DNA of 42,995 nucleotides from a virus. The DNA lies in IMG/VR virus record IMGVR_UViG_3300009159_000119, positions 1 to 42,995 of that record; one strand, given 5' to 3'. Position numbers and translations under genes: made by a program. This document shows positions 1 to 42,995 of the stretch, piece by piece. Numbering within the stretch: position 1 is the first letter of the stretch; each line of letters opens with the position of its first letter. The notes below the pieces were generated by a model. It did not search any database. It worked only from the letters and a program-made list of their open reading frames with translations, and was not told the origin of the DNA.

Positions 1-14
1 GAGGAATAATTACC

Positions 15-155
15 ATGACCAAAGAAGAACACAAAAACGCGATCGTTACGCAACTCCAACAGCAGTCACTCAATCTGCTGGTGGACTCCCTCGCGGCTGC
101 GCTGGCTGAGATTGAAACGCTCAAGGCCGCTGCCGCTGACAAGCCCGCGCCGTGA
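15..155 (+). CDS. Small hypothetical protein (46 aa)
   Basis: A short reading frame starting at ATG 15 with an SD-like GAGGA at bases 1-5. The product begins MTKEEHKNAI and is largely helical, with an Ala/Leu-rich heptad-like middle (SLNLLVDSLAAALAEIETL), so a short coiled coil is likely. It ends in a 4-base overlap with the next gene (GTGA, 152-155), which suggests translational coupling. No family is recognised. It sits at the head of a cassette of membrane proteins, and similar short coiled-coil proteins often occur in phage lysis or tail-end regions; that role is only inferred from position. Confidence 0.6.
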   Translation: MTKEEHKNAIVTQLQQQSLNLLVDSLAAALAEIETLKAAAADKPAP

Positions 156-625
156 ACCTACAACGCTCACTCCTCCTTGCGGTGCTCGCGCTCGGCCTAG
201 TGGTCGTGCTCGGGCTTGCGCTGCGGAGTGAGCGGGTGCTCACGGCGGGGTTGCCGCTGCGGATCGTAGTGGCCTCAGAGACCGAGGCTTGGAAGCTGGC
301 AGGCCCAAGTGCCGTGGTCGTCCTTGGGACAGGCTCGATGGCACCGTACATCCCTGCCGCGCCCGCTGGGGCTGACCCGCTGCGAACGGTGTCTGCTCTG
401 GTTGTGCTCGTCCCAGGTGCAAGCTACACCGACATCAAGGCTGGTGCGCTGTGCATCTACGTCCCCCGCTGGGCTGGGCGCAACGTCATGCACCAAGCCG
501 CGCAGATCGACGGCAAGGGGTGGATTATGACGGGGCTGGGGAACAAGGACTACGAAACCAAGGAGCGGGTCACGGCATCCAACTTTGTGGGCATCGTAGC
601 CCGCACCTACGTCTGGGGGAAGTAA
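152..625 (+). CDS. Signal peptidase I-like (S26/S24 fold) membrane protein
   Basis: A 157-aa protein with a GTG start in the GTGA overlap with the gene before. Residues about 5-24 form one hydrophobic N-terminal segment. The rest resembles a type I signal peptidase: G-S62-M-A-P around the expected nucleophile Ser62, a DIKAGALCIY segment in the position of the usual GD-(I/V)-V box, VMH114 where ER/SipW-type enzymes carry the catalytic His, then TGLGNKD133 resembling the (T/K)GDxNxxxD box, and NFVGIVARTYVW matching the closing strand. Ser62, His114 and Asp133 would give the Ser-His-Asp arrangement of SipW/Sec11 enzymes rather than the Ser-Lys of E. coli LepB. Its substrate is unknown; a virion or membrane protein of the phage is possible. 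A non-peptidase role cannot be excluded. Confidence 0.6.
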   Translation: MNLQRSLLLAVLALGLVVVLGLALRSERVLTAGLPLRIVVASETEAWKLAGPSAVVVLGTGSMAPYIPAAPAGADPLRTVSALVVLVPGASYTDIKAGALCIYVPRWAGRNVMHQAAQIDGKGWIMTGLGNKDYETKERVTASNFVGIVARTYVWGK

Positions 626-626
626 C

Positions 627-1064
627 ATGAGCCTCACCGACATCCTTTTTAACGCAGCTTCTGGGGGTGTCGTCGGTTCGCTGCTCCACCTCGGGACAAG
701 TTTCTTCGAGACGTGGCGCAAGAAGAAGGACGCCGAGGTGGAAATCATGCTGCTCAACGCGAAGCTCGCAGCAGCGGAGAAAGAGGCAGCGTGGAACGCC
801 TTCACCGCATCCCAGAAGGACTCCAACGCAACCCTCGTCATCCCCGCTGGTACGTGGCCGTGGGTCGGCTCCATCTACGTCCTTGTGGATGCTTTCCGCC
901 AGCTCACGCGACCCGGCCTGACGTGGGCTGGGTTCATTTTTCTGACATCCGTTTACTTTTCCGCATCCCCTGAGGTCCGCGCCACGATGTCACCGGAGAT
1001 CCAATTCGGCGCATGGACGCTCGTGTTCTGGTGGGTGGGCGCAAGGTACGTAAAAACCAAATGA
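627..1064 (+). CDS. Putative holin-like membrane protein
   Basis: A 145-aa protein starting one base after the previous stop. A weak hydrophobic stretch at residues 5-25 is followed by a charged helix rich in Lys, Glu and Ala (about 30-60), then three likely membrane segments: around 74-92 (TWPWVGSIYVLVDAF), 97-113 (LTWAGFIFLTSVYFSA) and 125-142 (FGAWTLVFWWVGARYV). The size and layout fit phage holins or other three-span phage membrane proteins. The last four bases (ATGA, 1061-1064) overlap the next gene. The holin assignment rests on topology and on the neighbouring small membrane protein; no specific holin family was identified. Confidence 0.45.
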   Translation: MSLTDILFNAASGGVVGSLLHLGTSFFETWRKKKDAEVEIMLLNAKLAAAEKEAAWNAFTASQKDSNATLVIPAGTWPWVGSIYVLVDAFRQLTRPGLTWAGFIFLTSVYFSASPEVRATMSPEIQFGAWTLVFWWVGARYVKTK

Positions 1065-1240
1065 CACCCGACAACATTCGCGCTACCCTCACTGCCGCCA
1101 CGCCAGCCGTCGCGATGTTGAGTCTATCACAGATCAATGAGGTCGCGGGGCTTGTAGGCACGCTCCTCGGCATCGCCTTCCTCCTCTGGCGGTGGCACAA
1201 GCAATGGAAGGCCGGACACGAAAAAAACCCCGACGAGTAA
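1061..1240 (+). CDS. Small single-span membrane protein, possible holin
   Basis: A 59-aa protein. The start at ATG 1061 is chosen because it gives the ATGA overlap with the upstream gene; an in-frame upstream start at 1013 would run 52 bases into that gene. A polar N-terminus (MTPDNIRATLTAATP) precedes one hydrophobic segment, residues about 29-43 (LVGTLLGIAFLLWRW), and a short charged tail (KQWKAGHEKNPDE). This is the pattern of small class II/III holins or antiholins. Together with the gene at 627 it may form a holin pair, but no endolysin lies beside it in this window. Confidence 0.5.
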   Translation: MTPDNIRATLTAATPAVAMLSLSQINEVAGLVGTLLGIAFLLWRWHKQWKAGHEKNPDE

Positions 1241-1259
1241 TTGGCACCCCCTGAAAGTC

Positions 1260-1664
1260 ATGAAGAATTTAGCCATCATTCTCCGAGCGTCTCAACTCTA
1301 CGCGCACCAAGCCCACAATATGGCTACGGGCTGCACGTTTTTCCAAGACCATAAAGCGTTCGCCAAATTGTATGAGGCGTACGAGAGCGCCTACGATTCT
1401 GTCGTAGAGAGGATGATCGGTTTAACTGGAGATTGCGACATTACCTCCATCACCCGAGGAGCGTGCGATATCGTAGAGAAGAGCAAATTCAAAGATTCTC
1501 GGGGTGCATTCGCCGTCCTATTGGCCACCGAGAAAAGCATCTGCGACGTCTGCACCACCGAGAACAAGAAGGCATCGCTGGGCACTCAAAACCTGTTGCA
1601 GGGAATCGCCGACGGATCGGAAATGCGTCAGTATCAGATTCAGCAACGTCTCAAGGACAATTAA
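1260..1664 (+). CDS. Dps-like ferritin-fold protein
   Basis: A 134-aa protein whose N-terminal half matches the Dps ferroxidase signature. His19 and His31 are 12 residues apart, and Asp46 and Glu50 follow at the spacing seen in E. coli Dps (His51, His63, Asp78, Glu82), in the context QAHNMATGCTFFQDH and SAYDSVVERMIG. The fifth usual ligand (Asp67 of E. coli Dps) is replaced by Ala35. Dps proteins form shells that oxidise and store iron and can bind DNA. The length is a little short for Dps (about 150-170 aa). Two Cys (CDVC) lie in the C-terminal half. It ends in a 14-bp tail-to-tail overlap with the leftward helicase gene. A protective role for host or phage DNA, or a structural use of the fold, are both possible. 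Confidence 0.65.
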   Translation: MKNLAIILRASQLYAHQAHNMATGCTFFQDHKAFAKLYEAYESAYDSVVERMIGLTGDCDITSITRGACDIVEKSKFKDSRGAFAVLLATEKSICDVCTTENKKASLGTQNLLQGIADGSEMRQYQIQQRLKDN

Positions 1665-2982
1665 CCATCTTGCGGTAGTTGAGCATGACGTCAGCCATCT
1701 CCCGTTGGTCGTCACCACGTTCGCGCAGCGTTTCGACGATGGCCTCGTCAATGGTGCCCGAGCAGAGTATGCGATAGATCAGTGGGTCTTTGTCCTGACC
1801 CTTGCGGGCCACGCGAGCGTTGAACTGGTCGTAGAGTTCTCGCGACCATGTTGGACTGTACCAGACCACCGTGCGTCCACCTTGTTGCAGGTTGAGCCCG
1901 TGCCCCAGTGAGCGGGGGTCGGCCACAAGGGTGCGAATGGTGCCCGAGTTCCAAGCCTGCTCGATGTCGCCCTTGAACTTCGATGCGTCGACGGGCCACA
2001 GCCCCGCCTTGTCCAGTGCAGCGCAGATCCGATCCCGTTCGTGGATGTAATTGCACGCCACCAACGTTGGCTCGTTCAACTTCTTCAAGAGATCGATCAG
2101 AGCGTCGATCTTGGCACTGTGAATAGGAAGCGATGTTCGATCTTCGGAATACAGGTTTCCACCACATAGCTGATGGAGCTTTCCCGCCAGAACGGCTGCG
2201 TTTTTAGCCGTCACGACGTCATTCGCGGTGAGAGTAAGGAAATCCTTTTCAAGCTCGTCGTACGCGGTTTGGGCGGCAGGCGGCAAGGTCACCTCAATGT
2301 CCTCTAAGACCGTGTCCGCGATGTTGAGGTAGTCGGAACTGCGAAGGGTTACGGTGATGTCCGAGATGCGCTGGTAGATGCGATCTTTGGAGCCAGCTTT
2401 GGCCACCCAGTTGTAGCGCATGTAGTCGGTCGGGTAAAAGTAGCAGTCTCGGTAGCCTGAGAACGTCCGGCCAAGGCGAACACCGTCGTCGATCAGCCGC
2501 ACTTGGGCGAAAAGCTCTAGCATCGAGTTGGGGCGGGGCGTCCCCGTTAACCCCCATCGACGATGGTGCTTCATCAGGCCAGCAATCGCCTTGATCCGCT
2601 TGCTCTTGGGGTTCTTGGCTTTGGTGATCTCGTCGAACACCACCACGTCGCAGAACTTGAGGTCGGTGAGTTGCTGCAACCGCTCGTAATTGATGAGGTA
2701 TACCTGCGCTTTACCCGAGGGCTTTTTTCCCGCCAGAATCTCAACTTTCATCCACTTGAACTGGTCCCATTTTGCAATTTCGTTCGGCCATGCAATCCGA
2801 GCCACCCTGATGGGGGCCACGACCAGTACGGATCGAATCGACCCAGCCATGAACAGCTCGTTCAGGGCTGACAAGGTGGCAGCAGTCTTGCCCATGCCTA
2901 GACCGATATTGGAATAGGCTCGATCGTTTTGCAGGAAGAAGTCCCGCGCAACTATTTGGTAAGGTTCAGGAGTAAAATGCAT
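1651..2982 (-). CDS. SNF2-family DNA helicase/ATPase
   Basis: A 443-aa superfamily 2 ATPase. Seen in order: Q-motif-like start (EPYQIVARDF), Walker A GLGMGKT at residues 27-33, motif Ia VVAPIRV, Walker B FDEIT around 116-120 (DExx type), motif III LTGTPRPNS, and in the second RecA domain VADPRSLGHGLNLQQG and QFNARVARKGQDK (motifs V and VI). The compact size is typical of phage SNF2/DEAD helicases that travel with a VRR-NUC nuclease and a family A polymerase, as here. It probably remodels or unwinds DNA during replication, recombination or repair. It is the last gene of the leftward block; the HNH gene upstream overlaps its start by 31 bp. Confidence 0.9.
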   Translation of the reverse strand: MHFTPEPYQIVARDFFLQNDRAYSNIGLGMGKTAATLSALNELFMAGSIRSVLVVAPIRVARIAWPNEIAKWDQFKWMKVEILAGKKPSGKAQVYLINYERLQQLTDLKFCDVVVFDEITKAKNPKSKRIKAIAGLMKHHRRWGLTGTPRPNSMLELFAQVRLIDDGVRLGRTFSGYRDCYFYPTDYMRYNWVAKAGSKDRIYQRISDITVTLRSSDYLNIADTVLEDIEVTLPPAAQTAYDELEKDFLTLTANDVVTAKNAAVLAGKLHQLCGGNLYSEDRTSLPIHSAKIDALIDLLKKLNEPTLVACNYIHERDRICAALDKAGLWPVDASKFKGDIEQAWNSGTIRTLVADPRSLGHGLNLQQGGRTVVWYSPTWSRELYDQFNARVARKGQDKDPLIYRILCSGTIDEAIVETLRERGDDQREMADVMLNYRKMVNCP

Positions 2983-3458
2983 TTTCGTACGTGTGATCGT
3001 TTCGGCTCAAACAGTCGTTCGGCAGGCCAGTGCCGTGCCCGCATTTTTAAACATCCGTAAGGTATCCCAAAAGCCTCTGATGCTTCGATCAACAGCATGC
3101 GACCCTTGGGAGTGTCGACCACTCGATTCGACCTACGGTTTCGCTGTTGTTGCTCCGGGGTTGCCCACCGGCAATTATCTTTTGAGTAGCCCTTAGTTCC
3201 GTCTACCCGGTCAAGTTGTAAGGTGTCTGAATACCCTCGTTTCATGTCCTCCCAAAAGTTTTTGAAGTGAGCCCAACGCTCGCAAACTTTTATGCCTGAT
3301 GCCCCATAAGCGGCGTAGTCCGCATTGTTCGGATTATTGCATCGTGTACGCATGCCGGTCCAAATGCGCCAAACTCTGGTGCCTTTTAGCCCGGTGCTAA
3401 CTGCCCGTCTACGGGCGTTTATGCGGGCCATTGCGGCTACACGTTTTAATGATTTCAC
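2952..3458 (-). CDS. HNH endonuclease (homing-type)
   Basis: A 168-aa protein with the common phage HNH pattern: RVWRIWTGMRTRCNNPNN, YAAYGASGIKVCERW, a LQLDRVDGTKGYSKDNCRWATPEQQQRNRR block in two parts, and a basic C-terminal region that may bind DNA. Free-standing genes of this type are usually homing endonucleases that spread between phage genomes. It sits between the VRR-NUC and SNF2 genes, which are often direct neighbours in other phages, so an insertion is likely. It is nevertheless fitted tightly, with an ATGA overlap upstream and a 31-bp overlap downstream, so it adds or replaces ends of the flanking genes. No intron was seen beside it. Confidence 0.8.
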   Translation of the reverse strand: MKSLKRVAAMARINARRRAVSTGLKGTRVWRIWTGMRTRCNNPNNADYAAYGASGIKVCERWAHFKNFWEDMKRGYSDTLQLDRVDGTKGYSKDNCRWATPEQQQRNRRSNRVVDTPKGRMLLIEASEAFGIPYGCLKMRARHWPAERLFEPKRSHVRKCILLLNLTK

Positions 3459-3736
3459 GACGTGACCTGAAACAGGAGAATGATGGAACTGGCGGTGTCG
3501 TAGTTATCGGCCCAATCGGCTTTGCAACCCGCGTCGCGCAGCCGATTGATCTCGTGCATCTGAAGTCGGGTGGGCTTTTGTCCCCGCCGTTTAAGCTCCA
3601 AGAACAGTACCGAACCGTTGCTGATAATGATGCGGTCGGGAACGCCCCGATTGGACGGCGATGAAAATTTGTAGGTAGTTAATCCATACAATTTACACAG
3701 CTTTACCACCTTGGATTCAATTTGAGCTTCCAACAT
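3455..3736 (-). CDS. VRR-NUC domain nuclease
   Basis: A 93-aa protein. ATG 3736 is preferred over an in-frame TTG at 3763 because it needs less overlap with the upstream gene. The sequence shows the VRR-NUC core: an N-terminal helix with the acidic residue (MLEAQIESKVVKLCKLYG), GVPDRIII for the catalytic Asp, then LFLELKRRGQKPTRLQ for the E-x-K active site, and a Q-MHEINRLRDAG helix. Stand-alone VRR-NUC proteins are Holliday-junction or structure-specific nucleases in the PD-(D/E)xK superfamily. It lies in the leftward replication operon and ends with an ATGA overlap with the HNH gene. Confidence 0.85.
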   Translation of the reverse strand: MLEAQIESKVVKLCKLYGLTTYKFSSPSNRGVPDRIIISNGSVLFLELKRRGQKPTRLQMHEINRLRDAGCKADWADNYDTASSIILLFQVTS

Positions 3737-3905
3737 CGGGAGTGTGTTGTTCGGCGGTTTCAAAGACCTCTAGTCCGGTGGGTTTAGGTTGAAGCGTAAA
3801 CCGTTTGGACAGGTACTTCTGGGCTTTTTCCAGAGCTTGTTCAGGAGTCTCGGCTTTGATTTCGACGGCTCCGATAATGCTGGCTGCGATGTAGTATTTT
3901 TTCAT
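3717..3905 (-). CDS. Small hypothetical protein (62 aa)
   Basis: Begins MKKYYIAASIIGAVEIKAETPEQALEKA. The pattern of a strand, a second strand ending in (V/I)xAET, and an EEA-type helix resembles small phage and plasmid proteins of the DpnD/PcfM type, but the match is weak. It overlaps the VRR-NUC gene by 20 bp and the upstream gene by 4 bp (ATGA), so it is part of the same leftward transcript. Function unknown. Confidence 0.6.
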   Translation of the reverse strand: MKKYYIAASIIGAVEIKAETPEQALEKAQKYLSKRFTLQPKPTGLEVFETAEQHTPDVGSSN

Positions 3906-4171
3906 GTAATAGCTTTTGTGATACGACTAAGGTATTTCTGACGTTCGAGCTTGGCCAATCGGCCAAGCAGTCGAGAAAGAATGGCGCGGCGCTGGCCCCC
4001 CATGAGCTCAAGGACGACCATGCGGCGAAGGTCGGGCGCGTTGAGTCCTACAAGGAAGATCTCGTTGAGTTTGTTCCACCCTGTGAGGTGGGGTTTCAGG
4101 CTGGCTGCGTCTTTTTCCAAGATCTCCACGGGGGAGTCGAAAATTTGATATTTCAGAGGTATGCGTATCAT
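3902..4171 (-). CDS. Hypothetical protein (89 aa)
   Basis: A basic, helix-rich protein (MIRIPLKYQIFDSPVEILEK at the start, QRRAILSRLLGRLAKLERQKYL near the end). It has 4-bp overlaps with both the DNA polymerase gene upstream and the 62-aa gene downstream, which supports it as a real coupled gene in the replication operon. No family is recognised. The basic C-terminal half could contact DNA or the polymerase, but nothing in the sequence proves this. Confidence 0.65.
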   Translation of the reverse strand: MIRIPLKYQIFDSPVEILEKDAASLKPHLTGWNKLNEIFLVGLNAPDLRRMVVLELMGGQRRAILSRLLGRLAKLERQKYLSRITKAIT

Positions 4172-6126
4172 TTTGAGTAGTACGGTGCGATTTTTGTTTC
4201 AACTTTAAGTGGTAGCCCGTGCGCCCACGATGGGAGAGTAGCGAGAGCGTCAGAAAAACCTTCGGCAGTTTGTCCCGATAGTTTAAGAGCAAGACCTTGG
4301 TCGTGGATCAGTGCGAACGGCAGCATCCACCTCGACTCGGCCATGCGAGAGCCATGCGCCATGATGTCGGCGGCGATGGCTTGGCAGATGTTCTCGAACA
4401 GCTTTGCGCCATAGATGTTGATCCGGCCCCACAGAGTGGAGAGAGGTATCTGGCCCCAGTACGTTACCCTCGTCCCGAACTGTGGATCATCCTCAATCAT
4501 GGGGTGTGGATAGGCCAACGAACGCCCAGACGGTAGTTTGATGAACAAGTAGGGAATACCTGCGGCAGCGTGACCGTAGACCGTGACGCCCGGTCCCCAA
4601 CTGCGAACCGATCCCGCAACCTGAATTGCATCTCGAATTGCCCGATCAAGCACCTTCCACGTATAAACAATCCTTGGGTGCCTGTCGCGGAATGTGTCCT
4701 TGGCCAACTCCGCCACCCCCATCGAAATGTTGATGCCGTACTGATCGCGGCAAGAGGACTGAAACTTTTCAGCCCCCATGCCGTAGCCCAGCCCAAGGAT
4801 CGCCCGCTTCCCGACTTCCCGCTCGTCTGACGTTACGAGCCGGATTGGTTTATCGTAGATATACGCCGCCATCGTCTTGTAGCGGTCCACTCCGTTGCGG
4901 TACTCCTTCAAGGCGTCTTCCTCTTTCGCTACCCAGCACGCGATGCGGGCTTCGATGGCGTTGTAGTCGCCGTCCAAAAGCTCGGAACCGGGGGCGTGGA
5001 CGAAATGACGGATGCACGACGCCAAGATCTCAATCGGCTCGCCGTAGACCGCTCGCAGCCCTTCGATGGTCCCCCCATTCGCGATGTACTTGTAGGCAGC
5101 GTGCGTGATCGGGCGCATCTCGGGGGTCGCCTTCTTGGCGTTGTGCAACTGCGGACCACCCGCCGACCAACGTCCGGTGCCCGCGCCATAAAACTTGAAC
5201 ACTCCGTGCAACCTGTCGTCAGGACATACCCAGTCCAGCATCGTGGTGATCTTCTTGGTCGCGGCGTAGGAGAGTTGGCAATACAGCTCAACGGCGCGGG
5301 ATGCCTCTGCCGATCCAAGCATTTTCAGGCTCGTCGCAGCCTCCATGAGTGTCTCTGCCTGCATGTTGGGCAGGTCCACACCCCGAGCAGCCAGCCAATC
5401 CTTTACCTTGGACCGTTGAGTGATGTTGAGCTTCGTGAGCTGGCGGAACTCTGCGCCCGCCGTCGCCTCCACGACGTCGAGCATCTTCTGGGCATTGCGA
5501 AGGGCAGGCACGTTGACCGGAATGCCGGTGTCGTTCATGCGGATCGTGAACTGAAACGTCTCAAGGTTGACGCCCTTCAGGCTGAAATGCTCCTTGAGCA
5601 GTTCGTGGATCTGCATCTCGGACCTGACATCCTGTTTGCAGTAGTCGCAGAACTGACGCCACTTTTCTTGGTGATCGCGGGGCTCGTTGAAGGTGCCGTC
5701 CTCCTGTGGGATCGAGAAAAACTTAATGAGGTCTTTGCCCTTCTTGTCCTTCTTGCTGTCGATGTTCAGTGCGTCTCCGCACTTCTCCAGTGAGTCGGGC
5801 AGGGCGGCGATGCGGGCCATAGCGGCAGTGCAACGCCACTGCGTGAGTTGGATGGAAACCTCGAACTGGGTGCGGTCGAGCAGCTCACGCTCGAAGTCGG
5901 CGTTGTGCGCGTGGACCTCGTCTGCTTGGCGCAGCAACGCCAACGCCTCGGGGTCTGAATCGACGCCAGCATCTCGGAACTTCGGATTGATCCACAGGTA
6001 AATCTCAGACCCATCGCTGACTGCAGCCATGAAGATATCGGTCGAGGGGTCAGCAGCGTACCGTGCCGCACCCACACTGGGTAGGTCGGCTCGGCTGCGG
6101 GTCTCGATGTCTAGGAATGCGTGCAT
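4168..6126 (-). CDS. Family A DNA polymerase with 3'-5' exonuclease
   Basis: A 652-aa replicative polymerase. The start at ATG 6126 (MHAFLDIETRS) is chosen because the open frame upstream to 6237 is Arg-rich and overlaps the next gene. Exonuclease motifs are complete: D6-I-E8, HNADFE at 74-79 and YCKQDV at 162-167. The polymerase domain shows motif A (DGDYNAIEAR, Asp387), the motif B helix (K440-RAILGLGYGMG) and motif C (IHDQ, Asp609). Motif C is HDQ where most family A enzymes have HDE; the catalytic Asp is kept. There is no 5'-3' nuclease domain, as usual in phage enzymes. It is encoded between a DUF2815-type protein and the VRR-NUC/SNF2 genes, a standard phage replication order. Confidence 0.95.
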   Translation of the reverse strand: MHAFLDIETRSRADLPSVGAARYAADPSTDIFMAAVSDGSEIYLWINPKFRDAGVDSDPEALALLRQADEVHAHNADFERELLDRTQFEVSIQLTQWRCTAAMARIAALPDSLEKCGDALNIDSKKDKKGKDLIKFFSIPQEDGTFNEPRDHQEKWRQFCDYCKQDVRSEMQIHELLKEHFSLKGVNLETFQFTIRMNDTGIPVNVPALRNAQKMLDVVEATAGAEFRQLTKLNITQRSKVKDWLAARGVDLPNMQAETLMEAATSLKMLGSAEASRAVELYCQLSYAATKKITTMLDWVCPDDRLHGVFKFYGAGTGRWSAGGPQLHNAKKATPEMRPITHAAYKYIANGGTIEGLRAVYGEPIEILASCIRHFVHAPGSELLDGDYNAIEARIACWVAKEEDALKEYRNGVDRYKTMAAYIYDKPIRLVTSDEREVGKRAILGLGYGMGAEKFQSSCRDQYGINISMGVAELAKDTFRDRHPRIVYTWKVLDRAIRDAIQVAGSVRSWGPGVTVYGHAAAGIPYLFIKLPSGRSLAYPHPMIEDDPQFGTRVTYWGQIPLSTLWGRINIYGAKLFENICQAIAADIMAHGSRMAESRWMLPFALIHDQGLALKLSGQTAEGFSDALATLPSWAHGLPLKVETKIAPYYSK

Positions 6127-6173
6127 GTAAATTGGTGGGCCACCACTACGCAGGTTGCCCAGTCTCGTGTTCC

Positions 6174-6395
6174 TCAGTCCTTGGTAGCGCCGTCTTCGCA
6201 GGGATCTGCGGGGACGGGAATTTGCATGATCTCGCACATCTCGGACTCAGAGATGTCGAACAGTCGGAGGATCTCCTCCACTGGCAGATGCTCCTTAACC
6301 AGACCTGTTGCCACAGGATCGGCCCGAAGCAGCTCGGCAATTGCCGCCGAGCTCTTCAGCACGCAGGGCCGGTTTGGGTTAAACGGGGGATTCAT
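6174..6395 (-). CDS. Small hypothetical protein (73 aa)
   Basis: Lies between the DUF2815 and polymerase genes. Starts MNPPFNPNRPCVLKSS; the middle is a helix (AIAELLRADPVATGLVKEH) and the end is acidic (ISESEMCEIMQIPVPADPCED). It overlaps the DUF2815 gene by 17 bp. It may be a small accessory replication protein, but no family is recognised. Confidence 0.55.
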   Translation of the reverse strand: MNPPFNPNRPCVLKSSAAIAELLRADPVATGLVKEHLPVEEILRLFDISESEMCEIMQIPVPADPCEDGATKD

Positions 6396-6915
6396 CTTCG
6401 TCCTCGATGTTGGTGAACAGTTTGTTCACGTCGACCTCACCCTCGCCAAACGGCTTGCCGTCCTTGAAGAACTGCACAGCGCGGAGCTTCGCGTTGATGC
6501 GCTTGCCGTACTGGTTGTCCTGACCCCAGAGCTGGATCACGGCATTGACGTGGCATCCAGCGTAGGGCTTGCCGTCCTCCTCGGTGAGGGGCGACATATC
6601 GCGGCCAATGACTTGAGGGCGCTTCTCACTGCGACATCCGATGAACATGACGCCATCGCCATAGCCGTCGGTGTCAGGCTTCTCTTCACCATCGCGGAGG
6701 CAGACCTTGGCCGGGCGTTTGCCCTTAAAGACCTCGCGGACGATGTCGTTGATCGCCGCATTCACTGCGGCGATTTCCTTGGCGTTGATTTTCTTGTCGA
6801 GGATGAAGGTCGCGGAGTACGCGCCCTTGGCATCGGTAGGTGCGAATTTCTTCTCCCGAAAAAGGGATGGGAACGAGAGGCGCACGTTGTTGAGTTTGAT
6901 GTTTTGATTTTCCAT
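6379..6915 (-). CDS. DUF2815 family ssDNA-binding-like protein
   Basis: A 178-aa protein with the features of DUF2815/Enc34-type phage proteins: NVRLSFPSLFREKKF near the N-terminus, then ATFILDKKI, a Lys-rich helix, KVCLRDGEEKPDTDGYGDGVMFIG, YAGCHVNAVIQLWGQDN, and RINAKLRAVQFFKDGKPFGEGEVD. These adopt an OB fold and coat single-stranded DNA during phage replication. The C-terminus is acidic (NIEDEDESPV), typical of SSB-like proteins that recruit partners through the tail. It starts 1 bp after the stop of the DUF2800 gene, and the pair DUF2815-DUF2800 is a known phage neighbourhood. Confidence 0.85.
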   Translation of the reverse strand: MENQNIKLNNVRLSFPSLFREKKFAPTDAKGAYSATFILDKKINAKEIAAVNAAINDIVREVFKGKRPAKVCLRDGEEKPDTDGYGDGVMFIGCRSEKRPQVIGRDMSPLTEEDGKPYAGCHVNAVIQLWGQDNQYGKRINAKLRAVQFFKDGKPFGEGEVDVNKLFTNIEDEDESPV

Positions 6916-6916
6916 G

Positions 6917-8071
6917 TTAGATGACGTCGATGTTTTCTAGCGGGTTAGCGAGTTGAAGCGCCGGACGATTGTCCGACTCCGGTACAAGCGTTGGTTTCCC
7001 TTCCGGCTTTGTGATGAGGGACTGAAAGCGCGATTCAAACCGCGCCGACAGCTCCTTTCCTTTGAGAGCTTCTTCCGCCTTGTGGGGCGAAATGAGGTCT
7101 GCTCTCGGCCTCGTAATATCTAGTGTCAGGTGATTGCTCAGAAGAGTCTGAGCGGCTTCTGGGTCGGACCACTGGCGATTGCTCTTACCCTCAACGAGCT
7201 TGAAGCCTTGCGGCTCTTTGCCCGCCATCAGGTCGGCGACCTCTTGGTCTTCGACCGCTTCCAGCCAGTCGCGCAGCACCTTCTTTGCCCCCAGTACTTT
7301 GACCCGCTGGTCGCGAGTAAGGGCACCGGGATCTGGGAGGGTGATGATGCGTGCCTCTTCTGGAAGAGCCATGAGCCCCTGCGTGGCGTAAGCCGAGCAG
7401 ATGCCTTTGGCTGGACAGAATCGGCACGCCTTGTCGCAAGGGCCGAACGCCCCTGCTCCCCCCAGTGCCTGACGCGCCTTCGCGCCAAGCTCCATCGTGA
7501 ACACTGACAATTGTTGGCGAGTCAGGGTCCACGTCCTGACAGGTTCTGGGTTGTTCCGGTCTCTCGGTTGGTAGATCGAGAGATGTATCGGAAGATCGTG
7601 TGGTATGTCCGAGATCTGCTCCCACTGGCGGATCAAGGACTCGGCATAGATCGCGATCTGTTCGTTCTCCTCGGCCTCAACACTCACGCCGACACCATAC
7701 TTGAGGTCGTCGATGTAAATGCCGTCGGTCCTCATGGTGGCAGCGTCCACCATGCCGTTGCGCTCGGGGAGATAGAACAGGGGGATCTTTTTCTCCACGT
7801 AGCGCCGAGATTTCGGTGCTTCGTGGGAGCGGACAAAGGCCACGTAGCCGTTGACGTATTGCAGCATGATGTCGTCGATCCCCTCGGGAACAGGTTTCCC
7901 AGTGAGGATCATCGCCGCTACGTCGTGAGCTTTGGTGCCTTCGTCCGCGAAGAAACTGGACTCGTCTGGCAGCTCTGACGCGTGGTCGATAATGAACTGC
8001 GGTGAGGCAGTGCATCGAGACCAGCGGTGAGCTGAGGACGGTCCTACGTCGATTCGCGTGCGTTTAGCCAT
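6917..8071 (-). CDS. DUF2800 family PD-(D/E)xK nuclease-like protein
   Basis: A 384-aa protein beginning MAKRTRIDVGPSSAHRW with the SSAxRW-C start typical of DUF2800. EGTKAHDVAAMIL is the first acidic helix; IYIDDLKYGVGVSVEAEENEQIAIYAESL supplies the D-x(n)-(E/D)xK-type core and following helix. A Cys cluster (PCDKACRFCPAKGICSAYA) matches the Fe-S-binding C-terminus of Cas4/AddB-type nucleases. It probably processes DNA ends in replication or recombination together with the DUF2815 protein. Its start overlaps the end of the upstream gene by 8 bp. Confidence 0.85.
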   Translation of the reverse strand: MAKRTRIDVGPSSAHRWSRCTASPQFIIDHASELPDESSFFADEGTKAHDVAAMILTGKPVPEGIDDIMLQYVNGYVAFVRSHEAPKSRRYVEKKIPLFYLPERNGMVDAATMRTDGIYIDDLKYGVGVSVEAEENEQIAIYAESLIRQWEQISDIPHDLPIHLSIYQPRDRNNPEPVRTWTLTRQQLSVFTMELGAKARQALGGAGAFGPCDKACRFCPAKGICSAYATQGLMALPEEARIITLPDPGALTRDQRVKVLGAKKVLRDWLEAVEDQEVADLMAGKEPQGFKLVEGKSNRQWSDPEAAQTLLSNHLTLDITRPRADLISPHKAEEALKGKELSARFESRFQSLITKPEGKPTLVPESDNRPALQLANPLENIDVI

Positions 8072-8468
8072 TGAGGAGAGCGGTCAGGTCAGCGTGAAGG
8101 TCGGCAAACTTATCTTCGGTGGCTTCACCAATCTTGCGGAGACCGTATTTCTTGTTGATGCCGATGACCCCACTGAGCTTGTCGTTGTCGAGGCAGCTCT
8201 GAGCGACTTCGCGAATGTCTTGAAGCGTGAGCTTCTTGACGGGCTTGGGCTCCTCGACCTTGGCGGGCTCTTCGACCTTGGCGGGCTCTTCGACCTTGGC
8301 GGGCTTGGGCTCTTCGACCTTGGCGGGATCTTCGGTCTTAGGGGCTTTGACCTTGGCTGCTTTGACTGGACGGTCGGCCTCAACGGGTGGGATGTTGTAC
8401 TGGTTATAGATAGCCTTAGTGAGGGCTTCGACTGCTGCGGTGAGGGCTGCGATTTTTTCTTCTAGCAT
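8064..8468 (-). CDS. Coiled-coil phage protein with Pro/Lys/Glu repeat linker
   Basis: 134 aa from ATG 8468 (MLEEKIAALTAAVEALTKA); an in-frame upstream codon at 8543 would overlap the next gene. Three parts are visible: an N-terminal coiled coil, a linker made of repeated KVEEPKPA/KVEEPA units (residues about 45-80), and a C-terminal helical domain (LTLQDIREVAQSCLDNDK ... GINKKYGLRKIGEATEDKFADLHADLTALL). The C-terminal domain resembles one often found beside phage ssDNA-binding proteins. The repeat is nearly perfect at DNA level (8230-8340), so its length may vary between relatives. A scaffold or adaptor role in the replication complex is an inference. Confidence 0.65.
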   Translation of the reverse strand: MLEEKIAALTAAVEALTKAIYNQYNIPPVEADRPVKAAKVKAPKTEDPAKVEEPKPAKVEEPAKVEEPAKVEEPKPVKKLTLQDIREVAQSCLDNDKLSGVIGINKKYGLRKIGEATEDKFADLHADLTALLNG

Positions 8469-8488
8469 TTGGATGTTGGTTGATGTTT

Positions 8489-8722
8489 TTAGATGACGTC
8501 CCGCTCCACCGGAGTGGCGTAGCAGGGCGAAAGGTTGGGCCACTCAAGGATGATCTGGACAATGTCCTGACCCCGATAGCAGCGACCCTTGGCCTCGTCG
8601 TTAGACGAGACCACGTAGTCGCTGATCTCCTTGAATAGCTCGGGACGTAGCTTGGACTCCCAGTTTTTGAGGTGCTGTGTTTGGAATCCAAGAGCTTCCG
8701 TAAAGTTGGTTGTGGGGATCAT
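8489..8722 (-). CDS. Small MerR-like helix-turn-helix protein
   Basis: 77 aa from ATG 8722, chosen for its ATGA overlap with the upstream gene. LGFQTQHLKNWESKL matches the recognition helix of MerR/excisionase-type winged helix proteins (usual pattern LGxxxxTLRxWExxG), and RCYRGQDIVQIIL matches the wing and following helix (usual YRxYxxxDIxxI). No effector domain is present, so it looks like a stand-alone small DNA-binding regulator or an Xis-like protein. It could regulate the leftward replication operon; no binding site was found by eye. Confidence 0.5.
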   Translation of the reverse strand: MIPTTNFTEALGFQTQHLKNWESKLRPELFKEISDYVVSSNDEAKGRCYRGQDIVQIILEWPNLSPCYATPVERDVI

Positions 8723-8850
8723 AGCGCAATTACGAGTGCCATGATCATAACTCCCATCGCGACGCCGACCGATATCGCGGCGGCAATCGTGGGCCAATTG
8801 ATGAGGTCGGGATCGGCTTGAACCTTAATTTTTCCGTAGTTTTTACGCAT
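8719..8850 (-). CDS. Small single-span membrane protein (43 aa)
   Basis: Starts at ATG 8850 (MRKNYGKIKVQADPDLINWP) and ends in TGA 8719-8721, overlapping the next gene in ATGA. After a polar N-terminus there is one hydrophobic stretch, ISVGVAMGVMIMALVIAL, at the very C-terminus. The overlap with a recognisable gene supports translation. Function unknown; it is an odd membrane peptide within a replication block. Confidence 0.55.
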   Translation of the reverse strand: MRKNYGKIKVQADPDLINWPTIAAAISVGVAMGVMIMALVIAL

Positions 8851-8896
8851 ATGCGGTAGTGGGACGGGGACTAATACTGTTTATGTTTATGTTGAC

Positions 8897-8921
8897 GAGA
8901 GAAAAATGACCTTGAGGTCAT
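8897..8921 (-). terminator. Rho-independent terminator after the primase gene
   Basis: On the minus strand a hairpin ATGACC-TCAA-GGTCAT (8906-8921) is followed directly by TTTTTCTCTC. It lies 5 bases past the stop of the primase-helicase gene at 8927 and so would end or attenuate transcripts before the 43-aa membrane protein. The stem is short, so termination may be partial. Confidence 0.65.
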
Positions 8922-8926
8922 AAATC

Positions 8927-11371
8927 TTAAAGGGTGTCCATGCGGGCCTGAGCACGGGCCTCGATGTCTGGCGTGATCTGCTTGGCCCACAGCGTGTGGC
9001 GGGTGCCGTCGACGAGGTGTCTGCCTGCCGAGATAAACCCCTTTGAACGCAGGACCGCGCCCAGAGCTTGATCGGAGAACGGAGGCAGGTTGTCGGTCGG
9101 TAAGACTGCGCGTAGTGCCGTGAGTGATACGAGGTCTTTGCGGACCAGAGCGTGTGGCTCGTCTTCGAGGCATTCCGCAATGGCTGAAGCCAACGGGCTT
9201 GTGGTCTGCTTGGCCAATTCTTTAAGGAATGGCGTGACCGGAGCCCGACCCTCGGGGTTGAAATCTGGTGAGATCGGCCAAGCCTCTAGAAAGGCTCTGA
9301 TGCCGCCCGCCAACCGTGTGCATTCGGAGTAGAAGCGATTGAAGTAAGCCTCCCCACCAATGGCGTCGATGTCTGGCTTGGTCTGGAGCGGACTGTTGAT
9401 CACCCAGTACCGACGGTCATCGTCGTGGACCGCGAGAGCGTCGTGATGATTCGTGAACAGGATGTAGTTGGTGACGTTGGGCACCGTCTGGACTGGCTCG
9501 TACAACTGCCGGACCGAGACCTTGTCGTCCGAGATCAGGGGCTTCATCTTATCCATGACCCTGTAACGATTCGTTCCCATCACGCGCACCTCGTCGAGGA
9601 TGAGGAGCTGCGATCCGCTTGCCCAGCCGTTGCTGGTGCCTTCCATGACGTGTTCGGCTGCGAGCCACTGGACGTTGCTGTGCCCCAGCGCCAGCGTCAT
9701 CACGTAGCCCCAGCCGCCTTTGCCTGCACCGGGTGCGGACATAAGCGTCGGAGCCCAGCGGATTTTCTTGCCGGGATGTTGAACCTGATAAGCCGCCCAG
9801 TCCATCGCGGTCACCCAGTACTGCCTGCCGTGCAGGTTGCACGCATGGATGCACAGCAGCTCGCCTGCCTCCAGTGCCTGCGACTTGTCGGCCTTTGCGT
9901 ACGTCGGTCGGTAGGTGTTGATGAAAGGCACCCCGCCCGACACGAAGACCCGCTTGGGTTCCGACGGGTCGTAACGCACGTTCTCGACGACTGGGATGTT
10001 GGCTACGTGTATCAAATACTGTGATGCGCTCATCTCGGGGTCGGGGCTTTGATAAATGAGGTCGACGACCTCTCGACGCATCTTGCGGTTGTCGAGGTAA
10101 CGGTAAAACAGGTTAGGCGCAGTCAGGAAGACAATGCCGCTCGTCCACGGGGGATGCACTGCCGTGGCCTTGACGGCTGCGTTGGTGATGCGTTTCACCT
10201 CCTTGGCAAGGTCGCCGACGGTCGGCCCGCGCAAGCCTCGGGACTTCGTGGCTCCAAAGAGGTCGGCGACCAGCACCTTCTGCTCAATTGGTCCGACGAC
10301 ATCGGCAAGCTTCGCGATGCGTCTGGCCCCTTCGTCGAGGAGCTCTTCGGACGACCGAGCAGGGCTTTGAATCCAGTCGCGAGTCTGCTGGAAGACGCGG
10401 CTGGACATCGGGCGATTGTCCCAGCCGCATTTGACCGCTTCGCGGATCACGGTGCGGATCGTGACCGGAACGCGGTCACCGGGATTGGCTTTGAACGACT
10501 CCCACCGTGCCATGAGAGTGTCGGTGTCGGTGTACTTGTCCGAGCTCTGGGAAGACCATGCGTCCCAGATTTCGAATCCCGCGTCACCGAGTTGATGCTT
10601 GATGCCCATGCCGATCTCAACCCACTGCTTCATCGAGCACGATGGGTCGATGACCTTGAGCGCCGACTCGACGTCATCGGCGGTGACGCTCTCGACTGGC
10701 TCGCGGAGGTTGGCGATATCGCCGACGTCCGCGTCGGCTGGGTCGACGGGGTCCACACTCTTGAGGCTCGCGATCTGCGCGATCTGAGTGTGGTCGAACT
10801 CGTGACCGTCGGTCTTCTGATAGGCGATGGGCGACTCCGTCGAGTCCGTGTATTGCACGGGCAAATACATCGGTTGGACCGCGACTTTCGACTCGCTGGT
10901 GACGGCATTCATGCCAAGCAGTCCCGCAAGGGCGGTGACCGCTGCTGGATAGTGTGCCACGGGGACGCTGTTGACGGGCACCATGACGCGCAGGCGGGGC
11001 TTCTCGGGCGTCGAGCGTGCGGTATGCCAGACGACCGCGCTCAGGTCACCCAAGAGGGTCTCGGGGCCAACGCTGAGAATGCGTGCGCTCTCCTTGCCGT
11101 CGTCGACGTCAATGAACAACACGTTGCAGTGAGTCGCCTGCGACGTCTGGCGGGGGCTGGGGCTCGACTTGAAGACTGCCGGAACGAGGTAGTCGGTCTT
11201 CTTGCGTTCGTTCTGCTCCTTGTCCGGCAAGGCGAACATCTCGGAGCGGGTGAGCGCCAACTGCACGGGGCTCGCCACCGTTGCCTCAACCAGTTCCGCG
11301 AAGGTCTGGTGAGGCAACGCGTGGACTTGCCCGAGTTGACTGGCGATGCCACTGAAGTATCGGGCGCTCAT
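8927..11371 (-). CDS. Primase-helicase (AEP/PriCT-2/SF3 helicase)
   Basis: 814 aa from ATG 11371, chosen for the ATGA overlap with the upstream 43-aa gene; another ATG lies 9 bases upstream. The N-terminal third looks like an archaeo-eukaryotic-type primase domain: FIDVDD (acidic pair about 88-91) and TARSTPEKPRLRVMVPV, a segment common in these enzymes. Residues about 220-310 form a PriCT-2 domain (DDVESALKVIDPSCSMKQW ... GMGIKHQLGD). The C-terminal part is a D5/VirE-type SF3 helicase: Walker A SAPGAGKGGWG, Walker B LLILDEVRV, and the sensor-like YILFTNHHDAL, then DDRRYWVI. It would prime and unwind DNA for the phage polymerase. Confidence 0.85.
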   Translation of the reverse strand: MSARYFSGIASQLGQVHALPHQTFAELVEATVASPVQLALTRSEMFALPDKEQNERKKTDYLVPAVFKSSPSPRQTSQATHCNVLFIDVDDGKESARILSVGPETLLGDLSAVVWHTARSTPEKPRLRVMVPVNSVPVAHYPAAVTALAGLLGMNAVTSESKVAVQPMYLPVQYTDSTESPIAYQKTDGHEFDHTQIAQIASLKSVDPVDPADADVGDIANLREPVESVTADDVESALKVIDPSCSMKQWVEIGMGIKHQLGDAGFEIWDAWSSQSSDKYTDTDTLMARWESFKANPGDRVPVTIRTVIREAVKCGWDNRPMSSRVFQQTRDWIQSPARSSEELLDEGARRIAKLADVVGPIEQKVLVADLFGATKSRGLRGPTVGDLAKEVKRITNAAVKATAVHPPWTSGIVFLTAPNLFYRYLDNRKMRREVVDLIYQSPDPEMSASQYLIHVANIPVVENVRYDPSEPKRVFVSGGVPFINTYRPTYAKADKSQALEAGELLCIHACNLHGRQYWVTAMDWAAYQVQHPGKKIRWAPTLMSAPGAGKGGWGYVMTLALGHSNVQWLAAEHVMEGTSNGWASGSQLLILDEVRVMGTNRYRVMDKMKPLISDDKVSVRQLYEPVQTVPNVTNYILFTNHHDALAVHDDDRRYWVINSPLQTKPDIDAIGGEAYFNRFYSECTRLAGGIRAFLEAWPISPDFNPEGRAPVTPFLKELAKQTTSPLASAIAECLEDEPHALVRKDLVSLTALRAVLPTDNLPPFSDQALGAVLRSKGFISAGRHLVDGTRHTLWAKQITPDIEARAQARMDTL

Positions 11372-11499
11372 TTCAGCCACCTCCGCTTCCTCGCCTCGGC
11401 GAGCTGCTTGGTCCGTCGGGCTATTTCAGCCTTCGACAGGGTCTTCTTTTTGCCTTTGGACAGGCGTCCAAGGGCGGCGGCGAGTTGGGAGGGAGTCAT
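11368..11499 (-). CDS. Small basic hypothetical protein (43 aa)
   Basis: Starts at ATG 11499 (MTPSQLAAALGRLSKGKKK) and ends in the ATGA shared with the primase gene. The product is strongly basic (about one third Lys/Arg), with a run KKKTLSKAEIARRTKQL and ending ARKRRWLK. A nucleic-acid-binding helper coupled to the primase is plausible. No family is recognised. Confidence 0.55.
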   Translation of the reverse strand: MTPSQLAAALGRLSKGKKKTLSKAEIARRTKQLAEARKRRWLK

Positions 11500-11547
11500 G
11501 GCGGGCGTGGAGGACGATCACGAGATCGCATTCGTGTCAAGCCACGG

Positions 11548-12132
11548 CTACTTGATGAACCCTTCGGTGCGGAGGTAGTCGATAAGCTTGAGGCCAAGGC
11601 GAGCTGCATCTTCTGCCGACGGTTGTCGGAGAAGTGCGGTGTTAACCTCATTTATTATCGCCGTGTCAAAGCGCATCGACTCAAACGACCCCGACCCGAG
11701 CCGACCCGAGCCGTGAAGGTAGGGATTGTTCCCTGTGATGCTGTACAGTTCCCTTCTGTGCTCCTCCAGTCGTGCCGCTTTTTTCTTCGCTGTGTGATCG
11801 CGCTCGGCGTACTTGGCTCGGAGGTCGGCGAGCTTGAACGTCGTGGCAGCGTGCCACGTCAGCAGGCGTTTCTGCCAGTGGGGGTTGTCGAGGTTGATGG
11901 TGACGGGAGCGATCTTGTCGCTGTACGTCGCGTCCTTGTCGTTGCAGCCGAGGACGAATTTCGAGCTGCTTACGGAAGAGCGATGGAGCCCCTTTGATCT
12001 TAATCCGCGCAGATAGATCGAGGTCTCGGTCTTCGAGAGGTAGTACGAGTGGTTGTTCCCAATGTAGGTGTCGGACAGAGACCAGCCGAGGCTGGTGAGG
12101 ATAGAGCTGAGTTGATCGGTGATGATGAGCAT
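11548..12132 (-). CDS. Hypothetical protein (194 aa)
   Basis: Starts MLIITDQLSSILTSLGWSLS. The N-terminal half looks like an alpha/beta domain (SYYLSKTETSIYLRGLRSKGL), the middle is a charged helix (KYAERDHTAKKKAARLEEHRREL), and the C-terminus is helical. No catalytic motif is obvious. It lies in the leftward block between the primase and VWA genes, five bases downstream of the small gene at 12138. Function unknown. Confidence 0.7.
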   Translation of the reverse strand: MLIITDQLSSILTSLGWSLSDTYIGNNHSYYLSKTETSIYLRGLRSKGLHRSSVSSSKFVLGCNDKDATYSDKIAPVTINLDNPHWQKRLLTWHAATTFKLADLRAKYAERDHTAKKKAARLEEHRRELYSITGNNPYLHGSGRLGSGSFESMRFDTAIINEVNTALLRQPSAEDAARLGLKLIDYLRTEGFIK

Positions 12133-12137
12133 GGTGA

Positions 12138-12356
12138 TTAGAACGAGGGTTCGACGGCATCTTCCCGCGTATCGACGCGGTCAATACCGTGGTGAGGCGT
12201 GAAACGATAGAACGAGCGACCGTCGAGGCTTTCGAGGGCGTAGACGTCGGGACGGAAATCGCCGGGTGTGGCGATGGAGCAAAGGACGCGCAGGCGAAGG
12301 AAGCCGACGCGAACGATGGAGCCTGAGCTCCAATCCTGACGAGAGCGTGTGATCAT
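12138..12356 (-). CDS. Small hypothetical protein (72 aa)
   Basis: Starts MITRSRQDWSSGSIVRVGFLRLRV; appears to be a small beta-rich domain (DVYALESLDGRSFYRFTPHHGIDRV). Closely spaced with the 194-aa gene downstream. It lies just after the hairpin that follows the VWA gene. Function unknown. Confidence 0.55.
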   Translation of the reverse strand: MITRSRQDWSSGSIVRVGFLRLRVLCSIATPGDFRPDVYALESLDGRSFYRFTPHHGIDRVDTREDAVEPSF

Positions 12357-12392
12357 GTGTATTAGGTTGTTGAGTACTGACGTGGAAAGTTA

Positions 12393-12418
12393 ACCACCAC
12401 CCCCTCGGGGGTGGTGGT
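12393..12418. terminator. Perfect 11-bp hairpin after the VWA gene
   Basis: ACCACCACCCC and its complement flank a CTCG loop. It lies 5 bases downstream of the stop of the leftward HExxH/VWA gene. On the minus strand it is followed by TTAACTTT, a poor U-tract, so it may act as a weak terminator, an attenuator or an mRNA end stabiliser. It is one of three such hairpins that separate the AAA+/VWA genes. Confidence 0.55.
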
Positions 12419-12423
12419 GATGG

Positions 12424-13650
12424 TCACAGCTCGACGCGGACCGTGCGCCCCGTCTTCGCGACGGTGTCGGTGGTGGACAACCAGAGTGTGGCGACATCCA
12501 CGCTCTCCGGTTCGTCACCACAGAGGTCCGTGAGGTAGACCAGACCCGCGACGTTCTCGCCCGCTTCGACGAGCTCCGCCACTCGGGCGAAGGGCTCGCG
12601 GAAGTCGGTGCCTCCGCCACCCTTGGCGTGCAGCGGCGCGTCCTCGCCGGGTGCGAGGCGATACTCGGCGTGTATGATCGTGTCGCAGTCCATGACGAGC
12701 GCCTCGCAGCCGAGGTCACCGCAGCACTGGCTGATCAGCGCCGTGAACTGAGCCGTGAGCTCATCGTCGATGCTGCCCGACGTGTCGCGGACGAACACCA
12801 CCAGACCAGTCGCGTCGACTTTGCGGCGTGGGTAGATGACCGGAGCCCCAGCGAACCGACGTGCGCTGCGGGTCCAGTCGTTACGCGTCGCGATGGACGA
12901 CTTGAGGAAGTCGGCGGTCTCGTCCCTCCAGTTGAGCGTCACTGGTGTCTTAAGGGCATCGAGCAGCCGCTGGAGCTCGGCGGGCGCGTTGCCTTTGCCG
13001 AGCGCACGGGAGGCTTGGTCGGCCTGCACCAGCGCACGATCCCATTTTTCTTTCATCGTGGGCGGCGGCGTCTTGCCGTGCAGCGGTGCAGGGGTCGGCG
13101 CTGGAGCCTCGAAGCCACCGCACCCGCCAACGTCTGGCGGGGGCTGACCGTTGGGGTCGGGCTGGCCGTTGGGGTCGGGCTGGGGCTGGCCGCCCTGCGG
13201 GGGCTGGCCGCCCTGCGGGCCTTTGCCGCCCTTGGGCGGCGGATCGCGGCGGATCGCGGCGAGGATTTCCTCCTCCGCCATGCCGTCGTATCGCTTGTCG
13301 CGGAGCCCACCCTTGGGCATCGAGACGCCCGCGAGCTTCTCGAGGACGGCGTTGATGGCGTAGTCGCCAGCGATGTTGCCTTCCTCGTTGAGGGGGAGGC
13401 GGTGGAAGTGGTCGTGGGCGCAGTGAAGGGTCTCGTGGAACAACACGAACCGCACCTCTTCGGGGGTGAGCCCCGCGACGAACTCGGGGTTCCAGCGGAT
13501 CACGGCACCGTCGGTGCAGGCTGTGGGGACCGTGGGGTCGATGACGTCGCGGAGGTTCGATGCGAGCGAGCCGTAGAAGGCTGCGTGGGGGGTCGTGAGA
13601 CCCCAGTAGCGGGCTTTGTCGATGGCGATTGGGATCGGAATGGTGGACAT
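12424..13650 (-). CDS. HExxH metallopeptidase-like and VWA domain protein (CobT/DUF2201 type)
   Basis: A 408-aa protein. The N-terminal part carries H72-ETL-H76 within FVLFHETLHCAHDHFHR, a zinc-peptidase-like motif, followed by GDYAINAVLE which may give the third ligand. A low-complexity linker (about 145-195) is made of GGQPPQGGQP and PDPNGQ repeats. The C-terminal part is a VWA-like domain with a MIDAS motif DTSGSI and the distal GGGGTDF motif. This architecture (DUF2201-like) works with a MoxR-type AAA+ ATPase, encoded here at 14561-15595, much like CobS/CobT or MoxR/VWA chaperone pairs. The target that the pair remodels in the phage cycle is unknown. Confidence 0.8.
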   Translation of the reverse strand: MSTIPIPIAIDKARYWGLTTPHAAFYGSLASNLRDVIDPTVPTACTDGAVIRWNPEFVAGLTPEEVRFVLFHETLHCAHDHFHRLPLNEEGNIAGDYAINAVLEKLAGVSMPKGGLRDKRYDGMAEEEILAAIRRDPPPKGGKGPQGGQPPQGGQPQPDPNGQPDPNGQPPPDVGGCGGFEAPAPTPAPLHGKTPPPTMKEKWDRALVQADQASRALGKGNAPAELQRLLDALKTPVTLNWRDETADFLKSSIATRNDWTRSARRFAGAPVIYPRRKVDATGLVVFVRDTSGSIDDELTAQFTALISQCCGDLGCEALVMDCDTIIHAEYRLAPGEDAPLHAKGGGGTDFREPFARVAELVEAGENVAGLVYLTDLCGDEPESVDVATLWLSTTDTVAKTGRTVRVEL

Positions 13651-13661
13651 GGGAAAACAGG

Positions 13662-14462
13662 TTATAGGGAGAACAGGGAGCAGAGGTCGGTAGCGCGTTG
13701 AGCTACGTTGGCACGAGCGATCGGATCGTCTCGGAGGGTCGCGGCGTCGAACTCGGTGAGCTCGGCGGCCTGCGCGGCGAGGGCTGCGATCTGGGGGTCA
13801 TCGCGGAGGTTAAGGTCGGGCACCAGAGCGAGGATTTCGCTCAGGTTACTGACGAGGGTGTCACGGAAGATGCCTTTGGGGTCGCGGAGCTTCTGCGCCA
13901 CCTTGAGGATCGCCTCTGCCAAACGCTCGCGGAGCTCGTCCTGAGCCGCCTTGGATGCCTCGTCGATCCACTCTGCCCACTGACCGACGTCGGGGACGGG
14001 CAGGTAGCGGGTGGTAAAGGAGAACCTCGCGGCCACGACGTCGTGGCTGGGCCACTGGCTGGCAACGTAGAGACCGTTGAGACGGGCTGGGGCGTCTGCA
14101 CGCACGCGGTCGTAATCGGCGAGGAACTGGGACACGAGGGTGTCGATCCGTACGCCGAAGGACTGCATGAGGGCGGAGTGCTCGTACTGGCGGGCGGCGG
14201 GGAGCAAACGGAGCCCCTTGTCGGCTGCGGGCAGCGTGAGGCGATAGTGCTCGGCGCGGGCCTCAGTGTGGAGGCGGGCAATCTCTTCAAGGGCTGGGTG
14301 GGCGCAGATTTTTACATCTACGCGAGCTTCATCGCGGAGACCGTGCCGAGCGTTCTCGGCGGCGGTTTCGGCGGCGTGGCGCTTTACGGTGCGCCATGCG
14401 CCGACGTTTAGGGTCGCGATGACGGCTTTTGAGGACAGGCGGGCGGTGGTGGGAGCATTCAT
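13662..14462 (-). CDS. Hypothetical protein of the MoxR/VWA module (266 aa)
   Basis: Lies between the AAA+ ATPase and the VWA protein, a position often held in phages by a third protein such as DUF3150; the match to that family is only a loose impression. The sequence is helical with an Ala-rich N-terminus (TVKRHAAETAAENARHG), DEARVDVKICAHPAL, a central FGVRIDTLVSQFLADYDRV and a coiled-coil-like stretch WAEWIDEASKAAQDELRERLAEAILKVA in two parts. It could be an adaptor or substrate of the ATPase. No enzymatic motif seen. Confidence 0.65.
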   Translation of the reverse strand: MNAPTTARLSSKAVIATLNVGAWRTVKRHAAETAAENARHGLRDEARVDVKICAHPALEEIARLHTEARAEHYRLTLPAADKGLRLLPAARQYEHSALMQSFGVRIDTLVSQFLADYDRVRADAPARLNGLYVASQWPSHDVVAARFSFTTRYLPVPDVGQWAEWIDEASKAAQDELRERLAEAILKVAQKLRDPKGIFRDTLVSNLSEILALVPDLNLRDDPQIAALAAQAAELTEFDAATLRDDPIARANVAQRATDLCSLFSL

Positions 14463-14512
14463 GGTGATATCGATTGTCTGATGTTGTTGTTGTTGGGTTG
14501 AGAACTGACTGG

Positions 14513-14543
14513 ACCCCCGTTATCGTAGGGCGATAACGGGGGT
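14513..14543. terminator. Perfect 13-bp hairpin after the AAA+ gene
   Basis: ACCCCCGTTATCG (14513-14525) and its exact complement (14531-14543) flank a 5-base loop. It sits 17 bases past the stop of the leftward MoxR-like gene and about 50 bases before the start of the next gene. No U-tract follows on the minus strand, so it may be an attenuator or an RNase-processing or stability element rather than a full terminator. The rest of 14463-14560 holds a short GTT-rich stretch and no gene. Confidence 0.6.
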
Positions 14544-14560
14544 CGGATGAGGTCTCTGGG

Positions 14561-15595
14561 TTACGTGGTGAACAGCGCCTGATTGGCGAGCCACCACTCT
14601 TGCCACGCCTTGTTGCCGACGAGCTTGGCACCGAGGCGGCTGAACGCGTCTTTGGCGCAGTACGCGCCCATCACTCGGGGGAGGCGGGCGATGTAGGTCA
14701 CGAGCTGGCTGGCGTACTTGGCCTCCACTGCCCGACCGAGCATGGCTGCGATCAGGTACTGGGCGGCTGGCTCCGTCGGCACGGGGGCACCGTGGGGGTC
14801 CATCCAGACCTGCTGGGGGGTGGGCAACTGATCGGCGAGGGCTGCGAACGCGAGGAACTCGGCGGCGGCGGGCTTGCCGATGGCGGCGGAGACCGTGGCG
14901 AAGTCGCGCAGGCCAGCCTCCCACAGGTGCCCCACGGTCTCCCACGAGCGGAAGTCGGGCATACGGAGGGCTGGGTCCGCTGCGGGTTTCCACGCGTAGA
15001 GCGTGCGCCCCGTGGTGCTACGGTGCCACGCGATGAGCTCGGGGGCGAAGCCTTGCTGGCCTGCCCAGTTGGCCCAAGCATCGACCTCGTCGCGCCAATT
15101 GGCGATGTACGTCGGGCCATCCGCCTTGTCCTCCGTCGACGGCGTCGCAATGGCAAATGCAACGTGAAACCGCGAGCGGAGCGGCTCGCAGAGGCTGGTG
15201 ACGCCAGCCTTGTCGCCGGGTCGATTAGTCGCGCCCCAGATCACGACGCTCTTGGAGATCGCGCCGTCGTCGAACAGGGCCATGGCGGCGGCTTGGACAT
15301 CGATTGGCGCTTGGCCGAGGTCATCCAAAAACAGGAGGGTGGGGACGGTGGTGTGCCGCAAGTCCCAGAGGAGTTGCAGGGGGAGGCTTTCGGTCACGCC
15401 TTTGGCGGGGTTTGGGACGTAGCAGCCACCGAGGTCCACGCGCTCTGCCAGAGCAGAGCGGAACACGATGAGCTTGCGATTGCAGTCTGAAGCGGCTGCG
15501 GCGACGCGAGCCGTCTTGGCACAACCGGGCGGACCTACGAGGAGGACGCGGCGGTTGGCGTTGAGGAGCTGGGTGAGGCGGGATGATGAGGACAT
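14561..15595 (-). CDS. MoxR-like AAA+ ATPase
   Basis: A 344-aa protein. Walker A is GPPGCAKT at residues 21-28; Walker B is TLLFLDDLGQ; VVIWGATNRPGDKAG is the sensor-1 region; SRFHVAFAI follows as the arginine-finger region. This is the pattern of MoxR/CobS-type AAA+ ATPases that power VWA partner proteins. The partner is encoded two genes downstream. Its 5' end is a near copy of that of the gene at 15984-16277: both mRNAs start with the CAGTCCTCCTATG leader and then ATGTCCTCATCATC (MSSSS). Confidence 0.8.
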   Translation of the reverse strand: MSSSSRLTQLLNANRRVLLVGPPGCAKTARVAAAASDCNRKLIVFRSALAERVDLGGCYVPNPAKGVTESLPLQLLWDLRHTTVPTLLFLDDLGQAPIDVQAAAMALFDDGAISKSVVIWGATNRPGDKAGVTSLCEPLRSRFHVAFAIATPSTEDKADGPTYIANWRDEVDAWANWAGQQGFAPELIAWHRSTTGRTLYAWKPAADPALRMPDFRSWETVGHLWEAGLRDFATVSAAIGKPAAAEFLAFAALADQLPTPQQVWMDPHGAPVPTEPAAQYLIAAMLGRAVEAKYASQLVTYIARLPRVMGAYCAKDAFSRLGAKLVGNKAWQEWWLANQALFTT

Positions 15596-15648
15596 AGGAG
15601 GACTGGGTTGGATGAGGCGATCTGGACTCGTCAGTCGGCGAGAAACGC

Positions 15649-15674
15649 CGAGACGCCCCTTGCGGGGCGTTTCG
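15649..15674. terminator. 11-bp hairpin after the 94-aa gene
   Basis: CGAGACGCCCC and CGGGGCGTTTCG-type arms flank a TTGC loop, with one G-T pair. It lies 6 bases beyond the stop of the leftward gene at 15680. On the minus strand it is followed by a GGCGTTTCTC stretch, a weak U-tract. It is the third hairpin in this block placed just after a gene. Confidence 0.55.
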
Positions 15675-15679
15675 TCCTG

Positions 15680-15964
15680 TTAACGGTTGTCGCGGGCGTC
15701 TTGCGCTTCGCAGGCGTGCCCTTCCATAGCGTCGAGGGCGGCGATCACGTTGCCGATGGCGGTGCAGCGTGCGATGTGCTGGCCACGAGCTTCGCGGTGC
15801 TTGTCGATGCCGTGTTGGTAGTAGTCGCGGTCGTGATAGCTCACGCTGAGGAGGCGCAAGGCTTCCTCCAACGCTAAGCGGGCGGCGGAGTAGTCTTCCA
15901 TCAAGGTGATGGGTGCAGTGCCGCCGAGGTGGATAAGGGGGAGGATGAGTGTGGTGGTTTTCAT
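15680..15964 (-). CDS. Small conserved phage protein (94 aa)
   Basis: Starts at ATG 15964 (MKTTTLILPLIHLGGTAPITL); the open frame upstream to 16132 is Pro/Ser-rich and non-coding in appearance. The (I/A)HLxGT segment, the Ala-Leu-rich helix, the RDYY segment (DRDYYQHG) and the HREARGQHIARCTAIGNVIAAL helix recall a widespread family of small phage proteins of unknown role. The start codon is preceded by the conserved CAGTCCTCCT leader. It heads the AAA+/VWA module after the Ala-rich gene. Confidence 0.7.
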   Translation of the reverse strand: MKTTTLILPLIHLGGTAPITLMEDYSAARLALEEALRLLSVSYHDRDYYQHGIDKHREARGQHIARCTAIGNVIAALDAMEGHACEAQDARDNR

Positions 15965-15983
15965 AGGAGGACTGAGTGGAGGG

Positions 15984-16277
15984 TTAGACTGCGGTGGTGA
16001 ATGCACGCGTGGTCGCGGTGGTGTGGTCGAGGGCGGCGATCGTGGCGGAGTCCCACGCCGTGAACGCGGCTTGGCGGGCAGCGAAGGTGAGGGCAGAGGC
16101 GGCGTCGGCAGCGTCGGCCTCTGCGATGGCAAGGCTCAATGCGGCGCGAGCAGCATCAACTGCCTTGGCGGCAATGGAGGTGCGTTCGTAGGCGGCGCGG
16201 TCGGCGACGCTGGCGGCGCTCCATGCAGCGTAGGTGAGGGCGGATGCGGTTTCGTAGGTGGAGGATGATGAGGACAT
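15984..16277 (-). CDS. Ala-rich hypothetical protein (97 aa)
   Basis: Starts MSSSSSTYETASALTYAAW; about 40 percent Ala, with repeated A-(A/S)-(x)-A helices and scattered aromatic residues (three YAAW/FTAW-like units). Codons and start context match the neighbours, including the shared leader and the first codons of the AAA+ gene, so it is probably real. It is the first gene of the leftward transcript that begins in the 16278-17002 control region. Function unknown. Confidence 0.5.
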   Translation of the reverse strand: MSSSSSTYETASALTYAAWSAASVADRAAYERTSIAAKAVDAARAALSLAIAEADAADAASALTFAARQAAFTAWDSATIAALDHTTATTRAFTTAV

Positions 16278-16308
16278 AGGAGGACTGGTTGACTGGGTTA
16301 ATTGAAGC

Positions 16309-16355
16309 GTGAGTGCTTCCTACAGGGTCCGGAGGGCGCTGTAGGAAACACTCAC
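16309..16355. repeat. Inverted repeat with 17-nt arms
   Basis: GTGAGTGCTTCCTACAG (16309-16325) pairs with 16339-16355 with a single mismatch and a 13-base loop. It begins about 30 bases upstream of the leftward gene at 16277 and so lies in its 5' leader if transcribed leftward. Two more nested hairpins follow: GCCCGA/TCGGGC with inner CCACG/CGTGG (16368-16412) and CCCTCGG/CCGAGGG with inner GCGCT/AGCGC (16446-16481). Confidence 0.75.
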
Positions 16356-16658
16356 TGGAGTGTTCCTGCCCGATTGTCCTCCACGTCTGGTCGGAGCGTG
16401 GTTTCGTCGGGCGATGCACAGCAGGCGGGGGGATGACCTGTGTGTCCCTCGGTGCGCTGGTTGGAGCGCGGTTGCCGAGGGCAGCTATTACGACCGTGTG
16501 AAGGGCCGAGGCGGGGGGCTTAGATCGGTTGCAGACGACGCTTTCGCGGTCACGCTCGTTGCGGTTGATCACTCCCTTTACGCTTGGCTCACCATCCCCC
16601 ATCGCGACTTAGCGCGACTTTCGGAGCCCTTGGAGCGGGGGCGAGGGGGGAAGCGTTT

Positions 16659-16671
16659 GGTTCGTCGAACC
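16659..16671. promoter_or_regulatory. Palindrome GGTTCG-T-CGAACC
   Basis: A perfect 6-bp dyad around one central base in the gene-free control region. The form is that of an operator for a dimeric regulator. No protein can be assigned to it. Confidence 0.35.
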
Positions 16672-16742
16672 GCTCGCTTGCTACCGTCCTCGCTGCCACT
16701 GACAACAAGCTGCTGGATGCTGGGGGTGCGGTCAAGCGCATA

Positions 16743-16757
16743 AAACAGAATCTGTTT
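16743..16757. promoter_or_regulatory. Palindrome AAACAGA-A-TCTGTTT
   Basis: A perfect 7-bp dyad with a one-base centre. A related dyad, AAACAAA-T-TTTGTTT, occurs at 18538-18552, at the far side of the TerS-like gene. Both may be sites for one phage regulator; this is inferred from similarity only. Confidence 0.4.
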
Positions 16758-16852
16758 ACGATTGTTTGCAAAGCGTTGGGGATGAGGCAATTAAAGTTTC
16801 GTCGATTTTTGAGGGTTTTCGCATATTCAAGGCGTGGATACGGAATTAAGAG

Positions 16853-16971
16853 CAGACTTGTGGAGGGGTTATCTCTAAAACTGTATGGAAAAAAAAAAAA
16901 AGAGAAAGGATAGGGTATACAGTATAGAGATTATAGGAAGCGGTTTCCCCCTTAGCCCCTCCATAAGTCTG
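16853..16971. repeat. Compound inverted repeat with A13 loop
   Basis: Left arm elements are CAGACTT-G-TGGAGGGG (16853-16868), ATCTCTA (16871-16877) and ACTGTAT (16880-16886). Right arm elements are ATACAGT (16917-16923), TAGAGAT (16925-16931) and CCCCTCCA-T-AAGTCTG (16956-16971). They nest to give a basal helix of 16 pairs (one G-U as RNA) and an upper helix of 14 pairs; the apical loop holds an A13 tract. It ends about 30 bases before the start at 17003. Confidence 0.75.
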
Positions 16972-17002
16972 GGGATAAGTTGACTTGCGGGCGGCGGATC
17001 GC

Positions 17003-17290
17003 ATGACTGGTCGGATGGAGACGATTTACGACCACCACTACCACAATCCAGATTTGAATCCGAAAAAGCGATACAGGCAACGGCAGCGTGATCGGTTTCG
17101 GTGCATCGAGTGCGCGCAGCCGACGGTGCCGGGTTACGTGCGCTGCCAGCGCCACCTCGTGGTGCGGCGGGCGCAGCGGGTTGGTGAGTCGGCCAAAGCA
17201 ACGGCCCGAAAGCATGAGAGAGCGCGGGTCGCTATGTGGCTCCTGTCGCTCGCGGCTCGCGTCCGTCGTGGTCAGGCCGATGTTATTTGA
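17003..17290 (+). CDS. Small zinc-finger protein
   Basis: 95 aa from ATG 17003; ATG 17015 (METIYDHHYHNPDL) is an equally possible start. A basic stretch (NPKKRYRQRQRDRFR) leads into CIECAQPTVPGYVRCQRH, a CxxC-x(n)-CxxH zinc-binding motif, followed by an Arg-rich tail. Such small zinc proteins in phages usually bind DNA or RNA. It is the first rightward gene after the control region; its stop lies at 17288-17290, inside the first TGAGAC palindrome. Confidence 0.6.
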   Translation: MTGRMETIYDHHYHNPDLNPKKRYRQRQRDRFRCIECAQPTVPGYVRCQRHLVVRRAQRVGESAKATARKHERARVAMWLLSLAARVRRGQADVI

Positions 17291-17303
17291 GACTGGGTCT
17301 CAA
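17287..17303. promoter_or_regulatory. TTGAGAC-TGG-GTCTCAA palindrome
   Basis: A perfect dyad with 7-base arms and a 3-base centre, overlapping the stop codon of the zinc-finger gene. It belongs to the TGAGACT-S-AGTCTCA family found again at 17560 and in an array at 18373-18458. Confidence 0.65.
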
Positions 17304-17364
17304 CAGGGTCAAAAACAAGGTTTTCGTAAGTGCTTGAAAACAGGTGGTTTACGTGGGTTGAAAC

Positions 17365-17529
17365 AAACGGGTCGAAATCGATTCCTAGGGGCATTGCGGG
17401 CAATTCTCGGGGGGTCGGGCAAAAACGAGGACGTGGGTATAGGGTTTCAGATGATTTGTTGGCCCACTAATCACTTACGTGATTTCGGAAAATCGGAATA
17501 AGGGCCGCAGAATCGATTTAAACGGGTCG
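17365..17529. repeat. Two composite repeat modules upstream of the TerS-like gene
   Basis: AAACGGGTCG followed by AAATCGATTC at 17365-17384; GAATCGATTT followed by AAACGGGTCG at 17510-17529. The first half is a direct repeat, the second an exact inverted repeat, so the two modules share both parts in different order. The 290-bp stretch 17291-17580 has no gene and must hold the signals for expression of the TerS-like gene. Confidence 0.6.
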
Positions 17530-17559
17530 GGGTGATTTAGGGCTTGCTTTGGAGGCTTA

Positions 17560-17576
17560 TTGCGACTGAGTCTCAG
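17560..17576. promoter_or_regulatory. TTGCGACTGAGTCTCAG site before the TerS-like start
   Basis: A family member of the TGAGACT-S-AGTCTCA sites with one changed base in the left arm; the same bases also form an exact palindrome GACTGAG-T-CTCAGTC (17564-17578). It ends 2-4 bases before ATG 17581, so a protein bound here would block transcription or translation start of the TerS-like gene: autoregulation is possible. Confidence 0.55.
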
Positions 17577-17580
17577 TCCT

Positions 17581-18264
17581 ATGTACGCAAAAGGGGGGCA
17601 TGGGCAACGCGCCAAGGTTGGATCAGTTGATTGGATCGCGTTGCGAAAAGCATTCATCGAGCGAGCCGAGCGACCATTGCTCGCCGAGCTCTCAACTGAG
17701 TTCGGCGTCTCGGTGGATCGCATCAGCCGAGCGTGCAGCGACGAAGGCTGGGCGACTCTGCGTGCAGCTCACTTGGGTGAGCGCCTCAAGGTCGCTGACG
17801 CTGGTGTCGCTCTGCTGCAGGCCGCGAAGGCCGACTCTGCGGTCACGCACGCATTCACGGACGTCGCCCTCGAGGTCGTGAGAGAGGTGCATGGGGTGGT
17901 GGCGCGACTGGGCAACAAGAAGCTGGCCGAGAACACGCGGGCCAACACGCTCAACACCTGCGCGTTCACCCTGAGCAATCTGGCCAATGCACTCGCTCGG
18001 GTCGGCGTGGTCGGGCTACCTAAGTCGCTCAAGGAGTCGGCTGGTGTCGACAGCGGCAACGGGCGCTGGAACCCAGCGATGTTGGCCTCGCTCAACGTCA
18101 CCGTCCAAAACCTGATGGCCCCAGCGCCTCAGGTCGCCGTCGCGGAGGCTCATCCCGCGCCAACGGCTGCGATTCTCGGGGGGTCCGAGCGTCGGATCGG
18201 TCTCGATGCCTCCGATCTGGTGCAGGCCGATGCCGTGAGGGTCACCGCCGACGACGTTCTGTGA
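17581..18264 (+). CDS. Terminase small subunit-like HTH protein
   Basis: 227 aa from ATG 17581; an in-frame TTG at 17560 would place the palindromic site inside the gene. The N-terminal domain (residues about 15-60) is a helix-turn-helix of the terminase small-subunit type: PLLAELSTEFGVSVDRI and ACSDEGWATLR match the usual LxxLAxxFGVSxxTV...EGWxxxR. A long helical middle follows (FTDVALEVVREVHGVVARLGNKK), as in the oligomerisation domains of TerS, then a disordered Ala/Pro-rich tail. TerS recognises the packaging site and loads TerL; packaging sites often lie in or beside its gene. It is flanked by palindromic sites on both sides. TerL is encoded 5.6 kb away on the other strand, so another DNA-binding role remains possible. 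Confidence 0.55.
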   Translation: MYAKGGHGQRAKVGSVDWIALRKAFIERAERPLLAELSTEFGVSVDRISRACSDEGWATLRAAHLGERLKVADAGVALLQAAKADSAVTHAFTDVALEVVREVHGVVARLGNKKLAENTRANTLNTCAFTLSNLANALARVGVVGLPKSLKESAGVDSGNGRWNPAMLASLNVTVQNLMAPAPQVAVAEAHPAPTAAILGGSERRIGLDASDLVQADAVRVTADDVL

Positions 18265-18372
18265 CGGTCGTCACCGAACCGGAGGCGGCGACAGGGGGTT
18301 GACGCCGCAACCCGATGTCCGGCGTAATATGAACCACGATTTGAACCACGGTATGTACCACGATCCGACCCA

Positions 18373-18458
18373 TGAGACTGAGTCTCAATCTCAGTCATTG
18401 AGACTCAGTCTCAGTGAGATTGAGACTCAGTCTCAGTGAGCTTGAGTCTCAGTCGCAA
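18373..18458. repeat. Phased array of four TGAGACT-S-AGTCTCA palindromes
   Basis: Sites are at 18373-18387, 18399-18413, 18421-18435 (each a perfect 7-bp dyad around one base) and an imperfect one in 18442-18458. Centres lie at about 18380, 18406, 18428 and 18450, so spacings are 26, 22 and 22 bp. 18399-18420 and 18421-18442 are 22-bp direct repeats differing at one position. The array lies between two converging genes, so it is not in an ordinary promoter position. Confidence 0.85.
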
Positions 18459-18482
18459 CCCCCACCCCCCCCGCCCCCGCCC
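18459..18482 (-). other. G-quadruplex motif
   Basis: The minus strand carries four G-runs of 3, 5, 8 and 5 bases separated by single C, C and T loops. This is a very strong predicted G-quadruplex. It directly abuts the palindrome array, and the rest of 18483-18551 contains only palindromes and AT-rich sequence. Confidence 0.75.
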
Positions 18483-18483
18483 T

Positions 18484-18497
18484 GCATATGCATATGC
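18484..18497. repeat. 14-bp perfect palindrome GCATATGCATATGC
   Basis: Self-complementary over its whole length, directly after the C-run. An AT-rich stretch follows, ending in the dyad AAACAAA-T-TTTGTTT (18538-18552) that touches the stop codon of the leftward glycosyltransferase gene. Confidence 0.7.
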
Positions 18498-18551
18498 CCC
18501 TCTCAGATTCCGCTATAGTTTTTCACTATTCACGAATAAACAAATTTTGTT

Positions 18552-19412
18552 TTATACCTCTAAAATCCGTTCCAACTTAGCCCGAATCTCAGGCGTAACG
18601 CCTCGACGAGACCAGAAGTAATGCACGGGTGAAACCAATGGTCCATGAGTAGACACGTCATCACCAAACAGGTTGTAGTCCGTCTCGCCAATGGGCTTAC
18701 CGTCTTTGCCCCGTTCCAAGGGCGTTATGCCGTGATCACGCCAGTACTCGCTTGGAGTCACAACCCGCGTGACCACAGTGTACCGTTCACGCCACTGCCC
18801 TGACCCCAAGGCAAACCCACCGATGGTGGGAAACTCCGCAAAGGTCTGGGGAAATTCGTTTCTTTGCAGCAACACGTATTGAGTAAATGGATATCCGTGA
18901 CGATCTTCGATCCACGTCCGCATCTCGCGGTACATTTTGGTCCAGAACACTCCCGGATGCCTGACCATGGTCTCCCACGGCATTTCTATCCCAAGGGCAT
19001 GCTCGACGCACTTTTGCCACGAAGCCCTTGCCGGATAGTGAGCGAAGTCCGAGTACCGCTCACGCACCAAGATCGGCCTATCGTCGCGTATGAACGTCTC
19101 CACCGAGAACGGTTCCTTGAAGACGCAGTCGGAGTCGATGTGAACGACCAGATCCGTGCCTTTGGGCACCCACAGGTCAGCCTCGCACTTCACGACCTGA
19201 TGATGGAGGAAACCCTTCCCAGCAGCCTCGTAGAACAGTCGTAAATTGCATCCATGCTTCTTTGCCAACCGTTCAAATAGTTCACCATCCTTGTACGGCA
19301 CCACAATGGTGATGCCAGCGAACCCCCGACCGAACTTCGCAATTGAGCGAAGGGTGTACGACGTGAAGTCGAAGTCGGGGGCGTACGTGACCAGCAGGAT
19401 TTCGACTTTCAT
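18552..19412 (-). CDS. GT-A type glycosyltransferase-like protein
   Basis: A 286-aa protein starting MKVEILLVTYAPDFDFTSYTLRSI, the opening of a nucleotide-sugar GT-A fold (first strand, then the helix after it). TDLVVHIDSDCVF carries the D-x-D metal and sugar-nucleotide motif near residue 94. The remainder (YWRDHGITPLE, SPVHYFWSRRGVTPEIRAKLE) resembles DUF6492-type transferases. Its start overlaps the stop of the FkbM-like gene by 4 bp (ATGA), so the two are probably made together. It probably modifies a virion protein or the host surface; the substrate is not shown by the sequence. Confidence 0.65.
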   Translation of the reverse strand: MKVEILLVTYAPDFDFTSYTLRSIAKFGRGFAGITIVVPYKDGELFERLAKKHGCNLRLFYEAAGKGFLHHQVVKCEADLWVPKGTDLVVHIDSDCVFKEPFSVETFIRDDRPILVRERYSDFAHYPARASWQKCVEHALGIEMPWETMVRHPGVFWTKMYREMRTWIEDRHGYPFTQYVLLQRNEFPQTFAEFPTIGGFALGSGQWRERYTVVTRVVTPSEYWRDHGITPLERGKDGKPIGETDYNLFGDDVSTHGPLVSPVHYFWSRRGVTPEIRAKLERILEV

Positions 19413-20008
19413 TGGAGGATCAACACGGTATCTTCTTCAGTATCCGAAGCAACGAAATAGCCAATCGCGGTGTAGTGCTGAATTACTTTTCGTACTTGAT
19501 GCGCCGGAACTAAAGCATTGCTTTCAAATCGAATGCTTTTTGGCCATTGAGAGAATTTTCCATTGGTGAGTATGTAGTTGTGGAGCTGCAACAATATATC
19601 GGCATCACAGCCTTCAGTGTCTATTTTCAAAATCTTTACCGAATCAATGGCGTAGGTTTCAAACAGCCAACGGATCGGGACGGACCTCACCTTGTACGTC
19701 TGCACGACATCGAGCAGATTCTGGTTACGGTGCTGTAAATGAGGTTTTCCGATGCTGTTACAGCCCAACAGCCAATGAGGCAAATTGCGCTTCTGAATTA
19801 CATTTTCTGGGACGTAAAAAACTTCGGCCATGCTGAACTCATCGACTGTCGAGATGGCTACCGGAATTTTGATGCACCCGATTTTGTCGGGCAACCGGTC
19901 GAGGTAAAACTTGAGCGGTTCTACGCTTAAACCGGTTTCCCCCGGTTTTGCAGTTTCGAGCATGGTATCAAAACAGGATGTTCCGATCTCCAAAAAGTCG
20001 TAGTTCAT
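19409..20008 (-). CDS. FkbM-type methyltransferase-like protein
   Basis: A 199-aa protein with a short SAM-dependent methyltransferase core: MNYDFLEIGTSCFDTM gives a motif I-like strand and turn (EIGTS), GLSVEPLKFYLDRL matches motif II, and VKILKIDTEGCDADILLQ is the KxDxEG motif diagnostic of FkbM-like enzymes. IRFESNAL matches a later strand. Such enzymes often methylate sugars, and the gene is translationally coupled to a glycosyltransferase, so a sugar-decoration pathway is likely. Bases 20009-20174 upstream hold two small hairpins (20024-20038 and 20052-20069) and no clear gene. Confidence 0.7.
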   Translation of the reverse strand: MNYDFLEIGTSCFDTMLETAKPGETGLSVEPLKFYLDRLPDKIGCIKIPVAISTVDEFSMAEVFYVPENVIQKRNLPHWLLGCNSIGKPHLQHRNQNLLDVVQTYKVRSVPIRWLFETYAIDSVKILKIDTEGCDADILLQLHNYILTNGKFSQWPKSIRFESNALVPAHQVRKVIQHYTAIGYFVASDTEEDTVLILQ

Positions 20009-20174
20009 AAATTGAATGGGTTAACGGGATTGACCCGTCGGGAGGCCACCTGAACGGATATTACCGTTCCTATGCCAGCGCGGAAATTGCCTTACATGTC
20101 CATCCCGACAGAACGGGACTTCAGCTTCCTGCTGGAGACTGTCACGCGCACCGTGCCAGTAACCCAAAAGTTGT

Positions 20175-20432
20175 TCAACAGTTCCAAGCTTTCCTCGACC
20201 AGTAATTAGCCGAGAGTTTACCGTCACCGCCCTCAATGCCTCCGCTGCGGGCGCAATACGACTTTTTGCGTGCGGGCTGGTCCTTCTTGATCGACATCTT
20301 GGGATCGCCAAAACGGACCAGCTTTACCTTGTCGCCGGACTTGGCCAGCACGGCAGACTTCTTCGTCGCACCCGGTGTGCGCTTGGGGGCATTGTAGCCA
20401 GCAAAAACCATTCCTCGATATTTGATGCTCAT
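20175..20432 (-). CDS. Conserved small phage protein, basic (85 aa)
   Basis: Starts at ATG 20432 (MSIKYRGMVFAGYNAPKRTP). The block KLVRFGDPKMSIKKDQPARKKSYCARSGG, seen here in pieces, and the ending NYWSRKAWNC belong to a widespread family of small phage proteins with VRFGDxxMxIKKDxPxRRKSFRARH and YWSCKxW. Usual members have His/Cys residues in the C-terminal part; here the RARH-type segment reads CARSGG. The family is frequent near virion genes but has no established function as far as I know. Confidence 0.75.
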   Translation of the reverse strand: MSIKYRGMVFAGYNAPKRTPGATKKSAVLAKSGDKVKLVRFGDPKMSIKKDQPARKKSYCARSGGIEGGDGKLSANYWSRKAWNC

Positions 20433-20437
20433 AGTAA

Positions 20438-20992
20438 TTAAATACGCCCCAGCTTGTGGAGCAGATTGAAAATAGGCACGACGATCCCTCGAGGAATCCA
20501 AGGCCACGGAAAGATGAATTTGTACGGTCCTGAATCCGGCATCAGCATCGGAGTATCTCCGTTAATGACTCGGACGTACACCGGTTCTCCATCGGAGCGA
20601 GAGATGTCGAGCATCACGCCCTTGGTGGGCTCGGACGATTGATCGGACCAGTTGCCGATGTCGACGTCAGTCTCTTTGCCGTGACCTTTGCAGTCGTGCG
20701 CCGTCACGCGGATGTTTGTCGACCCTCCTTTGATCGTGACCCCCATCGTGCCACGGAAAACCAATTCGTCGACGGTGATGTTGACGAGGTTGCACTGGTT
20801 GTTGACGTCGATGCAGTCCTCCATGCCCGAGGTCACGGACGGAAATCGTCCATAGAAGTTGCTTAGGCCGGTGGAGAACTTTAGCGTATCCGAAATCTCG
20901 GGACCGGGCACAATGGGACCGTCGGGCGTAAGGTCGACCGACTGCCCGTTATCCTGCGGACCGTTAAAGCTTATGAGGTTGATGTCTTTCAT
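20438..20992 (-). CDS. Hypothetical protein, possible beta-solenoid (184 aa)
   Basis: Starts MKDINLISFNGPQDNGQSVDL. The centre has short repeated strands with Asn and Asp turns (CIDVNNQCNLVNITVDELVFRG, MGVTIKGGSTNIRVTAHDC, in adjoining pieces), which suggests a small right-handed beta-helix. The C-terminus is hydrophobic and Pro/Trp-rich (YKFIFPWPWIPRGIVVPIFNLL). No catalytic motif is visible. It sits beside the small basic protein gene and may be a virion or surface-binding protein. Confidence 0.6.
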   Translation of the reverse strand: MKDINLISFNGPQDNGQSVDLTPDGPIVPGPEISDTLKFSTGLSNFYGRFPSVTSGMEDCIDVNNQCNLVNITVDELVFRGTMGVTIKGGSTNIRVTAHDCKGHGKETDVDIGNWSDQSSEPTKGVMLDISRSDGEPVYVRVINGDTPMLMPDSGPYKFIFPWPWIPRGIVVPIFNLLHKLGRI

Positions 20993-20997
20993 AATGG

Positions 20998-21096
20998 TCA
21001 GTCGTAATCGTGGTCATCTCGACCACAGACGTAGCCAATGATAAATCCAAGGATTAATGACATGGCAATGGTTAGGAGTATGGCGGTGGTAGTCAT
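20998..21096 (-). CDS. 32-aa membrane peptide
   Basis: Starts at ATG 21096 in an ATGA overlap with the upstream gene; the sequence before it carries an AAGGAGGA Shine-Dalgarno. The product is almost one membrane span (MTTTAILLTIAMSLILGFII) followed by GYVCGRDDHDYD. The coupling and SD support translation. Possibly a small holin-like or Rz-type peptide; not provable here. Confidence 0.55.
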   Translation of the reverse strand: MTTTAILLTIAMSLILGFIIGYVCGRDDHDYD

Positions 21097-21356
21097 GGGG
21101 ATTTTGCGTCCTCCTTCATTGCGGCGTACACGCGGCGATAGCGTATGCCGAGCAACACCGTTTGCGCCCATCGGTGCAAAAAGCACGGCGCGGTTGTAAG
21201 CGTGAATGTAAGCTCAAAACTTCCGGTTAAAGACATCTGCCATAAATACTCCGGCGAACGCAAAATGTAGAGGCCATGTTTTGCGCCCACGGTATTACCG
21301 AATCGCCTCCCGAAAATGTAGATTTCGAGCCGGTCGGCTAAGAGTTTGAGTTTCAT
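21093..21356 (-). CDS. Hypothetical protein (87 aa)
   Basis: Starts at ATG 21356 (MKLKLLADRLEIYIFGRRFG) with an AAGGAGGG SD inside the end of the gene before. It looks like a small beta-rich domain followed by RWAQTVLLGIRYRRVYAAMKEDAKSP. The last codons, for KEDAKSP, carry the SD of the next gene. No family is recognised. Confidence 0.6.
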   Translation of the reverse strand: MKLKLLADRLEIYIFGRRFGNTVGAKHGLYILRSPEYLWQMSLTGSFELTFTLTTAPCFLHRWAQTVLLGIRYRRVYAAMKEDAKSP

Positions 21357-21940
21357 TGCGCGCCCTCCTTCAGCGCGGCCTGCCACGCCTCAATGCGTTC
21401 TGCCGTGACCAATTTGTCGGCTCCGAAATAGGTGGAGATTGCGTCTGTGAGAGCGGTGGTAATTCTCTCCAGTCGCGCCCGCTCGGCGGCGAGTTCGGCG
21501 TCAAGCTTCAGCGTTGCAAGCCGGTAGCGTTCGGATTTCTCTCGCTCGGCGGCGAGTTCGGCCTCGGCTTTCATGGCTCGTTTTAGTTCTTTGTTCCACT
21601 GCGCGAGGGCGACGGTTTCATTGGCCTCGGCGCGTTCGGCGCGGGCGCGGAGTTCGGCCACCTCGTTCGGGATGGACTCGATGAAGCCTACGGAGACGGT
21701 GGGCGTGCAGAAAGCGCCGTTGCCGATCGCCGCGCAAATCTGCGGGAAGACGGCGCGGAGCTGGTCGCGCTCGGTGGTGAGTTGAGCGCGGAGTTTGTCG
21801 CACGCCTTGGCCTCGCTGTCGGCGATAAGTTGATGGGCCGGGCCGTCCGATTGTTCGAAGTCGTCAAAAATCTCGTCGTGCGCGAGGTTGAACAGCTTCG
21901 TCCAGAGCGCCTTGTGCTCCTCGGGTGTGGGTGTGTTCAT
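21353..21940 (-). CDS. Coiled-coil protein, paralogue of the next gene (195 aa)
   Basis: Starts MNTPTPEEHKALWTKLFNLAHDEIFDDFEQ. Most of it is heptad-rich (ELRARAERAEANETVALA, then ELKRAMKAEAELAAERE, LDAELAAERARLERI), so a long coiled coil is expected. The segment ERAEANETVALAQWNKELKRAMKAEAE (in pieces) closely matches ERAETVAIAHWNGALERAMKAEAE of the gene at 21937. The gene starts in an ATGA overlap with that paralogue. Function unknown. Confidence 0.65.
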   Translation of the reverse strand: MNTPTPEEHKALWTKLFNLAHDEIFDDFEQSDGPAHQLIADSEAKACDKLRAQLTTERDQLRAVFPQICAAIGNGAFCTPTVSVGFIESIPNEVAELRARAERAEANETVALAQWNKELKRAMKAEAELAAEREKSERYRLATLKLDAELAAERARLERITTALTDAISTYFGADKLVTAERIEAWQAALKEGAQ

Positions 21941-22368
21941 GGTTTTGCCTCGTTCAGAACTGTAAGCATTTTTGCGGCTGTTTCCCTGTCTGTCCCATCG
22001 TGAAAAAACTGCACGCTGGCACGGTTGATTATGTCGTTACACCGCTCCACCTCGGCGCGGAGGAGGTCGCGCTCGGCCTCGGCTTTCATAGCGCGTTCAA
22101 GCGCACCGTTCCAATGAGCGATCGCAACGGTCTCGGCGCGTTCGGCTTTCTCGGCGCGGGCGAAGTAGTGGTGCGCCCACTTCGCCTGATCGGCCTCGGC
22201 TGTATTCAACCACTCCACCTCGGCGCGGAGTTGGTCGCGCTCGGCGGTGAGGGCGGTGAGTTCGCGTTCTAAAGTGCGGGCGAAGTTTGGGCAAACGGTG
22301 TTGTGACCTGCGGCGAACGTCAGCTTGACCGCCGCGTTCGTGCGGGGTGTGGGTGTGGGCGTGCTCAT
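21937..22368 (-). CDS. Coiled-coil protein (143 aa)
   Basis: ATG 22368 (MSTPTPTPRTNAAVKL) is preceded by GGAGG at good spacing; an in-frame codon at 22410 is less likely. It has a coiled coil (ERELTALTAERDQLRAEVE) and a C-terminal ATVxxL-type helix. It is a tandem paralogue of the downstream gene. Just upstream, another frame reads SLNTPTEDAK-stop across the SD and start, like the ends of the neighbouring genes, which suggests the remains of a third copy. Confidence 0.65.
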   Translation of the reverse strand: MSTPTPTPRTNAAVKLTFAAGHNTVCPNFARTLERELTALTAERDQLRAEVEWLNTAEADQAKWAHHYFARAEKAERAETVAIAHWNGALERAMKAEAERDLLRAEVERCNDIINRASVQFFHDGTDRETAAKMLTVLNEAKP

Positions 22369-22406
22369 TTCGCGTCCTCCGTAGGTGTGTTGAGGGATGG
22401 ATTTAT

Positions 22407-22628
22407 TCACGAAGATTTTTTCCGCATTTCCATGATCATGGAGTGCTCTTCATCAGTGATGAACACTTTCCTTATGCCCATGCTAATTAGCATTTTACTG
22501 ATACTGCTTGCGTGTAGCGAATTGAACGATTTTGCGAGACCTCCCGATAGGACATGTTTTCGAAGTTCGGTCCTCAACTTATCTTCGGGAGTTTTTTTCT
22601 TACCGTAGGTGTATATTCGAGTGCTCAT
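22407..22628 (-). CDS. Small hypothetical protein (73 aa)
   Basis: Starts MSTRIYTYGKKKTPEDKLRTEL; basic and helical, with a possible HTH-like middle (GGLAKSFNSLHASSISKML). It is more AT-rich than its neighbours. No family recognised. A DNA-binding role is a guess from the charge. Confidence 0.5.
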   Translation of the reverse strand: MSTRIYTYGKKKTPEDKLRTELRKHVLSGGLAKSFNSLHASSISKMLISMGIRKVFITDEEHSMIMEMRKKSS

Positions 22629-22636
22629 TTTTGAGT

Positions 22637-23014
22637 CTAAGTTTTATAGGCTATAAAGTAATTTTCTACGCGTTGCCCGTAATCGTCTCGGTCGGGATTT
22701 TTTCTGCGGGCCAGTGCTCCACTCCAACCGCGATTCCACATCAACGCTAAAAGGTACGGAGTGGGTTGAATGTCCAAAACGTGTAATCGGCGAATGAATT
22801 TGATCAGACGTTGTTCGGCCAATTCACGAGAGAATGTTCGGTTTGCAGCTTTATTAAATTCTTCTTTGGTCTCCTCTGACCAAGCGGCTTTTGACCATTG
22901 TAGCCCACCCCCCGCCGAGGTCCACGAGGAGTTTTCAACAGCTTCGATGGCCCGAACCAATCGAGGGACGTCTGGGTTTCCTGCAAAGCCTAGAATGAGT
23001 GCGAGACCGATCAT
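22637..23014 (-). CDS. Lysozyme-like protein (putative muramidase/transglycosylase fold)
   Basis: 125 aa from ATG 23014 in an ATGA overlap with the recombinase gene. PRLVRAIEAVENSSW resembles the opening helix with catalytic Glu of phage lysozyme-like proteins (usual AIxxxExG); TPYLLALMWNRGWSGAL resembles the later LAxxWNxG block, and DYGQRVENYF resembles the closing YAxRVxNLY helix. The glycine-rich active-site strand is not clear. A role as endolysin or virion lysozyme is possible, but a non-enzymatic relative is equally possible. Confidence 0.4.
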   Translation of the reverse strand: MIGLALILGFAGNPDVPRLVRAIEAVENSSWTSAGGGLQWSKAAWSEETKEEFNKAANRTFSRELAEQRLIKFIRRLHVLDIQPTPYLLALMWNRGWSGALARRKNPDRDDYGQRVENYFIAYKT

Positions 23015-23619
23015 ATGGGGCTGTTCGTCCTCGCAGTCTGAGCCAATCGGAAAGCAGTTGATACCGATACCCCACCCAAGCGGTTGGCCAGCTCGCGCAC
23101 TTGAGTCGCGCCCTCCTTGAGCCACTGATCCACGATTTCACCGTGGTTCTCAGGCAGACGCTTTGACGGTTTGCCGAGCTTCACGCCTCGTGCCTTTGCC
23201 GCTGCAAGGCCAGCCTTGGTGCGCTCGATGATGAGCGAACGCTCGAACTCAGCCACAGCAGCAAGGACGTGCATCTGGAGTCGTCCTGCGGGGTTGGCTT
23301 TGGAAGTGTCGATCCCTTGACCGGGGCACACCAGCGCCACCCCATGCTTGTCAAACTCCGCTACGAGCTGGGCAAAGTGCGAAAGCGACCGCGCCAGACG
23401 GTCCAACTTCACGACAAGAACCGCGTCGTACCGCTTTTGCCGGACCTGTGCCAGCATCTTGTCCAGTGCAAGACGGGTCGACCTAGAACCCGAAATTGTG
23501 TCGACGAACGTGTCGGCCACAATCCAGCCACGTTGGGCGGCGTAGGCTTGAAGCTCCATTTTCTGAGGATCAGTTGTCTGATCGTCGGTAGAGACTCTGA
23601 GGTATAAGGCAATTTTCAT
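23011..23619 (-). CDS. Serine recombinase (resolvase/invertase type)
   Basis: 202 aa from ATG 23619 (MKIALYLRVSTDDQTTDPQ) with Ser10 as nucleophile. The catalytic core is complete: YLRVSTDDQ, AVLVVKLDRLARSLSHFAQLV and GRLQMHVLAAVAEFERSLI with the E-R-x-x-I segment, then ERTKAGLAAAKARGVKLG and a C-terminal HTH (TQVRELANRLGGVSVSTAFRL). The size is that of resolvases/invertases, not of large serine integrases, so roles include dimer or concatemer resolution, DNA inversion, or a mobile element. No inverted recombination sites were recognised nearby. Confidence 0.9.
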   Translation of the reverse strand: MKIALYLRVSTDDQTTDPQKMELQAYAAQRGWIVADTFVDTISGSRSTRLALDKMLAQVRQKRYDAVLVVKLDRLARSLSHFAQLVAEFDKHGVALVCPGQGIDTSKANPAGRLQMHVLAAVAEFERSLIIERTKAGLAAAKARGVKLGKPSKRLPENHGEIVDQWLKEGATQVRELANRLGGVSVSTAFRLAQTARTNSPI

Positions 23620-23667
23620 GGAACTCACTCTGGTTCGATGACCCCCCACATGTAAAGAAAAATCTTA

Positions 23668-23856
23668 TTAAGATTTGAATTTAGGAGGGGAAAAATCTTC
23701 GGGTTTGATTGCTTTATTCCGAGATTCTACGACTAATAGCCGTACGACATCGAACAGGCTTTTGAGCTTTCGTTCTCGGGCAATTCGCAAGAGCGCGTCC
23801 CGCTCACGAGGGTAGACGGAAAAGGTCAGAGGTGCGGCAAGATGCTTTCCGTTCAT
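23668..23856 (-). CDS. Small ribbon-helix-helix-like protein
   Basis: 62 aa from ATG 23856; an in-frame GTG at 23871 is an alternative. LTFSVYPRERDALLRIARERKLKSLFDVVRLLV (in one run of two helices after a strand) fits the ribbon-helix-helix pattern of CopG/Arc-type repressors. It lies between TerL and the serine recombinase. It may regulate either gene. Confidence 0.5.
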   Translation of the reverse strand: MNGKHLAAPLTFSVYPRERDALLRIARERKLKSLFDVVRLLVVESRNKAIKPEDFSPPKFKS

Positions 23857-23886
23857 TGGTTTAGGGGTCACAATCTTAATAATTTG

Positions 23887-25872
23887 TCAATCCTTCATCA
23901 TGTCTCCAGTCGAGGCGATACCGGAGTCCATGCCCGACATACTAGCACCACCAAACGCCATCTCGAACCCCTCCCAATCGGAGGACTGGTCTCGTCGAAC
24001 CTCACCGATGACCTTGGTATCTTTGGCTCTCGGTACGAGGGAAGGTACGCGCATTCGAGCAACGTGGAGCATGATGAGGAAAGAGTCGGCTCGGTCTGGA
24101 GACGTTTCTCCGGTGCGGGCCTTGTAGGAGTCTTTCGGCTCGACCGATTGCCTCTTGCCGATCCCCACCTTCATTCCTCCGCGACGACCCGCGAGTTCGT
24201 CGCTGGTCTTGATGTCCACGCCTCGGCCAATGCGGACGATATCATACTCAAAAAGTTTTGCGCCAGCCATCCAGAGCTCGGTGGCGGTGCGGTCGTAAAG
24301 CTCTTTTGGGGTCTCGGTATCCTCGTCGGCGATCTTTACTTCCGATGGGCTGGACGCGTACTCCACTCCCAGAATCGGGGCCAATCCCTCGGCATCTTCT
24401 GACAATGGTCCGACCTTGTTTCCCCATTGACGACGTATGACGTCATGCACTCCACGACCCGTACCCGTTTTATCGATACCAAAATTCTCCGGAAGCAGGT
24501 GCAAGACTTTGCACCGGCTCATGTTTTCGTCCGCGACGTCTTGAGTATCGCCATGCGGCAGGATCGCAGTGGCGTCGGCTTGGATCTTGATCGCGGGCTC
24601 AGGCAGGTCGTGCCGGTCACCCTTGTAGTCGGTCCAGCCCACGGCTCGACCCACGCGACCGATGGTCATGGCAGGCAAATCGCTCGTGAACGCGGGGTCG
24701 GACCCAGCGATGGTTTGAGTAGGACCATCGAAGATCCACTCGCCCTCGGCTCGACGAAGGTGAGCAGAGTTGATGATCGATGTCTGCACGCCCGTTTTTG
24801 GGAATCGACCGTAGACGTAAGTGTAGACGTTGGGGTGCTGGTCGTTGCCACCGGCCTGTGATCGGATAATTTTTTGCACGCCCTCGTACGTGATCATGCG
24901 GGGGAAGATTGTCTTTTTCGCCAATACGTTCTCCGTCCTCATGGCGTTAATTGAGATGACGTGCCAACCGGTTTCCGATTCCCACTCGTCTTGGTCGTCG
25001 GCCACCGCTTCCCATCCACCCACTGGTTTGCAGTTCATCCCATAACGAGACCACTCGTCTTTCGGATTTGCCGCCGCCATAATCTTGATGTGCTCGACCG
25101 AGTCGTCGACCGACGACAACAAGTTGGGGGTATCGTCAAAGATGTTGGCAGGAATTTCCTGCGCCTCGTCGAGGAGGATTCTCAGCCGAGAGTTGTCACC
25201 GAACAACGGGTGAGTCGGACGGTTCTTTATCTTGGCACCCTTCAATTTACCACGCGACTTGGGTCCACCCGGAATGACCAACACGAAAATCCCCATGCCT
25301 CGCTTCTTGTCGAGTGATATGGACTCGGAGTCTATGTTACCCGGCAACGGCAGCACCGACTCAGTGTGCAAACGGACGATATCGGCGAAAAGGTTTTTCT
25401 CAACGTGGTCTTGGGAGTTGGACGCAACTTCGATGCGCGTCCACTCAGGGTCGAGCAGCCAGTCGAGGACACACCACGCGGATGGGGTGAAGGTCTTTCC
25501 AACCGATCCGCAGCCCATGACGTTGATCAAATTTTTAGTGAACAGGGCGTTCCACATCTGTTGCGCGGCCTTGGGCTCGGGCGTGAAAGTTTTCGGACCC
25601 CACAACACAAATGCGGCTGCGACGTAGTCTCGTGCGTACAACAGTGAGTAGACGTAGGCCCACGCCATGGCCTGCATGTCTGACGGCTTCTGCATCGGCT
25701 TGCGGAGCGTCGGGTTGTTCTGGACGTAGCGCATGAACTCCGTGTCTTGAAACATCCGTCCGACCGCATTTGCCAAGGCTGCGGCGTCACTATTTTCCCG
25801 ATACAGAAACAGGTTCTGGTGAATGTAGCGGAGGCTGGCCCGACGGGCCTTGTCGGGAAGTATTACCGGCAT
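23887..25872 (-). CDS. terL: Terminase large subunit
   Basis: A 661-aa packaging motor. The ATPase domain shows a Walker A GCGSVGKT at residues 120-127 and Walker B RILLDEAQE with Asp235-Glu236; MAAANPKDEW is the coupling motif. The RNase H-like nuclease domain begins with AGSDPAF (Asp392), continues with GIDKTGTGRGVHDVI and ends with SPDRADSFLIMLHVAR carrying the last acidic residue. It cuts concatemeric DNA and drives it into the prohead through the portal. It is transcribed leftward, away from the portal and capsid genes, which is unusual. The start overlaps the glycosyltransferase gene by 10 bp. Confidence 0.9.
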   Translation of the reverse strand: MPVILPDKARRASLRYIHQNLFLYRENSDAAALANAVGRMFQDTEFMRYVQNNPTLRKPMQKPSDMQAMAWAYVYSLLYARDYVAAAFVLWGPKTFTPEPKAAQQMWNALFTKNLINVMGCGSVGKTFTPSAWCVLDWLLDPEWTRIEVASNSQDHVEKNLFADIVRLHTESVLPLPGNIDSESISLDKKRGMGIFVLVIPGGPKSRGKLKGAKIKNRPTHPLFGDNSRLRILLDEAQEIPANIFDDTPNLLSSVDDSVEHIKIMAAANPKDEWSRYGMNCKPVGGWEAVADDQDEWESETGWHVISINAMRTENVLAKKTIFPRMITYEGVQKIIRSQAGGNDQHPNVYTYVYGRFPKTGVQTSIINSAHLRRAEGEWIFDGPTQTIAGSDPAFTSDLPAMTIGRVGRAVGWTDYKGDRHDLPEPAIKIQADATAILPHGDTQDVADENMSRCKVLHLLPENFGIDKTGTGRGVHDVIRRQWGNKVGPLSEDAEGLAPILGVEYASSPSEVKIADEDTETPKELYDRTATELWMAGAKLFEYDIVRIGRGVDIKTSDELAGRRGGMKVGIGKRQSVEPKDSYKARTGETSPDRADSFLIMLHVARMRVPSLVPRAKDTKVIGEVRRDQSSDWEGFEMAFGGASMSGMDSGIASTGDMMKD

Positions 25873-26702
25873 TTAACCCCTTCGGCCACAAAATCGATGG
25901 CGGTTCGCCATAGATTTGCGGTGCTTTCGGCACACACCAGTTTCATATTGTCGAATTGTTGATCAGCTAATTCCGCAGCATTGGTCAACGCGACATCGAT
26001 GGCCAAGTCGTCCACATTTGAGAAATATCCGCCCATGTCACTCTCACCCCAAAAACCTACTTTGGTCGATATTGCGGGAACTCCGCAAAGCGCCGCTTCA
26101 AAGGGGCCAAGCGGACCCCCTTCGGATGTTGAGGTGCAAAACAAATAGTCTACGCCATCGTAAAAATCCTGCATTGTCTCGTAAGTGTAGTCGGCGTTGC
26201 TAAATCTAGGCGTTAAATTGTGTCGGGCGCAAATTTCAAGAAACCACTCAGGGCGTTTTGCCGGTCCAAGGATTTGCATGTTCTGGGTTTGCGGATAACC
26301 AATAAATCCCGCAATTCGCTTGCCCGGACGTTTACGTCTTTCAAACCGTCCTGCTCGTGCAGATCCCGGAAGCAGCGCCCCATAGACTTCGGGAACTGCT
26401 CTGGTACACTCTCGTGATACCCCTCCGAAAAACAATGGGGGCCGAGTATCAATGTAATCCCGTACTTCGGGAAGACTTAGCTCTAGGGGGCCACAGCAAA
26501 CATGGATTGCGTTTCGCCCTCTGGTATTGGGCCATCGGGCGCAAGTCGTCAGCGTAAAGCAGATCAGAATCTCGTCATCTGGAAATTCGCGATGATCTCC
26601 CCAGTGGTGCAATCTCAGGTCTTTGTCGGGTAAACATGCTACAAGATCCTTGGCGATTGATCCGGTAGACCAATTGGAATCGCAAATAAGGTGGATTTTC
26701 AT
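25863..26702 (-). CDS. GT-B type glycosyltransferase
   Basis: A 279-aa protein starting MKIHLICDSNWSTGSIAKDLV. The C-terminal half carries YLFCTSTSEGGPLGPFEAAL followed by CGVPAISTKVG, the nucleotide-sugar-binding E-x(7)-E block of GT4-type enzymes. The N-terminal domain is shorter than usual. It is the first gene of the leftward unit that continues with TerL, and faces the rightward virion genes across 62 bases of AT-rich sequence. One of four glycosyltransferase-like genes in the window. Confidence 0.75.
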   Translation of the reverse strand: MKIHLICDSNWSTGSIAKDLVACLPDKDLRLHHWGDHREFPDDEILICFTLTTCARWPNTRGRNAIHVCCGPLELSLPEVRDYIDTRPPLFFGGVSRECTRAVPEVYGALLPGSARAGRFERRKRPGKRIAGFIGYPQTQNMQILGPAKRPEWFLEICARHNLTPRFSNADYTYETMQDFYDGVDYLFCTSTSEGGPLGPFEAALCGVPAISTKVGFWGESDMGGYFSNVDDLAIDVALTNAAELADQQFDNMKLVCAESTANLWRTAIDFVAEGVKCR

Positions 26703-26764
26703 CTCGGTTTGAGTGTAGCTTATTTCCCGACGAGTTCCAGATTAAAATTATTAAGAATTGACCC

Positions 26765-26902
26765 ATGCCCTTCAAATCAAAAGCCCAAGCTCGATATCTT
26801 TTTGCTAAAGAGCCCGAGGTCGCCAAGCGTTTTGCAAAGGACACTCCGTCGATGAAGAACATTCCGGAGAAAAAGATGGCTGAAATTAAAAACAAAAAAT
26901 GA
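26765..26902 (+). CDS. Small conserved phage protein (45 aa, MPFKSKAQ type)
   Basis: Starts at ATG 26765 (MPFKSKAQARYLFAKEPEVA) and ends in an ATGA overlap with the next gene. Very basic. The M-P-x-K-S-x-x-Q-x-R-x-(L/M)-(F/Y)-A opening is a familiar one in small proteins of many phages, usually near portal or structural genes. Function unknown. Confidence 0.75.
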   Translation: MPFKSKAQARYLFAKEPEVAKRFAKDTPSMKNIPEKKMAEIKNKK

Positions 26903-27498
26903 AACTTGGTCGTGGTAGAGTTCCTCCGGGAGGCTGGCATTTCGTGGTCGCACCCAACGTAAAGTTGGAAGCGATAAACGAAGAGACGTTGGTAAAACAA
27001 ATTTTTGAATACCGATTGCGGAACAACCTTTCGGTTGGAGATATTGAGCGGGACATAGATGATTATTACTGCAGGCTCTGGCCCGAGGCTTGCCAGAAGG
27101 AGCCCAAAGATTTTGACAATAGTTCCAACGCGTCTTCCCCGCCTTCGGAACCACTCCTCAATCGAATAGCCCGGTGGGCCGCAATGATGATTCACGGGCA
27201 GTCGAAAGGCGGTTACACCATGTTGTCGGTTGATGAGGCCAATAAGCGGGCAGATGTTTGCGTTGGGTGCCCATGCAATCAACCGTGGAGAGTCGGATGC
27301 TCGGGGTGCAGCAGCTCGACGGCTACGGTGTTGGCTCAACTGCGAAAGCTGCAGTCCACCCGCCAACAGGGCAATTTAATGGCATGTAGCGTAGGTGGGT
27401 GGGACAACGCTACCGCAGCGTTTATCCCCAAAGAGGCTCTAGGTCTGACCGAAGATCAGTTGCAATCGCTCCCAGATAGGTGTTGGAGAAAGTCATGA
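26899..27498 (+). CDS. Cys-rich hypothetical protein (199 aa)
   Basis: The N-terminal part is alpha/beta (GGWHFVVAPNVKLEAINEET) and has a helical DIERDIDDYYCRLWPEACQ. The C-terminal half contains CVGCPCNQPWRVGCSGCSS, then MACSVGG and RCWRKS, a likely zinc-binding cluster. It lies just before the portal gene, and the next gene also has a Cys cluster. Possibly a small virion or connector-associated protein; no family is recognised with confidence. Confidence 0.65.
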   Translation: MKLGRGRVPPGGWHFVVAPNVKLEAINEETLVKQIFEYRLRNNLSVGDIERDIDDYYCRLWPEACQKEPKDFDNSSNASSPPSEPLLNRIARWAAMMIHGQSKGGYTMLSVDEANKRADVCVGCPCNQPWRVGCSGCSSSTATVLAQLRKLQSTRQQGNLMACSVGGWDNATAAFIPKEALGLTEDQLQSLPDRCWRKS

Positions 27499-27779
27499 TT
27501 ATCCGATGGTCTACCCCCGTTAACGTCCTAAAAGCAATTTATCGAGCCGTTCGGCACTTGCTGCAACGCCGACCGGTGTTTGCGCCCCAAGACGTGCAAG
27601 ACGAGCGTTACGCCGCTTGTAGGAAGTGCCCGTGGCACCTCAACGGGCAATGTACCGTTTGCACCTGCTTCATCAGCATGAAGGTGGTTTTGTCGGCGGA
27701 AAGTTGCCCCGACCACCCCCCTCGATGGAAAAAGTTGACTTTCAGTAAACCGGTACCCACAACAACGACAGTCGCGTAA
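27495..27779 (+). CDS. Small Cys-rich protein (94 aa)
   Basis: Starts at ATG 27495, overlapping the stop of the gene before (ATGA). An N-terminal helix (MIIRWSTPVNVLKAIYRAV) is followed by YAACRKCPWHLNGQCTVCTC and later ESCPDHPP, which suggests a zinc ribbon. Together with the preceding gene it forms a Cys-rich pair upstream of the portal. Function unknown. Confidence 0.65.
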   Translation: MIIRWSTPVNVLKAIYRAVRHLLQRRPVFAPQDVQDERYAACRKCPWHLNGQCTVCTCFISMKVVLSAESCPDHPPRWKKLTFSKPVPTTTTVA

Positions 27780-27784
27780 TTGCA

Positions 27785-30124
27785 ATGACAACTGACATTC
27801 AACCCAACAACCAAGATATCGTCGGTTCGGGCAATCCGTTGCCCGCTATTGGTATTGCGACCATTGACGCCCCCGAACGCACGGACAACGGGTATGGCAA
27901 ACACCTAAAGCTTGAGGCTCGGTCAGTAAAAACGGTCGACCACGCGTGGAATATCTGCAAAGCGACCGAGCAAAACAACCGGAGCCGAGCAGCGCGAACT
28001 GCTGACATCCAAGCCCTGCATGATGGCGAACCCCCACGGTCATCGGCAGGCATGGCCGAACGGGGAAAATCTTGGCAGTCCAACGCGTCTACCAACTGGT
28101 TGTCCGGCATTGTGGGCCGAGTCAGCCAACGGTTCGTCAATTCGACAATTACTCAAATTTACGTCACATCCAGTTCTCTTCCGTCTAACCTGAACTTGGC
28201 AAAGGCTAAGACCGACCTCCTTAGGGCCAAGTTTACCAAACTGATCCGGTCTTGGGATGGCAACACCGGCATGATTAACAGCCTCGCGGTTGAGACAGCC
28301 CTTCAGGGGTACGCGTACGCGGTCTTCCTCGACCCCTACACTTACAAGCCGACGATGTTCAAGCAAGACCGAGCCTTCTGTCCGGAACAGTCTGGGCAGC
28401 ATGCTCGCGACCTGCAATTCTTCGTGGCCAAGATGGACTATCGGCTGGATGAGTTCCTTGCGCTATTCAAGGACGAGGAAGCCGCCAAGGAAGTCGGGTA
28501 CGACCTCGACAATTGCGTCTACGCGGCGAACAACGCAAAAATGATGGACCCTCGCGAGGATGCGACCACCACTCAGTTCCGCAAGTTTGTTGAGATGATT
28601 AACGAGGGTGTTCTTGGTCTGACGTTCACCAGCACCGGTGCTCGTATCGTGTCGTGTTGGTTGCTTTTCAACCGAGAGTACGACGGCAGCGTGTCGTTCT
28701 GGCTTATCCACCGCGATACGGGTAAGATGCTTCGATTCAGCTTTAAGCTCTTCCCCCAGATGGAAGACGTGATGGCGATATTCAGTTTTGAGCCCGGCAA
28801 CGGATGCATCCATTCGTCCAAGGGTCTCGGTCGCAAGCTCGCGTCGCTTACGATTATGAAGGAGCTGTTCCGAAACGGCATTATTGATAACAGCCGCATG
28901 AGCGGACTGATGATTCTGAGAGCGGACGCGAAAGATAAGTCTAAATTTGCTCCAGCAGTGATGGCCCCGTTCATCGTAATCGATAAGTCGGTGGAAATCC
29001 CCCAGCAGCAATTTATCGCCAACGGCGAATCTTATCGAGTGACAGACGTTCAGATCGATGGTTGGGCAGAGCAATCCGTAGGAGCATATTTATCCAATCA
29101 GATATCGCCTGAAGGTCGCACCGAAAAGACCGCTACCGAGGCTCAGATTGACGCCCGTCGGGATTCAGAAGCGGCAGATATTATGATCCGCCGTTGGATC
29201 GACCAGTTTGCCAACCTGACTCAGATTCAGCAGCTCCGTGCGTTTTCGGATGACTATATTTCCGAAGCTCGTCGCCTGTCGAAGAAGCTGATGGAAGATC
29301 CGGCACTGGACGCTCCTAAATTCTACGAGGGTCACGGTGACTCGGACCCCGAAGTTCTGAGGACGTTGATCGAGATCATGCTCGACCCGTTGCAAGTATC
29401 CGATGACGAGATCAAGACGTGGCGCACGTCTCCAGCCAGTCCGCTGGCCCATAGCGCTGACTCTGCGCTCGCTCAGGGCGTCTCGGCGGTGGTGCAGAAG
29501 TACGCAGGCAATCCAAATCTTGACATGTCCAAAGTCATTCAGCGCGACGTTGAGAATATCGTCGGAGCAGAATTGGCGTTGGAGTTCCTCGTACCGAATC
29601 CCGATCAGACGATTCAAGCCGAGGCGCAACGGATGCAGTTGATGGAGTCGAGCATCATGACCAGTTCCCAAATGGATCTTCCGGTCAGCCCTCGGGACAA
29701 TCACTTGGTGCATGGTCAGACGGTGCAGCAACTGTTGACGGAGTACGCAGCTCCGGTGCTGAGTCAGCCCAATCCTCCTTCGCAGATTCTTAAAGCTGCC
29801 GAATTGAACCTCAACCATTTGCTGGCCCATCTTAAAATGGGCGAGTCGATGGGCCTGAATAAGAACCCCCAATTCAAGGAACTCGAAAAGTTTGCAGAAG
29901 GGTTTAAGAAGCAGTTGAGCCAAGTCGTGCAGATCAATGCCCAGATGCAAGCATCGCAGTCGGCAGTGATGGATGCCGTTCGCCGGGAGGGTTTGCCCCC
30001 CGACCAAGCGTCAGCAGCAGAGGCCGCGCCCGATCAATCTCTGGAGGCCGCGTTAGCGGTTCCATCCATCCCGACAGCACCACCACAAGGCGAAGCGCCC
30101 GCACTCGCTAATGTACCTTCGTAA
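27785..30124 (+). CDS. Portal protein (putative)
   Basis: A 779-aa protein. Its size, the position just upstream of scaffold and capsid genes, and its content fit a large portal/head-tail connector: helical N-terminus, mixed core (GYAYAVFLDPYTYKPTMF), a region rich in charged helices (TEKTATEAQIDARRDSEAADIMIRRWIDQF, in pieces) typical of portal stems, and a Gln/Ala-rich helical C-terminus (QLSQVVQINAQMQASQSAVMDA) as in barrel regions. It would form the dodecameric ring through which TerL packages DNA. No short diagnostic motif exists, so this rests on architecture and context. Confidence 0.65.
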   Translation: MTTDIQPNNQDIVGSGNPLPAIGIATIDAPERTDNGYGKHLKLEARSVKTVDHAWNICKATEQNNRSRAARTADIQALHDGEPPRSSAGMAERGKSWQSNASTNWLSGIVGRVSQRFVNSTITQIYVTSSSLPSNLNLAKAKTDLLRAKFTKLIRSWDGNTGMINSLAVETALQGYAYAVFLDPYTYKPTMFKQDRAFCPEQSGQHARDLQFFVAKMDYRLDEFLALFKDEEAAKEVGYDLDNCVYAANNAKMMDPREDATTTQFRKFVEMINEGVLGLTFTSTGARIVSCWLLFNREYDGSVSFWLIHRDTGKMLRFSFKLFPQMEDVMAIFSFEPGNGCIHSSKGLGRKLASLTIMKELFRNGIIDNSRMSGLMILRADAKDKSKFAPAVMAPFIVIDKSVEIPQQQFIANGESYRVTDVQIDGWAEQSVGAYLSNQISPEGRTEKTATEAQIDARRDSEAADIMIRRWIDQFANLTQIQQLRAFSDDYISEARRLSKKLMEDPALDAPKFYEGHGDSDPEVLRTLIEIMLDPLQVSDDEIKTWRTSPASPLAHSADSALAQGVSAVVQKYAGNPNLDMSKVIQRDVENIVGAELALEFLVPNPDQTIQAEAQRMQLMESSIMTSSQMDLPVSPRDNHLVHGQTVQQLLTEYAAPVLSQPNPPSQILKAAELNLNHLLAHLKMGESMGLNKNPQFKELEKFAEGFKKQLSQVVQINAQMQASQSAVMDAVRREGLPPDQASAAEAAPDQSLEAALAVPSIPTAPPQGEAPALANVPS

Positions 30125-30371
30125 AGAACATCAGGAATCCCTAGCCAATCTCCTCAATTCATCGCTCTGGGCAGACATCAAACGGTGTCTGCAACAGCGT
30201 CGACCCGAGTCTCCGGTATCCGGTGATCTGGTACACGTCGCAGCAGCGAAGGGGTTTGAGAGAAAAGGATATGAACAGGCAATCTCGGATATCGAGATCT
30301 TGCCGTTTGATCAGCCCGTAACTCGGGCCGACCCATTTGATCGCCCGTCCGTAAACGCAACTGAAGATTAA
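30111..30371 (+). CDS. Small hypothetical protein (86 aa)
   Basis: Overlaps the end of the portal gene by 14 bp. Starts MYLRKEHQESLANLLNSSLWADIKRCLQQRRP. The layout, a helix that docks on something and then AAAKGFERKGYEQAISDIEIL, is seen in small proteins between portal and scaffold genes of several phages. Possibly virion-associated. Function unknown. Confidence 0.6.
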   Translation: MYLRKEHQESLANLLNSSLWADIKRCLQQRRPESPVSGDLVHVAAAKGFERKGYEQAISDIEILPFDQPVTRADPFDRPSVNATED

Positions 30372-30372
30372 C

Positions 30373-31845
30373 ATGCCCGACCTTACGTCACCCATCCCGT
30401 TTGATCTCACCGGTCTTGAAGATATTGTTCGCAAGGCCAGTCCAGAACTTGCAAAGCAAGTAGCTGATGATGCCGGTTCAGCTCCCGAACCCATTCAGCA
30501 ACCCGGAGAAGTAATTCCCGATTCGGCACCGGTTACTGAACCGGTGGTTGAAGCAGATCCCGAACCCGCTTCCGAACTTGATCCCGAGCCCGATCCAGAA
30601 GCCGACAAGTCTGGTGCCGAGGAGACGTCAATTAGCGATGAACTGGAGGAATTGAATCGCCAGTCTGCCGCCGTCAAGACCAAGTCCGCCGCAGTTCCAG
30701 AAACCAAGCCCGAAGAAGCCGCTAAACCTGTTCCGACTTCTCCGCGTGATTCAGACTTGGGTCTGGATACTCGCCAAGCGTCGGCGATGCACCCCAAGAC
30801 GAAAAAGATCATCGAAGAGCGTAATCAGAAAATTATCGCCGAGCGCAACAAGGCCGAGTCTTTGGCCAAGGAGAAGGAGGCTTTGGCGACCCAGCTTAAT
30901 GAGGCGAGGGAGGCGTTAAAGAAGGGCGTGATACCCAAAGAGGTGGAAGAAGAGTTGGCCAAACTCCGCGAAACCGTTCGGGAGGTGGACATTCAGCGCG
31001 ACCCAACGATCCAGACCAAATACGACGCTCCAATTGCCAAAAACCAAGGGCAGATCCTCAAGGTGCTGCAAAGTTTTGGCGTGGGCAAGACGGTGGAGGG
31101 AAAAGACGATCCCGAAGCGGTCGCCAAACTCACCAAAGACGGTCTGAACTTCAAAACAGTAACTCCCTACATCAAGAAATTGTCGGACGAGGGGTTTGAA
31201 GAGGAGGCCGAGCAGCTCCGCGAACTTTTGCGGGATAATATCCGTATCAAAACAGCGAAGGAATCGGAAATTTCAGAGTGGAAAACGAATTTTACCTCTA
31301 AAAAAGAGCAATCCGCCGTTGAGCAGCGTCAATTTCAAGAGCGGAACATCTCGGACGTACGCGAACATTCCCAACGTATCCTAAATTCGGATATTGCTAC
31401 GTTGTCGAAAGACTTCCCTATGTTGCAACGTCCGGCTGATCCGCTTCCGACCGACTCGTCGGCAGTGATTAAAGCCAAGCAAGACTCGCTCGCTGCTTAC
31501 GACGCGATGGCCAAGCAAGTGAGCGAGGCGATTTCCCAACTGGACTCATCTAAAGTGACCCCTGACAAGGTTGCAGAGGTCAGTGGACGAGTCAGCGCGA
31601 ATGCCGTGCAGAGCATTATCCTCAAACAACACGTTTTGCCCAAGCTGATGAAGGATTTGGCGGAGTTGCGTGCTCGAAACACTGAGCTGGAGTCCAAATT
31701 CGGGAGGATCAAGACAGCGGGAACCCTTTCCCGTGCTCATTCAGCAGCAGCGTCAGCTCCAGCAGGCGCTAAAGCTCCCCTACCTGAGAGCAATGAGGAC
31801 GCAGCCAAGCAAATTGCCAGAGAGATGGGCCTGTCGGTTGATTAA
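30373..31845 (+). CDS. Scaffolding-like protein (acidic, coiled-coil)
   Basis: A 490-aa protein with an acidic, Pro/Glu-rich N-terminus (repeated EPDPE-type units, residues about 40-80), a long coiled-coil middle (KTKKIIEERNQKIIAERNKAESLAKEKEAL, in pieces; AEQLRELLRDNIRIK) and helical C-terminal parts. Acidic, helical proteins between portal and capsid genes are usually the internal scaffold that directs prohead assembly. No protease domain is visible, so the capsid is probably built on a separate scaffold rather than a fused one. Confidence 0.6.
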   Translation: MPDLTSPIPFDLTGLEDIVRKASPELAKQVADDAGSAPEPIQQPGEVIPDSAPVTEPVVEADPEPASELDPEPDPEADKSGAEETSISDELEELNRQSAAVKTKSAAVPETKPEEAAKPVPTSPRDSDLGLDTRQASAMHPKTKKIIEERNQKIIAERNKAESLAKEKEALATQLNEAREALKKGVIPKEVEEELAKLRETVREVDIQRDPTIQTKYDAPIAKNQGQILKVLQSFGVGKTVEGKDDPEAVAKLTKDGLNFKTVTPYIKKLSDEGFEEEAEQLRELLRDNIRIKTAKESEISEWKTNFTSKKEQSAVEQRQFQERNISDVREHSQRILNSDIATLSKDFPMLQRPADPLPTDSSAVIKAKQDSLAAYDAMAKQVSEAISQLDSSKVTPDKVAEVSGRVSANAVQSIILKQHVLPKLMKDLAELRARNTELESKFGRIKTAGTLSRAHSAAASAPAGAKAPLPESNEDAAKQIAREMGLSVD

Positions 31846-31848
31846 ACC

Positions 31849-32760
31849 GTGATTGACCTCGTCAATCTCCCTCAAACCTACATCAGCAAATATGGTCGGG
31901 ACAAAGTGATCGAAGTTATCGGTCAGGGTCCGGCCATGGTGTCGATGTGGCTCTCGCGGAAGCGATTTCCGGTCGAAGCGATTCAAAAACTGATCGATTT
32001 CGACCCGTCGCCACTGCACGACATAAAACCGTTCTACACGAACCCAGAACCCGGCAAAAAACTCGTCATTCTGATGCCGCTGAACGGTCCACCCGAGCCA
32101 GAAGTGCTCGATGCGTTTGCGCGTCTATACGACCCGAAGGAAATGGATTTTCGCAGGGTTGCGTTCAATAATTTATCGGTAGCTCGCAACGCTTTGGCGG
32201 GCCAGTTCCTTCGTGGGCCGTGGGACACTGCAATTTGGTGGGACGGAGACACTATTCCTCCCTATGGCGATGCGGTTTCGTTTAAGCGGCTCTGCCAGAC
32301 GCCCAACATGCCTGATGTCTTCGCAGGAGTCCACTCGATCTACCGCATGTTGGTTCACCAAAAGACGTTCGTGAGCGCCGTCTACGTCGGTCGGAGAAAA
32401 GGTGCTGCTCCGCAATTTGGCGGGGGAGAATCTGAGAGCACCAAGATGGTTATCAAACGCGGGCCACGTAATGAACTTCGCGATACGGACTGGTCGGGGT
32501 TTGGATTTGCCCTGACCCACCGACAAGTTTTTGAGGACATTATTAAAACGCAGGGCGAAGAAATTCGCGTAACCAACGAGGGTCTTCGGAGCCGGTTCGG
32601 CTACGACTACGCCTTTTTCACTCCGACAGGAGTCGATATCCCCGGCGACGACATTCCGTTCTGCATCCGTGCGGCCAAGGCAGGTCACAAGGTGCAGCTC
32701 GATATGTCCGTCTTCGCGGCCCATATCGGCAATCACGCATACACATATCAAGATCTGTAA
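31849..32760 (+). CDS. HTH-glycosyltransferase (GT-A) fusion protein
   Basis: 303 aa from GTG 31849, three bases after the scaffold stop. Residues about 8-50 (YISKYGRDKVIEVIGQGPAM and VSMWLSRKRFPVEAIQKLID) look like a helix-turn-helix of the Cro/IclR-like small type. From residue 72 a GT-A fold follows: KLVILMPLNGPPEPEVL, then TAIWWDGDTIPP with the D132-x-D134 motif, a GFGFALTHRQVF acceptor-side segment and GDDIPFCIRAAKAGHKVQLDMSVFAAHIG, as in family 2-like or ANP1-type enzymes. A DNA-binding-like domain fused to a glycosyltransferase inside the virion operon is unusual. Confidence 0.65.
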   Translation: MIDLVNLPQTYISKYGRDKVIEVIGQGPAMVSMWLSRKRFPVEAIQKLIDFDPSPLHDIKPFYTNPEPGKKLVILMPLNGPPEPEVLDAFARLYDPKEMDFRRVAFNNLSVARNALAGQFLRGPWDTAIWWDGDTIPPYGDAVSFKRLCQTPNMPDVFAGVHSIYRMLVHQKTFVSAVYVGRRKGAAPQFGGGESESTKMVIKRGPRNELRDTDWSGFGFALTHRQVFEDIIKTQGEEIRVTNEGLRSRFGYDYAFFTPTGVDIPGDDIPFCIRAAKAGHKVQLDMSVFAAHIGNHAYTYQDL

Positions 32761-32772
32761 ATAACTATTCCC

Positions 32773-34248
32773 ATGCCCGCCCCTACTAACGTCCAATCCT
32801 TTACGTCCGGTCCAACCATGATGATGATGAACGACGGGACATATGTCCCAGTGTCTCGGCCAAGTCGTGTGCAACACGGAAATCATCAAAAACTGCTCAT
32901 CGTAATTCAATACTACGACGGGGATAAATCCGCTGCCGAGGATCTTGGTGCGCTCATCGCGGATCTGGAGCGAGTCCGAAATCACACGGCAGACATCATG
33001 ATCTTCCGACGATTTGATGCCTCGGAATACAGCAGTGAAATTATCACCCGCTTGCGCGACAAATTTGATAAGGTCTTCATAGAAACCAGTCGCCGTAGAG
33101 ATGCAAAAGGATACCCATTTGGACCCAACCAGATGTGGGCGGATATCGTAGGCATGGTGGGTCAGATGCCGCAGTGGAATGAGAACTATTTTGCGTTCCT
33201 ACCTTTGGAGTCCGATTGCGCTCCAGTTCATCCAAACTGGGTCAATGAACTTTCCGAAGAGTTTAGGCTTTCCAAGGCTAGGAATTACTCGGCTATAGGT
33301 CACGTCCACGAGGCACCGGTGAAGCACATGAATGGGGTAGGGGTCTACGATACTCGACTATGGTCAATCGTGGGTGGGAATAAATTAAACGGCGCAAACC
33401 CTCAGGTGGCATACGACATTCACCATCGTGAGGACATCTTACCGTTGGCGTATGACACTCCGCTGATCATGATGCAATACCAGCGCCCTACGATTACTCC
33501 GTCGGACCTGTTCAAGCACTGGAAAAACGGAGTCGAGCCAGCATTGTTTCACGGGGTTAAAGATGGATCTGCACGGGCAGCAGTCCGAGCAAAGTACATC
33601 ACGTTTTCAGACGAATTGGACGTGTCTAAACGCACGGTGTTTACGTATGAACACCAACGCCCCAACAATCCATCGGTCAGTGCTACCTACGAAATGTGGG
33701 CCGACGGGTGGAAGAGCCGGGGCTGGAATCCGGTGAAACTGGTGTTGAGGGACGCAGCTCGGGAAACTCGATACGCCGAAGTTATGAAAAACATCGAGCA
33801 GATGAAATTCTTTGGTTCTACCACCGATGAGGTGGCTCGGCTGATTCGTTGGGTAGCATTGGAGGCGGTTGGTGGGGGGCTCATGGTCGACCCCGACGTC
33901 CTTCCAACCAATTTCAATCCGGTAGACTTTAAGCGAACTCCCGCACTCTTGAGCAGCGAAACTAGCTCAGGTATTCTCGCAGCGTACTTCGATAAAAAGT
34001 CTTTGGGGGTGTTTCTCGACGCCATGAAGAAATATCCAGTTGACGACGAGATTCGTCTGACGGGTGCCGATCTTCTCATACTCAAAAAGAGTGGGGCACT
34101 CAAGAAGTCCACGGTCAAAGTTGCGATCAGTGGGTCCAACGAGTGGAGGTCGTCCCCCATGGTATCGTTCAACCAGTTTGAGATGCAGCGTTTGGGCATA
34201 GGCGGTATGGCTCCGCGAGCCATGGAGAAATTTCTGAGAGAAAGTTGA
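32773..34248 (+). CDS. Bimodular glycosyltransferase-like protein
   Basis: A 491-aa protein with two transferase-like halves. The first (residues about 40-230) has KLLIVIQYYDGDKSAAEDL and AFLPLESDCAP, a GT-A-like core with an ExD motif in place of DxD. The second (about 285-480) resembles GT32/DXD sugar-binding proteins: VFTYEHQRPNNPSVSATYEMW, then ARLIRWVALEAVGGGLMVDPDVLP, matching the usual (R/K)xxxLYxxGGxYxDxD. It lies between the scaffold and capsid genes with its own non-SD start. Two adjacent glycosyltransferase genes amid virion genes point to decoration of virion proteins. Confidence 0.65.
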   Translation: MPAPTNVQSFTSGPTMMMMNDGTYVPVSRPSRVQHGNHQKLLIVIQYYDGDKSAAEDLGALIADLERVRNHTADIMIFRRFDASEYSSEIITRLRDKFDKVFIETSRRRDAKGYPFGPNQMWADIVGMVGQMPQWNENYFAFLPLESDCAPVHPNWVNELSEEFRLSKARNYSAIGHVHEAPVKHMNGVGVYDTRLWSIVGGNKLNGANPQVAYDIHHREDILPLAYDTPLIMMQYQRPTITPSDLFKHWKNGVEPALFHGVKDGSARAAVRAKYITFSDELDVSKRTVFTYEHQRPNNPSVSATYEMWADGWKSRGWNPVKLVLRDAARETRYAEVMKNIEQMKFFGSTTDEVARLIRWVALEAVGGGLMVDPDVLPTNFNPVDFKRTPALLSSETSSGILAAYFDKKSLGVFLDAMKKYPVDDEIRLTGADLLILKKSGALKKSTVKVAISGSNEWRSSPMVSFNQFEMQRLGIGGMAPRAMEKFLRES

Positions 34249-34255
34249 AATGAAA

Positions 34256-34461
34256 AAGGTTGACCACTCACCCCAACAGGTTATTGCGTAAGTCAACCGG
34301 AGGTTATTAGCGCGAAAGCGCCGGTCCCCCTGCGAGAGCAGGGACATCTGCCGGGGACGAACGGGTGTGTCGCAAGACCGAACCTGAGAGGGAACTACCC
34401 ACCTTCGACTGAGTGTAACCCGTCTCCGTGACGGAAAGTTCAACCATAACTCTCTTTTAAC
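34256..34461 (+). ncRNA. Structured leader RNA before the capsid gene
   Basis: About 205 gene-free bases hold dense secondary structure. Three hairpins end in GNRA tetraloops: GCGC-GAAA-GCGC (34310-34321), CCCTGC-GAGA-GCAGGG (34328-34343) and GTC-GCAA-GAC (34369-34378). ACGGGT (34361-34366) can pair with ACCCGT (34418-34423), or CCGTC/GACGG can form at 34420-34434. GGTTGAC (34258-34264) can pair either with GTCAACC (34292-34298) or with TCAACC (34440-34445), two exclusive helices. No known RNA class was recognised. Confidence 0.6.
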
Positions 34462-35694
34462 ATGTCTTGCACACCCATTCCAATTGATCTGGCTACGCAG
34501 CTTTTCTCCCGCGACCCCCAACGCCTCTACGGCCCAATCGCCAAGTCCCTGCTCACGCAGGTTCCATATATTTCGGTCCTCAAGTCGGGTGTTTTCCCGT
34601 CGGCAGTTGCGGCTACACTCTTGAGTGTTGCTCAGGGCCGTCCGTACTTGCAAAGCTCGCTCGCTAATCCGTCGTTCACATCGATGCTGAACCTCTGTGG
34701 TTCTTGCAACTTGAACGTCGATCAAAACGGTACGAATTAATACTCGTACGCGGCTGCGATCAATCAGGGTATGTCCGACAAGATCTGCTTGAACCAAGGG
34801 TTCAGCGCATTTCTTGGCTCCCTGACTGCCCAGCTTGAAGCCTACCAGACCGGTGTGACCGAGCTGATCAACGCTGACATCCGTTGGCAGCTCTTCCTCC
34901 GTTCCGGCGTCAAAATGTGCGTGCAGACCGGTATTGGCGTCACTAGCCAGATCACCGGTGGCGAGTACAACATCGATCAAGCGGTTCCGGGCGTTCAGTC
35001 TAACGCTGAATTGACTTTCGCTACTCTTCAAAGTGCGAACCGTTATATGCGCTCGGCTCTCCGCGCAAAGCCCTTTGGCTCTGGTGCCAATGCCCACGCT
35101 CGGTTCATCGGTTCCCCCGATATTCTCGATGCCCTCCGTAACGATCTCGGCGGTGCCGCTGGTCCCGGTGGTGCAAACATCGTTCCCCTCGGCCAAGTTG
35201 CGGCTGGTGGTAACAAGATGGCCCAAGACGCCATCACGGGCTACATGTTTGAGCCGCTCTACCGTGGCATTCAATTCGGAGAAGACCCGATCCCGCTCCG
35301 CCTTAATTGGAATGGTGCTGGCTACGATCCCGTTGACCCGAACTCAGCCTACACGGCCACCTCCGGTCAGTCGGTCTCCATCGTGTCGAACGCTTGGCTC
35401 AATGCGTCCCACGAGGTCGCGTTCCTCATGTACGATGGCTCGTTCGAGCGTCAAGTTCCCGCTCCGTTCACGGGCGAGGGCAAGATCAAGTTCCAACGTC
35501 AGCTCTTCGGCGGTGAGATTCAGTTCATGAACCATCCCGACATGTCCACCAACATGTTTGGTGACTATGGCGTGATGGCTTACCGCATTGGTCGCGCTCT
35601 GCGCCCAATGTACCCATGGTTCGTGCTTCCGATCATCTATAAACGGTGCATCGATTCGGGTAATCTGACGACTTGCACTGGCGTCAGCGGTTAA
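34462..35694 (+). CDS. Major capsid protein (putative), interrupted by in-frame TAA
   Basis: A 410-codon frame from ATG 34462 to TAA 35692 with one in-frame TAA at 34738-34740 (context ACG-AAT-TAA-TAC-TCG). The protein reads continuously across it: first part 92 aa (MSCTPIPIDLATQLFSRDPQ ... NVDQNGTN), then YSYAAAINQGMSDKICLNQG and on. The length, position after the scaffold, and content (alternating beta strands, QLEAYQTGVTELINADIRW helix) fit an HK97-fold capsid protein. As written the gene would give a 92-aa fragment, plus possibly 307 aa from ATG 34771. Sequencing error, suppression or readthrough are all possible. Confidence 0.6.
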
Positions 35695-35711
35695 TCAGTC
35701 ATTGAGAGACC

Positions 35712-35742
35712 AGCCACCTCGGGGAGATCCCCCGAGGTGGCT
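35712..35742 (+). terminator. Strong hairpin terminator after the capsid gene
   Basis: A perfect 13-bp stem (AGCCACCTCGGGG at 35712-35724 with 35730-35742) around a 5-base loop, followed by ATTT. It lies 17 bases past the capsid stop. Together with the structured leader it frames the capsid gene as a separately controlled unit. Confidence 0.75.
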
Positions 35743-35772
35743 ATTTCCACATAACTAGAGGAAACCAATACC

Positions 35773-36882
35773 ATGTCCTGCGCTGGTCAGACCCAATGTT
35801 TGCCTCCGAAGGCCACGCTATTGTTTTTCAACGGTATCAGCGGACCCATCGGCCCAACCGGTCCATACGGCCCGACTGGTCCTCAAGGTACTCCGGGCGG
35901 CGCTACGGGAGCTACGGGTGCCGCTGGCAGTACGGGTCCGACTGGACTCGCTGGAGCTATTGGAGTCAGCGGATTGGCGGGTCAGTCTGGACCGCTCTGC
36001 GTATTTCGTGGGGCGTACAATATCGTCCAAAGGTACTATTACAATGCGTCTCGACGGGACGTGGTACTTTACAACAACACGTTTTGGCTAGCGAACAACC
36101 CGTCCAAAGACGCTCAAGTGAATTGGGGTACCCCCGGAACTAGCCCCGATTGGGTCACGTTCGGCAGCGTGTTCTCCATGATCGCGACGGGCCTGTTACT
36201 GACCGAGAACGCCATAATTACGGTTAGCCTTACACTTGGTCAGACTGGATCGAACGTCGGGTTCATTCAATCGGCCAACTACGTTTCGGGGGTAAGTGGA
36301 TTCTTGATACGAGCCGATGGGTTTGCAGAATTTAACGACGTTCTAGTGAGAGGTAAAATCTCCACGACATCAGAGAAGTTTAACCCCCAAGATACGGTAC
36401 GTACCATGCCTCCGGTGGGGTATTCGTCGCAAGGGTTTGCTCAGATAGATAACGTGGATATCCCTGAGAATCCCAATCAGTACTACAGTGGGGACAACGC
36501 TCCCTACCTGACATCGCTGATAATGTACGGCTGGATGAGTGGACCAGCGTCGTTTCAAACCAACCGTTTTGGCATTTCCCAGCAGCCGTTCTCGGTCAGC
36601 ATCCAAGGCACGACGGAGAATACATCACCTTCCGGACAGTTCCTGTACACCGATCTAGTTTATCGCTTACGAAATAACGGTGGTTCGTGGGGAAGTTGGG
36701 TTCCCATTGGGTTCACCACTCGGTCGTTGCCGGGCGTGGAAGTCACCTTCCAAAACATCGCGTTTGTTGTTGTCACACTAACGGGCACACAAGATATCCA
36801 GTTCGGAGCCGGATGGTCAAAGGGTGTCGGCGGAGTTACGATCGTGCAGGGTGCTCTTCTGTCCGTGCAAGCATTCAACTAA
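35773..36882 (+). CDS. Collagen-like fibre protein (369 aa)
   Basis: Preceded by an SD-like AGAGGAAA. After [21 protein letters not shown] a short Gly-X-Y region (residues about 22-72) contains [19 protein letters not shown] and further GATGATG-type triplets. Then [20 protein letters not shown] and [11 protein letters not shown] give a small carbohydrate-binding-like module often found in tail fibres. A coil-like part, then a C-terminal beta-sandwich ([24 protein letters not shown]) follows. The collagen part would trimerise the fibre; the C-terminal parts probably contact the host. Confidence 0.75.
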
Positions 36883-36883
36883 C

Positions 36884-38565
<1,682 letters not shown>

Positions 38566-38566
<1 letters not shown>

Positions 38567-38769
38567 TGCCCGACAATATCTATCCTAACGATCCGAACGG
38601 CTCCAACTGGGTTAAACTCGGCCAATGGCTGGAAGTTTGGTACGCCATGTACGGCCAACCTGTTCCCACAGGAGATCCGCTGCTCTCCCCTATTCGTGAC
38701 AACGATACCGAAGGAACAAAGTTTGCCAAATGGCAGCGTTGGCTTAAAGCCATCCACCAAGTTTCTTAA
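38566..38769 (+). CDS. Small fibre-associated protein (67 aa)
   Basis: Its ATG shares one base with the stop of the fibre gene (TAATG). Starts MPDNIYPNDPNGSNWVKLGQ. The segment GDPLLSPIRDNDTEGTKFAKWQRWLKAI matches SDPLLRDLTVFDSEGTRWAVIQRWLTQI at the N-terminus of the next gene, in shorter pieces. It may be a small attachment or docking module for fibres. Function unknown. Confidence 0.65.
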
Positions 38770-38781
38770 CCAAATAATCCC

Positions 38782-39219
38782 ATGCCTTCCGATCCCCTCT
38801 TACGTGACCTGACTGTTTTCGACTCCGAAGGCACTCGCTGGGCGGTAATCCAGCGTTGGTTGACACAGATCGTCAGCACCGGTGGCGGCACCGGCAAAGA
38901 CTTCGCGACGATGTTTTTCGTCGGGTCGGCCATCCTTAACAACACGTTCGGGTACTTCAAGGCTGTCAACACCACCAACTGGACTCGCGCACAGTTGTCG
39001 TGTCAGACCCCTCCGACCGGCTCCGCGATCATCATCACGTTTGTCAATGGGTCGGGCACAAGCCTCGGGGTTACGGCTACGATTGCTGCTGGAGCATCGT
39101 ACCAAGAAACGGTTTTTGGGTCTCCGTTGTCTCTGGCGATTGGCACCGAAGTACGGGCCAAGATCACGCAGATCGGCTCCACGACTCCGGGCGGGTATAT
39201 CACGGTGAGCCTGCTGTAA
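38782..39219 (+). CDS. Fibre protein with beta-sandwich domain (145 aa)
   Basis: The N-terminus shares the DPLL...(D/S)EGT(R/K)...QRWL docking segment with the 67-aa protein. From residue 38 the sequence (FATMFFVGSAILNNTFGYFK, QTPPTGSAIIITFVNGSG, IGSTTPGGYITVSLL) matches the beta-sandwich domain in the middle of the fibre at 36884. It is therefore a free-standing copy of that domain joined to a docking segment. Probably a virion surface protein. Confidence 0.7.
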   Translation: MPSDPLLRDLTVFDSEGTRWAVIQRWLTQIVSTGGGTGKDFATMFFVGSAILNNTFGYFKAVNTTNWTRAQLSCQTPPTGSAIIITFVNGSGTSLGVTATIAAGASYQETVFGSPLSLAIGTEVRAKITQIGSTTPGGYITVSLL

Positions 39220-39227
39220 AATGACCC

Positions 39228-41249
<2,022 letters not shown>

Positions 41250-41272
41250 TTTACTCCTAACCACCTACCAAC

Positions 41273-41962
41273 ATGAGCTGCGGATGCGGAAACAATAACT
41301 GTAACGGGAACTGCGGAGGCGATTGCAATCAGGCTGGTGACATGTGCGCTCCTCCAGTGCCGATCGTCACCATCGTGGCTGGACCGGTTGGACCTACCGG
41401 AGCCACCGGCCCATCGGGTGTGGCGGGGTATGGCGTGACTGGCCCGACTGGCCCCACGGGTCTTCAGGGCATCCCCGGTCCCATCGGCGCGAACGGCACT
41501 ACCGGCGCAAGCGGTGCTACCGGTGCCAGCGGAGCTCCAGTTGCGCTGTTCACGGGAGTGATCTGGAACCCCAGCGTCCCCACCGACGGCATCGAGGCAT
41601 TGCAGGGGTCTCGGGTGCTCGATTTCGGCACGGTCAACTTCAACAGCGGTGACTACCTCTTCAGTCTGAAGATGCAGATCGGCTGGAACGCTGGTGCCGT
41701 TGGACCCAACAACCTCAACGGCTCGGTCGACTTCATCGACGGCACCGTGACCCGCAACGTCTTCAAGTGGGGCCGATCCAAGTCCGAAGCATCTGGATAT
41801 CAGTATGGTGTCGCCGAAGCCTACGACTTCTGGTTCATTGCCACCGTCACGAACGGTCAGAATGTCCGGCTGGTCGCTTCCGATCAGTTTTACCTGCTCG
41901 GAGCGCAACTCGTGGCGTTCCCACTTCCTACCAACACCATCACGTCCCCCGGATTCATTTAA
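41273..41962 (+). CDS. Collagen-like protein with Cys-rich N-terminus (229 aa)
   Basis: The N-terminus [20 protein letters not shown] has seven Cys in the first 32 residues (with CAPP), then a Gly-X-Y region (about 39-92) with [20 protein letters not shown] and GATGASGA triplets. The C-terminal part (about 95-229) is a beta domain ([43 protein letters not shown]). The Cys cluster could knot the trimer or bind metal. Probably a fibre or a capsid decoration protein. Confidence 0.7.
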
Positions 41963-41964
41963 TC

Positions 41965-42396
41965 ATGCACGACCAATTCCCCATCTCCATCGACCTTGCC
42001 ATCCATCCCGAAGAAATGATGGGCGTGATGTCCATGCCCGCGTCTCCTTCCAAGGGTAAAAAGTCCAAACCGATTTACCCTTCGCTCTACATTTCTGGAG
42101 CCAAGAATCTTGAGGCTCTGCCCCGCGAGGGCTACGCGTTGATCCACTTCAAGCGCCGTAGCGTGACGCTGGGTGACCGCGACGGCGAAAGCTGCTGCTC
42201 GGCTGATCTGGAAGTTCACGAGATCAGTCTTGCCGAGGCAGGCTCCGACGAGGACAGCGGCGACATGGCCGACGCGTTCAGAGCTCTCGCCAAAGACCGT
42301 GGCTATGATACCGGCTCCCAAACCGATGACGATGACGATGAATCCGAAGAAGGGGAGTCTCTCGCGGACGATATCGACGAAACCGAGGAGAAATAA
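41965..42396 (+). CDS. Virion-associated phage protein with acidic tail (143 aa)
   Basis: ATG 41965 (MHDQFPISIDLAIHPEEM) is chosen over an upstream in-frame codon inside the previous gene. YPSLYISGAKNLEALPREGYALIHFKRRSVT, in pieces, and SADLEVHEISL match a common small phage protein that lies among structural genes (YPSxYxxxxxxLxxLPxxGxAxIxFK). The C-terminus is a long acidic stretch (DDDDDESEEGESLADDIDET). Possibly a capsid-inner or capsid-decoration protein; role unproven. Confidence 0.65.
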   Translation: MHDQFPISIDLAIHPEEMMGVMSMPASPSKGKKSKPIYPSLYISGAKNLEALPREGYALIHFKRRSVTLGDRDGESCCSADLEVHEISLAEAGSDEDSGDMADAFRALAKDRGYDTGSQTDDDDDESEEGESLADDIDETEEK

Positions 42397-42399
42397 TTT

Positions 42400-42995
42400 A
42401 TGCAGGTAACTCTTGGCCGAATCATCAACGCGTCGAAGTCTAACGACATTCTCGGCATCTCCGACCGCGCCAAGATCATCGACTACATCCAGCGTGCGAT
42501 TGAGATTGCGGCGTATCGCGCCAATTGGGACCCCTACGTCGGCACCCTTGACGTGTGCTCCAACAACAGCGGATGCATTACGCTGCCCGATTTCGTCGAG
42601 ACGGTTTTAGCCGCCAATGTCGGTGGGTCTCCCGCATTGGGCCGGTCCAGTTGGTTTGAATACCACATCAATGGCCTCGGATCTAAGGCCAATTGTGGTG
42701 CTGCTTGTGGCGTCTACTGGGATGACAAGATGTGGAGCCCAACATTTCAAGATCTTCATGGTTGGAGCTTGGTCTCGGCTATTTGTGAAGACCCCATCGA
42801 CGGCAATGGATCGCTGGAATTGATCGTGCAAGGCGAGACGATGGACGCAAACTACAACCAGAAGATGGCACTGACCATTCCGGTGACCGGCCCGTCGTCG
42901 CCCGGTGTGCGCGTCCCTATCCTCACGGGTTACGCCGCTACCGACCCCAGCGTGACGTACTTCAAAAAGATCACTCAAGTCACGAAGCCAGTCAC
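42400..42995 (+). CDS. Putative head-tail connector/tail protein, partial
   Basis: Starts at ATG 42400 with GAGGAG at 42386-42391, a good Shine-Dalgarno. The frame is open to the window end (198 codons). The product starts MQVTLGRIINASKSNDILGI; ISDRAKIIDYIQRAIEIAAYRANWDPYVGTLDVC (in pieces) and ITLPDFVETVLAANVGGSPA, then WFEYHINGLG, recall a family of virion proteins next to capsid genes in several phages, thought to be connector or tail-tube-type. The C-terminus lies beyond the window. Confidence 0.55.
   Translation, partial: MQVTLGRIINASKSNDILGISDRAKIIDYIQRAIEIAAYRANWDPYVGTLDVCSNNSGCITLPDFVETVLAANVGGSPALGRSSWFEYHINGLGSKANCGAACGVYWDDKMWSPTFQDLHGWSLVSAICEDPIDGNGSLELIVQGETMDANYNQKMALTIPVTGPSSPGVRVPILTGYAATDPSVTYFKKITQVTKPV

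Follow-up and report, generated by a model that had tools for sequence, protein, structure and literature searches.

Probable Fur-type palindromes around the terminase small subunit gene of a virus, and a separate packaging-site candidate

Introduction

A palindrome that is gathered around one phage gene raises the question of which protein reads it. The window analysed here is the whole IMG/VR viral record IMGVR_UViG_3300009159_000119 (42,995 nucleotides), and the gene is a putative terminase small subunit gene (terS). A first-pass annotation made from the sequence had proposed that the terminase small subunit (TerS) binds these palindromes, so that the cluster could be the packaging (pac/cos) site and a copy before terS could give autoregulation. 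It listed a replication origin or the operators of a repressor as alternatives. We asked how well each of these proposals agrees with the window, its relatives, other viruses and bacterial genomes.

Results

Palindromes around terS

The consensus TGAGACT-S-AGTCTCA is present in three perfect copies, two copies with one mismatch and one copy with two, all inside 1.2 kb around the terS-type gene. The exact 15-mer (TGAGACTSAGTCTCA) starts at 18373, 18399 and 18421, and the one-mismatch copies start at 17288 (TGAGACTGGGTCTCA) and 17561 (TGCGACTGAGTCTCA). The palindromes noticed earlier are therefore real, with the reservation that the sixth, noted at 18442, is weak: TGAGTCTCAGTCGCA at 18443 has two mismatches, and an overlapping two-mismatch register at 18437 is equally good. 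When up to three mismatches were allowed, the window held 12 matches, whereas 100 dinucleotide shuffles averaged 1.3 and never exceeded 5. At up to two mismatches, no other copy was found in the window or in the rest of the three clade A genomes described below, in line with the first-pass annotation, which had noticed none elsewhere. Rfam returned only sub-threshold microRNA matches, which the palindromes themselves produce.

The sites fall at three places. U1 (17288..17302, one mismatch) overlaps the stop codon of a small zinc-finger ORF, and U2 (17561..17575, one mismatch) ends 5 nt before the terS start codon, ATG 17581. The remaining sites form an array of four boxes. Two-mismatch registers shifted by 6 bp, at 18379 and 18415, overlap perfect copies and make 21-bp units of box 1 (18373..18393, perfect 15-mer at its start) and box 3 (18415..18435, perfect 15-mer at 18421). 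Box 2 (18399..18413) is a perfect 15-mer, and the weak box 4 (18437..18457) consists of two overlapping two-mismatch registers. The core spacing is 26, 22 and 22 bp, in agreement with the 22-26 bp phasing reported before. The array begins about 108 bp past the terS stop and, as had also been noted, it lies between convergent genes: terS ends at 18264 and a minus-strand gene occupies 18552-19412.

The terminase genes and the upstream ORF

The terS-like gene (17581..18264, plus strand) encodes 227 amino acids with a predicted N-terminal helix-turn-helix and long helices. Its structure model has low confidence overall (mean pLDDT 55), with pLDDT 84-90 in the helix-turn-helix region. A fold search with this low-confidence model gave no match at E<=0.001, and the protein passes no family cut-off in the family libraries. 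A distant relative, L059, belongs to phrog_1206 (terminase small subunit); it overlaps the gene for the terminase large subunit (TerL), which is followed by a large ORF read as a portal protein. The N-terminal helix-turn-helix, the helical core and this relative in a TerS-TerL-portal operon support the earlier reading of the window gene as TerS. The window has its own TerL gene at 23887..25872 on the minus strand. The protein had no library match, and we base its identity on its motifs (Walker A GCGSVGKT, Walker B LRILLDEAQE). Neither TerS nor TerL matched annotated phages, and no promoter recognisable beyond chance was found for terS.

The small ORF upstream of terS (17015..17290, plus strand) encodes a CxxC...CxxH zinc finger. 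It directly precedes terS in all relatives seen and diverges strongly between clades.

Relatives of the locus

Searches with TerS yielded relatives that we group as clade A (G001 and G002, with the window), clade B (G003 and G004) and clade C (G009 and G010). When two adjacent palindromes served as a DNA query, both clade A contigs were recovered independently. In clade A the boxes are kept at all three places in the same layout; U1 is perfect in G001 and is retained in G002, and the core of U2 is identical in both. Clades B and C have none of these boxes, even though their terS genes and the region that follows are homologous to those of the window (TerS 47-61% identical). Clade B has palindromes of its own, TGAATATTCA, at L006:9860 and 9933 (the same in L007), 74 bp upstream of and overlapping the terS start; they may be a putative operator that differs from that of clade A.

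The slot behind terS

The region behind terS, which we call the slot, has the same order in clades A, B and C: terS, a dyad, clade-specific direct repeats, a C-tract and an AT block. In the window, the conserved dyad TGACGRYCGTCA lies at 18262..18273. It is followed by three copies of the 12-bp direct repeat ATNTGAACCACG (18327..18362, plus strand), the copy number of which varies in clade A. The C-tract (18459..18482, plus strand; the minus strand is G-rich) is conserved in all clades, and so is the AT block GATTCCGCTATNGTTTTTYACTATTCACGAA (18506..18554, plus strand), behind which a weak inverted repeat precedes a T-run. The dyad and the AT block occur once per genome, as counted in the sequence available for each. 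The direct repeats are a 12-bp ATCTGAACCACG in clade A, GTAGGCAAC in clade B (L006:10745-10815) and TGCAAACGCTTGGC in clade C (L049:1335-1368), and the latter two are candidate TerS-binding repeats. An apparent match between upstream region and slot in clade C, CAAACGCTTTGC, was dropped because the motif shared in clades B and C was not above chance. Elsewhere in clade C (L049:3001-3110), repeated TCACCGAAC-like half-dyads lie upstream of a leftward replication operon; they resemble half of the conserved dyad behind terS.

Two relatives are informative about this region. G013 (L024:1632-7392) shares the replication module (primase, SSB, exonuclease and AAA genes), but its TerL is unrelated and its TerS-like gene is different. 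In this genome the end of terS directly abuts the next gene, and there is neither slot nor array. We interpret G013 as a natural swap of the terminase module in which the slot was lost. G004 is a circular 63.8-kb assembly with an exact 127-bp end overlap (L044:1-127, L047:3808-3934), and it is cut at the C-tract beside the slot. This cut could reflect packaging ends or a tract that is hard to sequence; it is suggestive rather than decisive because a C-tract can itself break assemblies.

The same 15-mer in Verrucomicrobiota

The exact 15-mer is also found in bacteria. In one Verrucomicrobiota family (40 genomes) it occurs 8 times, compared with 0 matches to the control pattern, and in a Verrucomicrobiota order (190 genomes) it occurs 17 times, compared with 3. 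The consensus box is rare even in this order, since just 15 of the 190 genomes hold an exact copy. Of 289 Verrucomicrobiota genomes, 2 carried a strict 17-mer: in one it immediately precedes a gene for a FecA-like TonB receptor, and in the other it precedes an outer-membrane porin gene.

We read 17 sites in their loci. Five lie directly before genes for TonB-dependent receptors (L077, L091, L094, L095 and L096), three before FeoB genes or operons (L098, L100 and L101), three before AraC regulators (L078, L092 and L099) and two before outer-membrane porin-like genes (L076 and L102). Single sites precede a PepSY protein gene (L104) and a DUF3450 gene (L097), another has a ferritin and a TonB receptor nearby (L093), and the site in L103 has no iron link. 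In many of these loci, 4-30 nt separate the box from the start codon that follows. When the whole window was scored with a matrix derived from these bacterial sites, the phage boxes ranked at the top, five of them scoring 21.2-29.8 against a shuffled maximum of 13.6. The Verrucomicrobiota genomes G261, G289 and G020 have 2-4 FUR-domain genes each; the phages have none in the sequence available for them.

The only cellular relative of TerS is in a Verrucomicrobia MAG, and a TerL search of 388 Verrucomicrobiota genomes phylum-wide found none. The phage probably infects Verrucomicrobiota. Its host is probably of a family other than that of this MAG, because the family of the MAG had no exact box in 100 genomes.

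Box clusters in other viruses

Box scans revealed clusters of two or more boxes in no fewer than five additional viral lineages, in three of them near the terminase. Two boxes lie upstream of terS-terL in L011, two lie about 0.5 kb upstream of terS-terL in L062, L069, L072 and L073, and four or more lie upstream of an operon containing terS and terL in L064, L065 and L074. TerS and TerL were named in L062 and L064, and TerS in L011, from gene order and inspection of the sequences rather than from library matches. In L010, L012 and L070 the boxes are near a sigma-like and a D5-like gene (L114 and L116 are single-box relatives), and L071 represents a further lineage with a cluster. Searches with the array gave only weak 25-bp haloarchaeal matches among annotated phages (E 0.9) and none among plasmids.

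Some of the unrelated viral contigs carry arrays of 3-5 boxes: L064:399-540, L065:460-598, L071:56-201, L010:41-153 and L012:9207-9290.

Discussion

We propose that the palindromes are very probably Fur-type boxes. This identification is a predicted binding specificity that is based on the functions of the genes downstream of the bacterial copies and on the layout of the sites. Fur boxes of the 7-1-7 type, and the binding of two Fur dimers on 21 bp, have been described (PMC7536154). The phage sites likewise consist of two inverted heptamers around one base, and 6-bp-shifted overlapping copies extend them to 21 bp. Their consensus is the 15-mer that stands at iron-uptake genes of Verrucomicrobiota, directly before start codons. 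They differ from known Fur boxes in that a phage carries them, around terS, and in that the tandem array lies at convergent gene ends, not at a promoter. Also, the classical core is TGATAAT, whereas the phage core is TGAGACT. As the phage has no Fur gene of its own, Fur of the host would be the protein that binds them. The suggestion of repressor operators, made last in the first-pass annotation, thus came closest, with host Fur as the most likely repressor.

Our model of what the boxes do begins with iron-loaded host Fur, which would bind U2 in the terS leader, and U1, and repress terS. The position of U2, 5 nt upstream of the ATG and placed like the host boxes, suggests this control, and we consider it somewhat probable. 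The array, in which three boxes are strong and one is weak, lies between gene ends and would act as a sink for Fur or as a looping partner. When genome copies go up or iron goes down, Fur would be titrated; this would free terS for packaging and might derepress iron uptake by the host. The array lies away from any recognisable promoter, so its role is putative, and a function as a Fur sink is possible but doubtful. Taken as a whole, a reading in which host Fur sites on the phage repress terS and the array serves as sink or loop is the one that we moderately favour. Against it count the terS genes of clades B and C, which lack these boxes, the failure to recognise a promoter at terS beyond chance, the rarity of the exact box in the bacterial order, and two results on the host: the empty TerL search and the MAG family without an exact box. 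A similar effect is exploited in the Fur titration assay, where many extra Fur boxes on replicating DNA can deplete free Fur. That assay is a laboratory tool that uses plasmids, whereas here the DNA is a natural phage genome and the titration is putative.

The strongest competitor is the original proposal that TerS binds the palindromes, recognising the array for packaging (pac/cos) and regulating its own gene through the sites at 17288 and 17561. In its favour, the sites are confined to the two sides of terS, and the sharing of the motif between upstream region and slot in clade A is far above chance; the slot is gone where TerS and TerL are replaced; and the circular relative G004 is cut beside it. 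However, clades B and C keep a homologous TerS and slot without the palindromes, and their upstream regions share no motif with their slots above chance. The helix-turn-helix of TerS varies among the window, G001 and G002, whereas the palindromes remain constant. Finally, unrelated phages whose TerS proteins are also unrelated carry the motif, and it stands at iron genes of bacteria. Its absence from two of the three clades that share terS and slot, together with its presence in these phages and bacteria, makes the palindromes an improbable TerS site. It is still less probable that a phage-encoded regulator, such as the small zinc-finger protein, uses them as operators and shares the Fur-box sequence by chance. 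This protein is encoded directly before terS in all relatives, its strong divergence between clades would fit such a role, and the operators stand on both sides of the intergenic region between its gene and terS. Yet the ORF is present in G013, which lacks the sites, no other phage promoter carries them, and they are unlikely to match the Fur box of the bacterial order by chance.

We regard a replication role for the array and the repeats next to it, as iterons or as an origin, as very improbable. Tandem repeats do lie beside an AT-rich block, and the cumulative GC skew has its maximum near the slot in four genomes. But such a maximum has the look of a terminus rather than an origin, and locally it reflects the C-tract, so we did not use the peak as evidence. 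Moreover, the clades have exchanged the repeat sequence but conserved the replication module, and G013 keeps that module without slot or array. The earlier alternative of an origin is therefore disfavoured.

If the palindromes are read by host Fur, where is the packaging site? The slot (dyad, direct repeats, C-tract and AT block) is a separate element and a likelier pac/cos site than the palindromes, which are an addition to it in clade A. Lambda cosB and SPP1 pac are pac/cos sites with TerS-binding repeats. Like such sites, the slot adjoins terS, has a conserved dyad and clade-specific direct repeats, and seems to be exchanged together with the terminase. The palindromes, in contrast, are restricted to clade A and match the site of a host regulator. 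The slot is the better candidate because it is found in all three clades and is absent in G013, where the terminase was swapped and the replication module was kept; it goes with the terminase, as expected of a packaging site. Thus, part of the pac/cos proposal may hold for the slot and not for the palindromes. For this phage group, the slot is a cleaner candidate for a packaging site.

Host iron-acquisition genes are raised during infection by Pseudomonas phage PAK_P4 and Rhodococcus phage WC1, by means that are unexplained (PMC10986025). Host Fur boxes on a phage genome, at a packaging gene and in arrays, would be a protein-free mechanism that can be tested. In the literature searched, we found no text with the exact 15-mer and no precedent for a phage Fur-box array. 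We hypothesize, as a speculation that we rate as rather unlikely, that unrelated phage lineages carry arrays of host Fur boxes, often near the terminase, and that replication titrates Fur and so releases packaging genes and host iron uptake together. If true, this would be a switch coupled to copy number and iron that is made from DNA alone. Apart from the phage, a sequence-based Fur-box prediction is now available for a Verrucomicrobiota order.

Other features of the window

A serine resolvase/invertase gene (23011-23649) lies beside TerL in the window, as it does in most relatives. We set the palindromes aside as serine-recombinase sites by reasoning, as their centre is a single base and they stand around terS. 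Collagen-like Gly-X-Thr repeat proteins are encoded at 35773-41962, and the contigs of G001, G002 and G003 end within repeats of this kind. In the replication arm of the phage, at 12424-15595, genes for DUF2201 (VWA-like), DUF3150-like and AAA ATPase proteins adjoin each other.
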